Position numbers and translations under genes: made by a program
Assembly: GCA_947498025.1 (NCBI GenBank)
Contig: CANMJR010000011.1
Span: 1 to 64,000 of the forward strand
DNA: 64,000 nucleotides
Direction: 5' to 3'
DNA from: Helicobacteraceae bacterium
GTDB lineage: Bacteria > Campylobacterota > Campylobacteria > Campylobacterales > Sulfurimonadaceae
Shown here: one piece after another, positions 1 to 64,000 of the stretch
Layout: each line of letters begins with the position of its first letter
Numbering within the stretch: the stretch's first letter is position 1
Notes under the pieces: model-generated
Database searches by the model: none
Told to the model about the DNA's origin: nothing
The model's input: the letters and a program-made list of their open reading frames with translations, nothing else

Positions 1-552
1 TTCATTCAGAAAATCTAATATTTTAATATTGGCACCATAGTTTACTTTTATAGTATCTAGGTAGCTGTCTAAAATAGGATAGTTCTTTTGTACCCAAAAA
101 GCATTGTTTATCTCAAAATTGTAGTAGTCATCGCTGTAGTTTAAATGCAAATCTAAAGCATTAAAAGTATTATGCAGCTTGCTGTCATTTGCAAGATCAA
201 AATTAAATACTGAAGCCATCTCAGTTTTAGTAACACCGTTTGCTCCTGCATAAGCTATTGCCAAAGCTTCAGAAATACTATAAGGAGAAAAGAATATATT
301 AGAACTATCACTCTCATAAAGTTTTTTGAACATCTTAAAAGCAAAGTTATTATTGTTATCTGCCAGAGCTAACAGTTCATTTTCACTGCTACTAGTGGGC
401 GCTAAGTTTCTTACTAAACCTGATTCTAATGTTGTTACACTAGTTTCTATTGATGTTTGATTATCCCCCGCAGCAGTAGATTCATTACATCCTGCCAAAA
501 GTAATAATATTGTAGATAGTAATACGTGAAATAATATTTTATGGCTACCCAT
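1..552 (-). CDS. Serpin (serine protease inhibitor) family lipoprotein, 3' end truncated by window edge
   Basis: Not in ORF track. Reverse-strand translation from ATG at 552: MGSHKILFHVLLSTILLLLAGCNESTAAGDNQ...NNFAFKMFKKLYESDSSNIFFSPYSISEALAIAYAGANGVTKTEMASVFNFDL...; lipobox LLAGC followed by the typical serpin N-terminal NxFFSPxSIxxALaxxyxGAxGxTxxEm motif. Confidence 0.9.
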   Translation of the reverse strand, partial: MGSHKILFHVLLSTILLLLAGCNESTAAGDNQTSIETSVTTLESGLVRNLAPTSSSENELLALADNNNNFAFKMFKKLYESDSSNIFFSPYSISEALAIAYAGANGVTKTEMASVFNFDLANDSKLHNTFNALDLHLNYSDDYYNFEINNAFWVQKNYPILDSYLDTIKVNYGANIKILDFLNE

Positions 553-818
553 TCTGACTCCTTTCTTTTACTAATTATATAGATATGTCAAACGAACTCT
601 AAATCATAAATATGCTAAGTTCAACTAAATAGAACAATATCTATTTGAAACATTAAGTTTGGATAAATTGTATCATCTACAAGTCACATATATGGTCACA
701 AATACAACAACTTAACTTTTACACATAAAGTCAAGTAAATCTTCCAAATGTTAGATTTGTGACGCAAACTGTGACGCCGGCTCATTAATATTCCCTTTAA
801 ATCTTAAAGGACAATATA

Positions 819-1568
819 ATGATAAACATCAACAAAAATAGCTCTTTGATTGAGCTAGAAAAACTCATCATACAATCGGTGGCGAAGCAGCCTAACAACA
901 CAATAGATTCTGGATATTATAATCCGGTTTCGTTATTTCAAAAAAGGTATTTTTTAGAAAAAACGATTGAAGAAACCTTAGCATTTAACAACAAACTAGT
1001 ATGGGATTACACCATAAAAGAAGTTAAGTTAGTAAGTACCGCAGAAGAGCTAATCAAAGTGTATCAACTGAGAAGCGAGATATATGGATCTCTAAACTAC
1101 GGAAATGAATTTCCAGATTATATAGAATCGTTAAACTTTGATTCATATGATCATAATGCTGCAATCATATACAATCTCGTCAACAATGAGATTACCGGTA
1201 CATGTCGATTAATCTTTGATTCAAAGAAAAAACTTCCAATTGAAGACAAGTATTCACTTGATCATATACGAGATAAGTTTGGCTCCATCGGTGAAGTATC
1301 AAGATTGATGATTAAGCATAAAGGTGATGGACTTAATTTAGAGTTTAAATATCTAACTAAAGGGATTTATCTACTTCTAACCAATAATCCGATTAATGCT
1401 TCCGTATCGGTAATCAGAAAGGACCATTTTAAACTATATGGTAGATTTGGCGGATTTGAAGTTGAAAAAGAGTTCAGCGAATATGGAACCCTAAAAGCAC
1501 CTTTTGTAATAACCTCATGGGATCCTAAACAGATTTCTAGTTTTTTTGAAAAAATATTTTTGAAATAA
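819..1568 (+). CDS. GNAT-fold N-acyltransferase, FeeM / autoinducer-synthase-like
   Basis: 249 aa ORF; VYQLRSEIYGSLNY... NEITGTCRLIFDSKKKLPIE...IGEVSRLMI resembles N-acyl amino acid synthase/LuxI-like acyltransferase core. Confidence 0.55.
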   Translation: MININKNSSLIELEKLIIQSVAKQPNNTIDSGYYNPVSLFQKRYFLEKTIEETLAFNNKLVWDYTIKEVKLVSTAEELIKVYQLRSEIYGSLNYGNEFPDYIESLNFDSYDHNAAIIYNLVNNEITGTCRLIFDSKKKLPIEDKYSLDHIRDKFGSIGEVSRLMIKHKGDGLNLEFKYLTKGIYLLLTNNPINASVSVIRKDHFKLYGRFGGFEVEKEFSEYGTLKAPFVITSWDPKQISSFFEKIFLK

Positions 1569-1688
1569 AAAGTTTATTAAAGAGATTGATACTATTAACA
1601 AATATAATGGCCTGAATATTTAAGACAGAACTTCAGCGAAGTTAATTTCTAAAATCGTTAAAATATTACGGAATTAATGGAGGTGAGT

Positions 1689-1900
1689 ATGAGTCGAAAA
1701 AAAGGTCAAACTTACAGTGCAGAGCAAAAAACAAAAATAGTGCTGGAGTTACTAAAAGAAGAAGGAACAAAATTGCACAAATAGCAAGCAAATATAAAAT
1801 CACTTCCCAGTCCATAGCAAAGTGGAAGAAGCAATTTTTGGAAAATGCTTCACTTGCATTTGAACCAGCTAAAGCGGTGCAAGAGTTTAAAGACGAATGT
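1689..1900 (+). pseudogene. Degenerate IS3-family transposase orfA remnant
   Basis: Frame 1 MSRKKGQTYSAEQKTKIVLELLKEEGT then shifts frame to IAQIASKYKITSQSIAKWKKQFLENASLAFEPAKAVQEF; typical orfA HTH split by frameshift, no orfB. Confidence 0.8.
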
Positions 1901-2253
1901 AAATTCGTAACACATAAGTCTTATGATTTACAACTTTTAGAGTGGTGCGTAACTTTGTTAAATCATCTTTATCGAGTATAATTCGATTACTAATGTTTTT
2001 TTAGTATCTTATGAAAATAATTTAGTTTATAATCACAAGATTTAATTAAGTCTGAAACAAAAACTTCCATTTTTAGAATCCTTTAAATGATTTTTGTGCC
2101 ACATAAAAAATTTTAAAAGTGCCTAAATAACGAAGTTTTACACAGTCATTTTTCAATAGAATTTACATTATGTTAACCAATATTAGACTTATTCAATATA
2201 TTTAATGAATTTTGCTATATGGTTTCGGTCATCAAAATTATAAAGGAAAAATA

Positions 2254-2466
2254 ATGCTTAGTAGAAAAAAGAAGTTGATAGAAGATATACAGAACCTTCT
2301 TAATACATACAGCGGTGTGAACCCAACCTTCATAAATCCAGATTTATTGGATTTTATAGATGATGAGACATTAATAAGCATCATTGACTCTCTCTTAGTT
2401 CAAAAAGAAGAAGCGAAAGAATCTGATATGCAGTGGCTAGAAAAGTTTAAAAAACAAGAAAACTAA
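2254..2466 (+). CDS. Small conserved hypothetical protein
   Basis: ORF track 2212-2466; ATG at 2254 preceded by AAAGGAAAAATA is the more likely start. Confidence 0.5.
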   Translation: MLSRKKKLIEDIQNLLNTYSGVNPTFINPDLLDFIDDETLISIIDSLLVQKEEAKESDMQWLEKFKKQEN

Positions 2467-2558
2467 ATGTGTAAATTTAACTCAATAAAAATACAAAATC
2501 AGATGTTTTCTAATGTTATGTTTATTAATGTTACCATTGTTACCGAAAAATATGTACA

Positions 2559-3137
2559 ATGTCGGAAGCAATTAAATTCAAGGATAAAAGAATGCAAAAT
2601 GTAGATTTAGTACAGTTAACAAGTCAAACTAAAAAGTTGACGGCAATGATAGTTGAGGATGAAAAAGTTACAAATGAGTTGTTGAGTTCAACTTTTAAAA
2701 ACTTTTTTTCAAAAGTTTACTCTTGTTTCAATGGAGAAGAAGCCCTAGCAACTTACAATAAAATTCAACCTGATGTTGTTTTTGTTGATGTTATTATGGC
2801 TGGAATGGATGGTATTGATTTATCTCGTAAAATTCGCGAAATTAATCCTACTCAAATTATTATAGTTATCTCTGCTAGTAATGATATTGAAAAAATTTCT
2901 GAATCTATTGAAGTGGGAGTAAACAGCTTTATTCAAAAACCGATAGATACTAAAAAAATCATTGAATTACTTATCAGCGTTATTGCTATGGTAACTAAAA
3001 AGAAAAAAATCGAAACAAAAACTTTTTCTATATCCCTTCCGTTAGATGTGTATGAAATAGTGAATGATAGCGCTAAGGCTGAGAGTATTTCAAAAAATGC
3101 AATCATCATTAGAGCTCTTCGTAATTTTTTCGACTAA
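2559..3137 (+). CDS. Response regulator: receiver domain with C-terminal ribbon-helix-helix-like tail
   Basis: MIVEDEKVTNELL...DVVFVDVIMAGMDG...VISAS...FIQKPID receiver motifs; C-term TFSISLPLDVYEIVNDSAKAESISKNAIIIRALRNFF looks RHH-like. Confidence 0.8.
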   Translation: MSEAIKFKDKRMQNVDLVQLTSQTKKLTAMIVEDEKVTNELLSSTFKNFFSKVYSCFNGEEALATYNKIQPDVVFVDVIMAGMDGIDLSRKIREINPTQIIIVISASNDIEKISESIEVGVNSFIQKPIDTKKIIELLISVIAMVTKKKKIETKTFSISLPLDVYEIVNDSAKAESISKNAIIIRALRNFFD

Positions 3138-3249
3138 AAAAAAAGAATAAAATTTCCTGAGTTTAATAAATTATTAAGAAATAAATCTATATAATTTCAG
3201 CTCAGGAAAACAAAAAGAAGAATCTTTCTTCAAATTTAGTACTGAAAGT

Positions 3250-3324
3250 GGCCCCATCGTCTAGCGGTCAGGATCCATGGTTTTCATCCATGTTACAGGA
3301 GTTCAATTCTCCTTGGGGTCACCA
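3250..3324 (+). tRNA. tRNA-Glu (anticodon TTC)
   Basis: GGCCCCATCGTCTAGCGGTCAGGATCCATGGTTTTCATCCATGTTACAGGAGTTCAATTCTCCTTGGGGTCACCA; acceptor, anticodon (CATGG-TTTTCAT-CCATG) and T stems pair, encoded CCA. Confidence 0.95.
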
Positions 3325-3409
3325 CTTACTCTTCAAAAAATAAAATCAAAAAAGAACTTTGTTAGCTAAAACTTGTTAAAATTCCACAAAATAATATTTA
3401 GGATTTTTA

Positions 3410-4708
3410 ATGTTAAGATTTGCACCTAGCCCAACTGGTGATATGCACATAGGAAACCTCCGCGTTGCCCTATTCAACTATATCGTTTCAAAACAAAGAA
3501 ATGAAGATTTGCTTGTTAGAATTGAAGATACGGACAAAGAGAGAAATATAGAAGGTAAAGATCAAGAGATACTCGATATTTTAAACCTTTTTGGCATAGA
3601 GTACTCTCAAGTTATTTATCAAAGCCAAAATTTACGATTCCACTCGGCTATGGCACTCCAACTATTGCATGATAAAAAAGCATTTAGCTGTTTTTGTTCT
3701 TCTGAATGGCTTGAAAAAAAGCGTGAAGAAGCAAAAGAGAATAAAATAGCGTATAGATATGATGACGCATGTGCTTCTTTGCCGGATGAACTTGTTATTG
3801 ATAACATGAATCCTTTTACAATTAGAATTAAAAAACCTGAAGAAGCTATAGTTATTAAAGACCATATCAAGGGTACTGTCACTTTTGAGCCCAATGAGGT
3901 TGACAGTTTTATTATTATGAGACAAGACAAGACACCTATGTATAATTTTGCCTGCGCGGTAGATGATATGATTGGGGATGTCTCTTTGGTTATTCGCGGT
4001 GAAGACCACATGAGCAATACTCCAAAACAGGACTTCATTAGAACATCTCTAGGCTACAACAAAAAAATAGAATATGCGCACCTGCCTATTATTTTGAATG
4101 ATGATGGCAAAAAAATGAGCAAAAGAGATGATGCTTCAAGCGTTAAATGGTTACTAGAAGAGGGATTTTTACCATCAGCTATAGCCAACTATTTAATATT
4201 AATTGGAAATAAACCCCCTAAAGAAATTTTTGACATGAAAGAAGCTATTGAGTGGTTTAGTTTAGACAATATATCAAAGTCCCCTGCTCGCTTTGACATG
4301 GATAAACTGAAATTTATAAATCGTGAACATTTGAAAAGATTAGATACTAAAGAGCTCTCAAGATATGTTGGTTTTGCAGATGAAGAAATTGGCGAACTTG
4401 CAAGAGTTTACCTCGAAGAGGCTGGAACAACAAAAGAGTTGAAAGCAAAAATTGGCGCTATTTTTGCACCAAAAATAATTCCTGATGAGTTTAAAGAAGA
4501 AGCAAAGATTATGACTGAAACCATTAAAAATGCACCCTACTTTGATGAATATGAAGATTTTAAAAATTATATTATGAAAGAGTCAAATCTCAAGGGAAAA
4601 CACTTCTTTAAACCGCTTCGTCTCCTGTTAACAGGGGCTGAACATGGTCCGGATGTTGCTGAAGTATATAAATATTTAAAAAATTACATAGGTGAGATTG
4701 TAAAATGA
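3410..4708 (+). CDS. gltX: Glutamyl-tRNA synthetase, GluRS2-like (GDMHIGN subtype)
   Basis: [18 protein letters not shown] class I HIGH-type motif and [11 protein letters not shown]; resembles the second epsilonproteobacterial GluRS. Confidence 0.93.
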
Positions 4709-4992
4709 GCGTAATGATAGATATTGTTCAAGGATTAGGTAGTATTTTTCTAACTTTAGTAAATGTTTATATTTGGGTTATAATTATTAGCTCACTCCTG
4801 AGCTTTGTAAACCCTGATCCGTACAATCCAATTGTACAATTTTTACATAGAGTAACTCAACCAGCCTACTCTTTAGTGAGAAGATATGTAAAAACAAACA
4901 TTAATGGCATTGATTTGGCACCGCTTGTTATCGTTATATCTCTTGAAGTTTTAATAGTTCTATTCACTGCACTTCTGCGCTCTTTAAATTAG
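4705..4992 (+). CDS. YggT family membrane protein
   Basis: Two hydrophobic segments; [29 protein letters not shown] motif. Confidence 0.85.
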
Positions 4993-4997
4993 TAAAT

Positions 4998-6629
4998 ATG
5001 TTCAGAATTACTGTTATTTTATCACTTATTTTAGCATGTGCACATGCTGAAATAACACTGCAAGATATAAATTCCAAACCCTCCGGCAGAATGAAAAACT
5101 TTATGATATGGCAGTTTCTAAAACAAGAAATTACGCCAAAAGAGGCAGATAAAGCCTATGCTCAAGTGACTGGAAAAAGTAATTATCTTTTAAACATGTA
5201 TCTTAAAATATCAATCACGCCGGAGATAAAGAGAACTATAGATTGTCAGAATAACAAAGATTTACTTTCTATCAAAGAAAAAGAGTGTTTAGAACTTGCT
5301 CTAAGCCCTTATAAAACACTTGCCATGACCAATAAGCAAAGAGAAGAACTATCAAAAAGATTAGATTCAGACTTTTTTAAAAAGTTATTAAAAATACAGA
5401 GTGAGCCCTATTCCCTAGAGGCGTATAAATCGTATGATCCAAACACAATTTTAACTATGTTTGTGAGTACAACACAAAATCATCGAAGAACCCATCTCAA
5501 TTTAGACTTAGATTCAAAATTTCTAAGTTCCTTATCTACCCCAGAAACATCACAATTAAAGCTTTCTTCATTTATAAAAATTATTATAAATGACGACAAA
5601 CTTGACAAGCTTCAAAAGTCACTATTGAGACTAAATGGGGAACACATGGATGGTGTAAATAATTTTACACTTGGATTACATCATCTCAAACTCTCCAGAA
5701 CAAGAGAGGCAATAGAACATTTTGAGTTATCAAAGCTAAAATCAAATGACCAAGCAGACAAAGATAAAGCAACTTTTTGGCTTTATCAGATTACAAAAGA
5801 TAAAAAATACCTCACACAGTTAGTTTCCAGCATGAGTATAAACATGTATTCTCTTTATGCGGCGGACATATTAAAGAAAAATTTTACAAACTATTTCACT
5901 TCCGTTAAGTTTACCCAAAGCGAAAATAAAAAGAATATAGAAAATCCATTTGATTGGTCTGATATATTAAGTGAAATGAAAGCAGCACCAAAAGATAAAC
6001 TTTTTGACCTTGCTTTGAAATACAACCAAAAAAATATGATTACAGTTCAATCGTATATACTTGAAAAAGCTTATGAATCTAAAAAGCATAACTTTTTGAT
6101 GCCGTACGATGAGTATTTAACCGAAATCTCTACGGATGAGAAGGCATTGGTTTACGCTATTATGAGACAGGAGAGTGCATTGATTCCAGCTGCTTTATCC
6201 AACTCTTTTGCTCTTGGATTAATGCAGATAATGCCTTTTGTGACGGACGATTTAAGTAAAACAATAAAAAATCCAATTACTTCTTATAATGACATGTTTA
6301 TTCCACAATACAATATTAGATATGCTTTAAAACACTTAGATTGGATGAAAAAGTCTCTGTACCACCCTCTATTTACCGCTTATGCTTACAATGGCGGCAT
6401 GGGGTTTTTGCAAAAACATCTTCAAACAGGTGCTTTTAGCAAGGGCAAATATGAACCATTTCTAAGTATGGAGATGATGTCGAACAGTGAAAGCAGAGAG
6501 TATGGCAAAAAAGTTTTGGCAAATTATGTAATGTACAAAAAAATTCTTGGCGAAGAGGTTTCTATTGTTAATCTTTTTGATACATTAACGCAACCGATGA
6601 AGACCGACCGCTTTCGAGCACAAGGCTGA
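4998..6629 (+). CDS. Lytic murein transglycosylase (SLT family)
   Basis: AIMRQESALIPAALSNSFALGLMQIMP ... AYNGG catalytic-domain motifs; N-terminal signal peptide. Confidence 0.9.
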   Translation: MFRITVILSLILACAHAEITLQDINSKPSGRMKNFMIWQFLKQEITPKEADKAYAQVTGKSNYLLNMYLKISITPEIKRTIDCQNNKDLLSIKEKECLELALSPYKTLAMTNKQREELSKRLDSDFFKKLLKIQSEPYSLEAYKSYDPNTILTMFVSTTQNHRRTHLNLDLDSKFLSSLSTPETSQLKLSSFIKIIINDDKLDKLQKSLLRLNGEHMDGVNNFTLGLHHLKLSRTREAIEHFELSKLKSNDQADKDKATFWLYQITKDKKYLTQLVSSMSINMYSLYAADILKKNFTNYFTSVKFTQSENKKNIENPFDWSDILSEMKAAPKDKLFDLALKYNQKNMITVQSYILEKAYESKKHNFLMPYDEYLTEISTDEKALVYAIMRQESALIPAALSNSFALGLMQIMPFVTDDLSKTIKNPITSYNDMFIPQYNIRYALKHLDWMKKSLYHPLFTAYAYNGGMGFLQKHLQTGAFSKGKYEPFLSMEMMSNSESREYGKKVLANYVMYKKILGEEVSIVNLFDTLTQPMKTDRFRAQG

Positions 6630-7032
6630 GTTGTTTATTCGTTTGAGAATCTTTTTCAAACGAAACAAGATAGTAATTGTTCCATTCATTTTCTGTTAAA
6701 GCCAGATGCGAAAATTCGTTAACATGTGAGAGTTCTTCCACCTTGAGAGGTAATTTACCATTGAGCTTAAGAATAAAATTTTCTTTGTTGTTTTTTAGAT
6801 ATACCGAGATATAAAATAACTCATATTTGTCGGCTATATCAGGATAGATTGCATTCAAATATATCACAGAGAAAACTCCATCAACCCCTTCTTCCGACAC
6901 TATCTTAGAGCTTTGCAAGTTTGATACAGCCAGCTCTTGCTCTTGGCTCATTTTAAATCTGCTAAAAGCTGTTTTGTCTGCACATGCACTAAAAAGAAGC
7001 ATAAAAGCGAGCGATGTAAAAAGAAATTTCAT
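6568..7032 (-). CDS. Hypothetical lipoprotein
   Basis: MKFLFTSLAFMLLFSACADK lipoprotein signal; convergent with slt. Confidence 0.7.
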   Translation of the reverse strand: MKFLFTSLAFMLLFSACADKTAFSRFKMSQEQELAVSNLQSSKIVSEEGVDGVFSVIYLNAIYPDIADKYELFYISVYLKNNKENFILKLNGKLPLKVEELSHVNEFSHLALTENEWNNYYLVSFEKDSQTNKQLSLVLESGRSSSVALMYQKD

Positions 7033-7131
7033 CCATATCCTTGTTCATTATGCAAAGAATTATAGCTTATTAAACAACTTTTTAATGACTATTTTGTATA
7101 ATCACTTAAATTTTGAATCAGAGATATTACA

Positions 7132-7635
7132 TTGAATAAAAGATTAGCCGTCGCATTTACAGGTCCCTCAAATAGTGGTAAAACAACGCTTATTCTCAAA
7201 GTTGCAAGAAAACTTATAAATGAGTATTCTAAAAAAGTTGCCATCATTAAACATGATCCAAAAGATAAAGCTAGATTTGATGTCGCAGGGAAAGATAGTT
7301 ACAAATTTTCAGATACAGGAGCAGAAGTTATCGTCACCTCCCCTAACAGAACAACCTATTTTTCCCAAAAAAATAAAGATTTGGATGAGATGATTAGGCT
7401 TTTTGATAAATTCGATATTTTACTTGTTGAGGGACTGAAAAACTTGCCCCTCCCAAGGATAAGTGTATTTAGAAACTCAATTGATAGTGACTATTTTCCA
7501 TATATGAATGCTCTAGCGATAGATGAAAGTATTGATATTAAGAACTATGATATGCCAAATGGTGTAGATGTTTTAAATTTGAACTCTGCGGATAATGTTA
7601 TATCATGGATATTAAAAAATGCAAAGGAAGTGTAA
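7132..7635 (+). CDS. mobB: Molybdopterin-guanine dinucleotide biosynthesis protein MobB
   Basis: AFTGPSNSGKTTLILKVA P-loop, IIKHDPKDKARFDVAGKDSYKFSDTGAEVIVTSP; TTG start. Confidence 0.9.
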   Translation: MNKRLAVAFTGPSNSGKTTLILKVARKLINEYSKKVAIIKHDPKDKARFDVAGKDSYKFSDTGAEVIVTSPNRTTYFSQKNKDLDEMIRLFDKFDILLVEGLKNLPLPRISVFRNSIDSDYFPYMNALAIDESIDIKNYDMPNGVDVLNLNSADNVISWILKNAKEV

Positions 7636-8481
7636 ATGAAAGATATATTAGATGCAATTCAAAGAAGTGCAATAAGAATAAAAGATGCTATTGATACAAA
7701 AGATATAGGCTATTCGCAGAAAGAAAATAGCTCCGGAGAGACACAACTTCAGCTCGATATTCAATGTGATTTAATAATCGAAGAGGAACTTTCAAAAGTA
7801 TCTTCTGTTCATACAATTGCAAGCGAAGAGAAGGAGCATGAGGTACTTATTCGTGAAAATGGAAAATATTTTATAGCATATGACCCGCTTGACGGTTCAT
7901 CACTTGTGGATGTAAATCTCAGCGTCGGCTCTATTTTTGGTATTTATGAGAAAACTTGGGGTGCTGTTAATATGGTAGCATCGTGCTATGTTGTGTATGG
8001 TCCAAGAGTTGAGATGGTTTTTGCGGAAACTAGGACAAAACTCTATCTTCTTCAAGCAGGTGAGTTCGAATTTGTAAAAGAGATTCATCTCAAAGAAAAA
8101 GGGAATCTAAATGCTCCGGGCGGAACACAACAAAATTGGAAGCCTTATCATAAAGAGCTCATAGATAGTTTTTTTGCCGAGGGTTATCGCTTAAGATACT
8201 CCGGTGGAATGGTTCCGGATTTGCATCAAATACTTCTTAAAGGTGGCGGGCTTTTTAGCTATCCAGGTACATCAGACAAACCCGATGGAAAACTTCGTAA
8301 ACTTTTTGAAGTATTTCCTTTTGCATTTATATTTAAAATTGCCGGCGGTGACGCAATTGATGCTATTAATGATGATATTATGAAACTTTCACATGACCAT
8401 ATTCACGGAACATCGCCATGTTTTTTTGGTTCAAAATATGAAATTGCAAGAGTAAAAGAAGTTTATGCAAAACACAGTTAA
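7636..8481 (+). CDS. fbp: Fructose-1,6-bisphosphatase class I
   Basis: [24 protein letters not shown] and [14 protein letters not shown] motifs. Confidence 0.95.
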
Positions 8482-8671
8482 TCAAGAGTTAGATAAATTT
8501 GAACTTCATCTCGATGAAATGATAATCAAAATACAAAAATGTCAAGAAGAAAAAAATGTAAAAAGTTGCAGTAGATGCGAGCAATATTTTGCTTGTGAGC
8601 TAAGAAACAACTATGTAAAGTCTGTATATAACAGCATGTCCAAAGGCGAGACAGGCGGATTCGAATTTTAA
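8465..8671 (+). CDS. Conserved small hypothetical protein with Cys motif
   Basis: 68 aa, [28 protein letters not shown]; overlaps fbp 3' end. Confidence 0.6.
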
Positions 8672-8723
8672 AATTATTAGGCTCATAATTCTCGAAAAAC
8701 AAAGTTTTACTAAAGAAACATTT

Positions 8724-8819
8724 TCGCTTTGCGAAAAGCGCTTCGCTTGTTTTCGTAGCTTTAGGGGGTTGTAGGGACAATTTGTCCCTGCCACTAAAAC
8801 GGACATGTTCGTTTTAGTG
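8724..8819. repeat. Intergenic palindromic repeat cluster (family B)
   Basis: AGGGACAATTTGTCCCT and CACTAAAACGGACATGTTCGTTTTAGTG hairpins, plus CGCTTTGCGAAAAGCG. Confidence 0.75.
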
Positions 8820-8846
8820 TATAACATCAATAAAAAGGATAAAAAA

Positions 8847-10781
8847 TTGAGTAAATATATAACAACCCCTATCTATTATGTAAACGGAGAGGCTCATATT
8901 GGGCATGCCTACACGACTTTTATAGCAGATACAATGACTCGATATGAGAAGTTAAAAGGTGAAGATACCTACTTTTTAACCGGAACTGACGAGCATGGTC
9001 AAAAGATTGAAGAGTCGGCGCAAAAGAATGGCAAGCCGACGCAAGAGTTTGCAGATGAGATAAGCGCCTCTTTTAAGAACCTATGGGATGAGTTTGAGAT
9101 AAGCTACGATAAATTTATCAGAACAACCGATGAAGATCACAAAAAAGGGGTGCAGAAGGCTTTTGAAGTTATGCACGCCAAGGGTGATATTTATAAAGAT
9201 TTTTATGAGGGTCACTACTGTGTCAGTTGTGAGACATTTTTTCCGGAAACCCAACTCATAGATGGAGAGTATTGCCCAGATTGTGGAAGAAGTACGAGCG
9301 TGGTAAAAGAGGAAAGTTACTTTTTCAGACTTTCAAAATATGAGGATGCACTTTTAAAACATTACAGTGATAATCCAAATTTTATCTTACCTCGTTCCCG
9401 CGCAAATGAAGTTATAAACTTTGTAAAAGGCGGGCTCCGCGACCTCTCAGTAACAAGAACATCTTTTACATGGGGCGTTAAAATGCCTGAGTCGCTCCAT
9501 GATGATAAACATGTTATGTATGTTTGGCTTGATGCACTCTTGAACTATATAACGGCGCTAGGATATGGAAAGGATGATGCAAATATGCGTTATTGGCCTG
9601 CATCCACCCAGTTTGTAGGCAAAGATATTTTACGCTTTCATGCTATCTACTGGCCTGCATTTTTAATGAGCCTTGATTTGCCGCTTCCTAAACGCATTGG
9701 CGCACATGGCTGGTGGACAAGAGACGGTGAAAAAATGTCCAAATCAAAGGGCAATGTAATCGCGCCTAAAGAGGTTGCGGATGTTTATGGAGTTGAAAAC
9801 TTAAGATATTTTATGCTCAGAGAAGTTCCATTTGGTCAAGACGGTGACTTTTCTCAACGCGCATTTATCGACAGAATAAACTCTGAACTTAGCAACGATT
9901 TGGGAAATCTTTTAAACCGCATCATCGGCATGAGCGGAAAATACTCTGAATATGAAATAAACAGTGTTGATGTAGAAAAGTTTCACAAAAAAGAGATTGA
10001 TTCTATGAACATAGTTTTAGATTCTCTCGATACCTATATGGAAAACCTACAGACACATAGATATTTAGAAGAGCTTTGGAAGCTTTTCTCTATAGGAAAC
10101 AAAGCCATAGAAGAGCATGCCCCTTGGGTCAAAATGAAAGAGGATAAAAAAGATGAGGCGCTTGCAACTGTTGCACTCGTTGCAAATATTTTGGCAAAAG
10201 CCTCCATTATGCTTAGCCCTGTTATGCCAAAAACTACAAATATTGTAGCGGATACGCTCAACTTCACAATAGACAATTCAAGCTATAAAGAGCTCATTTT
10301 AGATAAAAAACTGTTAAAATTATTCAATATCAAAGTAGTTCCACCACTTTTTCCTCGTGTAGAGGAGCCTCTCATGCCGGAAGCTCCAGCAGCAGAACCA
10401 AACAAACAAGAAGAGGACAAAAAAGAGATTACCATAGCTGCAAAAGAGGAAGACAACCTAATCGAGATAGGTCAATTTTTTGAAACATCCCTTAAAGTTG
10501 GTGTAGTTATCGAAGCTGAGGAAGTTCCAAAGAGTAAAAAACTTCTAAAGCTTCAGGTTGATTTGGGCGATGGCGTAATCAAACAAGTTTTAGCCGGAAT
10601 AAGGGAGTTTTACAGTGCCGAATCCCTTCTAAACACCCAAGTTTGTGTAGTCGCAAATCTAAAACCTGCAAAACTTATGGGAATGGTATCCGAGGGGATG
10701 CTTCTTGCTGCCAAAGATGAAGACGGTTTATGTTTAATAAGACCGGAAAAACCTAAAAAAGCGGGCACACCGATTGGATGA
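8847..10781 (+). CDS. metG: Methionyl-tRNA synthetase
   Basis: YITTPIYYVNGEAHIGHAYTT, GEKMSKSKGN, C-terminal tRNA-binding domain. TTG at 8847 with AGGAT SD preferred; the ORF-track start at 8805 lies in an intergenic hairpin. Confidence 0.95.
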   Translation: MSKYITTPIYYVNGEAHIGHAYTTFIADTMTRYEKLKGEDTYFLTGTDEHGQKIEESAQKNGKPTQEFADEISASFKNLWDEFEISYDKFIRTTDEDHKKGVQKAFEVMHAKGDIYKDFYEGHYCVSCETFFPETQLIDGEYCPDCGRSTSVVKEESYFFRLSKYEDALLKHYSDNPNFILPRSRANEVINFVKGGLRDLSVTRTSFTWGVKMPESLHDDKHVMYVWLDALLNYITALGYGKDDANMRYWPASTQFVGKDILRFHAIYWPAFLMSLDLPLPKRIGAHGWWTRDGEKMSKSKGNVIAPKEVADVYGVENLRYFMLREVPFGQDGDFSQRAFIDRINSELSNDLGNLLNRIIGMSGKYSEYEINSVDVEKFHKKEIDSMNIVLDSLDTYMENLQTHRYLEELWKLFSIGNKAIEEHAPWVKMKEDKKDEALATVALVANILAKASIMLSPVMPKTTNIVADTLNFTIDNSSYKELILDKKLLKLFNIKVVPPLFPRVEEPLMPEAPAAEPNKQEEDKKEITIAAKEEDNLIEIGQFFETSLKVGVVIEAEEVPKSKKLLKLQVDLGDGVIKQVLAGIREFYSAESLLNTQVCVVANLKPAKLMGMVSEGMLLAAKDEDGLCLIRPEKPKKAGTPIG

Positions 10782-11779
10782 GACTTGAAAATATCCTTGC
10801 ACTTACTTATGGTAAACTGATAAATGAGCCATTTGTAAATAGTTTTGAAAATATTGTTATTGAGGCAAACAAGATAAAAAGAGGTGACCTTTTTATTGCC
10901 TATGAAGAGAACATGATTCAAACAGCTATTTTAAACGGTGCATACGGAATTATTTTTGATAAACCGACACAGATAAGTGATAACGAGATTGCTTGGATAA
11001 AAGTTGAAGATGTTGAGGATGCACTCAAAAAACTGCTTCGTTTTAGGCTTATAGAAAAAGAGGTCGTTGTGTATGCATGCAACGAGATTATACTCAAGTT
11101 GGCTCTTCAGGTGATTACTGAACCAAATTTTATGGCTCTGGGCGGCGATATAAAATCAATTTCAAAAACTCTCTGGCAGGTGGAGCAAAAATCTGTTTTA
11201 CTCTTTTGCCCTGCTCTTTTGTCTGAAGATATATTTACTAACATCCAAACACTCCCAAAAATGGAAATAGAAGCTATAACAGTTATGGAACAAACTCTCT
11301 TTGAGACATCTTTTATCTACGACAATATTTTTTATGAAAGACAACTCATCTCTCCCTTTTTTATGCCCTATTTAGAGGAGCTGCTCTATCTCTTTAAAAA
11401 TTCAAAAATAAACTTTAGACTCAAAAAATTTACACCGATAGAACACTTTGAAGCGGTCTTTACAAACAAAAAATTTGAGATAAAAGAGTTTGGAACAAGC
11501 GACAAGGTTCTGATTTTTGAACCAAATTTTTCTCTTATAAAAGAGGAGATAATTTTTTTGCAAAAGCAGGCAAATTGGGCAAAGGTAATATTTATTATTC
11601 CACAAGCAATAGATAGTGAAGGAATGGATACCCTATTTGTTTATAACAATAAGAAAGAAATTCTTGAAATACTTAGCAACAACAGTTTTCATTTTGCTCT
11701 TATTGCAGGTGTTGATAAAAGTATATTAATGAAACCACCTATAAAACATATACAATTGACTCTGGATTTTATGGACTAA
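10778..11779 (+). CDS. MurF-N-terminal-domain-like hypothetical protein without catalytic domain
   Basis: IEANKIKRGDLFIAYEENMIQTAILNGAYGIIFDKP resembles Mur ligase N-domain; overlaps metG by 4 nt. Confidence 0.55.
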   Translation: MRLENILALTYGKLINEPFVNSFENIVIEANKIKRGDLFIAYEENMIQTAILNGAYGIIFDKPTQISDNEIAWIKVEDVEDALKKLLRFRLIEKEVVVYACNEIILKLALQVITEPNFMALGGDIKSISKTLWQVEQKSVLLFCPALLSEDIFTNIQTLPKMEIEAITVMEQTLFETSFIYDNIFYERQLISPFFMPYLEELLYLFKNSKINFRLKKFTPIEHFEAVFTNKKFEIKEFGTSDKVLIFEPNFSLIKEEIIFLQKQANWAKVIFIIPQAIDSEGMDTLFVYNNKKEILEILSNNSFHFALIAGVDKSILMKPPIKHIQLTLDFMD

Positions 11780-11783
11780 TTTG

Positions 11784-13025
11784 ATGAATCAAAAAGATTT
11801 TTTCATAACAGCTACAACACTCTTCATACTTTTTCAAACACTTCTTTTTGCTTCATTTGGCGGCGTTATAGTTGATAAAAACAGTTTAAAGCCCATGAAT
11901 AAAGCAATAATAAGCGATTCTAAACAAAGCGTAAAAAGTGATGAAAATGGCTCATTTACAATACAAAGTGACGAAAAAATCTTTCATATTAAAGCATATG
12001 GGTATAGACCGTATAAAATTGAAAGGGATTTAAAGGGCACACAATTCAAAATTGAGCCGATAAATGTTAAAGCGCTCTACCTAACATTTTGGGGCGCAAA
12101 CATAAACTCAAAAACATTAAAAAGAGTTCTCCAAATCATAGATGAAAAAGAGGTAAATGCAATTGTAGTGGATGTAAAAAATGAGTATGGTTCAACCTCC
12201 TATAAAACCGGTTTTGAACAGGCAAACAGTTACGGCGCATGGAATAACAGAACTATAAAAAATATTGACGATTTTATGGCTCTTATGAAGCAGAAAAATA
12301 TCTATACAATTGCCAGAATCGTGACATTTAAAGATGAACTCCAAGCCATTAATAACCCGAGCTATGCAGTAGCAGATAAGGATGGCAAAATCTGGAGAGA
12401 CGGAGACGGCATGGCATGGGTTGACCCTTTTGACAAAAGAGCCCATAAATATGCACTGTCTATTGCTGAAGATGCCGCAAAAGTGGGCTTCGATGAGATA
12501 AATTTTGATTATATTCGTTTTCCGACAAAAGAAGGTCTTCAATACTCAAAAGAGTGCAATCAAGAGAATAGAATCAAAGCGATAGGCGAATTTCTGGATG
12601 AGGCTCAAAAAGAACTGAGAAAATACGGTGTTTTTATATCGGCGGACACTTATGGGAATATCTGTTGGACAGATGATGATAATAACATTGGGCAAACAGT
12701 TGAATCTTTAGCTAAACATGCAGACTACCTTGCCCCGATGCTCTATCCATCCGGATTTGCGAGCGGCTCATTTAATTTTCAGCATCCCTCGGAATATCCC
12801 TATGCCGTCATCTACAGAAGCATAAAACATATAGACAATCTAGTTGATCCAAAAAGAGTGAGACCATGGCTGCAGTACTTCAAAGATTATGCACACAAAA
12901 AAAGAATTTATGGAAATTTTGAAGTGAATGAGCAGGTAAGAGCTGCCGAAGAGATAAAAACAAACGGCTGGATGATGTGGTCGCCGTCGAGCAGCTACCA
13001 CCTCTCTTACTTTAAAAAGTTATAA
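11784..13025 (+). CDS. Putative glycoside hydrolase (DUF4015-like)
   Basis: ALYLTFWGANINSKTLKRVLQIIDEKEVNAIVVDVKNEYG...GFDEINFDYIRFPT; N-terminal carboxypeptidase-regulatory-like segment. Confidence 0.8.
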   Translation: MNQKDFFITATTLFILFQTLLFASFGGVIVDKNSLKPMNKAIISDSKQSVKSDENGSFTIQSDEKIFHIKAYGYRPYKIERDLKGTQFKIEPINVKALYLTFWGANINSKTLKRVLQIIDEKEVNAIVVDVKNEYGSTSYKTGFEQANSYGAWNNRTIKNIDDFMALMKQKNIYTIARIVTFKDELQAINNPSYAVADKDGKIWRDGDGMAWVDPFDKRAHKYALSIAEDAAKVGFDEINFDYIRFPTKEGLQYSKECNQENRIKAIGEFLDEAQKELRKYGVFISADTYGNICWTDDDNNIGQTVESLAKHADYLAPMLYPSGFASGSFNFQHPSEYPYAVIYRSIKHIDNLVDPKRVRPWLQYFKDYAHKKRIYGNFEVNEQVRAAEEIKTNGWMMWSPSSSYHLSYFKKL

Positions 13026-13042
13026 CTCAAAAGTTAGTTTAT

Positions 13043-13062
13043 ATATCAACATATCTTGATAT
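13043..13062. promoter_or_regulatory. Putative ArsR/SmtB operator
   Basis: Near-perfect palindrome ATATCAACATATCTTGATAT 43 bp upstream of arsR start. Confidence 0.6.
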
Positions 13063-13105
13063 TGTAATTTAATTATGCTACAATTCCTCCAAACGGAGGT
13101 AAAAA

Positions 13106-13429
13106 ATGGAAGTTTTTTTAAAAAGTATTTCAGCACTCAATGATGAAACAAGGGTTTTAATTTTGCGATTTATCGATGTTCATGGCGAGTGTTGCGTATG
13201 TGATTTGCAAACATCTTTAGAGATGATTCAATCGCGTCTTTCGCGTCATCTGAAGATTTTAAAAGATGCCGGTTTTTTACGCGTTGAACGAAAAGGAACA
13301 TGGGCATATTACTCAATCAGAACACCACTTGACCGTTTTCGCAGTGAAGCTTTGGAGGAGATTCGCTACCTGCCGGTCGAACTTCCACCCTTAAAAAAAT
13401 TATCCCAAACAGGAGAGTGTAAAATATGA
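13106..13429 (+). CDS. arsR: ArsR-family metalloregulator
   Basis: NDETRVLILRFIDVHGECCVCDLQTSLEMIQSRLSRHLKILKDAGFLRVERKGTWAYY; ECCVCD metal site. Confidence 0.93.
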   Translation: MEVFLKSISALNDETRVLILRFIDVHGECCVCDLQTSLEMIQSRLSRHLKILKDAGFLRVERKGTWAYYSIRTPLDRFRSEALEEIRYLPVELPPLKKLSQTGECKI

Positions 13430-13836
13430 GTCAAAAAAAACAGGTACTCATCTTATGTACAGGAAATAGCTGCCGCTCCATCATGGCGGAAGCTCTGATA
13501 AATGCTAAATTAGGTGATTGCGTTGAAGCGCAAAGTTCAGGAGTAAAAGCCAGCGGTGCTGTAAATCCACATGCCGAAGCTCTTTTAAAAAATAAAGGTT
13601 ACTGGAGAGAGAGCTACCATTCCAAAGTGATAGAGAGTGTTTTAGATACGGCATTTGATTTAATCGTGACCGTATGTGACCATGCCAAAGAGACATGTCC
13701 GATGTTTCCAAAGGCAGTAAAAACCATTCATTTAGGTTTTGACGACCCTAGCGGTAAAGAAGTAGAAGAGTATGAAAAAACATTACAACTCATAGAAATA
13801 GAGTTGTTACCTATAATAAAAAAGGAGCTTTGCTAA
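13426..13836 (+). CDS. arsC: Low-MW PTPase-type arsenate reductase
   Basis: LILCTGNSCRSIMAEALIN P-loop and VTVCDHAKETCP. Confidence 0.93.
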   Translation: MSQKKQVLILCTGNSCRSIMAEALINAKLGDCVEAQSSGVKASGAVNPHAEALLKNKGYWRESYHSKVIESVLDTAFDLIVTVCDHAKETCPMFPKAVKTIHLGFDDPSGKEVEEYEKTLQLIEIELLPIIKKELC

Positions 13837-13839
13837 ATT

Positions 13840-14085
13840 ATGTTTAAAGTAACAAATACGGAAAAAGGGGTAAAAGCCTTTATAACAGGGTTTAAAACTG
13901 AGGAGTTGTCTGCAAAGATTGAGGAGTGTAAAAATGGTTCTTGCAGTTGCGATTGCGACCCTCAAATTATGCAGAAGATTGAAAATATAGAAGTTTCAAG
14001 CGAAAACGACGGAACAAGCATCACGGTTACAGGCGATGTAGATGCCAAAGAGTTAGAACCGTTAATGAGAGAGTGTTTGTTATAA
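13840..14085 (+). CDS. Small Cys-rich hypothetical protein of ars operon
   Basis: 81 aa, CKNGSCSCDCDP cluster. Confidence 0.65.
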   Translation: MFKVTNTEKGVKAFITGFKTEELSAKIEECKNGSCSCDCDPQIMQKIENIEVSSENDGTSITVTGDVDAKELEPLMRECLL

Positions 14086-16383
14086 AAAAGTAAAAGCTTT
14101 GCTTGCACTGTTTAAATTGTTTATATTTTGCAGTGCTATTTCATGACCGTTTTTTCGACGTAAAAATTGAAAAATATGTGCATATTCGTTGCGTAAATTG
14201 GTCATAAAAATTCCCGTATCATCGCTTCCTACTACGACATATGGTTTAGGGTCATCAGCTCTTGAGAGTCCTAACCAGCGTTTCAAATGATGTTCATCGT
14301 AGTTTTTATAATAACTGATTCGTACATTACTCGTCGGAAGCGTCTCGATTGCAATATTTTTTTCATTCAAAAATTTAATCATCATATTTTGCAATTCTCT
14401 CAACTCATCAATACCAAAAATCTCCAAAGGTTCAATTTGAATCATTTGATTATACTTTGCAATTCTACAGCCTTCATGATAAGCTTCATAGATTGCACGA
14501 ATATCTTCATCAATTACTTTATACTTTTGTAGTTCTTTAGATTCAAAATCTTCAAAAAAACTCGGTTCTCTCCATCCTAAAACAATGAACGGGTCATATT
14601 TTCTGCATTTCCAAGCTTGAATAATTTGATGCATTGAGTAGTATTGGGCACTACAATATATTTCAGCAAAATAGCGTCTAATAGAGGCTTCTAGTTTAGC
14701 CAAATAATGATACATGGTTTGATTTTCAGAGCAAAAATCATAAGCAAAAACAAGGTTGTCGAGCCACTCCCCTTTTTTAATTGTGAGCTTACTATCATAT
14801 AACCGCTGATTCCATAATTCAGGTTCAATACCTAATGCTGTTGCATGTCCTATGCGATTGCCGGATTGCATCTCCAAGAAATCTACAGCTTCATACACCA
14901 TGCGCAAACCCGAGAGAATATGCACAAAATCCTCTCCAGCATGGTAAGTAAAATTTTTGTATCCCAAAAATGCCAGTTTTCTAAAAATAGGCGAAAATGC
15001 TTCCGGTGATGCATGCAATTCATTCGCCGCGGCATCAAAACCGACAATCAACTCTTTATAAATATATTGACCTTTTTCATTATGATATTGCATGCTTCCA
15101 AGTAAAATTTCAAGTGACTTTTTATTTTTTATTCTTAGTTCCAAATCTCGAAATGTAATAATTTTATTAGGGTTTCTTTTATCAAGCTGTTTTATAAAAT
15201 GCGGAACAAGTTTGAGTTTAAAATCTTTTTGTAGCTTTTTATCATAACCTTTATAAATAGCTTTAAGTAATTTCAATGATTTTGTTAAATCATCTTTTGG
15301 TGCAAATCTCCCTTCCAAAACAGATAGCGAATTGTCGTACATCCCTTGGAGTTGATGATACCTATTGTTATACTCCTCTTCTGTTAATTCTCGCAATTCA
15401 TTAACGGTAATTTTTTGAAACTGATCAAAACCGACCTGTGTTTTTTGCTGAACCAAAAGCTTTTGAAAATAGGCATAAATCAATAAATAGTAATGAAAAA
15501 GATGCCCGAAATAGATGCTTTGTGAACTTTCCAAATATTCTAAGCTTCGAATGATAAAAAGCGATTCGTACTGCATTTTTGAATCAAGAGATATATCATT
15601 TTCAAGTGAACTTATCGGATGATTACGCGAAGCATAATTTAGAGTTTTTCCAATATCAAATTCATCTTTTGTAAAATATTCTTTTTTATCACAACTATCA
15701 TAGATGATTGATAGCAACTTGTCTCGAATCTGAGAAGCAATCTTTAAAAGTCTGTAAAAATCATCTTGCTCAAAATGACCGATTTGAAGATACTGCTCGG
15801 TAACCGTGGAATTTTTTAGCGATTTTTTTATATTTGCGTAGAATTTATCGGGCTGTTGCAATGCATCATGCCAAACAATATCTATCTCTGTTGTGCCTGT
15901 AAGATGCATGTGCATCTCATTGAGTCCACCGTTGTTAATAATATAATCAAGTTGCGGTTCATAAATAGAAGGCAATGCACTTTTTTCAAATATGGTTTTT
16001 ATTAAATCTTCCTGTTTGATGCGAAAAGATTCTTTTGCATGTTTGTAAATTTTATAAGAAATAATCAAAAGAGGAGAAACACTTAAAATAGTATTTTGCC
16101 ACTTCTCAAACTGCTGGTTTTCTACATAAATTTTTTCACCGCGAAAGATGAGTATTTTAGAAAGTTCTTCAAGGCTATTGGTTAATAACTCATTTGTAGA
16201 TTTATTTTTTGTAAAATCTTCCATAACATTCTTGAATATATAGTCAGGTTTGTATGGGTCTTTTGTATGTGCTTCGACAAAGAGATAGTTTTGTAACTCT
16301 TTGTCGTTTAGATGACCGTTATAAAAATATTTTTCAAGGACTCTTTGTGAATCAAGAAAGGCTATTGAAAGTAGAGTTTTCAT
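14080..16383 (-). CDS. rdrB: RADAR system adenosine deaminase RdrB
   Basis: 767 aa with ADA motifs: NEMHMHLTGTTE (HxH), TYHAGEDF, IGHATALGI, VVGSDDTGIF; directly downstream (6 nt) of the large ATPase gene. Confidence 0.9.
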   Translation of the reverse strand: MKTLLSIAFLDSQRVLEKYFYNGHLNDKELQNYLFVEAHTKDPYKPDYIFKNVMEDFTKNKSTNELLTNSLEELSKILIFRGEKIYVENQQFEKWQNTILSVSPLLIISYKIYKHAKESFRIKQEDLIKTIFEKSALPSIYEPQLDYIINNGGLNEMHMHLTGTTEIDIVWHDALQQPDKFYANIKKSLKNSTVTEQYLQIGHFEQDDFYRLLKIASQIRDKLLSIIYDSCDKKEYFTKDEFDIGKTLNYASRNHPISSLENDISLDSKMQYESLFIIRSLEYLESSQSIYFGHLFHYYLLIYAYFQKLLVQQKTQVGFDQFQKITVNELRELTEEEYNNRYHQLQGMYDNSLSVLEGRFAPKDDLTKSLKLLKAIYKGYDKKLQKDFKLKLVPHFIKQLDKRNPNKIITFRDLELRIKNKKSLEILLGSMQYHNEKGQYIYKELIVGFDAAANELHASPEAFSPIFRKLAFLGYKNFTYHAGEDFVHILSGLRMVYEAVDFLEMQSGNRIGHATALGIEPELWNQRLYDSKLTIKKGEWLDNLVFAYDFCSENQTMYHYLAKLEASIRRYFAEIYCSAQYYSMHQIIQAWKCRKYDPFIVLGWREPSFFEDFESKELQKYKVIDEDIRAIYEAYHEGCRIAKYNQMIQIEPLEIFGIDELRELQNMMIKFLNEKNIAIETLPTSNVRISYYKNYDEHHLKRWLGLSRADDPKPYVVVGSDDTGIFMTNLRNEYAHIFQFLRRKNGHEIALQNINNLNSASKAFTFL

Positions 16384-16389
16384 AATTTA

Positions 16390-18918
16390 TTAAATTTCTT
16401 TTTTCATTTCTTTAATAAGTCGGCGTAATGTTGGCAACGAAACATTTTTATATTTAATCTTCAGCCAATATCTTAAATAGTTTGCAATAGTAACTATTGC
16501 ATAACTTTCCCACCCTTTTATTTGTTTAATAATTTCCTTTTGTTCTTGTGAAGATAATGTAGCGAAATCTATTTTTGGTGATGGTATAACAGATACAGGT
16601 AAATCTGATATTTCACTTTCAGATTCTGAATCATCATTCGCATCTATATCTATATTTGCTAAGACTATAAAATATTTACTATCTAATTGTAATAATGGAC
16701 ACTCAAATAAATAATCAAACAATGTATATGTATTTTCATATTCTTTTAGTAAAAAGTATGTTCCATCTTTATCAATGTCATACCGAATATCATTTTTGAG
16801 TTTTGAATAAAAATATTCGCTACTCGTTGATACATTGTCTTGATTCAGTATTGAATTGTTTTTTCTATTTTTTTCACGATTTTCATATAGCTCAATTTCT
16901 ATATATACTGCATTCAAAAAACCTGCTACATATAGTACAAACATCACAGCATAATTTTTATTGTTATTTTCACTTCTATCTTCAATAACATATATTGTTT
17001 TAGCAAATTTAGTCCATATTTTCGACAATACATATAAGGGAATTTTTGCAATTTTGTCAGCTTTTTTAGACCACTCAATTAAATCTTGTGGAAAGTTCTG
17101 AATCTCTGTAAGATATGAAAGCAAACCAAAAAAAGAGATAAAATTATAACTCTTTTGTTTTGATATCACAGCTTGAATCAAGAAATCAATATTCTTTTGA
17201 TTCTTTAAACTAGTTGAGCTAATAAACACATTTCCAAAATATCTATAGCCATTTCTCAAGGTTGTAGATTCTAACTTTAATGAGGATAGTATTTTTTCTG
17301 AAATAGATAAAGAGTTTCGAGTGTCTAGTACAACATTATCAATAAATTCTACTCTTTTTTCTTTTAGTTCAATCTTCTCATACCCTTCATAAGCATAACC
17401 AACTTTAATAAAATATGATAAATAATCCTGAGGTTCTAAAAGATGATTTGCCATCATATTTAGATAGAGCATTGTTATATTATCATCATCCTTCGCAAAG
17501 TTTGGTGTTAATTTTAAATGATTCTCTTTACTAAAATTCTCATTTAAAATATATACTGCAAGCAGATTTAAGAACTTTTCTCTATTTGGTAATTCTACTA
17601 AACTATATGTTCCCAATTTCTTTTTTAGCGTTGTATAAAAAGTATGTCGAAATCTATCTATTAAATCTGGACTCAGCCCTTTTTCTGGATGCCAAACTTG
17701 AAGGAACTGAATAACAGATCTCGTTGACTGTGTCAACAATGTACGTTCATAATATTGTGTATAACTACTATTTTGTGTAAGGTAAATCTTTTCTATCATA
17801 TCAATAACACATTTTTCTAGTTCTTGAGGCTCTTTGAGACTTTCAAATTCTACTTGTAATCTTTTTTTCTTATTTTTTTCAAAATCATCTAATTTATTTT
17901 GAGACTCTTCACCCAATTTATCATTTCTATTCTTTTCTAATAGGTCTGAATGTTCTTTAACAATCAACCATTCATCTTTTAATTCGAAAAGATTTTTAAG
18001 ATCAATTCTATTTTCAGGCTTCAAAACTTTAGTTAAATACTGCTCTTCTAAATGCTCAATTTGCCCTAAATATTTTTCTGTTCCCTCGTAATCTTTTAAA
18101 GTCTTTTTAGGATCCATCTTTTCCCATTGAAGCTGTCTCACAAGTGTAGAATACAAATCAATATCACCCAGCATCGCAATAATAAGTTTACGAGAAGTAA
18201 GATACTTACGAAGTGTTTCAAGAATAGCGGTACCTTTATCAAGTGAAGTATCAATATCATCTAAAATTAAAAAGAAAGCTTCTTTTTCAATAATTTTCAA
18301 ACTTTCATCTATAAATATATGAAAGTTTTTTTCTAAATCCACTCCTTGTTTTGCATTGGAAAGACCTTTTTCCAAAATAAGTTCCTGTGAGTCCCACATA
18401 CCATCATTTAAATGGTTAGAACCGACACCGTCAAGCATACTCAATCCGCCTGCAAGTTTTTTAAGGCTCTCTTTCCAAGCTTTGTACTTTATACTCTTAT
18501 CATCACATTTTTCGCATTTAATAAAGTCTTCTATTCTGTCTTTTATAAGTGTAATAATATTTAAAAGAACATGTTCTTTCGTCTCAATCAATGTTGGATC
18601 AATAATACCTAATGAACAAATATTTTTTAAAATTTTTTCTTCAGAATCACTTTTTTTTGCATCTTCAACACTAAGAATAAATGAAGTTTTGCCCATACCT
18701 CTTTTACCATTAATCAAAATAGTATTATGAACCCTATCAATTGTATTTTTGTTTTTATCCTTACAATCTTCTTCTCCACATTTGCTTGTTTTAATATCAC
18801 TTAGAACTTTTTTTATGAGTTTTTCAAAACTTTCTTGTGCATTCGCCTGTATAAGATTTGCAGTTTTATATGCTTTTGTATCGGTTTGTTCAAGATTAAT
18901 CACTATTCTTTCGTTCAT
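16390..18918 (-). CDS. rdrA: RADAR system ATPase RdrA
   Basis: 842 aa; Walker A INGKRGMGKTSF, Walker B FFLILDDIDTS, IAMLGDIDLYSTLVRQLQW; paired with rdrB. Confidence 0.88.
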   Translation of the reverse strand: MNERIVINLEQTDTKAYKTANLIQANAQESFEKLIKKVLSDIKTSKCGEEDCKDKNKNTIDRVHNTILINGKRGMGKTSFILSVEDAKKSDSEEKILKNICSLGIIDPTLIETKEHVLLNIITLIKDRIEDFIKCEKCDDKSIKYKAWKESLKKLAGGLSMLDGVGSNHLNDGMWDSQELILEKGLSNAKQGVDLEKNFHIFIDESLKIIEKEAFFLILDDIDTSLDKGTAILETLRKYLTSRKLIIAMLGDIDLYSTLVRQLQWEKMDPKKTLKDYEGTEKYLGQIEHLEEQYLTKVLKPENRIDLKNLFELKDEWLIVKEHSDLLEKNRNDKLGEESQNKLDDFEKNKKKRLQVEFESLKEPQELEKCVIDMIEKIYLTQNSSYTQYYERTLLTQSTRSVIQFLQVWHPEKGLSPDLIDRFRHTFYTTLKKKLGTYSLVELPNREKFLNLLAVYILNENFSKENHLKLTPNFAKDDDNITMLYLNMMANHLLEPQDYLSYFIKVGYAYEGYEKIELKEKRVEFIDNVVLDTRNSLSISEKILSSLKLESTTLRNGYRYFGNVFISSTSLKNQKNIDFLIQAVISKQKSYNFISFFGLLSYLTEIQNFPQDLIEWSKKADKIAKIPLYVLSKIWTKFAKTIYVIEDRSENNNKNYAVMFVLYVAGFLNAVYIEIELYENREKNRKNNSILNQDNVSTSSEYFYSKLKNDIRYDIDKDGTYFLLKEYENTYTLFDYLFECPLLQLDSKYFIVLANIDIDANDDSESESEISDLPVSVIPSPKIDFATLSSQEQKEIIKQIKGWESYAIVTIANYLRYWLKIKYKNVSLPTLRRLIKEMKKEI

Positions 18919-19094
18919 ATCTGCCCTTTAAAATAAAATATAATAACGGTTGATTATACTTGTTAAAAAATAAAAAGCATCTTTTTACAAAAAATATTTT
19001 CATAAGGATTTTTGCATAAGCTGTAAGGGCATGTGGATTTTCGAACTGAAGGCAAGCCATGCTTCCAAAGAAAAAAGCATGGCTTGTAAAAATT

Positions 19095-19316
19095 CTAGTG
19101 TTCCCCTCTTGATACAATCGTTGCAACTATCTCATCGGGAAGTTTTTTTACACCGGGTTTAATGTTCCAGACATCACCGTTTGTCAGCTCAACATTGCCG
19201 CCCCATTTTTCATCCGTGTCGAACTCAAGAGATACGATTATCTCCTCCATATCTCTTTTTGCAAGGTAAAAAAGCACCTGCCCTTTCTCGTTTTCTCGTA
19301 ACATTATTGTTGCCAT
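19095..19316 (-). CDS. nifT: NifT/FixU family protein
   Basis: MATIMLRENEKGQVLFYLAKRDMEEIIVSLEFDTDEKWGGNVELTNGDVW matches NifT pattern. Confidence 0.85.
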   Translation of the reverse strand: MATIMLRENEKGQVLFYLAKRDMEEIIVSLEFDTDEKWGGNVELTNGDVWNIKPGVKKLPDEIVATIVSRGEH

Positions 19317-19344
19317 TTGTAATCCTTTTACTTTCTATTTATAT

Positions 19345-19395
19345 AAAACGCAAAATGAACAAGTCCATTTTACTACGCTAGCCGCTATGGCACTT
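19345..19395. repeat. Dispersed intergenic repeat, family B copy
   Basis: AAACGCAAAATGAACAAGTCCATTTTACTACGCTAGCCGCTATGGCACT; near copy at 52521-52569. Confidence 0.8.
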
Positions 19396-19466
19396 CTAGG
19401 CTAAAGCCTGATACATGGAAATCACTAAATGATTTCTCGTAAAAGTTTGCCCCTTTGAGGCAGATT

Positions 19467-21134
19467 TCAATTAAAATAAAACATTTTTTTGAGTTTGTGC
19501 CATATATTATTATGCATGGCACTGTCAAACGAAACAGTGAAGTAGCTAGGACTCAGCTGTTCTAAGTAGGAAGCATCGTCAAATTTACTATCGTCTTTGT
19601 TTGGGTAATCACTTCGGAAATGAACGCCCCTGCTCTCTTTTCTTGCAAGAGCACTCAGTATCATCGCCTCTGCAATCAGCATCGCATTTTTGAACTCCAG
19701 TATCGATGAAAGTTCGACATTGTTGTGAAGCTCTTTGCTGACACAGTGCATGCCGTACTCTTTTTTCATCAGATAGTGTGTGTACTCCAGCGCGCTAGAG
19801 AGCGAATTTTCGTCTCTAAAAACACCTGCATTTTTAAAAAGTGATTCACCTAGATTTCTACGCATAGAGTTCATGTTGAAGAGGCTCTCGCCGTTAAGAA
19901 TCCTATCAACACGACGCATCTCTCTATTGACATAGGCATAATCAATCGGCTGAAAATCTCTTTTTTTGGCTTTTTTTGCCGCTTCTATCCCCGCCGTGCG
20001 TCCGAAATATGCTCCTTCAAGAAGCGAATTACCTCCTAATCTGTTTGCTCCATGTACCCCTGTCACCGCACACTCTCCGCATGCAAAGACAAAAGGCATG
20101 TCGGTCGATGTATCTTCCCTGACCCAGATGCCGCCGATGCTGTAATGCGCCGAGGGAGTAATCTCTAGCAGTTCGGTTACAAGGTCTATTCCCGCCGAGC
20201 CCAGAGCCAATTTTCTGGCGGACGGCAGTTTTGCTTCTATCGTCTCTTCGCCTAAATGGCGTACATCCAGATAAACTTTATGCCCTTTGAGCATGTGGCT
20301 TACAATTTCACGAGAGAGTTTATCTCTGGTTTGAAGTTCATCCGTAAATCTCTCTCCATTTTCATCGACCAAATATCCGCCCTCGCCCCGTGCCGCTTCG
20401 CTGATGAGCGCTCCGCTTTGTGCCAAAGTTGTCGGATGAAACTGGACAAATTCCATGTTGCTCAAACGCATGTTAGCCCGAAGAGCGGCAGCGATGACAT
20501 CCCCTGAACTCTCTTGCGAATTTGTACTGTGACCGCGAAAAATCCCAGCGTATCCGCCACCTGCAAGCACCAAAGACTTACATGCGAGTGCTATAACCTG
20601 TGAATTGTGTCGTCTCAGAACTGTTACACCGGAGAGTTTCCCTTTGTATTTCGTGATATTTAAAAACTGATGATTGGAAAGTATATGCACACCCGCGTCA
20701 CGGCACTGTAAAAAGAGTGTTTGGATGATAGACGCACCCGTTTTATCGGCTATGTAACATGTACGGTTTGCATAGGAGCCGCCAAAAGGTCGTTGATGCA
20801 GATTTCCGCTTTCATCTGCATCAAACGCTACACCCATCTCTCTAAGTTCGGCGATAATATTAGGCGCCTCTTTGCACATGCCCTCAATATTTCTAAGATG
20901 TGATAATCCGTCCGCGCCGTCCACCGTATCTTTCATGTGGCGTGATACAGAATCATTTTGTGTCAAGTTTAAAACCGCATTGATTCCGCCCGAAGCAACA
21001 GCAGAGTTGGAGCGGAATGGATTTCCTTTTGTAAGGACTGCTACATTTTGTCCCGATTTTTTTGCATAAAGTGCCGCATAAAGCCCTGAGATTCCACTCC
21101 CTACTACAATAATGTCATACAACATTTTTTGCAC
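19467..21134 (-). CDS. L-aspartate oxidase/fumarate reductase-type flavoprotein in nif cluster
   Basis: DIIVVGSGISGLYAALYAKKSGQNVAVLTKG FAD motif; ASGGINA; QFHPTTL; VHGANRLGGNSLLE. Confidence 0.85.
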   Translation of the reverse strand: MQKMLYDIIVVGSGISGLYAALYAKKSGQNVAVLTKGNPFRSNSAVASGGINAVLNLTQNDSVSRHMKDTVDGADGLSHLRNIEGMCKEAPNIIAELREMGVAFDADESGNLHQRPFGGSYANRTCYIADKTGASIIQTLFLQCRDAGVHILSNHQFLNITKYKGKLSGVTVLRRHNSQVIALACKSLVLAGGGYAGIFRGHSTNSQESSGDVIAAALRANMRLSNMEFVQFHPTTLAQSGALISEAARGEGGYLVDENGERFTDELQTRDKLSREIVSHMLKGHKVYLDVRHLGEETIEAKLPSARKLALGSAGIDLVTELLEITPSAHYSIGGIWVREDTSTDMPFVFACGECAVTGVHGANRLGGNSLLEGAYFGRTAGIEAAKKAKKRDFQPIDYAYVNREMRRVDRILNGESLFNMNSMRRNLGESLFKNAGVFRDENSLSSALEYTHYLMKKEYGMHCVSKELHNNVELSSILEFKNAMLIAEAMILSALARKESRGVHFRSDYPNKDDSKFDDASYLEQLSPSYFTVSFDSAMHNNIWHKLKKMFYFN

Positions 21135-22239
21135 CGAACAATTGTGTCAGATTCTCTTTTTTGCTATTTGGTATGTACGCCAACATCAAATTATCTTCCA
21201 CATGTTGAGGGTTTACCGCACCAAAAAGAGCACTCACGACATTTCCCATTCTTGCAAACTGCAAAGCGGATGCAACATCATTGAGCTCATTTGTGCCTAG
21301 GAGTTCACCCACTTTTGCATCAAACTTTTTCTGAAAAATATTTGCCTGAAGGAGCGCGGATGAAGCCATCATTTTGAGTCCGAATCCTTGCACTGCCTGC
21401 ATTAAAGTATAGTATTTTCCATCAGGAGCTTTTTGGTTGGAGAGATTATAGGCGTCTGATTTTGCTATGTTGTAAGGCGATTGGATATATTTAAAATGAT
21501 GCTCTTTACCGCCCACTTCCACGGCAATCTCGACCATATCTTTGAGTGAAATATACTCCGTATGCGTCTCATCATACAAAAATCCATTCCAACATGCTAT
21601 TCCGTAGTGGCGTATTTTTCCCTCTTTTACAAGTTTTTCAAAGAGTTCAAACGCTTTTTTTATTCGTTTTTTGAGCGTTTTATAATCAATGTATCCGAGT
21701 TGCATCTCAGGGTTATGCAAAAATAGAATATCAAGAGTTTCAAGTTGTAAATTTATAAGCGACTGCTCCACACTCCAACGCAAATACGCAGGCGCTAAAC
21801 AGTGCTGATCAACAACAATCTCCTCTTTTGTAGCAAGTCCGTTATTTAAAACATTCTCTTCAATCCATTTGTACGGGTTTTGGGGAAACGGGAAGTCAAG
21901 AGGCAAAAAACCTGCTTTTGAAGTCACAACAACCTGCTCTCTTGAAACTTTTTTTTCCTCAAACAACTCAAAAAGAGCCTCACCGATTTCTCGCTCGCTT
22001 ATTTGGTAACGATAATTTATAGCCGTATCGATGAGATTCATCCCATTTAAGAGTGCCGTTTTTACAGACTCTTTATAGTTCACGACATAGTTCTCTTCAC
22101 GGTAGGGCTCTTTGCGGAATGTGCCAAGCCCTAGCGAAGAGACAAAAACATCGCCGTCAAAACGGTAAAAATCCTTGCTATATTTAGGAAACTGTTTTAA
22201 ATAACCAAAAGTTCCCTCTTTGGTTGCGTAAGTTTTCAT
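21115..22239 (-). CDS. Aldo/keto reductase family protein
   Basis: LGLGTFRKEPY...LIDTAINYRY..SEREIGEAL; LDILFLHNPE; ATG at 22239 overlaps nifU stop (TAATG). Confidence 0.87.
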   Translation of the reverse strand: MKTYATKEGTFGYLKQFPKYSKDFYRFDGDVFVSSLGLGTFRKEPYREENYVVNYKESVKTALLNGMNLIDTAINYRYQISEREIGEALFELFEEKKVSREQVVVTSKAGFLPLDFPFPQNPYKWIEENVLNNGLATKEEIVVDQHCLAPAYLRWSVEQSLINLQLETLDILFLHNPEMQLGYIDYKTLKKRIKKAFELFEKLVKEGKIRHYGIACWNGFLYDETHTEYISLKDMVEIAVEVGGKEHHFKYIQSPYNIAKSDAYNLSNQKAPDGKYYTLMQAVQGFGLKMMASSALLQANIFQKKFDAKVGELLGTNELNDVASALQFARMGNVVSALFGAVNPQHVEDNLMLAYIPNSKKENLTQLFGAKNVV

Positions 22240-23210
22240 TATGTCACTATCACTTTTAATGGAGCTTTGAGTTTGAACTTGAGCATATCTTCGATTCCTG
22301 CAAGCGTTGTTGTCGTGTTCATAGAGCAGCTCATGCACTCGCCCTGATATTTAATAAGCACTTCAAAAACATCGCCGTTATCTTTAATATCAATCAACTC
22401 GACATTCCCGCCATCGGCTTTGAGCGTCGGGCGAATATACTCTTCCAAAATAGATTCTACCGCTTTGATTTTTTGCACTAAGCTCATAGATAAAAATGTG
22501 CCGTCCCCTTTTGCTTCGATGATTTTACGGCTTTTATCTTCTGCTTCTTTTGCCTCTTTGACCTCTAAAAGCAAGTCTATCAAATAGATATCTTTTCTCT
22601 CATGTCCACCGGGTTTGATGCATGATTTACAAAAACCGCCCGCCTTGGTATAGTCGGTAATCTCCTCAAGCGTTGTGAGTTTATTGAGTTTTATCACTTC
22701 CATGAGCGTATCTTGAGAGACACGGGCACACTCACAGATGATAAATTCACTCTCCAAACTCTCCATGTCAACGCCTTTATACATAGAAGCCGCTTTTTTG
22801 ATAACATCGTACGCCATAACGGAACAGTGCATCTTTTGCCCCGGAACTGCGGGAATATCCGGCTCATCACGGAGCGCTTTTTCTACATCTATGTTTGTTA
22901 TTTTGAGGGCTTCATCGACAGTTTTGCTCATACAAAGCTCCGCCATCATGTCTGAAGATGCTATGGCAGTTCCGCAACCGAAACTTTTAAACTTACTACT
23001 TACAATCGTGTCCGTTTTTGGATCGATAAGCCAATAAAGACGCACAGCATCGCCACAACTCTCCGCACCAAAATCCGCAATAATCAGCTCATTATCGCCT
23101 TTTTGTGCTTCGGTTATTTCGCCCATGTTGGTTGGGAGATTCATTCTTCTTTGTACTTCTTGTGAGTACTCTTCCCAAAGTGCACCACCGATTAAACTAT
23201 CTCTCGCCAT
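22239..23210 (-). CDS. nifU: NifU Fe-S scaffold (IscU + BFD-type [2Fe-2S] + NifU C-terminal domain)
   Basis: IADFGAESCGDAVRLYWLID, FGCGTAIASSD, CECARVSQDT..CKSCIKPGG, GGNVELIDI...CMSCSMNTTT. Confidence 0.93.
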   Translation of the reverse strand: MARDSLIGGALWEEYSQEVQRRMNLPTNMGEITEAQKGDNELIIADFGAESCGDAVRLYWLIDPKTDTIVSSKFKSFGCGTAIASSDMMAELCMSKTVDEALKITNIDVEKALRDEPDIPAVPGQKMHCSVMAYDVIKKAASMYKGVDMESLESEFIICECARVSQDTLMEVIKLNKLTTLEEITDYTKAGGFCKSCIKPGGHERKDIYLIDLLLEVKEAKEAEDKSRKIIEAKGDGTFLSMSLVQKIKAVESILEEYIRPTLKADGGNVELIDIKDNGDVFEVLIKYQGECMSCSMNTTTTLAGIEDMLKFKLKAPLKVIVT

Positions 23211-23251
23211 AGAACCCTCACTTTTGTAATCTAAATCTTTAATGAAGCTAT

Positions 23252-23267
23252 TGCAATTTTTGTTCTT
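23252..23267 (-). promoter_or_regulatory. Candidate degenerate sigma-54 promoter upstream of nifU
   Basis: AAGAACAAAAATTGCA, AG-N10-GC spacing, 42 bp from nifU start. Confidence 0.5.
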
Positions 23268-23423
23268 GTTGCGAATTTTTAAAGGTTGTTATTTAAATGT
23301 GATGATTAGATGGGTTGAAAATTTTTATGGCTGTTCAAACTCGTTCCATCCTCTCCTGAGGTGGAATGCATACTTTGATTAAAATTTTATAAAAGATGAT
23401 ACAATTTCTTCGTGATTATAACT

Positions 23424-23509
23424 GTTCGTAAGTTTATTGGAGCGGCAAATTAAGGTCGGAGGAAGTCATGAGCCTCTGACCTTTTTTTGTCCTCCAAGAA
23501 CTTATGAAC
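23424..23509. repeat. Imperfect inverted-repeat element with internal terminator-like hairpin
   Basis: GTTCGTAAGTTTATTGGAG...CTCCAAGAACTTATGAAC ends; internal AAGGTCGGAGG...CCTCTGACCTTTTTTT. Confidence 0.65.
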
Positions 23510-23590
23510 AGGGGGTTTTATGCCCCTTGCCCCCGCATCCTAACAACATTAATCCAAATTCTTCAAGCTTTATTATTGTATTCATTATTT

Positions 23591-25045
23591 TTATTTCCAA
23601 ATTTTTTCCGCACACATTTTTCCTGATATTATAGCACTAGTAAATCCGCCGCCTAATATCCATGCTCCGGTAAAATAAAGATTGTTAAACTGATTTGACT
23701 TTAGTTGTGGAATTCTAAAAAATTGTGATGCCGTCGGTGCAAATCCATTGGGGGTACCGTTTTGTGTTCTGATATATCTTTTTATCGTTTTTGGCGTTCC
23801 GATTTCAGCAAAAGAAATATGCTCACCTATATTAGGATACTCCTTTTCCAATATATTTAAATAACTTTGCAATACCTCTTGCTTTTTGTTTTTATACTCT
23901 TCTTCAGATAGATTTTCCCAGTTTGCTAAAAAATCACTTGTACAAACAGCACCATAGCTTTTATCTTCATTGCACAGTCCCGCATCAATCTGGGAATAAT
24001 CGACAAATACAAAACCTCTTTTTGTAATATCTTGAGTAATATTTAGGTCGTATTCCTCGAGCGTATTAGCAGTAAAATAAAACTGAGAATATGATTTTTC
24101 ACCATACAACTTTTTGAGATTCTTGTTAAACCCAATATAAATGACAAAATAAGATGAGGCAATGTTTTTTCTCTCACTGTATGGCATGTTAGCAAGCGTA
24201 TAGGTAGATTGTGGTGATATATTAGATATAACCATATCATTCTTGAGCTCAATTTGCTTCTTTTTATAGATATAAACGACTGAAGCTACATTTTTCTTAG
24301 TGTGTCGAATTTCCATTACCTCTGCTTTGGTAATGATTTCTCCCCCATTGTTTTTGATAATAGACGCTAAATAATCAGAAAGATTTTGACTCCCCCCTTT
24401 GATATACCAACTTCCGCCACTATAATAAGAGTTTTGGGCGATACTGTGGAATAAAAAACTAAAATCACCGATTTTATCGTGATAGTAACCAACATTTGCA
24501 TTTAGAATCAGCTTTAATTCTTCACTGACAAAAAGTTGATTCATCACCTCTTTAACAGAATGATTTTTATATTTTGCAATAGTCCTAAATACGAACGGAA
24601 ATACTAAATACTGCCACGATTTGATACTTTGTAATTTTATAAACTCATCCGAAATCTTACCGATTAACTCAAAATAGTGTTGAATGGCTTCCCGTTCTTT
24701 GGGATACTTTAATACTAATTTTTCAACCGCCTCATCTTTATCATGCGGCATCGTAAAATCTATTAAATCCGTTTTAATTCTAAAAAATTCACGCGAGGGA
24801 ACGAACTCGACATGATTATAAATACCTAATGTTTCAAAAATCTCCTTTTTTATCGGATCATTATAAACATTATCGAGTTCATGTAGCCCTACTTCACATA
24901 TAAAATTGCCTCGTTTAAAAACTGTTGCACACCCTCCGACGATAGAGTGTTGCTCCAATACGGTTACTTTATACCCGGCTTTAGCAAGTAATGCCCCGGA
25001 TGTAAGTCCGCCAAGACCAGCCCCTATAATAGTAATTGTTTTCAT
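23591..25045 (-). CDS. Phytoene desaturase/retinol-saturase-type FAD oxidoreductase
   Basis: TIIGAGLGGLTSGALLAKAGYKVTVLEQHSIVGGCATVFKRGNF; C-term GAWILGGGFTSAIISGKMCAEKI. Confidence 0.85.
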   Translation of the reverse strand: MKTITIIGAGLGGLTSGALLAKAGYKVTVLEQHSIVGGCATVFKRGNFICEVGLHELDNVYNDPIKKEIFETLGIYNHVEFVPSREFFRIKTDLIDFTMPHDKDEAVEKLVLKYPKEREAIQHYFELIGKISDEFIKLQSIKSWQYLVFPFVFRTIAKYKNHSVKEVMNQLFVSEELKLILNANVGYYHDKIGDFSFLFHSIAQNSYYSGGSWYIKGGSQNLSDYLASIIKNNGGEIITKAEVMEIRHTKKNVASVVYIYKKKQIELKNDMVISNISPQSTYTLANMPYSERKNIASSYFVIYIGFNKNLKKLYGEKSYSQFYFTANTLEEYDLNITQDITKRGFVFVDYSQIDAGLCNEDKSYGAVCTSDFLANWENLSEEEYKNKKQEVLQSYLNILEKEYPNIGEHISFAEIGTPKTIKRYIRTQNGTPNGFAPTASQFFRIPQLKSNQFNNLYFTGAWILGGGFTSAIISGKMCAEKIWK

Positions 25046-25452
25046 TTGTACTGCACCTCAATATAAAGATTTTTTAAATTTTTCAAGACGAATTTTGCTT
25101 CATCAAATGTTGGTTCAGAAAAAGTTGCTTTTGGATTATTTGAAAATCCAAACCCTTCTTTGGGAATGCCTAACATATTTTCATCCAATTTTGCGTTTTG
25201 ATTTTCATCATGAAAAAGCGCAATTGCATAAATACCGTCGGGAATATTTTTAAATGTATATTTGATACTAGCCGCGGTATTCATTACTTCACTTTGATAG
25301 GCTTTTCCTACAATAGCAAAAGTATCTTCAGAGGTATATAAACCGACATAAAGTTTGCCGATTAAATTTTTAATATTGACTATATTAACATCAATATCAG
25401 AGGCAAGTACAATAAGTGGAAAAACAAAAGAAAAAAAAACTAGTCGCTTCAC
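25042..25452 (-). CDS. DUF2141-like secreted protein
   Basis: GIYAIALFHDENQNAKLDENMLGIPKEGFGFSNNPK motif; signal peptide. Confidence 0.85.
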   Translation of the reverse strand: MKRLVFFSFVFPLIVLASDIDVNIVNIKNLIGKLYVGLYTSEDTFAIVGKAYQSEVMNTAASIKYTFKNIPDGIYAIALFHDENQNAKLDENMLGIPKEGFGFSNNPKATFSEPTFDEAKFVLKNLKNLYIEVQYK

Positions 25453-25504
25453 AATCGAACCTTTTATGTATTTTGTAGCATATTACAAAATAAAAAAGTG
25501 TTTG

Positions 25505-26146
25505 TCATTCACATTTGTTAATTTTATACTCTTTTTTAAGGCGGCTAAGATGTTGAGGCGTTATTCCTAAGAAAGTGGCGATATGATATTGTGGTACTTT
25601 ATCAAGAAGATGGGGATTTCTTTCGACAAATTCTTTAAAACGCTGTGATGCCGATTTTGTTTGTCGATCAATAATATAACGGTGTAGATATGAATACGCT
25701 GATTCTGCCATCAGCCTTCCAAATCGTTCGCCTTTTTTAAGTTTGTTATATAAATATTGGAGATCTCTATGGTCGATTGAAAGCAACTCGCACTCTTCGA
25801 GTGCCTCTATCTCGATTTGAGAAGGTTGTTGATGCAAAAAGCTATCATAGTCAGTCACAAATATATTGTGCATTTGTGCATTGGCATCATTAAAAAAGAG
25901 TCCCCATGTGTAATCTTTCCCCTGCTCATCAATCAAATACCCTCGCGCAAGTCCACTATTAATAAAAAATAATTGGGGGCATACACTACCAAAACGGAGA
26001 ATAATATCCCCTTTTTGGTAGTTTACCACTTGCAATTTTGATTTTAAAAGACTCCACTCAATAAAATTGAGTGAAATGTATTTTTCAAAAAAAATTTTGT
26101 ATTTTTCAAACATTTCAAACATTTTAAACCTTATAAAATAACTCAA
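25505..26146 (-). CDS. Crp/Fnr family transcriptional regulator
   Basis: Cyclic-nucleotide-binding-like N-domain and C-terminal HTH HIATFLGITPQHLSRLKKE. Confidence 0.85.
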   Translation of the reverse strand: MSYFIRFKMFEMFEKYKIFFEKYISLNFIEWSLLKSKLQVVNYQKGDIILRFGSVCPQLFFINSGLARGYLIDEQGKDYTWGLFFNDANAQMHNIFVTDYDSFLHQQPSQIEIEALEECELLSIDHRDLQYLYNKLKKGERFGRLMAESAYSYLHRYIIDRQTKSASQRFKEFVERNPHLLDKVPQYHIATFLGITPQHLSRLKKEYKINKCE

Positions 26147-26368
26147 TTAACTTTTTCATAAATAACCGCTTTTTTAAATAGCAAGAATAATAGCTTTTTC
26201 AATATTTATACAAACTTTAACATCGTTTTACTAGTTCCATCCTCTCCCAAGCTGAAATATCTACTTCAATTACAACTTCATAAAATTTCTACATGCCAAT
26301 AAAAATCAAGTATACAATAATGTGAAAAATAATGCGATTATTGGATGAACTAAAAATTTTGATAGTTG

Positions 26369-26509
26369 TTTTTGTGATGTATATTTTAGCTTAGGAAAAG
26401 GTGAAGCGAGAAAAGATTTTACATATAAAAGAGTGCGTGTGACAGCGACGGGCATCAAACTAAAAAATAACGACAAAATTGTCATGCAAAAGCCTCTGCT
26501 AGAATAAAA
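26369..26509 (+). pseudogene. Start-less ORF fragment (C-terminal remnant)
   Basis: Open frame CFCDVYFSLGKGEARKDFTYKRVRVTATGIKLKNNDKIVMQKPLLE* with no upstream start; ends against the PII promoter motif. Confidence 0.4.
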
Positions 26510-26515
26510 CTTGCA
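26501..26515 (+). promoter_or_regulatory. Candidate degenerate sigma-54 promoter upstream of PII gene
   Basis: AGAATAAAACTTGCA, AG-N10-GC, 36 bp before ATG. Confidence 0.5.
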
Positions 26516-26550
26516 CAGAACTTTTTAAATTAAGTTCTAAAAGGATTACC

Positions 26551-26949
26551 ATGTATCAACTCACTGCAATATTTAACAAAGTTTGTCTTAATGATGTCTT
26601 ACATGACCTCTGTGAGAGAAAAATCGAGGGAATAACAGTTATAGATGTTGTCGGAAAAGGCGGAATCGGTTTCATAGAAGAGGGAGAAACTCCCGATTTA
26701 GACCCGAAGGTAAAAATAGAGATTATTCTCTCAAACGATGCGTTCAAAGAGAGTGCAAAAGAGGCAATCAGAGCTAACACGCAAGATTTAGGACATGGAG
26801 CAGGTAAAATGTGGGTAATAAAAGTGCTTGAAGTTGAGAGAATCCGCACAGGTGAAAAAAACGAAGCAGCGCTTACGCAGTCTCTCGTTAGCAAGAAAAA
26901 AAGCAATTACGATAGCTGCTTTACAAATATAGACACTCCGGCGAGCTAA
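26551..26949 (+). CDS. P-II family nitrogen regulatory protein
   Basis: MYQLTAIFNKVCLNDVLHDLCERKIEGITVIDVVGKGG...GHGAGKMWVIKVLEVERIRTGE. Confidence 0.85.
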   Translation: MYQLTAIFNKVCLNDVLHDLCERKIEGITVIDVVGKGGIGFIEEGETPDLDPKVKIEIILSNDAFKESAKEAIRANTQDLGHGAGKMWVIKVLEVERIRTGEKNEAALTQSLVSKKKSNYDSCFTNIDTPAS

Positions 26950-27004
26950 AAATTTGTTTTCGCTTTTAGTTGCCGAGGTTTTGCCTTGGATCTAAAAGTG
27001 AGTT

Positions 27005-29846
27005 TTACAAATCATAAAACTTATCAACAAACTTTACTATTTTATCCAACACTCTTGGGATGATTACTTTTCTCTCAAGCAGTTTTGGTTTTACTCTCAA
27101 AGTCTTTGCGACATCGTCTTTTAGAGGTATCCTCTCTTCGTAGATGTAGGTATCCACAACTTTTTTTACCTCATCGCATATCAAGTTTTCATCTCTGCAG
27201 AGTGCGTCATACGCCAGTTCCTTTTCAACTTCCCAAAACTTCTCAAACTCATTTTCTATGTTGTCCGAGTCGCTGATGCCTTGCATGTTCTCATTGATAA
27301 ACTTCTCTATCAACTCTTTTTTGCTTCTGAGATTCACCTGTCCGCTTATGATGTTTAAAATATTATTTTTTTGGCTCTCTTTCTCTGTTTCGTCTGCATC
27401 TTTATAACGGGAAAGTAGTTTTAAAATATAGGACACATTTATCTCATCAACCATAATCAGCTCTAATTCAAAGTCCACATCTTCGAGAATAGAAACTTTT
27501 TCTTTTGTTTGTGTCGGTTTGATAATTTCATATAAATCAAGATATTTGCTTTTATAATCCTCAAACTCTTGTACATGCATAGACAAATCAGACCACTTAA
27601 AATTACTAAACCCCTCAAGAATATTTTTGCCTCTCATAATCTCACGAAAAGCTCTTACAAACTCTAACTCTCCCCTGAGCCATAAGTTCATCCACGCTTG
27701 CAACACTTGGAGCTATTTGCATTAATGTTAAAAACGCCTCATTAAACTTTGCCACATACTCCTCATACGGCTGCATCAAAATAATATCTTTGGCATTTAT
27801 ATTTGAAAAAAGGGCTATCGCATCATCCGTATTCTTTTTGAGATTTCTAAAACAGACAATATTCCCCTGCGATTTTTTCTCATTTAGTATTCTGTTTGTT
27901 CTTGAGAAGGCTTGAACAAGTCCGTGGTATTTGAGGTTTTTATCGACATAGAGGGTGTTGAGGCTTGGAGAGTCAAAACCTGTTAAGAACATATTGACCA
28001 CCAAAAGTATATCTATCTCTCTATTTTTTACTTTTTTAGAAATGTCATTGTAGTAGTTATAAAAATTCTGCGAATCTTTCGTGCTAAACTTTGTCCCAAA
28101 CATGGCGTTGTAATCGCTTATGTAGCTCTCTAGCTTGTCACGGCTGTGTTGGTTGATGTGTGCTTCGTCCACATTTGCACCGTCTGCTTCATCTAACTCA
28201 GAAACGCCGTTTGCATCTTTGTCTTCTTCGTTTGCACTGTAGGAAAAAATGGTAGCTATTTTGAGATTATGTTTTTTACTTTTAAAAAGGTCGTAGTATT
28301 TTGTAAGTGTCTCAATGCCACTCACGCACATCATCGCCGTAAACTCTTTGTTATGCGTTTTTCGCGGATGGTTTGCAATAATATAGTCGGTTATCTTTTC
28401 TAGCCTACGGGGACTCTCTAAAAGCTCTTTGGTATCAATCTCTTCTACATCTATGTCGATATTTGTTGCACTTCCCTCTTTTTCTTTGTATCTGCCTACA
28501 TACTCGACCGAAAACTTCAAAACATTGTCATCCCCGATAGCGTCCATAATCACATATTTATGCAAAGGTGCATCAAAAAGCTCCGTTGTGGTGCGTTTGC
28601 CGAGTTTATTGCCCGTTGCGTTTTCAACAAAGATAGGCGTACCCGTAAACCCTATCATCTGATACTTATTAAAAAACTTCGTAATAGCTAAATGCGTCTC
28701 TCCAAACTGGCTTCTATGGCACTCATCAAAGATAAAAACAATATGCTTATCTCTAAGTTTTTCCATCATCTGCAAGTAGTGTTTTTTGCTTATGGCGGAG
28801 TTTAGCTTTTGAATGGTTGTAACAATGAGTTTCGTATCATCGCCAAGCTGTTTGACAAGTGCGTTTGTGTTGTCGGTTCCATCGACTGAGCCATTGCTAA
28901 AGCTGTTAAACTCCTTGTTGGTTTGGTAATCAAGGTCTTTTCTATCGACTACAAACACCACCTTTTCGACATGGGGAAGTTTCATCAAAATTTGTGCGGT
29001 TTTAAAAGAGGTAAGAGTTTTTCCGCTTCCCGTTGTGTGCCAGATGTAACCGTTTTTATCACTGTTTTCTACTCGCTCAATGATGGCTTCCGTGGCATGA
29101 AACTGGTAAGGTCGTAAAATCATAAGTATTTTTGGCACGGTCGCTAAAACAATATATTTACAAATCATCTTTGAGACATGGCATCGCTCCAAAAACACAT
29201 TTGTAAACTCTTCAATATTTGTTATGTTTTTATTCTTATCATCCGCCCAAAAAAAAGTCTGCTTAAATGATTGCTTACGATTGTTTGAGTAGTATTTGGT
29301 GTTTACCCCATTACTAATAATAAATATCTGTACATAGTTAAACAGAGCATTGTTTGAGCCATACGAGTGTCTTTGGTAGCGGTTGATTTGGTTAAAAGCC
29401 TCTTTGAGTTCCAAGCCTCTGCGTTTGAGTTCTATCTGCACAAGAGGCAAACCGTTTATAAGAAGTGTCACATCGTAACGGTTTTTATAAACGCCGTCCA
29501 CGGTGACTTGTTGCGTGACTTGAAAAAGGTTTTGACACCAGTGTTCCGAGTCTAAAAATTCGATGTATTTAGTTGTTCCGTCATCTAACGATAAAACAAA
29601 TTTATCTCTTAAAATCTTTGCTTTTTCAAATACTGAACCTTTATTTATGTGGTTTAGCACTTTTTTAAATTCACTCTGGCTCATGCTAAAATTATTATGT
29701 TTTTCGAGTTGCGCCTTCAGGTTGGCTTCGAGTGCCGTGTCATCTTTGATGGTAATTTTTTCGTACTCTAAATTTACAAGTTGTTTGACTAGGTTTTCTT
29801 CTAGTATCGCTTCGCTTTCTAAAGAAACTGCGTTTTGTTTGCTCAT
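27005..29846 (-). pseudogene. hsdR: Type I restriction endonuclease subunit R, frameshifted
   Basis: N-part 27642-29846 (GYIWHTTGSGKTLTSF, FIFDECHRSQFGE, GFTGTPI) and C-part 27005-27706 in another frame; homology-like sequence continues LMAQG|ELEFVRAFREIMRGKN at a CCCC (G4) tract 27672-27675. Confidence 0.9.
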
Positions 29847-30109
29847 GGGAACAGCCTATAAATATCTCTTCGATGCAAAAAACGAATAATGCTCAAAACA
29901 TCATCTTCATATCTAAATCCAAAACGGTAATTTCCTATCTTTAGACGATAGTAAACTTCATATCCTTTGAGTTTTTTTATATTTGCAAACTCCGATAAAT
30001 TGTCACAACTTTCAAACTCCAAAAGTTTAGATTTTAACTTTGTAGCTATGTTTTTATCATCAAGTTTTTGAATATCTTTTAGAAAATTTTTCTCATAATT
30101 TACTTTCAT
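29843..30109 (-). CDS. RelE/ParE-family toxin (mRNA interferase-like)
   Basis: MKVNYEKNFLKDIQKLDDKNIATKLKSKLLEFE...LKGYEVYYRLKIGNYRFGFRYEDDVLSIIRFLHRRDIYRLFP. Confidence 0.9.
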   Translation of the reverse strand: MKVNYEKNFLKDIQKLDDKNIATKLKSKLLEFESCDNLSEFANIKKLKGYEVYYRLKIGNYRFGFRYEDDVLSIIRFLHRRDIYRLFP

Positions 30110-30312
30110 TAGATGTTATCTAAAGCTTTAAACACATCATCTCTAGCAACATAATCTTTTTCTTCACTCTTTTGAAGCATATTGGCAAACTCCCTATTTT
30201 CTAAATCTTCTTCAACCAATTTATAAAAATACTCTTTTATTTTTTCCGGTGTTTTAAACTGAGAAAACAAAGTCTGTTCTAACTCTTTATTATCTATTTG
30301 AATGGCTAACAT
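30109..30312 (-). CDS. Antitoxin of RelE-type TA pair
   Basis: 67 aa, overlaps toxin start; typical antitoxin size and position. Confidence 0.75.
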   Translation of the reverse strand: MLAIQIDNKELEQTLFSQFKTPEKIKEYFYKLVEEDLENREFANMLQKSEEKDYVARDDVFKALDNI

Positions 30313-30342
30313 AGTGACTCCTTTTGTATGATTTTATCATTT

Positions 30343-31650
30343 TTACACAAACATCTGTTGCAAGAGTGCTTTTTTGAACTGTTTTGTGGAGTTTAGTTGT
30401 TTTTCTACATGTAAGAGTTTTGAGTCTAAGGATAAGAGGAAGTTTGCTATTTTTGTTTGTTCTTTTAGGGTTGGAATGTGGATTTTAATACTAAAAAAAT
30501 CTTCTAATCCAATATTTAGTAATCCGTGATTTCGAGCTCCTTCTTGTGCTACTTTTTCAATTTCTTTATTCTGAATACCTGTCTCAAAATATTGTTCCAT
30601 GAACGATAAATTAATATACTTATCAAAAGAAAAGCAAATATACAATGTTGACACTACACCCTTATCGTATCTTTTTAAAGATTTAATAGCCCCCATTGGA
30701 TAGCCATTAGAATAACTTTTATTGTATGCGAAATCACCTTTTTCCAAAAGATAATATCCTGTAACATCTTTTGCTGAAACTGATTTATTAAAAAACTCTA
30801 ATTGACTTATTAATCCAAGTTGAGCAGAAATTGTAAGTACATTCGTATTACATTCTTTATTTTTTGTAGTTTTTCTTTTTGCAACTTCCCCTAACTTCTT
30901 CTCAACCCACTCAGGGTATTCGCTTTTCTCGTTCCCAATGTCCTCATTGGGAATGCATACTTGGGTATCCACTCCCAAGCTGGAGCTTGGGAGCGAGAGG
31001 AAGGGACGAAATCGTATTTCTTGTGCAAATATTTTTTGCATCACACCTTTTTTATACTGCTCAAGGAGTGCTTTCTTTTTTGTAAGTTGCCCTATTTTTG
31101 TATCCACAGAAGTCAAAAAAGAGGCGATTTTTTCTTGTTCTGGTTTGGAGGGAAAATTTATCTTAAATTTTTCTACAATTTTAACATTTAGATTAGGAAC
31201 TCCCCCTCCTTGGAAAACACCATTACTAGCTTGTTTTTTACCAATAGGAGCATTTAATACAAATGTTAAAAAACTATTACTTAAAAAATTATTTGCTCTT
31301 ATGTGTGTTAAGCTCACATAAACACCGTAATCACCTTCATGCGGAAATATTGTTGCATTTCCATATCCTGCTCCAACCCTACTATAAAGGATATCTCCTT
31401 TTAATAATTTGTTGTTTTTACTGATTTTTTCATAGTGTTCTTTCGTAATATAACTGTATTTATGCAACGACAACTTTCCATCTGAAGTGACATTTTGTGA
31501 AGATAAAAATATAATACCTTCATCAACATATTCAGGAGTTGCAGCGATTCCACATCTTAATACATCTGTCAAATTATCAAGAGTATTGAAGCTCCACTCC
31601 CCACTAAACTCGCAAAACCGCAACTTTGGTACATTCATCTTGGCACTCAT
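30343..31650 (-). CDS. hsdS: Type I restriction-modification specificity subunit HsdS
   Basis: Two TRDs; VPKLRFCEFSGEW, IASFLTSVDTKIGQLTKKKALLEQYKKGVMQKIFAQEIRF, EYPEWVEKKLGEV; start nearer MSAKMNVPKLRF than the ORF-track start. Confidence 0.92.
   Translation of the reverse strand: MSAKMNVPKLRFCEFSGEWSFNTLDNLTDVLRCGIAATPEYVDEGIIFLSSQNVTSDGKLSLHKYSYITKEHYEKISKNNKLLKGDILYSRVGAGYGNATIFPHEGDYGVYVSLTHIRANNFLSNSFLTFVLNAPIGKKQASNGVFQGGGVPNLNVKIVEKFKINFPSKPEQEKIASFLTSVDTKIGQLTKKKALLEQYKKGVMQKIFAQEIRFRPFLSLPSSSLGVDTQVCIPNEDIGNEKSEYPEWVEKKLGEVAKRKTTKNKECNTNVLTISAQLGLISQLEFFNKSVSAKDVTGYYLLEKGDFAYNKSYSNGYPMGAIKSLKRYDKGVVSTLYICFSFDKYINLSFMEQYFETGIQNKEIEKVAQEGARNHGLLNIGLEDFFSIKIHIPTLKEQTKIANFLLSLDSKLLHVEKQLNSTKQFKKALLQQMFV
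30926..31008. repeat. Palindromic element (family A) inserted in frame within hsdS
   Basis: CTCGTTCCCAATGTCCTCATTGGGAATGCATACTTGGGTATCCACTCCCAAGCTGGAGCTTGGGAGCGAG; reverse complement matches intergenic copy 63639-63725. Confidence 0.85.
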
Positions 31651-31651
31651 T

Positions 31652-33214
31652 CTAAAACGGCGTAGAGATGTTAAGCTCTGCACAAAACTTAGCGATGCTT
31701 TCGTCTGTGAGTTTCATCTCCACCTCTAGGGCTTGAAGCTCACTTGAAACTGCATCTAAATCTATCGCATTCTCTTCTTCAAAAGTATCGACATAACGCG
31801 GAATGTTTAGGTTGTAGTCATTCTCTTTTATCTCCTCTAAACTTGCATTGTGAGAGTATTTCTCAAGCTCTGTGCGGTTTTTGTAGGTTTCTATGATTTT
31901 TGTTACATGCTCATCCGTGAGAATATTTTGGTTTTTGGCTTTGTCGAACTCGTTGCTTGCATCTATAAAAAGCACTCTTCCACTATCTTCTCTACACTTT
32001 TTAAAAACCAAAATACAAGTCGGGATGCTCGTTCCATAAAAGATATTTGCAGGCAGACCGATAACAGCGTCAAGATAGTTTTTGTCCTCTATGAGGTACG
32101 CTCGTATGTGCCCCTCAGCCCCTCCACGAAAAAGTACGCCATGCGGAAGTACAACCGCCATCGTGCCGTTGTCGTCCAAATGGTAAATCATGTGTTGCAC
32201 AAAAGCAAAATCCGCTTTGCTTGAAGGTGCAAGCTTGCCGTACTGAGAAAATCTATCATCACTCATGTGAAGCGGATTTGCCGACCAGTTTGCCGAAAAA
32301 GGAGGATTCGCTACGATGGCTTCAAATTTGTCATCCATGTGTTGTGGGTTTTCGAGCGTGTCCTCTTGGCGGATGTTAAACTTGCGGTAGTGAACATCGT
32401 GCATAATCATGTTCATGCGAGCCAAGTTGTAAGTGGTGCGGTTAAGCTCCTGACCGTAAAAGTTGCTTACATCTTCCACCTCTTTGGCAACGCGTAACAA
32501 GAGTGAGCCACTTCCGCATGTCGGGTCGTAAACAGATTTGAGTTTTGATTTTTTATTGGTTACAAGTTTTGCCAATATTTTTGAAACTTGTTGCGGAGTG
32601 TAAAACTCTCCCGCTTTTTTCCCAGCACCTGAGGCAAACTGAGCAATGAGGTACTCATACGCATCGCCCAAAACATCTCTGTCATGATTTTTGAGTTCAA
32701 AGTTGATGTTGTCAAGATGGGAGAGAACTTTTGCGATGAGAGTGTTTTTTTGCTCCTCCGTTTTTCCTAGCTTTGTGCTTGTGAGGTCGAGGTCTTCAAA
32801 AAGATGTTCAAAATCATCTTCGCTCTCATGCCCCATTGTGCTTTGTTCGATGTTTCTTAAAATGCCTGTGAGGTCTTCAAGGATGAAGTTGTTTTTGTCG
32901 GAATTGCCTCTTTTTGCAACCGCCGAGAAAAGCTCTGAGGGTTTTAAAAAATAGCCGAGTGAGTCGATGGCATCTTCTTTGATGTCGTTTAACATCTCTT
33001 TGCCCTCTTCGCTGTTTTCGTCAATTTGAGTGTAGTTTATATTATCACCGTCCAAAAGGTCGTTTGCATAATTTTCGATTTTTTCGGAGAGATATTTGTA
33101 GAAGATAAAGCCCAAAATGTAATCACGAAACTCATCCGCGTCCATCTTTCCTCTGAGCGTGTTTGCTATGTTCCAAAGTTACTGTTCTAACTGTTTTTTC
33201 TGCTCTTCGCCCAT
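31652..33214 (-). pseudogene. hsdM: Type I restriction-modification methyltransferase HsdM with in-frame stop at codon 12
   Basis: MGEEQKKQLEQ*LWNIANTLRGKMDADEFRDYILGF...; NPPF motif (IVANPPFSANW). ORF track begins at 33145 downstream of TAA (33179-33181). Confidence 0.88.
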
Positions 33215-33298
33215 AATTTGCCAAACCCTATTTATAAAAATTGGCAGATTTTAGCGTAAGCATGCTGAGAGGGCTATACCGAAAGCCTATCTATTCGC

Positions 33299-34288
33299 TC
33301 AGAATTGATAGGTAAACTTAAAACCTCCGATTGTGTCTATCTCATTTTTTCCTTCAATATAAGAGGGTTGTGATTGATAAAAGAATGTTAATTTTTGCCC
33401 CTCATAGTACAAGCTGGCTCCCGTATAAAGAGCGGCACTGAACCCACTTTTATTCACCTGATACCCCTCTTTTTTGCTTCTATCTAAGATATAAGAGTAG
33501 CCCAACACTTCGCCATTTATTCCGACATCACAAGACCAGCCGATGCCCTCATGTTTTTTGTACGATTGCAACAGAGAAGCTTCCTCTTTAAGATAGGGGT
33601 AATTGACATTAAAATTTTCTATGTAATTTTCACCAACACGAAAAATTGTTCCGGCAAAAGCATCTGTTATAAAATTACCGACCTGAATACCGAAATGTGT
33701 AAATAAATCTGCATTCAATCCATTCTCATAGTGGTGCTGCCAGCTTTTTTGACCATGACGTAAAAGTACATTTATCGTCAATTCTGTCCCTATTTGTGTG
33801 CCCCAACCTTTAGGTTGTGTATTGCCGATTATTTTATGTGTTGTAGTTTGCAGCCACTCCGCGCCGGACTCTTCTCCAACAACACCCAACTCTATGCGGC
33901 GTTCGTCAAAACTTGTACTGTCCCATTCAAACAGATAAGATGCTAATGCTAAATATCCGGCATATGCCATATCATCATGTTGAGGTACAGATGTTCGTGT
34001 ATCGGTAGGAGTAATTGTTATCTGATACAAACTTATGCCGGCATTATGTTGTCGCGATTCATCCATTGTAACAGGAGGAATCGCATTGGCAATATCAAAC
34101 ATAAGAGCGCTATAACCGTTTGAAATGTTATCTTCTTTGTTCTCAAATGTGTTGTCTAGCCAACTCACACCGACACCGTTTGTAAAATGACGATCTCTTC
34201 CGGCAAAGACATCGTTGTACCACAAAAATGAAAACTGACCGGCATACAAAGTTTGTACAGATAAAAGCAGCAGTAATTTATATTTCAT
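33299..34288 (-). CDS. Lipid A deacylase LpxR family (DUF2219)
   Basis: FSFLWYNDVFAGRDRHFTNGVGVSWL...; GDAFAGTIFRVGEN-like outer-membrane pattern; signal peptide. Confidence 0.8.
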   Translation of the reverse strand: MKYKLLLLLSVQTLYAGQFSFLWYNDVFAGRDRHFTNGVGVSWLDNTFENKEDNISNGYSALMFDIANAIPPVTMDESRQHNAGISLYQITITPTDTRTSVPQHDDMAYAGYLALASYLFEWDSTSFDERRIELGVVGEESGAEWLQTTTHKIIGNTQPKGWGTQIGTELTINVLLRHGQKSWQHHYENGLNADLFTHFGIQVGNFITDAFAGTIFRVGENYIENFNVNYPYLKEEASLLQSYKKHEGIGWSCDVGINGEVLGYSYILDRSKKEGYQVNKSGFSAALYTGASLYYEGQKLTFFYQSQPSYIEGKNEIDTIGGFKFTYQF

Positions 34289-34419
34289 CTACCACTACTT
34301 TTAAATCTTTCACACCCTCTCCTCAAGACTTTCTCTTGTTACAAGCACTACTTCAGCAAAATTTTGACATGTTAAATTATATTACAATAATATCATACAT
34401 ATTTATTTTCTGACTTTTT

Positions 34420-35688
34420 TTATAAAGTTGCTAGTTTATACAAAAATATTCGCTCTTTAAAGGGTGGAATGTCTAGCTCTTGTCTGTATTTTGCAATAGA
34501 GCGGCGAACCATTTTCAGACCAAAACGCTCTTCAATTTTTTCATGCAGATATTTATCGCTAAATGGGTTCTCTTTATCTTCGCTTTGAACCAATCTCTCT
34601 ATAAAATGCTTGATTTCAGAGGTTGAAGTTTCTCCGATGGAGTTTGAGAAAAAATCTTTAAACGCAAAAACTCCATGCTCACACTCTAGGTATTTATCGC
34701 TGATTGCTCTTGAAATTGTGGACTCGTTAAAGCCTAGCTCATCGGCTACATCTTGAAGTCTAAGCGGTTTCAGCTCTCCGCCCATAAAAAATGTATATTG
34801 TTTTTCTATGAGAATTATCCCGATGTTGTAGAGTGTCGCTTTTCGCAAATCTAGAAGTTTAACAAGCTCCCTCGCCTCTTTGAACTTCTGTTTTGCAAAG
34901 TTGTCATATTTGTCAATTTGATGCACCATCAAGTCGGGATAAAATTCATGGTTGATTTTGATAATAAAATCATTGTTTTTAAACTCTATAAACATGTCCG
35001 GCAAAATCTGTCTTTCCTCTTCCATATAGGCTACGGCAGGCGGATTTCTGAGATGTTTGAGTACCTCTTTTGCGTCATGGATTCTAGGATGGCTCATAAA
35101 CTTTTCGATTTTTTCAAACTGTATAATTAATGCACTCATCAAAATACTCAGCTCATCGTCAAGCGTATAATCATTCAACTGAAACAAAAATGATTCCTTA
35201 TAATCCACCGCACCCACGCCCGAAGGCTCAAGGTATGCAAACCGTTGGCGAATCTGCTCGACTTTATGAGCGTTTGTGCCGGTCTGCTCGGCAATCTCTT
35301 TTATATCTCCGTCAAAATAACCCTCTTCGTTAATATACATGATAATCTGACGGGCAATTTTTTGCGAGATTGGTGTCGGAAAAAGAGGTGCAGAGATTTG
35401 AAAATCAAGCTTTTCATAGAGCGACTCTTTCGATACGCTCATCCACTCTATATCGTCGGTTGAAGAGTTTGAAACTTGATTTTGCGACTCTAAATAAGCA
35501 AAATGTGATTTCTCAGATGAACCTTCAGAAATTTCAAAACCGGATTTTACCTCTAAACATGGGTTCTCGTTTGTAATCACCTGAATATGTTTTTCCAAAT
35601 CACTCAGCGAACACTGTAAAAGCGGCAACCAAGTCTGCATGGAGAGCCTAGGGAGCTGTTTTTGTTTGAAGTTAAAATTTTGTTTCAT
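34420..35688 (-). CDS. rpoN: RNA polymerase sigma-54 factor
   Basis: LQCSLSDLEKHIQVITNENPCLEV; DVADELGFNESTISRAISDKYLECEHGVFAFKDFFS; RpoN box MVRRSIAKYRQELDIPP. Confidence 0.95.
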   Translation of the reverse strand: MKQNFNFKQKQLPRLSMQTWLPLLQCSLSDLEKHIQVITNENPCLEVKSGFEISEGSSEKSHFAYLESQNQVSNSSTDDIEWMSVSKESLYEKLDFQISAPLFPTPISQKIARQIIMYINEEGYFDGDIKEIAEQTGTNAHKVEQIRQRFAYLEPSGVGAVDYKESFLFQLNDYTLDDELSILMSALIIQFEKIEKFMSHPRIHDAKEVLKHLRNPPAVAYMEEERQILPDMFIEFKNNDFIIKINHEFYPDLMVHQIDKYDNFAKQKFKEARELVKLLDLRKATLYNIGIILIEKQYTFFMGGELKPLRLQDVADELGFNESTISRAISDKYLECEHGVFAFKDFFSNSIGETSTSEIKHFIERLVQSEDKENPFSDKYLHEKIEERFGLKMVRRSIAKYRQELDIPPFKERIFLYKLATL

Positions 35689-35721
35689 GGCATCAACTTT
35701 TTTTACAGTAATTATAAACTC

Positions 35722-35766
35722 ATTGTTTAATAAATATACTATATTATTGTATATTTATTAAACAAT
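35722..35766. repeat. Perfect 17-bp inverted repeat upstream of rpoN
   Basis: ATTGTTTAATAAATATA-N11-TATATTTATTAAACAAT. Confidence 0.85.
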
Positions 35767-35851
35767 AGCTAGTATTTTTGATTTGAGGTATATTGATTTA
35801 TTGAAATGTGGCATTGTTTCGGCATGCAGAAATTCCACATGCCCAAGATTT

Positions 35852-36172
35852 TTAGTATTTAAGACGGATAACACCGTTTGGTTTTACAATTTTCATTTGG
35901 CATGAAAGACGCGCTTTTGGGCTTGTTTCATTTAACATTTTCATAACAGTTACTTCTTTGTCTGTTACATCGCTCAAAAACTCCATTCCCGATTCGATAC
36001 TTACCACACATGTACCGCATTCACCGTCGCGGCAACCAAAAGGTAACGCACTTCCGGAAGCTTCAACGATTTCTTGAATTGTTTTTCCCGGTATTACATT
36101 TATTGCTAAAAAGTCATTTATAATCTCTACGCGTGTTGTCATTGTTTTTTCCTTTGTTTTATTTTTAGTCAT
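35852..36172 (-). CDS. [2Fe-2S] ferredoxin (nif-associated)
   Basis: LPFGCRDGECGTCVVSIESG...LSCQMKI. Confidence 0.93.
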   Translation of the reverse strand: MTKNKTKEKTMTTRVEIINDFLAINVIPGKTIQEIVEASGSALPFGCRDGECGTCVVSIESGMEFLSDVTDKEVTVMKMLNETSPKARLSCQMKIVKPNGVIRLKY

Positions 36173-36232
36173 ACAGCTGACTAAACATTACGAAAACGTC
36201 TGTTTGACGCCTGTTCCTTTCTTTGGCAAAAC

Positions 36233-36248
36233 TGCAAAAGATAACCCC
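36233..36248 (-). promoter_or_regulatory. Candidate sigma-54 promoter upstream of ferredoxin
   Basis: GGGGTTATCTTTTGCA, GG-N10-GC; 61 bp before start. Confidence 0.45.
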
Positions 36249-36287
36249 TACACATTTGAATCATTGCTCATAATCACAAAAATTTGG

Positions 36288-36690
36288 TTATTCTCCTTCT
36301 TTTTGGGATTGCACTTGTTGATTTTTTAGAGCTGCTTTTACTGCATTATGTTCACGAATCCATTGCAACTCTTCTTCTACTTCATCATATCCGTCAATAT
36401 CATCAATCGCTTCAAGCTCCGCTTCGCGGCACCCGTAAGTATCACCTTCTTCTATAAAATGAACCTCATAGATGCGAATCACTTGAAGCCAATCGCCAAT
36501 AAATTTCACATATCCCTCAGCCCCAATTGGAACTAAAATCGCATTTGGCTCAAAAAACGGATTTGAGCCGTCATTTTTGATAGGTTTTGTTATACGGACT
36601 CTCTGCCCCAAATGAAAAACCGGAAGAATTTCGTCTTTAGTGGAAGCTGAGACTTGGTTGGCTTGTGCATGCGTGAACTCCACTAGAAAC
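36288..36690 (-). CDS. nifZ: NifZ family protein (start uncertain)
   Basis: FHLGQRVRITKPIKNDGSNPFFEPNAILVPIGAEGYVKFIGDWLQVIRIYEVHFIEEGDTYGCREAELE; ORF-track N-terminus overlaps nifW and is probably not translated. Confidence 0.85.
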
Positions 36691-37014
36691 CTCCTCAACG
36701 GAATTGCAACTCGTAGCTGTAGAACAACTGCCACATGCAGATGGCTTATCAAACATAGACCATATATCTGCGGCAGATGGAGCGTAGCCGTTTTCAAAAT
36801 TTTTATAGACACTGATAAGTGCGAATTTGTAAAAATTGAGTTTTATCTCATCACTTACGAAATCCTGTTCTTTTGCTTTAAGAAGCATTTCGCCATATTT
36901 TTTCATGATATGAAAGCGCTTGACATAAACTAATTTCTCATCATACGCCACATCAAAAAAATCAAAAAACTCTTCCGTATCTGTGAGTGTTTCAAACTCT
37001 TGAAGCCTAGTCAT
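36637..37014 (-). CDS. nifW: NifW family nitrogenase-stabilising protein
   Basis: LQEFETLTDTEEFFDFFDVAYDEKLVYVKRFHIMKKYGEML. Confidence 0.85.
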   Translation of the reverse strand: MTRLQEFETLTDTEEFFDFFDVAYDEKLVYVKRFHIMKKYGEMLLKAKEQDFVSDEIKLNFYKFALISVYKNFENGYAPSAADIWSMFDKPSACGSCSTATSCNSVEEVSSGVHACTSQPSLSFH

Positions 37015-37534
37015 CTTCTATCCCCATCTCTTTTTTGAGTTGCTCTGCCCAAGAAATCACTCTATTTTCAGTGAAATCTCCCTGATTTATATCGTCTATT
37101 GCGAGTCCGCAAAACTTACCCTCTTTTTCCGCTAAAGAGAACTTATAGTTGTAATTCTCAGTCGGCCAATAGCCAAAACCTGTTTTTGCACCGCACTTTT
37201 TAAACACATCTTCCATTTTTGCCAAGGCACTTACAAAATGCTCTCCATGGGTTTTCTGATCTCCGGCTCCAAAAAATGCAACTTTTTTGCCGCTCAAATC
37301 CGGTTCATCATTTTGCATCTCATACAAAACATCCACCCAGTCTCTCTGCGGGTCGCCCTGTCCCCAAGTAGAACTTCCGATAAGCAAAATATCAAAATCA
37401 TCAAACTGCTCTAAACCGTCATAATCCTCTTCCATATTAATTAATTCTGAACCCTCAAACAACTCTTGTAACTTCTCTGCCGCTCCTAGCGTAACTCCGC
37501 CGCTGCTTCCTACAAAAATTCCTACATTTGCCAT
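37007..37534 (-). CDS. Flavodoxin (nif cluster, NifF-like)
   Basis: VGIFVGSSGGVTLGAAEKLQELF...LLIGSSTWGQGDPQRDW. Confidence 0.92.
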   Translation of the reverse strand: MANVGIFVGSSGGVTLGAAEKLQELFEGSELINMEEDYDGLEQFDDFDILLIGSSTWGQGDPQRDWVDVLYEMQNDEPDLSGKKVAFFGAGDQKTHGEHFVSALAKMEDVFKKCGAKTGFGYWPTENYNYKFSLAEKEGKFCGLAIDDINQGDFTENRVISWAEQLKKEMGIEDD

Positions 37535-37543
37535 TCTTTTCTC

Positions 37544-37999
37544 CTAATTATTTTCTTTTATACAAGGTTGGTACTGCGCATATACCTCATGTGATTTATC
37601 GAGGTAATTTTGCCCCTCTTCATAGAGTTTCTCTAAGGTGCGAAACCCGAAACGGTGTGCATCTTTGAAGTATTTATCCACCAAAATAATGCGACCTGCA
37701 AAGACGATGCAGCGCCCAAAACCCTCATGGCTCATCTCCATAACAACATTACACATGACACCCGTTTTTCTTTCAAACTGTAACGCGATGGCTTTAAACA
37801 TCATCTTGATTTCACCGATGAGCATCTCATCTATGTCGGCGATAATAGGGATACTTCTCAAATCCTCTTTGGTTTTTACGAACTTTTTAATCAGTAACTC
37901 TTCATCACTCATCTTTGACCAGTTGCCAAATTGATCGGCTGCTCTGAGTTGACGAATCAGCTCCTCAGTAAATGCATTTGCTTCAAGTTTTTCACTCAT
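37544..37999 (-). CDS. NifX-associated nitrogen fixation protein (DUF269)
   Basis: FTEELIRQLRAADQFGNWSKMSDEELLIKKFV; located after nifX. Confidence 0.88.
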   Translation of the reverse strand: MSEKLEANAFTEELIRQLRAADQFGNWSKMSDEELLIKKFVKTKEDLRSIPIIADIDEMLIGEIKMMFKAIALQFERKTGVMCNVVMEMSHEGFGRCIVFAGRIILVDKYFKDAHRFGFRTLEKLYEEGQNYLDKSHEVYAQYQPCIKENN

Positions 38000-38008
38000 A
38001 ATTCTTCC

Positions 38009-38416
38009 CTATGCCCAGCGTGCTAAACGCACATCTTCGGTTGTTTCTATATTCATTATTTTTTTTACCCAAGGCGGAGGATTGCCGTTTATCATGGTTA
38101 CAAGGTCTTGTAAAACATCTTCAATTTTGCTGTCTTCTTGCACTTTCATCGGGTTGATACCGCCACGAATGACCTTTGCAGCTGCAGTTCCGCCGATAGA
38201 TTCGCAATACATAATACCTACACCTTTGAGTGCTTTTACTTTGAAGTCTGATTTATCATCACCCTCTAAATTTTCCGTATCTGTTTTTATAATAGAATCC
38301 AAATCAAAACCATCTTTTGAAACTCTATACACCGCGAACTCTTTCGCTCCGCCAAAGTGTGCATTAACGGTTTTCATATCTTTTGTTGCAAAGGCTACTT
38401 TAATTGTGTTTTCCAT
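38009..38416 (-). CDS. nifX: FeMo-cofactor biosynthesis protein NifX
   Basis: KVAFATKDMKTVNAHFGGAKEFAVYRVSKDG. Confidence 0.9.
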   Translation of the reverse strand: MENTIKVAFATKDMKTVNAHFGGAKEFAVYRVSKDGFDLDSIIKTDTENLEGDDKSDFKVKALKGVGIMYCESIGGTAAAKVIRGGINPMKVQEDSKIEDVLQDLVTMINGNPPPWVKKIMNIETTEDVRLARWA

Positions 38417-39737
38417 GATGTTTTACCTCTCTCAATTTATTTGCCACTTCAAAAAGAAAGTAGGTACTTCCCTCATAAAGCTGGTCGTTTTTAAGCTGAT
38501 TTCCTAACTCTTCGTAGTTTGGAAATCCTCTAAGAATCAATCCTGTATGTCTCTCTTGTATGTGCAATAATCGTTCTGCATGGTAGTTGCTGATGACCAA
38601 ATCTGCATTTTCAAAGTAAGGAACTGCATCTTCGAGGTCACCGACAAAGACATTTTTTGCACTAATCTTCTCCAAAACACTACTGTAAACTGTCGAAATT
38701 ACCGCATCAACAGTGCCTCCGACGCTACAAAGCAATTCGCACATGCCAACACACATGTCAGGCTCACCAGTAATGACAAAATGCGATGAACCGATAAGAA
38801 AATGGGTGTCAAGCATAGCATCTTGAAGCCTTCCTCTGAATCTTTTTATGGATGCTTTTGGCTCTATTTGTCGGATTTTCATCAATGTTGCGACAAAATT
38901 GTCGCTCATTTGCTGACCCATGAGGTGGTCAAAATGGTGGTGTGAAATATTTGGATTTTTCTCCAAAAGTGCTTTTGCTGCGATTTGCATAGATAACCCG
39001 ATGCTCACAACAGTTGCACAAGTTCCTAGCTCTTTTATTTCTTCAATTCCTATCGCACCCGTTCCAAGTTTGCCTTGGTTCTGGCTCAAGTAACCATCCA
39101 AAGAGGTCGATAAATCGGGCAAAGCGTAAGTCTCAAATCCAAAATTCTCGCAAAACTCCTTAATTTTTTCTACTTCTATGGGTTGCATGCTGACATGCGG
39201 AAGTAAAAGAAGTTTGTTTGCTTGTATCGAGGTTGTCGCTTTTGTATGCTGTTTGATGAGTGCTTTTGCCGTGAGTGCCCAACCGCTCTCCATTCCGCCC
39301 TCATAATCAGGCGTGTTGACATAACAGTAGGGAATTTCTATATGCGTTGCCACATTGCGGACATCGTCGCCTTTTGTCTCTGTTAGTCCCGTTGTGCAAA
39401 GCCCTATGAGTTCCGGTTTGAGCGTAGTGTTTTTCTTTGTAATGTTCTCAATCGCCATTAAAATTGAGTAATCTCCGCCGTCCAAAATCGCGGTAATATC
39501 GCCGACAGAAGTGTTATAAAGAGGAATCGGCTCGTTGTAGTGACGGGTAAAAAAAACTTTTGCATACGAAGCACACCCTTGTGAGCCATGCATAAGCGGC
39601 ATGCAGTTTTTAATTCCCATAAAAGCCAAAGCCGCACCCATCGGCTGAGAGAGTTTTATGGGGTTGACTTGAAGCGGTTTATGCTCGTGTTTGCTTAGCT
39701 CTATTTTTGGTATATTTTCCATTATTGTGCCTCCCAC
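38400..39737 (-). CDS. nifN: FeMo-cofactor scaffold NifN
   Basis: NPIKLSQPMGAALAFMGIKNCMPLMHGSQGCASYAKVFFTRHYNEPIPL. Confidence 0.94.
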   Translation of the reverse strand: MGGTIMENIPKIELSKHEHKPLQVNPIKLSQPMGAALAFMGIKNCMPLMHGSQGCASYAKVFFTRHYNEPIPLYNTSVGDITAILDGGDYSILMAIENITKKNTTLKPELIGLCTTGLTETKGDDVRNVATHIEIPYCYVNTPDYEGGMESGWALTAKALIKQHTKATTSIQANKLLLLPHVSMQPIEVEKIKEFCENFGFETYALPDLSTSLDGYLSQNQGKLGTGAIGIEEIKELGTCATVVSIGLSMQIAAKALLEKNPNISHHHFDHLMGQQMSDNFVATLMKIRQIEPKASIKRFRGRLQDAMLDTHFLIGSSHFVITGEPDMCVGMCELLCSVGGTVDAVISTVYSSVLEKISAKNVFVGDLEDAVPYFENADLVISNYHAERLLHIQERHTGLILRGFPNYEELGNQLKNDQLYEGSTYFLFEVANKLREVKHHGKHN

Positions 39738-41083
39738 GGTGCTTTTTTGGAAACATTTGCAAAGACTGGATTGGAAAAAGCGTATTTCAAATCTTCTGCA
39801 AGATTGAGCAGTCCGTTGTATCCGCCGTAACTCACTTTTTTCTCTTGATTTACATCGATAAAAGAGATTTTTTTCTTGATGGCGGTGTAGAGACTTCGTC
39901 CGCCTGCGAGCAGAATATCTGCATTTTTTTCATCAATGATTTTGGACTGCTCCGAAGCGGGAGCCATCATCAAAATGCCTTCCTCTCCTAGATATTCTCT
40001 TGCTTTTTCTTTGTCCTCTGCGGTCGATTTACGCACAGAAGTCGCCACAACTTCTATGCCCAAATCTTGAAGCCCAGAAGCAATCGACCATGCTTTGTTT
40101 CCGCCCGTGTTGAGAACGGCTTTTTTTCCTGCAAACAACTTTTTATAGGGTAAAAGTTTCTCTTCAAGTTTTGCTTCTTCTTCGGCAATCACCTCTTTTG
40201 CTTTTTGGATAAGTGTTTCATCGCCGAGCGCATGAACGATTTCCATAATTGCAAAACTTGTATCTCTTTTGCCGTAAAAGGAGACGGAGACCCAAGGAAT
40301 AGCGTAATTTTCTTGCATTTTACGACATAGAGTGATGAGTGATTTTGCACAAACTATAACATTGAGTTTTGCTCGATGAGCTGTGCGGATGTTGCCAACA
40401 CGCCCATCTCCGCTGAGTGAACTAAGCACTCGGATGCCGATTTTCTCAAAGAGAGGAAGATACTCCCACATATCGCCCGTAACATTGTAATCGCCGATGA
40501 GATTGATGTCGTAAGGCGTTGTAAACTCAGGCTCTTTTGTGCCGATAAGATGCTCCAAAACCGCTTCTCCAGCCAAGCGAGAACCGAGGTTTTTGCCGCC
40601 CACAAATCCGGGAGCATGAACGGGAACAACAGGAATGGCATGTTTTTCACTTGCTTCTTTACAAGTCATGTCAATGTCGTCGCCAACCATCGCCGTAACA
40701 CAGGTAGAATAGACGAAAATCGCCTCAGGAGCGTAGTGTTCTACAATGTAATCGATAGAGCTAGAGAGGCGTTTGTCTCCGCCAAAAATAACATCATTTG
40801 TCGTGATGCCCGTGGTAAAACCCATCACGGTGTGGTTGCGTCCAGAGTAGGAGCTGAGTGTTTCACGCGTCTCCCAAGAAGCACCCAGACAAGTCTGCGG
40901 ACCATGCACCAAATGCACAGCATCGGCATAAGGAAAAAGTGAAATCTGCGCCCCGTCAAAGGCACAACCACCCGCCGCCATACCGGGTTTTGGCATGTCA
41001 CACCCCTCACCTTTTTTCTTCTCTTTGTTATGCGAACAAGCACTCTCGTTCATAAGCTCTTTTATCTTTGCACGACTTACCAT
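39722..41083 (-). CDS. nifE: FeMo-cofactor scaffold NifE
   Basis: GGCAFDGAQISLFPYADAVHLVHGPQTCLGASWETRETLSS. Confidence 0.94.
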   Translation of the reverse strand: MVSRAKIKELMNESACSHNKEKKKGEGCDMPKPGMAAGGCAFDGAQISLFPYADAVHLVHGPQTCLGASWETRETLSSYSGRNHTVMGFTTGITTNDVIFGGDKRLSSSIDYIVEHYAPEAIFVYSTCVTAMVGDDIDMTCKEASEKHAIPVVPVHAPGFVGGKNLGSRLAGEAVLEHLIGTKEPEFTTPYDINLIGDYNVTGDMWEYLPLFEKIGIRVLSSLSGDGRVGNIRTAHRAKLNVIVCAKSLITLCRKMQENYAIPWVSVSFYGKRDTSFAIMEIVHALGDETLIQKAKEVIAEEEAKLEEKLLPYKKLFAGKKAVLNTGGNKAWSIASGLQDLGIEVVATSVRKSTAEDKEKAREYLGEEGILMMAPASEQSKIIDEKNADILLAGGRSLYTAIKKKISFIDVNQEKKVSYGGYNGLLNLAEDLKYAFSNPVFANVSKKAPWEAQ

Positions 41084-41117
41084 AAATACCCCTTTGGAGC
41101 TGTATAAAAAGTGCTAC

Positions 41118-41133
41118 TGCAAGTTTTGTTCGA
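41118..41133 (-). promoter_or_regulatory. Candidate degenerate sigma-54 promoter upstream of nifE
   Basis: TCGAACAAAACTTGCA, CG-N10-GC; about 35 bp from start. Confidence 0.5.
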
Positions 41134-41182
41134 GAAAGGGGGAAAGTGGCTGTTTTATGGGATTTTAGTTATGTTTTTTAAT

Positions 41183-41239
41183 TCCACATGCCAAGACTGA
41201 ATGGCGTTTACATTTTTTTATTTTTGTTTGGCATGTGGA
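41183..41239. repeat. Hairpin with TCCACATGCCAA/TTGGCATGTGGA arms
   Basis: Perfect 12-bp inverted repeat. Confidence 0.85.
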
Positions 41240-41403
41240 TTTTTATGAAGCTTTGGTTTTTGTATGGATTCCACCTCGGGAGAGGATGAAACGAGAAAAT
41301 TTTTAATGAAGTAATTTCTAGCGTTTTAGTGAAATAGTGACTGAAATTAGATTTCGCTATAATCCGCATATACAAATATTTATACACTATAAGGTAACGC
41401 AAA

Positions 41404-42444
41404 ATGGAACTTCGTCTTAAAAATATAGGTATGATTCAAGAGGCTAATGTAAAAATTGATGGTCTCACGGTCATAGCTGGTGAAAATGATACAGGAAAGA
41501 GTACATTAGGTAAAGCGTTATTTGCATTGATTAAATCCGATAATATAGTCGAACGAACAAAGGCTTCACAACAACGAGCAAAAGAGATTTTAGCAATAAG
41601 GCTAAATTTAGTCTTTGATGGTAATGTTGCACTAAATGGAACAGCAGCTAGTATTGCTTTATTTGATAATAAAAAAGAGATAGCTTACGCAGATATTATG
41701 GGTAAAAATCTCGTGAGAACATTTAGGAGAGGAAATGATAGCGGCAATCGTTTTTTTGATGCAACTATCATTCAATCACCAATTGTTTTTGATATGGTTG
41801 ATTTTTTTAATAGTATTGGAAAAATGAAAGAAAGACAGAAATTTGATTATGAGCTTGATTTTGATATAAAATACCCTTATATTATATGGGATTTATTTGA
41901 CAAAATTTCTAAACAAAATCCTTATGCTCTTATTAAAATGCAAATTAAAATACAAGATGAAATTCAGAAAATTATAAGTGGTGAATTTAAACTAGAAAGC
42001 GGTCAATTCTTTTTCTACAAATATATGACTGCTAAAGCCCTAAAAATGGAAATGGCAAATACAGCTTTTGGAATTAAATCGTTTGGTCTATTACAACTAC
42101 TTAATGAAAATTGTTTTCTCAATAAAAAAATATGTTTAATTCTGGATGAACCAGAAGTTCATTTACACCCAAAATGGCAACTTGCAATGGCAAAAATTAT
42201 TGTTCAATTAGTTAAAAATGGAGTAACTGTTTTAGTAAACTCGCATAGCCCATATATGCTAGAAGCTTTACAAAGATATAGTGAGTTGGAAAAAGTTCGG
42301 TCAAATTTTTATCTTGCAAACGATGGTAAAATTGAACAAATTGAAGAAAGTAATAGTAAAACATTAGCTGAAATTTTCAATAAATTATCTGAACCGTTTG
42401 AAGAGTTTGAAAAAATGGATAGTGAGGCTTTGCTGAATGGCTGA
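41404..42444 (+). CDS. AAA ATPase (OLD/AAA_21-like)
   Basis: LTVIAGENDTGKSTLGKALF Walker A; ICLILDEPEVHLHPKWQ; VTVLVNSHSPYMLEAL. Confidence 0.92.
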   Translation: MELRLKNIGMIQEANVKIDGLTVIAGENDTGKSTLGKALFALIKSDNIVERTKASQQRAKEILAIRLNLVFDGNVALNGTAASIALFDNKKEIAYADIMGKNLVRTFRRGNDSGNRFFDATIIQSPIVFDMVDFFNSIGKMKERQKFDYELDFDIKYPYIIWDLFDKISKQNPYALIKMQIKIQDEIQKIISGEFKLESGQFFFYKYMTAKALKMEMANTAFGIKSFGLLQLLNENCFLNKKICLILDEPEVHLHPKWQLAMAKIIVQLVKNGVTVLVNSHSPYMLEALQRYSELEKVRSNFYLANDGKIEQIEESNSKTLAEIFNKLSEPFEEFEKMDSEALLNG

Positions 42445-42973
42445 TATTAATCAGTTTATTCGAGAATACTTTCTTTATAAAAGTACTTTTAAAATAACCA
42501 GCTTCGATGATTATAATCATGTTTATTTGTGTAATGATGAAAGTCAAGAGGTTATAAATTTTGATCAAATAATTAGCATAAAGTATCCTGACTCTAATAA
42601 ACGACCAAAATCTTTTGATGCACTTTATATTGATAATGCTGATATATACTGTATAGAATTTAAAAATCAAAAACCATCTATCATAAATAATACAGAAATC
42701 AAAGGTAAATTGGAAGATGGAAAAAGTGAATTAGATGCATTATTTACGGAATTAAATATTTCCAAAGATAATTACAATTTTATTTACTGTGTATGCTATC
42801 AAAATTGCACAGAGCCTAGAGATAGATATAAATGTGGAGTTGCAAAAGGTGCTATACAATTTGATTTAAAACAATATAAAGAAAAAGGAATTGTCAAAGA
42901 AGTTTACACAAATCATGTTGATTTTTTCACAAAACAATTCCAAAAGAAAACATCCAAAAATTTACGGTGTTAA
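42437..42973 (+). CDS. Hypothetical protein, possible PD-(D/E)XK-like nuclease partner
   Basis: FDALYIDNADIYCIEFKNQKPSI (D-x(n)-ExK pattern); 8-nt overlap with ATPase gene. Confidence 0.55.
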   Translation: MADINQFIREYFLYKSTFKITSFDDYNHVYLCNDESQEVINFDQIISIKYPDSNKRPKSFDALYIDNADIYCIEFKNQKPSIINNTEIKGKLEDGKSELDALFTELNISKDNYNFIYCVCYQNCTEPRDRYKCGVAKGAIQFDLKQYKEKGIVKEVYTNHVDFFTKQFQKKTSKNLRC

Positions 42974-43092
42974 CTAAAAACTGCACAAGCCATATCTTTC
43001 AACCTATGATAATGTAACAATCCAAGCTATTCATCATTTTTTTTCATTGAAAGGTTTTTTGACTCACAAGCACTTCCACATGCCAACATATC

Positions 43093-43335
43093 CTACGCCG
43101 TTGCCCGAAGTTTTATACCAAATGAGTTAAGAACTTTCATAACCGTTTCAAACTTTGGTTGCGAACCTTCTGTAAAAGTTTTGTATAAACTCTCACGACC
43201 AAGCCCTGTATCTTTGGCAATTTGTGACATTCCTTTCGCTTTTGCGATATTGCCAATGGCAACCAAAAGTTCGTCCATATCGCCATCACTCAAAACTTGT
43301 GAAAGATACTCTGCTATCATCTCTTTAGAATCCAA
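43093..43335 (-). CDS. HigA-like addiction-module antidote, orphan; apparent start loss
   Basis: LDSKEMIAEYLSQVLSDGDMDELLVAIGNIAKAKGMSQIAKDTGLGRESLYKTFTEGSQPKFETVMKVLNSFGIKL; upstream in-frame IAFDAARYLDS lacks ATG/GTG. Confidence 0.85.
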   Translation of the reverse strand: MDSKEMIAEYLSQVLSDGDMDELLVAIGNIAKAKGMSQIAKDTGLGRESLYKTFTEGSQPKFETVMKVLNSFGIKLRATA

Positions 43336-43499
43336 ATAACGTGCCGCATCAAAAGCGATTAAATTATTTGAATATCTCCAATCTCTTTAATTAAATAGAT
43401 ATTTCACTATTGTATCTTAACGGATACATAAAATCAAAATTTAAAATATTTTTCCTCATTCCATATGCTAATATCATAGTATAAAATATGAAAGTAATT

Positions 43500-43730
43500 T
43501 TACACTTCACATGCCTCGATAAAACCGCCTACTTCTACGCTAATGACATAATTGTCATCGACTTCTACAACATCAAAACCGTGTTTGCCACAAAATAGAG
43601 TGTTCAAGCTATCAGCCCATTCGTAAGCGTGTTCCTCGGCTTCTACTTTTGTTTCAAAACTGCATATTCTCTCTGTTGCATGTTTTATTGCACATGCACA
43701 CAACTTCTCTAAAACAACATGATGGTTCAT
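43500..43730 (-). CDS. Hypothetical protein
   Basis: 76 aa, ATG preceded by AAGGATAATCC. Confidence 0.6.
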   Translation of the reverse strand: MNHHVVLEKLCACAIKHATERICSFETKVEAEEHAYEWADSLNTLFCGKHGFDVVEVDDNYVISVEVGGFIEACEV

Positions 43731-43787
43731 TGGATTATCCTTTTAAAAATGGTGTTGCATAGAGTGTGCTAGTCAAAATTTGACTTG

Positions 43788-43817
43788 TTGGTATGTGGAA
43801 ACATTTCCACATACCAA
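43788..43817. repeat. Perfect hairpin TTGGTATGTGGAAA/CCACATACCAA
   Basis: Inverted repeat immediately upstream of cowN copy 1 promoter. Confidence 0.85.
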
Positions 43818-43822
43818 CATAT

Positions 43823-43839
43823 CTAGCTTGAAAATTGCA
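43823..43839 (+). promoter_or_regulatory. Candidate sigma-54-like promoter of cowN copy 1
   Basis: CTAGCTTGAAAATTGCA; conserved at cowN copy 2. Confidence 0.45.
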
Positions 43840-43861
43840 CTTTCATTTAAAAAGGAACTTC

Positions 43862-44161
43862 ATGCTCACAAAAGATAGATACATTACTTTTGAAAATATT
43901 GACTGTTATGAAAATGCAAAATCTGTTTTGGATGCTATGTATGAACTTTTTGAACAAAATCCTGCTGCTCAGGACAAATTCTGGAAACGCTTTGAGAGTA
44001 AGTTGCCGGAGGATTACGCCAACAATCATGTAGATGATTTGGGTAGAGATATACTCTATGAAGTGTGCTCCAATGTTTTTTACATCGAAGAGCTTTTTGA
44101 AAAACATGACTTTACAAAAGGGATGGATTTGCTGAAATGTGCGGAGTTTGATTGCTGTTAG
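43862..44161 (+). CDS. cowN: CowN-like N2-fixation sustaining (CO protection) protein, copy 1
   Basis: MLTKDRYITFENIDCYENAK...ELFEKHDF; ATG at 43862 after AAAAAGGAAC. Confidence 0.8.
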   Translation: MLTKDRYITFENIDCYENAKSVLDAMYELFEQNPAAQDKFWKRFESKLPEDYANNHVDDLGRDILYEVCSNVFYIEELFEKHDFTKGMDLLKCAEFDCC

Positions 44162-44211
44162 AACTAAATGAACACCCTACAAAACAGTAGGGTAAACAAA
44201 ACTTCTAAGAA

Positions 44212-44676
44212 TTAAATTTTTTTATACTTTTGCATAAACATATTTAATTGATTCGCAAACTTTTCTACATCTTTTTGGGTAAACGGTGGTGGACCTTTTG
44301 TAATTTCACCGCTCTCTCGCAGGCTTTGCATCAGGTTTCTCATCGCTAAACAGTGCTTTACATTATCTACGCTATAAAGTTCTCCCCTGTGGTCTATGGC
44401 ATGTGCATTTTTACTTATTACTCTGTCTGCCAGCGGTATATCGGCGGTGATGGCTAGGTCACTCTCTTGTATCAATTCTACTATTTTATTGTCGGCTTCA
44501 TCTGCACCGGCTTCAACTACAAGATATTGTATGTTTTTAGATTTACCTAGAGTAACAATTTTGTTTGAAACTACAAAAGTTTGAATGTTCAGTTTTTCTA
44601 TGGTACGAAAAAGTACCGGCTTTAAGAGGTTTGGAAGGGCATCCCCGTCTATGTAAATGGTGAAAATTTTACTCAT
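44212..44676 (-). CDS. YaiI/YqxD family protein (DUF188)
   Basis: IYIDGDALPNLLKP...VEAGADEADNKIVELIQESDLAITADIPLADRVI. Confidence 0.92.
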   Translation of the reverse strand: MSKIFTIYIDGDALPNLLKPVLFRTIEKLNIQTFVVSNKIVTLGKSKNIQYLVVEAGADEADNKIVELIQESDLAITADIPLADRVISKNAHAIDHRGELYSVDNVKHCLAMRNLMQSLRESGEITKGPPPFTQKDVEKFANQLNMFMQKYKKI

Positions 44677-44709
44677 TATAAATCTTTTTCAATAATATTT
44701 TTACATGCT

Positions 44710-44741
44710 AAGTGTGGACTGGGTTCAATCAGTCCACACTT
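44710..44741 (-). terminator. Hairpin terminator downstream of pyk
   Basis: AAGTGTGGACTG...CAGTCCACACTT. Confidence 0.7.
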
Positions 44742-44748
44742 ACAAACC

Positions 44749-46200
44749 TCAGGCATCATCCAGCAGGCGAAAAAACTCCATCTCTTGCTCTCTCAATACT
44801 CTGATTGTATTTGTAGAACCTTCAACACCCACAGGATCGCCGGCTGTCAAAATATAACATTTATCAAGATGCAGTACTCTTTTGTCAAAGCCTTTGTTCA
44901 TAACCTCTTTCATCATCTGTCCCAAAGAGTCACCTTTTACTAAAAAGGCAGGAACAACGCCCCAGCAAATAGTTAAAAATCTGGAAGTTTTTAGATCATG
45001 CGCAACAGCATAAATATCACGGCGAGGACGATAGCGAGCCAGTCTTCTAGCCGATGCACCCGTGGTTGTGAGTGCGATTATCCCCCAAGCATCCACGTCT
45101 TCACAAAGTCTTGCCGCCGCCTGATTTATACTGTCGGTTGCATCGCAGACATGAAATTTTGAATATTTGTTAAATGGATAAATTTTTTCTGCACCTTGAA
45201 TAGTTTTGAGCATTGTATCCACCGCTAAAACAGGATTATGCCCTACCGCACTCTCTTCTGAGAGCATAACAGCGTCTGTACCGTCTAAAACTGCATTTGC
45301 AATATCGCTTATTTCTGCGCGCGTTGCTCTCTCTTTTTCAGTCATAGAGAGTAACATTTGAGTCGCAGTGATAACCGGTTTTGCAGCCTCGTTTGCTTTT
45401 TTTATAAGCATCTTTTGAAGAGTCGGCACTTCATAAAACGGCACCTCAATGCCCAGATCACCGCGAGCGACCATAATTCCGTCGCTTGCTTCTAATATTT
45501 CATCAATATTTTCTATGGCATCAAATTTTTCAATCTTTGCAAAAAGCTGAACATTACCGCCATGCTGTTTGATTATTTTTCTGGCTTGAATCATATCTTC
45601 TGCATTTTGAACAAAAGAGATTGCCATAAAATCAACATCATTGTTAATTCCCCAGAGCATATCTTTTTTATCTTTTTCTGTAATTATCTCTATGCCTAGG
45701 TGTGTATTTGGAAAATTCACACCCTTTTTAGAAGAGAGCATCCCGCTATTTTCTACTGTTACTTTTACACTCAGCTCCGATGCTTCAATAACCTTTGTGC
45801 GAATCATTCCATCGTAGAGATATACGAAATCACCGATATTAAGTTGCTTTAATATCAAAGGTTGATTTATACATGTGCGGTAACTATTTTTGCTCAGTTG
45901 AACACCGATAATCTCCTCTGCAACGAACTCAACAGTGTCATTCTCTTCTAGCTTAAACGGCTCATCAATCCTGCCGACGCGAATTTTCGGACCGCTTATA
46001 TCCTGCATTACTCCAACGAGTAACCCTGTATTTTTCTCTACTTGCCGAATTCTTTGCAAAACATCATAATGATACTCATGTGTTCCATGTGAAAAATTTA
46101 AACGAAATACATTGACGCCCGCTAAAACAAGCTTCTGAATTACCTCAAGTGAATCAGAGGCGGGTCCAATGGTTGCCAAAATTTTGGTTCTTTTTCTCAT
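44749..46200 (-). CDS. pyk: Pyruvate kinase
   Basis: RTKILATIGPASDS; MVARGDLGIEVP; TATQMLLSM. Confidence 0.95.
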   Translation of the reverse strand: MRKRTKILATIGPASDSLEVIQKLVLAGVNVFRLNFSHGTHEYHYDVLQRIRQVEKNTGLLVGVMQDISGPKIRVGRIDEPFKLEENDTVEFVAEEIIGVQLSKNSYRTCINQPLILKQLNIGDFVYLYDGMIRTKVIEASELSVKVTVENSGMLSSKKGVNFPNTHLGIEIITEKDKKDMLWGINNDVDFMAISFVQNAEDMIQARKIIKQHGGNVQLFAKIEKFDAIENIDEILEASDGIMVARGDLGIEVPFYEVPTLQKMLIKKANEAAKPVITATQMLLSMTEKERATRAEISDIANAVLDGTDAVMLSEESAVGHNPVLAVDTMLKTIQGAEKIYPFNKYSKFHVCDATDSINQAAARLCEDVDAWGIIALTTTGASARRLARYRPRRDIYAVAHDLKTSRFLTICWGVVPAFLVKGDSLGQMMKEVMNKGFDKRVLHLDKCYILTAGDPVGVEGSTNTIRVLREQEMEFFRLLDDA

Positions 46201-46314
46201 CTGTCTCTCTCCTGATTGAAATAGTTAGATTATATTATCATAATATCATTATAAATGAGTTACTTACTTTTAGTATACTTTGTTAAAATACAAAAAAATT
46301 TCTAAGTGGTTTGA

Positions 46315-46974
46315 ATGTTTATTAAAATTCTCCTATTTCTGCTCATCTCTTTACAGCTATTCGCTATTCCATTGAAAGAGGGATCTAAAATAGAATCGGC
46401 AATAAAAGAGCTGTACGAAAAATCATATCAGGATATTAAAATAAATAAAATTTCTATATATTCGAGAGGAAGTATAAAATCTTTTGATAGTAACTACGAT
46501 GTGAATATAAAGCAGAGCAGTAATCTCTCAAAAAAAGGGATTATTTACATACGAACAGAGAGCAATAAAAAAATATTTTTTGATTATGAGATAGATGCAG
46601 AGGTAAGCGTCTATTTCACAAAAAAAACTATAGAAAAAGGAGCCGAGTTATCGACTCTTAATATTATCAAGAAGAATATTCCTCTTGATAAATTTAGATT
46701 TATGCCTGTACGGGAGAGTGATTTAGATGGTTCGCAGAGTAAAAATCAGCTACGAGAGAATCAAATTATTGCACTCAAAGATATTGAGAGCGTCATTTTG
46801 GTAAAGAGAGGTGAGGGAGTGAGTGTAAAAATAGATGATGAGGAGGTATCTCTTTCGCTGAGTGCTGAGGCTCTCAAAGATGGTAGATTCGGTGATATTA
46901 TTAGCGTTAAAAAAAGCGATGGAAAACAGTTAAAAGTAAAAGTTATAGGTCAAAATAGAGTGGAGATAAGATGA
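46315..46974 (+). CDS. flgA: Flagellar basal body P-ring formation protein FlgA
   Basis: LRENQIIALKDIESVILVKRGEGVSVKI...GDIISVKKSDGKQLKVKVIGQNRVEI SAF-type C-domain. Confidence 0.85.
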   Translation: MFIKILLFLLISLQLFAIPLKEGSKIESAIKELYEKSYQDIKINKISIYSRGSIKSFDSNYDVNIKQSSNLSKKGIIYIRTESNKKIFFDYEIDAEVSVYFTKKTIEKGAELSTLNIIKKNIPLDKFRFMPVRESDLDGSQSKNQLRENQIIALKDIESVILVKRGEGVSVKIDDEEVSLSLSAEALKDGRFGDIISVKKSDGKQLKVKVIGQNRVEIR

Positions 46975-47510
46975 AAAATCGTAAAATAGTTGTAGCAACA
47001 AGCGGTGCCAGCGGTGTGAATTTAGGATTAAAAACTCTTGAACTGCTTCCGGCATCCGTTGAGAAACACTTCATAATGTCTAAAAACTCTGAAATAGTTT
47101 TAAAAAAAGAGATGAAAAAGATAGCAAATGTAACCCTGCATGAAAACGAAGATATATCTGCAAGCATCGCCTCCGGCTCTTTTGGAGTAGATGCCATGAT
47201 AATCGCACCCTGCAGCATGAATACCCTTGCAAAGATAGCATGCGGGATCTCCGACAATCTTGTGACGCGCTGTGCAGCTGTGATGATTAAAGAGCATAAA
47301 AAACTTATATTAGCTCCAAGAGAGATGCCCTTCTCTGCCATCGCCTTAGAGAACATGCACAAATTAGCCTCTTTGGGAGTCATAATCGCTCCTCCCGTTA
47401 TGGCATACTACTCGGAACAACTCACACTTGAAGAGATGGAAAACTTTATCATCGGCAAATGGTTTGATTTGCTCGGCATAGAAAACAACCTTTACAAAAG
47501 ATGGGAATAA
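46971..47510 (+). CDS. ubiX: UbiX family flavin prenyltransferase
   Basis: KIVVATSGASGVNLGLKTLELL...IIAPCSMNTLAKIACGISDNLVTR. Confidence 0.93.
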   Translation: MKNRKIVVATSGASGVNLGLKTLELLPASVEKHFIMSKNSEIVLKKEMKKIANVTLHENEDISASIASGSFGVDAMIIAPCSMNTLAKIACGISDNLVTRCAAVMIKEHKKLILAPREMPFSAIALENMHKLASLGVIIAPPVMAYYSEQLTLEEMENFIIGKWFDLLGIENNLYKRWE

Positions 47511-47511
47511 A

Positions 47512-48003
47512 ATGAAAAAGATAGCACTCTACCCTGGGACTTTTGACCCTGTTACAAACGGACATTTTGACATAATCGAGAGGGCTTTGAACCTTTTTGA
47601 CGAGGTAATAATTGCAGTTGCAATCTCGACGGACAAAAAGCCGATGTTTACGCTTGATGAGCGAATAGAGATGACAAAAGAGGCTGTAAAAGAGTTGAAA
47701 AATGTAAGAGTTGTTGGTTTTAATAACCTCACGGTGGATTTGGCTCGTGCAAATAATGCGACTATTTTAATCAGGGGGCTTCGGGCACTCAGCGACTTTG
47801 AGTACGAACTCCAATTGGGATACCTCAATAATTCGCTTGATGACACTATAGAAACAGTCTATTTGATGCCAAAACTCCAACATGCTTTTATAAGCTCTTC
47901 TATAGTGAGAAACCTGCTTAAGTTAAACGGAAAAACAGAACACCTTCTTCCAAAAGAGGTGCAAAAAATTATCGGGGGTATGACTGCATGTACATTACAA
48001 TAG
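47512..48003 (+). CDS. coaD: Phosphopantetheine adenylyltransferase
   Basis: ALYPGTFDPVTNGHFDIIERA; ILIRGLRALSDFEYE. Confidence 0.96.
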   Translation: MKKIALYPGTFDPVTNGHFDIIERALNLFDEVIIAVAISTDKKPMFTLDERIEMTKEAVKELKNVRVVGFNNLTVDLARANNATILIRGLRALSDFEYELQLGYLNNSLDDTIETVYLMPKLQHAFISSSIVRNLLKLNGKTEHLLPKEVQKIIGGMTACTLQ

Positions 48004-48563
48004 AAGGGATTGATACCGCCGGTAAGAGTACGCAAATAGATAAACTCTCGCAAGCATTTCCAGATGCAATTATCACAAAAGAGCCGGGTGCCACCCTCAT
48101 CGGAAAAGAAATAAGAGAGATGGTTCTAAGTGCAAAAGCGCAGAGTAAAAAAGCTGAATTTTTACTCTTTTTGGCAGACCGTGCCGAGCATATAAAAGAG
48201 GTTGTTGAGCCAAATTTGGACAAAATGATTATCTCAGACAGAAGTGTTGTAAGTGGCGTAGCTTACGCTTTGATTCAGGGTGAAATAAGCCAAACAGCAA
48301 TTCTGCATCTTAATAGATTTGCTACAAACGGTATTTACCCGGAGAAAGTTTTTTTATTAAAACTGACAAAAGGGGAGCTTGAGTTTCGACTCTCACAAAA
48401 AGAGCTGGACGGAATCGAGCTAAGAGGTTCCGAGTATCTTCTAAAAATTCAAGATGCCATAGTTGAAGCCTCAAAACTCCTTGGGCTGGAGCTTGTAGAG
48501 ATAGATGCAACCAAAACAATAGATGAAATTACAGATGAGATATTAAAGAGTATCAATTCATAA
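47988..48563 (+). CDS. tmk: Thymidylate kinase
   Basis: MYITIEGIDTAGKSTQIDKL; ISDRSVVSGVAY. Confidence 0.94.
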   Translation: MYITIEGIDTAGKSTQIDKLSQAFPDAIITKEPGATLIGKEIREMVLSAKAQSKKAEFLLFLADRAEHIKEVVEPNLDKMIISDRSVVSGVAYALIQGEISQTAILHLNRFATNGIYPEKVFLLKLTKGELEFRLSQKELDGIELRGSEYLLKIQDAIVEASKLLGLELVEIDATKTIDEITDEILKSINS

Positions 48564-48672
48564 CATGATTTTTTGTAATGAAACCATAATCCTGTGTCAA
48601 TTAAATAAAAGATAAAAATGGTATCCTTTCGCTTCAAAAAAATCATATATAAAAATAGAGATAGTAAGGAAA

Positions 48673-49887
48673 TTGATGATTAGTTCGCTACGAGGAATGA
48701 ACGATATTTTAGAAGAGGATTATGAGAGGTTTACATACTTTATAAATACGGCTACAAAGATAGCCCAAAACTACGGTTTTCATTTTATACAAACGCCTCT
48801 TTTAGAAGAAACTGCCCTTTTTAAACGCTCTGTCGGTGAGTCTAGCGATATTGTCTCAAAAGAGATGTATCAGTTCATCGACAAGGGTGAGAACGATGTC
48901 TGCCTTCGCCCTGAGGGAACAGCAGGTGTTGTTCGTGCTTTTATTCAGAAAAAATTAGACAAAGCGGGCGGTATTCACAGATTTTTTTACCATGGGGCGA
49001 TGTTTCGTTATGAGAGACCACAAAAGGGACGACTAAGACAGTTTCATCAGTTTGGTGTTGAAAGCTTCGGTGTGGACAGCGTTTATGAAGATGCGACCAT
49101 GATTATGATGGTAGCTGATATTCTATCGGCATGTGGAATCGGTTACAGACTGCAGTTAAACTCTCTTGGCGACTTAAACTGCATGCCTCCATACAGAGAA
49201 AATTTAATTAATTTTGTTAAAAATATAGAAGATAAAATTTGCGAAGATTGTGTAAGAAGAGTTGCGACAAACCCTATTCGTGTGCTTGACTGTAAAAATA
49301 CAACATGTCAAGAATTATATGAAAATGCTCCAAAACTCATCAATAATTTATGCTCTGGATGTAAAGATGATTTTGATACACTCAAAAAAGTTCTTGATAA
49401 AAATGGCATCTCGTATGAAATAAATACAAATCTCGTTCGCGGACTTGACTACTACTCTAAAACTGCTTTTGAATTTGTAAGTGACGAAATAGGGTCTCAA
49501 AGCGCCATTGCAGGTGGCGGGAGATATGACAGACTTATAGAGTTCTTAGACGGTCGCCCTACTCCAGCCGTTGGTTTTGCAATGGGAATTGAAAGACTTA
49601 TGGAGTTAATCAAGATGCCGGAGTCTAAGCGAGAGGGTTACTACATGGGTGCGATGGATGAAGTGGCTGTTGATTTGGTAATGAGTTTGGCTCAAAAAAA
49701 GAGAAAAACAGATAAAACAACTATAGATTACAAAGCAAAAAACCTCAAAAATCACCTCAAGGGTGCAGACAAAGTAAATGCGAGATTCTGTTGTGTTATT
49801 GGGACAAATGAGATGGAAAATCAAACGATTTGGATAAAAGATTTGGAAAACAAAACAGAACAGACAGTATTCATAGGAGAGTTTTGA
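48673..49887 (+). CDS. hisS: Histidyl-tRNA synthetase
   Basis: SLRGMNDIL; FRYERPQKGRLRQFHQFGVE; GRYDRLIEFLDGRPTPAVGFAMG. Confidence 0.96.
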   Translation: MMISSLRGMNDILEEDYERFTYFINTATKIAQNYGFHFIQTPLLEETALFKRSVGESSDIVSKEMYQFIDKGENDVCLRPEGTAGVVRAFIQKKLDKAGGIHRFFYHGAMFRYERPQKGRLRQFHQFGVESFGVDSVYEDATMIMMVADILSACGIGYRLQLNSLGDLNCMPPYRENLINFVKNIEDKICEDCVRRVATNPIRVLDCKNTTCQELYENAPKLINNLCSGCKDDFDTLKKVLDKNGISYEINTNLVRGLDYYSKTAFEFVSDEIGSQSAIAGGGRYDRLIEFLDGRPTPAVGFAMGIERLMELIKMPESKREGYYMGAMDEVAVDLVMSLAQKKRKTDKTTIDYKAKNLKNHLKGADKVNARFCCVIGTNEMENQTIWIKDLENKTEQTVFIGEF

Positions 49888-49953
49888 TTTGAAACAAGAG
49901 AGATTAGCGATGAGATACAGTTCATCAGAACTTCATAAAGTAGGAAAATATAA

Positions 49954-51783
49954 ATGAATAATTTTGGTCTTGAAATTTGGTCTAATAACAACTTTATAGT
50001 TGAGGATGGGCAGTTAAAGTTAAACTATAAAAGTATGCCCTCTCTTTTACAAATCATAGAAGAGATTCGCTCAAATGATGTAAGAGGTCCTATTTTACTG
50101 AGGTTTCCACATCTCATCAAAAAACAGATTAAAAGTTTGTACTCATACTTTGATAAGGCGATGACGGAAAATAGCTATGAAGGGAAATTTAGTGCTGTTT
50201 TTCCTCTCAAAGTAAATCAATTTCCAAATGCCGTAGAAGCAATAACATCGCAAGGTGCGCAGTTTAATTATGGTCTTGAAGCCGGTTCTAAAGCGGAACT
50301 TATTCTGGCCATGAGTAAAACACCTACCGGTGCAAATATTACCGTTAATGGTTTTAAAGATAAGGAGATGATTACTCTTGGGTTCATCGCAGCGCAAAGC
50401 GGACATAACATCACTATCACAATAGAGGGTCTTGGTGAGCTTGAGACCATTATAGAGGTGGCAAAAGAGTGTAATCTCAAAGTTCCTCACATTGGAATCA
50501 GGGTAAGGCTTCATAGTGCAGGAAGCGGCATCTGGGCAAAAAGTGGAGGAATGGATGCAAAATTCGGTCTTACCTCCACAGAGATAATAGAAGCAATTAA
50601 GCTGCTCCGAGAAGACAATCTACTGCAACACTTAAGCATGATTCATTTTCATATCGGTTCTCAAATGTCAGACATAGCACCGCTTAAACGCGCTTTGCGT
50701 GAAGCCGGAAACATCTATGCCGAACTCAAAAAAATGGGAGCCGAGTCGCTTGACAGCATCAATATCGGCGGTGGTTTAGCGGTTGAATATAATCAGCATA
50801 CCCACTCAAAATCTCGCAACTACTCTGTTGAAGAGTTTTCAAGCAGTGTTGTTTTCTTGCTTAAGGAGATTATGGATGCAAAAAAAGTACAGCACCCAAA
50901 TATTTTCACAGAGTCAGGAAGATTTATCGTTGCTTCACATGCCGTCTTAATCACCCCTGTTTTGGAGTTATTTACCCAAGATTATCAAGAGAAACTGATT
51001 AATTTTAAAAAGGTAAATCCACCTCTTATAAATGAGCTTGTTGACCTTAATAAACTCCTCAATAACAAAAATTGTATAGAGTATCTCCATGATGCGCTTG
51101 ACCACATGGAGTCCATTTTAACTCTTTTTGATTTAGGTTATATTGACCTGCAAGACCGCTCAAATGCTGAAATTTTAGTGCATAATATTATCAAAAAAGC
51201 TCTCTACCTCACCTCTTCAAACCCTACAAATGAGCTTGAAGAGCTGCAAGTGAGACTTCAAGAGCGATATCTTATAAATGCTTCTATATTTCAAAGCTTG
51301 CCGGATTATTGGGGCTTAAATCAACATTTTCCGATTATGCCGCTTCATAATTTAAACTCTGTTCCGCTTCGCGCTGCTTCACTTTGGGATATAACATGTG
51401 ACAGCGACGGAGAGATAGGATTTAACCCTGAAAAACCTCTCTATCTTCATGATGTGAATTTAGATGAAGAGGAGTATTATTTAGGATTTTTCAATGTTGG
51501 GGCGTATCAAGAGACGCTTGGCATGAATCATAACCTTTTTACGCATCCTAGCGAATATACAATTCATCTTAATGATACCGGCTATGAGATTACAAATGAG
51601 GTAGAGTCAAAAAATATTTTAGATATCTTAGCGTCTCTCGGGTATGAAAAAAATGAAATTTTAAATAAACTTAAAACAGATTTGAGCAACAGCAAATTTA
51701 TAACAGAAAAAGAAAAAGATGATACACTTGCAAAACTTCAGATATTCCTACAGCAAAACGGGTATCTAAGAACTACATATTAG
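49954..51783 (+). CDS. speA: Biosynthetic arginine decarboxylase
   Basis: AVFPLKVNQFPNAVEAI PLP motif; IGGGLAVEYNQH. Confidence 0.95.
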   Translation: MNNFGLEIWSNNNFIVEDGQLKLNYKSMPSLLQIIEEIRSNDVRGPILLRFPHLIKKQIKSLYSYFDKAMTENSYEGKFSAVFPLKVNQFPNAVEAITSQGAQFNYGLEAGSKAELILAMSKTPTGANITVNGFKDKEMITLGFIAAQSGHNITITIEGLGELETIIEVAKECNLKVPHIGIRVRLHSAGSGIWAKSGGMDAKFGLTSTEIIEAIKLLREDNLLQHLSMIHFHIGSQMSDIAPLKRALREAGNIYAELKKMGAESLDSINIGGGLAVEYNQHTHSKSRNYSVEEFSSSVVFLLKEIMDAKKVQHPNIFTESGRFIVASHAVLITPVLELFTQDYQEKLINFKKVNPPLINELVDLNKLLNNKNCIEYLHDALDHMESILTLFDLGYIDLQDRSNAEILVHNIIKKALYLTSSNPTNELEELQVRLQERYLINASIFQSLPDYWGLNQHFPIMPLHNLNSVPLRAASLWDITCDSDGEIGFNPEKPLYLHDVNLDEEEYYLGFFNVGAYQETLGMNHNLFTHPSEYTIHLNDTGYEITNEVESKNILDILASLGYEKNEILNKLKTDLSNSKFITEKEKDDTLAKLQIFLQQNGYLRTTY

Positions 51784-51793
51784 AGGTGCTATT

Positions 51794-52495
51794 TTGGGAC
51801 TTTTTAGTGATATAAGAGAAGATTTTTCTAACGCTTACAAAAATGACCCTGCTCTAAACTCATGGGTTGATTTTATTTTTAACTATCCTGGGGTTTGGGC
51901 TGTAGCATGGTATAGAATTGCTCATAAATTTCATAATGCCAACTTTAAAAGAGTAGCAAGAATGATTATGGGTCTTAATCAAATTCTTACAAATATAGAT
52001 ATACATCCTGCAGCTATTATAGGAAGAAGAGTTTTTATTGATCATGGCACAGGTGTTGTTATCGGTGAAACAACCATTGTTGAAGAGGATGTGCTGATTT
52101 ATCAAGGAGTAACTCTTGGCGGAGTCTCTCTCAAACAGGGAAAACGACACCCTACAATTAAAAGGGGTGCAGTTATCGGTGCCGGAGCGAAAGTTCTTGG
52201 TAATATTATCATCGGCGAATATGCAAAAATCGGTGCGAATTCTGTTGTCGTAAAAGAGGTTCCAGACTGTTCAACCGCGATAGGAATTCCTGCACATGTT
52301 ATACCAAAAGGAAGATGCAAAGACCCGTTTATGCATAATATGCTTCCAGATATTAACAAAGAGATGTTTGAATATCTGCTCAAGAGAGTTGCTGTTTTAG
52401 AGCATATTTTGATGGAAGATAATAAAAATTTATTAGAGCAAGATTTACAGCTAGAAAACATTTACGAATCATTCATTAAAGCTATGAAAAATTAA
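51794..52495 (+). CDS. cysE: Serine O-acetyltransferase
   Basis: IDIHPAAIIGRRVFIDHGTGVVIGETTIV...HPTIKRGAVIGAGAKVLGNI; non-ATG start. Confidence 0.94.
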   Translation: MGLFSDIREDFSNAYKNDPALNSWVDFIFNYPGVWAVAWYRIAHKFHNANFKRVARMIMGLNQILTNIDIHPAAIIGRRVFIDHGTGVVIGETTIVEEDVLIYQGVTLGGVSLKQGKRHPTIKRGAVIGAGAKVLGNIIIGEYAKIGANSVVVKEVPDCSTAIGIPAHVIPKGRCKDPFMHNMLPDINKEMFEYLLKRVAVLEHILMEDNKNLLEQDLQLENIYESFIKAMKN

Positions 52496-52520
52496 TTATT
52501 TAGGCTTCCACTCAATTTTA

Positions 52521-52569
52521 AACGCAAAATAAGCAAAGCTTACTTTGCTACGCTAGCCACTATGGCACT
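52521..52569. repeat. Dispersed intergenic repeat, family B copy
   Basis: AACGCAAAATAAGCAAAGCTTACTTTGCTACGCTAGCCACTATGGCACT; near copy at 19345-19395. Confidence 0.8.
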
Positions 52570-52671
52570 AAAGTTTTTCTCATTCGAGAAAAAAATAGAT
52601 TTCTTGATTTACAAGAAATCTATTATATTATTTCAGTATAATGCCGAAAATTTTTCACCTAAAGGGTTTAC

Positions 52672-53841
52672 ATGCTAACAGACCGCATTAACACACTATC
52701 TGAATCAATAACAATCGCAATTAGTACGCTTGCTCAAGAGCTAAAAGCACAAGGGAAAGATATACTTAGCTTTTCTGCCGGTGAGCCGGATTTTGATACG
52801 CCACAGGTTATCAAAGATGCTGCAATCAAAGCGATTAACGAAGGTTTTACAAAATACACTGCCGTGGATGGAATTCCTACTCTCAAGGCTGCAATTGCAA
52901 ATAAGCTTAAAAGAGATAACGGTTTAACGTATTCTCCAAACCAAATCATCACAAATAATGGTGCAAAGCACTCACTTTTCAACCTATTCGCTGCAACTAT
53001 TCAAAAGGGTGATGAAGTTATTATTCCTGCTCCATATTGGGTTACCTATCCTGAACTGGTTTTATACTATGGCGGAACTGTAGTAGAGATACAGACGGAT
53101 GATGAAACGGCATTCAAAATTACACCTGATCAACTTAAAAATGCTCTTACGGCTAAAACAAAAATGCTGGTTTTAACTTCTCCATCCAATCCGACAGGTT
53201 CGGTTTACACAAAAGAAGAACTGACGGCTATCGGAAAAGTCCTTGAGGGAACAAATGTTATCGTTGCAAGTGATGAGATGTATGAAAAACTCATCTATGA
53301 GGGCGAATTTACATCAAGTGCTGCCGTGAGCGAAGACATGTACAAAAGAACGGTTACGATCAATGGTCTCAGCAAATCAGTTGCTATGACCGGATGGAGA
53401 TTTGGTTACATGGCAGCGCACAATACCGAACTTATCCAAGCGACTAAAAAACTGCAATCTCAAAGCACTTCAAATATCAACTCCATCACTCAAAAAGCTG
53501 CGATTGTAGGGCTTAACGGCGATGCGGATGCAGATATAGAAATGATGAGAAAAGCGTTTAAAGAGCGTCGTGATGAAGCTGTTAAACTCTTTAATGCGAT
53601 AGATGGTTTGAGTGTTGTAAAACCTGACGGTGCATTTTACTTGTTTGTAAATATCAAAGATGTAAGCAATGACTCTATGGAGTTCTGTAAAGATTTATTA
53701 GAAAAAACAGGCGTGGCAGTCATTCCAGGTGTTGGTTTTGGAAGCGAGGGTTACTTTAGATTCAGTTTTGCAACCGATATTGAGAGTATCCGTGCAGGTA
53801 TCAAGAGAATTGAAAGTTTTGTAAAAGAGTTAAAAGCGTAA
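52672..53841 (+). CDS. aspC: Aspartate aminotransferase
   Basis: SFSAGEPDFDTPQVIKDAA; LTSPSNPTGSVYT; SKSVAMTGWRFGY. Confidence 0.93.
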   Translation: MLTDRINTLSESITIAISTLAQELKAQGKDILSFSAGEPDFDTPQVIKDAAIKAINEGFTKYTAVDGIPTLKAAIANKLKRDNGLTYSPNQIITNNGAKHSLFNLFAATIQKGDEVIIPAPYWVTYPELVLYYGGTVVEIQTDDETAFKITPDQLKNALTAKTKMLVLTSPSNPTGSVYTKEELTAIGKVLEGTNVIVASDEMYEKLIYEGEFTSSAAVSEDMYKRTVTINGLSKSVAMTGWRFGYMAAHNTELIQATKKLQSQSTSNINSITQKAAIVGLNGDADADIEMMRKAFKERRDEAVKLFNAIDGLSVVKPDGAFYLFVNIKDVSNDSMEFCKDLLEKTGVAVIPGVGFGSEGYFRFSFATDIESIRAGIKRIESFVKELKA

Positions 53842-53876
53842 TCTACTTCAACAATGCGCTTTAAACACTGCAAAGA

Positions 53877-53955
53877 AGTACTCTTGGGGTGTGCCGCGGC
53901 ATGTGGAATTTTCACATGCGCTGTGAGCATCGCGAGGAAGTACTCTTGGGGTGCC
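53877..53955. repeat. Direct repeat GAAGTACTCTTGGGGTG flanking a GGCATGTGGAATTTTCACATGC hairpin
   Basis: Two copies of GAAGTACTCTTGGGGTG(T)GCC about 60 bp apart. Confidence 0.8.
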
Positions 53956-53965
53956 GACTTCGTAA

Positions 53966-54169
53966 TTATTTAAGAGCTTGTAAGGCCTCAATCACTTCAT
54001 CCAAATTCTCCATCGGAATATGAACTTTCCACTCAGGCTCATCTGCATTTCCAGCTAAAGAGATACCGATACTCGCCACTGAACCGCTCTTTTCACCATA
54101 CGGCTTATCCATTTTCATGATAGAAATAACACCTTTTTTTGTTCCGCTTAACTCAATAATCTTTGACAT
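53966..54169 (-). CDS. Conserved hypothetical protein
   Basis: 67 aa; upstream of lpxD copies on same strand. Confidence 0.6.
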   Translation of the reverse strand: MSKIIELSGTKKGVISIMKMDKPYGEKSGSVASIGISLAGNADEPEWKVHIPMENLDEVIEALQALK

Positions 54170-54186
54170 CTAATTTCCTTTTTATT

Positions 54187-55137
54187 TTATTGCATCAGTC
54201 TAGCTATTTTCGCCTGAAGTTTGAGCCATATTTTATGTTCCATCAAAGGAAAGCCCGAAAATGTTAAGCCGCTCTCTTTGATGCTTTTTGTTACTCCGCT
54301 TCGTGCTGCCATCGTTGTAAATGGAGCGATGGAGAGATGCCCCGCTACAGCACTCTGCCCGCCCATAACAACATTTCTACCCATAGTGGTTGAGCCTGAT
54401 ATTCCGGCTTGAGCAACAATAACGCTATATTCGCCTATAATACAGTTATGCCCAATTTGCACAAGATTATCAATATGAACACCTTTTTTAATGAGTGTTG
54501 TAGTGAACGCAGCTCTATCTATCGTAGTAGAGCTTCCGATTTCAACATCATCTTCAATGACAACATTCCCGTTTTGATAAATTTTTTTGTGTTCACCCAT
54601 CTTGCTTGTTGCGAACCCAAAACCATCGCCTCCGATGGTTGCGTTTGCATGAATAATGCAATTTGCTCCGATTTTGCAATCTCTGTAAACGGTAACACTC
54701 GGGTAAATAATTGTGTTATCTCCGATTACAGAATTTGTGCCGATATAAACATGTGCCAAAATTATGCAGTTTTTGCCGATGATGGCACCATTTGCTATCT
54801 CAGCTTTGGGTGAGATTTTGCTCCCCTCGCCTATCTTGGCAGAGGCAAGTGTTTCATCCTCTATACTTGGCGCGAAATATTTTGTGAGTGTTGCCACCTG
54901 CCAATATACAGAATCAACAACAAGTGCTGAACATCCATTTGGAACAAACTCTTTTGTTTTTGCATCTACTATAATAGCACCGGCATTTGTATCTTGAATC
55001 TCCTTTATGTATTTGGAGTTTGACACAAAAGAGAGTTCAGATTTCGAAGCATCTTGAAGTGTGTTCATTCCACTCACCTCAAAATTTTCACCAATGAGTT
55101 CCGCTCCTATTATGAGAGCTATCTCTTTTAAATCCAT
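54187..55137 (-). CDS. lpxD: UDP-3-O-acylglucosamine N-acyltransferase, copy 2
   Basis: Left-handed beta-helix hexapeptides; GGDGFGFA; HIDNLVQIGHNCIIGE. Confidence 0.95.
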   Translation of the reverse strand: MDLKEIALIIGAELIGENFEVSGMNTLQDASKSELSFVSNSKYIKEIQDTNAGAIIVDAKTKEFVPNGCSALVVDSVYWQVATLTKYFAPSIEDETLASAKIGEGSKISPKAEIANGAIIGKNCIILAHVYIGTNSVIGDNTIIYPSVTVYRDCKIGANCIIHANATIGGDGFGFATSKMGEHKKIYQNGNVVIEDDVEIGSSTTIDRAAFTTTLIKKGVHIDNLVQIGHNCIIGEYSVIVAQAGISGSTTMGRNVVMGGQSAVAGHLSIAPFTTMAARSGVTKSIKESGLTFSGFPLMEHKIWLKLQAKIARLMQ

Positions 55138-55147
55138 AGTAAAATCC

Positions 55148-56098
55148 TTAAGAATTTAATTTTGCTATTTTACTCTGTAAGCGTCTCCACTCACGGTGCT
55201 CCATGAGAGGGTAACCGCTATAAGTTCCGCCACTCTCTTTGATACTTTTTGTCACTCCGCTTCTTGCAGTAAAGGTAGAAAAAGGAGCAATCTCTAAATG
55301 GTCAGAAAATGCACTCTGCCCGCTCACTACACAGTTACGACCTAGCTTTGTAGAACCGCCGACACCTGTTTGCGCAACAAAAATTGAGTGCTCCCCGATT
55401 TCACAATTATGTGCAATATGGATAAAATTGTCAAGTTTTGAACCTCTTTTAATAAGAGTAGAGTTAAAAACTGCTCTATCAATCGCACAGTTTGCACCAA
55501 CCTCTACATCATCTTCGATTATAACATTTCCGTTTTGGTATATCTTCACATGCTCACCTGTGGCAGTATGTGAAAAGCCAAATCCATCCGCACCGATAAT
55601 TGTTCCTGCATGAATAATACAATTCGCTCCGATAACACAATCACGGTAAATTGTAACATTTGGATAGATGATAGTGTTCTCTTTTATGATCACATTTGAA
55701 CCGATGTAAGAGCCTGCCATGACGATTACATTTGAGCCGATTCTTGCACCATTCTCTAACTTCGCCATGCTATCGATGTAACACTCCTCTCCAACTTCGG
55801 CTTGTGGAGATTTAAAATCTATTGGCTTGGGTGCAAAAAGTTTTGTAGCGTGTGCCATAGAGAGTGAAACATTTTCACAGACAATATAGGATGCGTTTTT
55901 TGGCAAATACTCCACTAAATCTTGAGTAATTAAAAAAGCTTTCGAGCCTGAGGAAGATAAACCTGAAGAGTATTTTTTGCCGACTGCAAAAGTGAGTTCG
56001 CCTTGGGATGCAAGAGCCAACTCATTCATGGAACTCAGCTCCAAATCATCACCTGTTAAATCGTAGCCTAGGTGATGCGCAACTTTACTAAAAAGCAT
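55148..56098 (-). CDS. lpxD: UDP-3-O-acylglucosamine N-acyltransferase, copy 1
   Basis: Hexapeptide repeats; [24 protein letters not shown]. Confidence 0.95.
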
Positions 56099-56101
56099 AA
56101 A

Positions 56102-56581
56102 TTATCGCTCTAGTGCAACAGCACCGCTTCGAACTATCTCTTTAGGGTTATATTTTTTGATAACTCTTAAAAAATTTTCTATTCTCACCGGCTCATCTGC
56201 AACCATTGCTATAATTACATTTTCGCCTACATTTACAATTTTGCCGTTATAAGCTGCACAAAGTGTGCTTATATCGCTCAGGTTTTCAGAGAGTGGAAAT
56301 TTTATCAAAGCCATCTCCTTCTCAACTAAATCCGCATGTTCATAAACCCTAAGAACGGGTATAAGTTTATGAAGCTGCTTTGTAATTTGTTCGATTACTC
56401 TCACTGAACCTGAAGTTACAATTGTAAGTCTTGAGTATCTGCTCTCAGGAATTGGGGCAACCGTTAAAGATGTGATGTTATATCCACGGCCGGAAAAAAG
56501 GTCGGTAATACGAGACAAAACACTTGCTTCATTGACAACAATAACTGAAATTACTCTTCTTTCGCTATTTTCAGCTATCAT
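56102..56581 (-). CDS. ilvN: Acetolactate synthase small subunit
   Basis: RRVISVIVVNEASVLSRITDLFSGRGYNITSLTVAP ACT domain. Confidence 0.95.
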   Translation of the reverse strand: MIAENSERRVISVIVVNEASVLSRITDLFSGRGYNITSLTVAPIPESRYSRLTIVTSGSVRVIEQITKQLHKLIPVLRVYEHADLVEKEMALIKFPLSENLSDISTLCAAYNGKIVNVGENVIIAMVADEPVRIENFLRVIKKYNPKEIVRSGAVALER

Positions 56582-58275
56582 TTTTTCTCCTTTTTCTCTA
56601 GTAACATCATATTAAAGAGTGAACCGCCTGATGGTACCATCGGCATAACATTCTCAAATCTCTCAACTAGCACCTCAATAAATGCAACAACATTCTTCTC
56701 AACCGCATCTTTGAGAGCTGCATCGAACTCTTCTTTTGTATGAACTCTGTAACCGATTCCGCCAAAGGCTTCTGCGAGTTTTACAAAGTCGGGCTGAACG
56801 CTCAAATCTGTTTCACTGTGTCGTTTGTCATAAAAAAGTGTCTGCCACTGACGCACCATTCCCAAAAAGTTGTTGTTGAGAATAATGTTAATTACGGGGA
56901 GCTTCTGTTCAACCGCCGTCATCAACTCTTGACAATTCATAAGAATAGAACCGTCACCTGTAAAGTTTATACTTATTTTTTCAGGAGTCGCCGCCTTTAC
57001 ACCAATAGCCGCCGGAAAACCGAAGCCCATTGTTCCAAGTCCACCGGAGCTTATCCACTGACGCGGTCTTGTAAATGGATAAAACTGCGCAGCCCACATC
57101 TGGTGCTGACCAACATCCGTAGAGATATTTGCACTATCGCCGAGCAACTCCCCTACCCGTTGTATAACCCACTGAGGTTTCAATCTATCGCTATCTTCAT
57201 GAAATGTTAACGGGTGCAACTCATCGAAGTTTTTTATGTTGCTTCTCCACGATTTATACTTATCTGCATCAATCATTTCAGAGAGTCCCAACATTTCTAG
57301 CACAACATTTTTAATATCGCCGACAATCGGGAAATCTGCATTTACAAGTTTAGAGATACTTGCAGGGTCGATATCCACATGGATAACACCGGCATTTTTT
57401 GCAAATTCTGATAATTTTCCTGTTACTCTGTCATCAAATCTTGCACCCAAACCGATAACCAAATCTGTCTCACTCATAGCCATATTTGCGGCGTAAGAAC
57501 CATGCATGCCCAGCATAGAGATAAGAAGTTCATCATCATGAGAGAGCGTGCCTCTCGCCATAAAAGTCTCAACCGCAGGAATTCCGGTTTTGTGAACCAA
57601 CTCTCTTACTTCGTATGCAGCGTTTGAATTAATAATACCGCCGCCAAGGTAAAAAAGAGGTCTTCTTGCTTTTGCTATGGCTTCCATTGCTTTTTTTATC
57701 TGACGCGTGTTGCCTTTTACATTTGGCTTGTAAGTTTCTAAGTTTATCTCAATATCGTAATTAAACTCTTCTATTTGAGCTGTAACATCTTTTGGAATAT
57801 CGACATGGACAGGACCGGGACGACCTGAAGCTGCTATATAAAAAGCCTCTTTTAAAACGCGTGGCAAATCTTTTGCATCCGTTACAAGGTAGTTATGTTT
57901 TGTACATGAACGGCTGATTCCGACTGCATCAATCTCTTGAAATGCGTCCGTGCCGATAAGGCTCATCGGAACCTGTCCGCTAATTACAACCAATGGGATA
58001 GAGTCCATGTAGGCATCTGCTAAACCCGTCACTGCATTTGTAAAACCCGGTCCACTTGTAATAAGTGCAACACCAACCTTACCGCTCGCCTTAGCATAAC
58101 CCTCGGCTGCATGGACAGAAGCCTGCTCGTGACGATTTAAAATATGGTGAAATTTATTTTGTTTGTATATTTCATCATATACATTCATAATTGCCCCGCC
58201 AGGGTAACCGAATATTGTGTCAACACCCTCGGCAATTAAAGCTTCTATGACCATCTGTGCACCACTAATTTGCAT
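56578..58275 (-). CDS. ilvB: Acetolactate synthase large subunit
   Basis: IFGYPGGAIMNVYDEI; ALITSGPGFTNAVTGLADAYMDSIPLV. Confidence 0.96.
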   Translation of the reverse strand: MQISGAQMVIEALIAEGVDTIFGYPGGAIMNVYDEIYKQNKFHHILNRHEQASVHAAEGYAKASGKVGVALITSGPGFTNAVTGLADAYMDSIPLVVISGQVPMSLIGTDAFQEIDAVGISRSCTKHNYLVTDAKDLPRVLKEAFYIAASGRPGPVHVDIPKDVTAQIEEFNYDIEINLETYKPNVKGNTRQIKKAMEAIAKARRPLFYLGGGIINSNAAYEVRELVHKTGIPAVETFMARGTLSHDDELLISMLGMHGSYAANMAMSETDLVIGLGARFDDRVTGKLSEFAKNAGVIHVDIDPASISKLVNADFPIVGDIKNVVLEMLGLSEMIDADKYKSWRSNIKNFDELHPLTFHEDSDRLKPQWVIQRVGELLGDSANISTDVGQHQMWAAQFYPFTRPRQWISSGGLGTMGFGFPAAIGVKAATPEKISINFTGDGSILMNCQELMTAVEQKLPVINIILNNNFLGMVRQWQTLFYDKRHSETDLSVQPDFVKLAEAFGGIGYRVHTKEEFDAALKDAVEKNVVAFIEVLVERFENVMPMVPSGGSLFNMMLLEKKEKK

Positions 58276-58377
58276 GAAAAGTCTCCTTTAATTATTTATA
58301 ATTTTAAAAATTCGCTAATTGTAGGCAAATAGAGCTATATTTGAGGTTAAAACAAGATGTAATTCAGAAGTTAAAAA

Positions 58378-60504
58378 CTAATCTAAGATAGAATCTACTA
58401 CCATGGATGGTCTCCACATGCTCAGAGAACCTTTTGTTAATAACTCAAGATTTAATTTTGAATCTTTATATTGCTTTATAAATATCTCAAAGAAACTTAA
58501 AATCTGGTCTTGTAACCCAAAGTTTAGTACATAATTTTTTATCCCATTTTCAATCGTAAATTTATCTCTTTTCTGATGAACTGCTTGTTCAAGTTGAACC
58601 ATATAGCACCAGCCAAAAATAGTTCCTAAAGACATATACTTTGAACTTATTGCCATATATTTTTCTAATGCTTTACGAACACCCTGCACATCGCCCTCTA
58701 CTGAGCAAGATTCTGCTATAGACAAATCATTATTCCACTGCTTTTGGAGTATTCTCCCATCTTCGGTATTTTGCAAATTTTCCGAATTTGCCAATAGATT
58801 GTATGCCACTGCTATGTCCTTTTCTTTTACAGCTTTAAAGAACTTTTGTCTAATATCAATATCAACCATTAACTCTTTTACCTCTTGCGTAAAATCACTA
58901 AAATCAGCCAAAATTCTTAATATTTTTATGGCGGCATGTGTATCGCCGTTATGAATCAGTGTTTGTGCTTTCATGTAGAGACTGTCTCCATAATTCATAA
59001 GCATCTCATACTCCGGAAACTCTTTTAAAAATGAATTTTGCTTAATCAGTTCAAAGGCAATTTTGAAATTCTTTTGACCGATAGCAACACGAAACCTTTT
59101 ATACACTTCACCCTGAGTAAAAAGGTCCTGCATGACTCTTGTTTTATCGCTAATACCTCTATATGGAGCTAATATTTCACGAGCCTTATCCATTCCTTTT
59201 GGATCAAGTGAATACTTCTCTGCTAATATAAAAGCCTTCTTCCATCTCTCTTCCATAGCTTTATATATTTTTGATTCTTTATACATGGGATGTGCGTTTG
59301 CCAAGCTATAGGCTAAAACTATTTTGTCTTGACCTGCGAGCAAAGCAAATTTATCAAACTCTTTATACTCCAACATAACATTTTGCATGATTTTATTTTT
59401 TACAGGAACATTTTTAAAGTGTGAAAAAAGTGAAATAGCTGTTTTTTTATCTCCATTTTGAAGACATAAAGTAGCTTTTTCTAAAGTTCTGTCCCATAGA
59501 TTTGATACTAAATAATATACTTTAGTGTATGCCAAGAGCGGATTTTCATCAACATACCTTTGTATAGAGCTGTATTCTTTGTTTTGAAGCAGTGTTTTTA
59601 TATGGTGCTCACCTTCAAATATATCATAAAAGAATATATCGCCATTATCTGAAGCAACTATAAGGTGTTGTAAGGTTTCATCAAATTCAAGAGCGGTAAT
59701 AGCCGAATCAATCTTTACATATTTTTTAGAGAGTTGTTGATAATTTTCTAATTCGTAAATTAAAATGTATCCGAGAGAGGTTCCTAAAAAAAGAAATTTA
59801 TCATCCCCTCCTACTACCATTTGCGTAACATCATCATGTACGCCGCTCAGTCTTGTAATAATTTTTCCGCTGTAGATATTCCATATGATTGCAACATTTC
59901 TTTTGTCTATACTGACAAGTCTGTTTTTACTTAAAAATTTCATCTTCATAACAGGTGCGGAGTGCGCTTTTAGTCTATGCTTGGGGGTCATTGTTGCTAA
60001 GTTAAAAAGTGAAATATTTTTATCGTAGCCGGCTGTTGCTATCCAGTTTCCATTTGAGCTGAATGCAATATCATTTACGGCATCTGAATGAACGGGCATG
60101 GTGAATGCCAATCTACCGCTTTTGATATCCGTTGCAAATGTTTTGCCATCCTCGCCGCATGAGTACATATATTTATTAAGAGCATCAATGCCTGTACAAG
60201 AACTGAGGCCTATATGTCTGTCCATAACTGCAACAGTTTTTTTTGTTTTTGCGTTGTAGAGTTTAGTTTGGCGACGATCTTCACTGAGTGATGAGAAATA
60301 TCCACCGTCACTGCTAAATGCAACAACACTGTTTTTGTATCTTAAATGGTTGATATTCGCCTTAAAACCGCCAATAACTTCCAATGTTTCTTTATTTAAA
60401 AATCTGATTGTTGTTGTTGCATCAACGACCAATAGAGTGTCATCATCTAAAATTTTTATTAAAATGACAGGCTTGTTAAATTTTTTTTCTCTATTGGTCT
60501 TCAT
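58378..60504 (-). CDS. WD40 repeat protein with helical C-terminal region
   Basis: Repeats such as HSDAVNDIAFSSNGNWIATAGYDKNISLFNLATM and HSAPVMKMKFLSKNRLVSIDKRNVAIIWNI. Confidence 0.88.
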   Translation of the reverse strand: MKTNREKKFNKPVILIKILDDDTLLVVDATTTIRFLNKETLEVIGGFKANINHLRYKNSVVAFSSDGGYFSSLSEDRRQTKLYNAKTKKTVAVMDRHIGLSSCTGIDALNKYMYSCGEDGKTFATDIKSGRLAFTMPVHSDAVNDIAFSSNGNWIATAGYDKNISLFNLATMTPKHRLKAHSAPVMKMKFLSKNRLVSIDKRNVAIIWNIYSGKIITRLSGVHDDVTQMVVGGDDKFLFLGTSLGYILIYELENYQQLSKKYVKIDSAITALEFDETLQHLIVASDNGDIFFYDIFEGEHHIKTLLQNKEYSSIQRYVDENPLLAYTKVYYLVSNLWDRTLEKATLCLQNGDKKTAISLFSHFKNVPVKNKIMQNVMLEYKEFDKFALLAGQDKIVLAYSLANAHPMYKESKIYKAMEERWKKAFILAEKYSLDPKGMDKAREILAPYRGISDKTRVMQDLFTQGEVYKRFRVAIGQKNFKIAFELIKQNSFLKEFPEYEMLMNYGDSLYMKAQTLIHNGDTHAAIKILRILADFSDFTQEVKELMVDIDIRQKFFKAVKEKDIAVAYNLLANSENLQNTEDGRILQKQWNNDLSIAESCSVEGDVQGVRKALEKYMAISSKYMSLGTIFGWCYMVQLEQAVHQKRDKFTIENGIKNYVLNFGLQDQILSFFEIFIKQYKDSKLNLELLTKGSLSMWRPSMVVDSILD

Positions 60505-60508
60505 AGGG

Positions 60509-61711
60509 TTAACACCTTAAGTAACCCTCTTTTTTTAGGGTATCTCTTATCTCTTGCTGATGCTCTTCACCTTTTGTTTCCATGTGGATAGTAACATTCG
60601 CATCACCATAATCTAGCGATATAGAGGTTCTATCATAAGAGATATGAACAATATTTGCATTTAAATCTTTTAAAATTTCTGTGAGTCTCATCAAAGAACC
60701 CGGTTTATCAATCAAAGTGACTGTAACTTTCATCTTTCTTCCGGATTTTAGAAGCCCTTTTTCTATTATTACAGATAAAAGTGTAACATCTACATTTCCG
60801 CCGCTTAAGACCACTGCGACTTTTTTGCCCTTTAAATCTTCCAATTTATTATGTAAAAGTGCGGCAACTCCGACAGCACCGGCACCTTCAACAACAAGCT
60901 TCTGTCTCTCAAGAAGAAACAAAATGGCACTGGCAATCTCTTCGTCATCCACGCTTATAAATCTATCTACACTGCCTAGCATGTAACCGAGTGTAATTTC
61001 TGAAGTATCACGAACAGCTATTCCGTCCGCGATTGTTCGTACACTCAAGCTGTCAACTGCTTTTTTAAGGTCAAACGAGTTTTTAAGTGCGGGAGCACCG
61101 AGGGCACTCACTCCGATAACTTCTATTTTAGGATTTATACTTTTAATTGCACATGCCATGCCAGAGATAAGTCCGCCGCCGCCTACGGGAATAATCACAG
61201 CGTCAATATCTGCACATGCATTTAAAATATCAAGTGCAACTGTACCCTGACCTGCCATAACATCATCATCTTCAAAGGGGTGTACAAAAGTTAAAGAATT
61301 TTTTTCACCATAGGTTCGCGCATACGCATACGCCTCATCATAGTTTGAACCCGCGAGAATAACCTCTGCGCCATAATGTTTTACACCATTCACTTTTGTA
61401 AGCGGTGTTGATTCAGGCATAACTATCACGGCTTTTATGCCAAATTTTGAAGCCGAAAGAGCAACCCCTTGTGCATGGTTTCCGGCACTCGCAGCCACAA
61501 CTCCACATGCCTTTTGTTCTTGGCTTAAAAGTGATATTTTATTGTAAGCACCTCTTATTTTAAAAGCACCCGTAATCTGTAAATTCTCTTTTTTTAAGAA
61601 AACTTCACAACCTGATATTTCACTCAAATGGGGTGCGTAAGAGAATGGAGTATCGACTACAACATCTTTTATTCTTATTGCAGCTTCATTTATTTTATTT
61701 ATATCTAACAA
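60509..61711 (-). CDS. ilvA: Threonine ammonia-lyase
   Basis: LKKENLQITGAFKIRGAYNKI PLP Lys; GGGGLISG; C-terminal ACT domain. Confidence 0.93.
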   Translation of the reverse strand: MLDINKINEAAIRIKDVVVDTPFSYAPHLSEISGCEVFLKKENLQITGAFKIRGAYNKISLLSQEQKACGVVAASAGNHAQGVALSASKFGIKAVIVMPESTPLTKVNGVKHYGAEVILAGSNYDEAYAYARTYGEKNSLTFVHPFEDDDVMAGQGTVALDILNACADIDAVIIPVGGGGLISGMACAIKSINPKIEVIGVSALGAPALKNSFDLKKAVDSLSVRTIADGIAVRDTSEITLGYMLGSVDRFISVDDEEIASAILFLLERQKLVVEGAGAVGVAALLHNKLEDLKGKKVAVVLSGGNVDVTLLSVIIEKGLLKSGRKMKVTVTLIDKPGSLMRLTEILKDLNANIVHISYDRTSISLDYGDANVTIHMETKGEEHQQEIRDTLKKEGYLRC

Positions 61712-61723
61712 ATATTCAACCTC

Positions 61724-62155
61724 TTATAAACTTCTATGTTCTACCATACTACACATGTTTTGAACAACTTTCATGCCGGCATCTTTTGCCTTTTTGGCAG
61801 CTTCATTATTCACGATACCCTTTTGAGCCCAAAACACTTTTACATTGCCTTTGGCTATACAAGCATCGGCAACAGCGCCCAATGCGTCAGGTTTTCTAAA
61901 GATATTTACCATATCGACATCAAAAGGGATTTCTGCAAGCGAACGGTAAACCTTCTCACCCAGAATAGTCTCCTCTTTCGGATAAACAGGGACAATCTTA
62001 AACCCTTGCGATTGCAAATATTCTGCTACTCTATGGCTATCTTTGCTCGAATCAGGAGATAATCCCAACACCGCGATAGTCTTAACACTTTTAAAAATTT
62101 CTCTTATCTCTTGCTTATTTGAATTTATCAAAGGGAATTCACACTCCATAATCAA
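61724..62155 (-). CDS. CoA-binding domain protein (YccU-like)
   Basis: KTIAVLGLSPDSSKDSHRVAEYLQSQGFKIVPVYP. Confidence 0.9.
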   Translation of the reverse strand: MIMECEFPLINSNKQEIREIFKSVKTIAVLGLSPDSSKDSHRVAEYLQSQGFKIVPVYPKEETILGEKVYRSLAEIPFDVDMVNIFRKPDALGAVADACIAKGNVKVFWAQKGIVNNEAAKKAKDAGMKVVQNMCSMVEHRSL

Positions 62156-62312
62156 GCCTTTTTTTTATTTCTTCGTGCCTGATTATAGTCAGATATAAAT
62201 AAGGTATAGATAAAGTTTAAACATGATTGCTTTGTCATTCTTTCATTCTATGTAGGTCAAATTAAACTTTAAAATGTATATTATTTCCTCATATCGAGAC
62301 TTTTTATATTTC

Positions 62313-62329
62313 TAGTTTGAAAATTGCAT
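62313..62329 (+). promoter_or_regulatory. Candidate sigma-54-like promoter of cowN copy 2
   Basis: CTAGTTTGAAAATTGCA; conserved with copy 1. Confidence 0.45.
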
Positions 62330-62352
62330 ATTCATTTAAAAAAGGAATTTTT

Positions 62353-62652
62353 ATGCTCACGAAAGACAGATATATAACTTTTGAAAATATCGACTGCTAT
62401 GACGACGCAAAGTCTGTTGTAGATGCAATATATGAACTTTTTGCACAAAATCCTGAAGCTCACAATAAATTTTGGGAACGCTTTGAGAGTAAATTGCCAC
62501 AGGATTACGCCAACAATCATGTGGATGATTTAGGCAGAGATATACTCTATGAAGTGTGTTCTAATGTTTTTTATATAGAAGAGCTTTTTGAAAAATACGA
62601 CTTTATAAAAGGGATGGACTTACTCAAATGTGCAGAGTTTGATTGCTGTTAA
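62353..62652 (+). CDS. cowN: CowN-like N2-fixation sustaining protein, copy 2
   Basis: MLTKDRYITFENIDCYDDAK..., nearly identical to 43862-44161 product. Confidence 0.8.
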   Translation: MLTKDRYITFENIDCYDDAKSVVDAIYELFAQNPEAHNKFWERFESKLPQDYANNHVDDLGRDILYEVCSNVFYIEELFEKYDFIKGMDLLKCAEFDCC

Positions 62653-62705
62653 AACACATTTTACTTTGGAATAAGAAAATATAAACTACAGACAAGAGAG
62701 AGAAA

Positions 62706-63080
62706 ATGAGCGACAATTTACACCTGAACATAGAGAGTATGGATGAAAAACATGATGAATTTTTGGCTCTTCTTTCAAGTATTCAATCTTGTCCATCCAG
62801 TGAATTTATGCCTCTCTTTGAAGAGATGATATCCCATACAAAAGAGCATTTTGCTTACGAAGAAGAGATTATGAATAACCTCAAATTTTACGGAAAACAA
62901 GAGCATCTGGATGAACATGCGAATTTGCTCGGCGAGATGGAGTACTTCTACAACAAAGCCAAGAAGTTCCCCGCATTTGGCAAATCCTACATCCACGAAT
63001 ATGCCTATGATAAATTTAAACGCCACATTATCAACATAGATTCTCAACTTGCAATGTTTTTAAAAGAGCATGGTTTTTAA
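62706..63080 (+). CDS. Bacteriohemerythrin
   Basis: MDEKHDEFLALL...HTKEHFAYEEEIM...HLDEHANLL...FKRHIINID iron ligands. Confidence 0.93.
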   Translation: MSDNLHLNIESMDEKHDEFLALLSSIQSCPSSEFMPLFEEMISHTKEHFAYEEEIMNNLKFYGKQEHLDEHANLLGEMEYFYNKAKKFPAFGKSYIHEYAYDKFKRHIINIDSQLAMFLKEHGF

Positions 63081-63157
63081 ATAGAGTAAAATTTGGAGTC
63101 GCAATCTATGATGTAGCATTGATTTAAGATAAGATACTGTTTTTTTTAAGGACGGTC

Positions 63158-63511
63158 ATGAAATATATTATAGACATGATAGATGATATGCGTGAAAATA
63201 TACAAAATGCCGAGGACTACACTCTTTTGGCGATGCTTTTAAAAGAAGAGAGTCCTGATAATTTACAAAATGCGGGTGAAAAAGTTATCACATCTTTTAC
63301 CATTGACCATGGCGCAAAACAGTTACAGTTAGGATTTTCAGATGGGGATGTTACGACAAAAACCTTATTAGATTGCGTAAATTTTTTGGAAATGCAAACG
63401 ATGATGTATGAAGTCATGGTAAAAGTATCAGATAACCATCCGCTCATGCCTGTAATCGGGTTTGGCGAAAACCATGAACAAAAACAATATACTTTTTTTG
63501 TGATGATTTAA
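63158..63511 (+). CDS. Hypothetical protein
   Basis: 117 aa ORF preceded by AAGGACGGTC. Confidence 0.6.
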   Translation: MKYIIDMIDDMRENIQNAEDYTLLAMLLKEESPDNLQNAGEKVITSFTIDHGAKQLQLGFSDGDVTTKTLLDCVNFLEMQTMMYEVMVKVSDNHPLMPVIGFGENHEQKQYTFFVMI

Positions 63512-63529
63512 TTATAGTGGTGGCGGTCA

Positions 63530-63803
63530 AATATCGCAACATGCCAATATTGTTTTTATCTCAAGCAATGGCTAAGAATATGCATAAAAGTGTGTGTGGC
63601 ACCTATCTTCTGCATGCAAAAGCTGTTTGGCTTTTTTTCGTTCCCAAGCTCTAGCTTGGGAATGTATATTGCTCTATGCTAAATATATGTATGCATTCCC
63701 AATGAGGACATTGGGAACGAGAAAATATCGCAACATGCCAATATTGTTTTTATCTTAAGTAATAGCTAAGAATATGCATAAACGTGTGTGTCACCTAATC
63801 TTT
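63530..63803. repeat. About 80-bp direct repeats (63530-63610, 63723-63803) flanking a family A palindromic element (63639-63725)
   Basis: AAATATCGCAACATGCCAATATTGTTTTTATCTcAAGcAATgGCTAAGAATATGCATAAaaGTGTGTGT repeated with few mismatches; centre CGTTCCCAAGCTCTAGCTTGGGAATG...TATGCATTCCCAATGAGGACATTGGGAACGAG. Confidence 0.9.
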
Positions 63804-63821
63804 ATACTAACTTAATCATTT

Positions 63822-64000
63822 CTATGCGTATATTGATAATAAATATTTTGATCTAAGTTCAGAAACTATTTCTGAAGAATTATGCGATTTTAAAATAAGA
63901 TTCTTATTGGTTTTCAGCTCATCTTTGATACTAGAAATTATTTCTAATGCAGAGCCTCCGTCTTTTTTGTTTATGAAGTCAGACAAAGTATTCAATTGTT
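63822..64000 (-). CDS. C-terminal end of an unidentified protein, truncated by window edge
   Basis: Open reverse frame ...LNTLSDFINKKDGGSALEIISSIKDELKTNKNLILKSHNSSEIVSELRSKYLLSIYA*. Confidence 0.45.
   Translation of the reverse strand, partial: QLNTLSDFINKKDGGSALEIISSIKDELKTNKNLILKSHNSSEIVSELRSKYLLSIYA

Follow-up and report, generated by a model that had tools for sequence, protein, structure and literature searches.

A probable standalone RADAR gene pair (rdrA–rdrB) of the E. coli type downstream of nifT in a Sulfurimonadaceae bacterium

Gene Content and Neighbourhood of the Locus

The window, which is the whole 64,000-nucleotide stretch of Sulfurimonadaceae DNA analysed here, contains two large genes, rdrA and rdrB, which lie in tandem on the same strand with a spacing of 6 nt, the arrangement used as a criterion for RADAR (Table 1). 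The initial annotation had described these two open reading frames, and its coordinates, lengths and 6-nt gap are all confirmed, as are the motifs it listed: GKRGMGKTSF and FFLILDDIDTS are present in the 842-aa product, and HMHLTG, HAGED, GHAT, and SDD in the 767-aa product. The GC contents of rdrA (0.279) and rdrB (0.322) are lower than those of both the nif flank (0.425) and the ars side (0.386), which fits acquired DNA. Both genes are under purifying selection, with dN/dS values of 0.12 for rdrB and 0.31 for rdrA against the closest relative, the L024 locus of the Sulfurimonas sp. S03.Bin072 metagenome-assembled genome. Searches of viral contigs and phage records yielded no relative.

Table 1. 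Features of the rdrA–rdrB locus and its flanks (window positions).
Feature	Position	Strand	Description
81-aa ORF	stop codons within 14080–14085		Convergent with rdrB; stop codons of both within 6 nt
arsR (HTH_5) and arsenate reductase			Low-molecular-weight phosphatase-type reductase; rdrB side, convergent with rdrAB
rdrB	14080–16383	−	767-aa adenosine deaminase superfamily protein
rdrA	16390–18918	−	842-aa AAA+ ATPase
Probable ribosome-binding site, AAAGGG	18924–18929	−	Before rdrA; read directly
Promoter-like element, TTAACA-N18-TATATT	18937–18966	−	Roughly 19 nt upstream of the rdrA start; kept in L024
Perfect 14-bp hairpin	19053–19086	−	In the nifT–rdrA gap; no run of T residues follows it
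nifT	19095–19316		PF06988; more nif genes beyond

The signals upstream of rdrA are to be read with the result that matches in promoter and terminator scans are no commoner here than in shuffled sequence. The hairpin is kept in L024 and recurs as a degenerate version after nifT in genome G493, where RADAR is absent from that position; its role is probably in termination or processing of the nif transcript. A search for tRNA genes at the junction and an Rfam search around the locus returned no tRNA gene and no RNA family, respectively.

The flanks had been described as an ars operon and nif genes; the nif genes, arsR, and the arsenate reductase are indeed present, but "operon" is generous, as no arsenite pump is encoded among the three ars-side ORFs. 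In most of the nearer Sulfurimonas relatives nifA directly follows nifT in convergent orientation, while the same slot holds an AAA_14 ATPase gene in genome G361 and other genes in G493. The L024 locus shares with the window the slot after nifT, an RdrB that is 89% identical and a near-identical upstream region, and differs in its RdrA (68% identity over the whole protein) and in what follows: its order is nifT–rdrA–rdrB–toxin/antitoxin (ParE-type)–nifA, where the window continues from rdrB into the convergent arsR and arsenate reductase genes. The slot downstream of nifT carries variable cargo in Sulfurimonas, and the nif/ars position, which had been considered notable, reflects this variable content and no special link; different genes occupy the slot in relatives, which led to the rejection of a special functional tie between RADAR and nif or ars.

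The comparison with L024 also bears on the history of the cassette. The nifT genes are 79.7% identical, whereas the whole nifT–rdrA intergenic region is identical at 173 of 176 aligned bases, the near-identity starting about 10 bases past the nifT stop codon, and the synonymous divergence of rdrB (0.50) is lower than that of the nif genes (0.61–1.05). It therefore seems that the two lineages exchanged the cassette, or its upstream part at the least, after their nif genes had diverged.

Assignment to the RADAR Family

The best matches of both proteins in PADLOC (RdrB, 3e-28; RdrA, 4e-25), NCBIfam (RdrB, 1.4e-48; RdrA, 3.3e-39), and the PDB are all RADAR proteins, which bears out the identity first proposed for the pair: the ATPase falls inside RdrA, the deaminase stands apart from ordinary adenosine deaminases, and no metal ligand is missing. 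Among solved structures, chains of the E. coli RADAR cryo-EM structures are the best matches of RdrB (2.1e-73, residues 141–763) and of RdrA (1.4e-31, residues 63–316). With a three-row RdrA profile the PDB match grows to 4e-49 and extends over the entire AAA+ part through sensor 2, and a further, weaker segment aligns collinearly in the C-terminal lobe. In the phylum survey, rdrA adjoins rdrB in all eight RdrB-type loci.

The NCBIfam bit scores (RdrA, 135 against 600; RdrB, 166 against 800) lie far below the equivalog cut-offs of NF041743 and NF041744, which are naming thresholds and describe no biological feature. The proteins of E. coli W284, which are of the experimentally tested type, also score below these cut-offs on the same models (RdrA, 130 bits; RdrB, 116 bits), so that the low scores of the window pair are no argument against RADAR membership and mean that the models were built around another RADAR branch. 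W284 is a near relative of E. coli MSI001, whose RdrA is essentially identical to the chain in PDB 8hr7/8fnt (2126 bits), which ties the clade to experimentally tested proteins. The standard naming models thus overlook this branch, even its proteins of the type with solved structures. The expectation that such genes are easily misannotated is supported by these low scores and holds for deposited records, in which the Rhizobium-plasmid and some E. coli relatives appear as "hypothetical protein", "archaeal ATPase", or "adenosine deaminase".

No accessory membrane gene, rdrC (Csx27) or rdrD (SLATT), lies beside rdrAB, the neighbours being nifT on one side and arsR, the arsenate reductase gene, and the 81-aa ORF on the other. 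The initial annotation was right about this absence; its notability does not stand, since the standalone form, rdrAB with no accessory gene, is among the three RADAR subtypes described (PMC7699616). The missing rdrC/rdrD was for this reason rejected as the mark of a new variant. The kind of system is already known and the window locus is a further RADAR member; no paper joining Sulfurimonas, defense systems, and RADAR was found in the collection searched.

Phylogenetic Position and Related RADAR Loci

In both the RdrA and the RdrB trees, the window pair groups with Rhizobium plasmid loci, a Pantoea plasmid, and E. coli; the two trees agree on this nine-row clade, as does a repeat of the RdrB tree. 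When two further loci are included in the RdrB tree, a Campylobacterota subgroup comprising the window, L024, G507, G637, L016, and L017 is supported at 99/96. Compared with E. coli RADAR (PDB 8fnt, 8fnw, 8hr7), the window pair agrees in gene order, in the catalytic residues, in the three insertions of RdrB, and in an AAA+ part with a crown region, likewise lacks an accessory gene, and falls in the same clade in both trees; it differs in an RdrA that is about 100 aa shorter, in changed interface residues, and in an overall identity of 32% (RdrB) and 27% (RdrA). Judged from sequence, the window pair is a real, intact, and probably functional RADAR; it is of the standalone subtype and belongs to the E. 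coli branch, which it extends into nitrogen-fixing Campylobacterota.

The RADARs of Sulfurimonas STC_122 (L016) and G106 (L017) belong to the same Campylobacterota sub-clade and have no membrane accessory gene that could be seen, but their RdrB is 34% identical to that of the window and their cassette overlaps at its end with a DndC-like gene (L016:3150-4634 and L017:6631-8103). These two DndC-like genes are 65% identical, and one lies upstream of rdrA while the other is convergent with rdrB. A DndC-DndD-DndE-like set lies near the RADAR of G637 (L088:10538-13987). A phosphorothioation link at the window RADAR was rejected, as the DndC-like neighbour is confined to other branches.

The genome that contains the window carries a complete second RADAR on contig C26 (L015:3830-9285 of G000), located between clpS and argF and encoding a 917-aa RdrA and a 900-aa RdrB. 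It shares the rdrA–rdrB pair and all catalytic residues with the window locus; its RdrB, which is only 28% identical to the window protein, belongs to the other major RdrB branch. G361 carries a related copy beside argF. A second genome with both RADAR types is G507, in which the second locus (contig 53) has a broken rdrB, split into two ORFs of 416 and 467 aa (L091:4827-7529). Hydrophobic-looking proteins are encoded near rdrA genes of the other RADAR branches (L018:12707-13411, L021:2094-2903, L022:4162-4875, and L091:1573-2235); none of the four has a PADLOC match and those of L018, L021, and L022 have no Pfam match, and they are candidates for rdrC (Csx27-like).

The RdrB Deaminase

The zinc ligands His152, His154, His498, and His530 of the E. 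coli protein and its catalytic Glu501, in the numbering of PMC9994260, correspond to the RdrB residues His158, His160, His481, His513, and Glu484, respectively, and Asp721 and Asp722 are also conserved. The motifs are spaced far more widely than in an ADA-like protein of a relative (HxH at 158 versus 14, HAGE at 481 versus 194, and DD at 721 versus 275). Judged by motif spacing only, RdrB is extended at its N terminus and the deaminase fold is interrupted twice, by about 140–160 aa at each of the three places, and these three insertions are spaced as in E. coli RdrB. The E. coli interface residues Glu595–597 are changed in the window protein, and they vary across other RADAR members too.

The RdrA ATPase and Its C-Terminal Lobe

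The ATPase residues of RdrA are present: Walker A (Gly76-Lys77-Thr78), Walker B (Asp220-Asp221), sensor 1 (Asp252), and sensor 2 (Arg400). By sequence alignment, every published catalytic residue of RdrA and RdrB is thus kept in the window pair. The crown insertion, the four-helix bundle that contacts RdrB, is represented by an alignment that runs collinearly through the E. coli crown region, while the E. coli interface residues Lys150, Glu151, and Arg162 are changed and vary across other RADAR members too. The C-terminal part of RdrA is probably helical, and its last ~130 residues are hypervariable between relatives. In profile comparisons, the C-terminal lobe of the window group matches that of the E. 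coli/Rhizobium group with an E value of 2.8e-5 over 119 columns, against 0.7 for the other RADAR branch and 0.21 for RdrB as a negative control. AlphaFold models of RdrA reach a mean pLDDT of 33.9 from a single sequence and 37.8 from three sequences, the only eligible ones.

Proposed Mechanism and Alternative Readings

It is very likely that the window pair is an intact standalone rdrA–rdrB operon of the E. coli type that acts like the E. coli system. From this analogy we infer how the oligomers assemble, what the substrate is, that phage activates the system, and that the RdrA tail serves as the sensor. RdrA would assemble into a heptameric AAA+ ring of two layers, and RdrB into a dodecamer with a hollow interior; infection, which the C-terminal part of RdrA would sense, would activate the complex, and RdrA would dock on RdrB. 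The RdrA-docked RdrB would then convert ATP and dATP to ITP and dITP, which would poison the nucleotide pool and limit phage growth.

Of the other readings, the one that holds up best, although it is unlikely, is that the pair is RADAR by descent with a different activity, for example on another mononucleotide substrate or in RNA editing, the activity initially put forward for Citrobacter RADAR. RdrB is just 32% identical to the tested E. coli protein, and RNA editing, the original proposal for RADAR, is still disputed (PMC9994260); on the other hand, the active-site residues and the three insertions all match E. coli RdrB, an enzyme whose substrates are ATP and dATP and which does not act on a hairpin RNA (PMC9994260). 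Less likely still is a decayed, non-functional remnant: the second RADAR of the genome could make the window copy redundant, and the other dual-RADAR genome, G507, does carry a broken rdrB, but the window ORFs are full length, their catalytic residues are kept, and their dN/dS values are those of constrained genes.

The two remaining readings concern the identity of the deaminase, and the family scores and the architecture led to the rejection of both. An ordinary purine-salvage adenosine deaminase beside an unrelated ATPase, which would account for the Pfam A_deaminase match above its cut-off, has a negligible probability: such enzymes are single-domain proteins of about 330–390 aa that score best with ADA models, whereas the window protein scores 166 bits with the NCBIfam RdrB model and 52 with the ADA model, is 767 aa long against 335–341 aa for the ADA-like proteins of relatives, contains the three insertions, and lies beside a gene that matches RdrA and is retained in every RdrB-type locus examined. 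A CARF-fused adenosine deaminase (Cad1), an effector of type III CRISPR that belongs to the same deaminase superfamily and is reported to convert ATP to ITP (PMC11645235), is just as improbable, as the weak PADLOC CARF_ADA match (6e-10) falls in the deaminase part and is exceeded by RdrB models by at least 15 orders of magnitude, and the window protein has an AAA+ ATPase partner, no CARF match, and no adjacent cas or other CRISPR gene.

Divergence of the RdrA Tail

The structural study named the trigger of RADAR as an open question, put forward the C-terminal domain of RdrA as a possible sensor, and found conservation to be generally low away from the ATPase site (PMC9994260). Between the window and L024, RdrB is 89% identical and the AAA+ part of RdrA 78%, against 34% for the last 130 residues of RdrA. 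The corresponding values for RdrB, the AAA+ part, and the last 130 residues are 89/87/36% for E. coli W284 and MSI001, 76/79/49% for L016 and L017, 68/80/38% for L018 and L020, and 60/61/31% for L015 and L019. The tail is therefore far more divergent than RdrB and the AAA+ core in all five pairs, no genome being common to two of them. In the L018–L020 pair, the RdrA proteins are about 80% identical up to about residue 720 and about 32% identical thereafter.

This divergence within pairs is consistent with the sensor proposal and is no proof of it: divergence is also expected of a tail with little structural importance, and the alignment of the tail is uncertain at such low identity. The C-terminal part of RdrA is the likeliest candidate for the infection sensor. 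A more tentative suggestion, to which we give somewhat less than an even chance, is that the end of RdrA acts as a fast-changing and perhaps exchangeable module of specificity, attached to an AAA+ core and an RdrB effector that are conserved; different RADARs, including the two of this genome, would then watch for different phage signals. Natural pairs with a near-unchanged RdrB and ATPase core and a differing tail would allow tail-swap tests of phage sensing.

Two of the RdrA genes found beside RdrB are unusually short (L021:5273-7198, 641 aa; L089:9956-11257, 433 aa), and either much of the C-terminal part is missing from these proteins or the genes are truncated.

Other Putative Defence Genes in the Window

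The type I restriction gene hsdR is present as two overlapping ORFs (27005–29846) whose matches to a single profile follow one another (2–704 and 736–938), and it therefore looks frameshifted near 27.64–27.71 kb. At 41404–42973, within the nif region, an OLD/AriA-like ATPase gene (best PADLOC match PD-T4-4_A, 1e-32) overlaps a 178-aa gene with no PADLOC match; together, the two may constitute another defence system of two genes.
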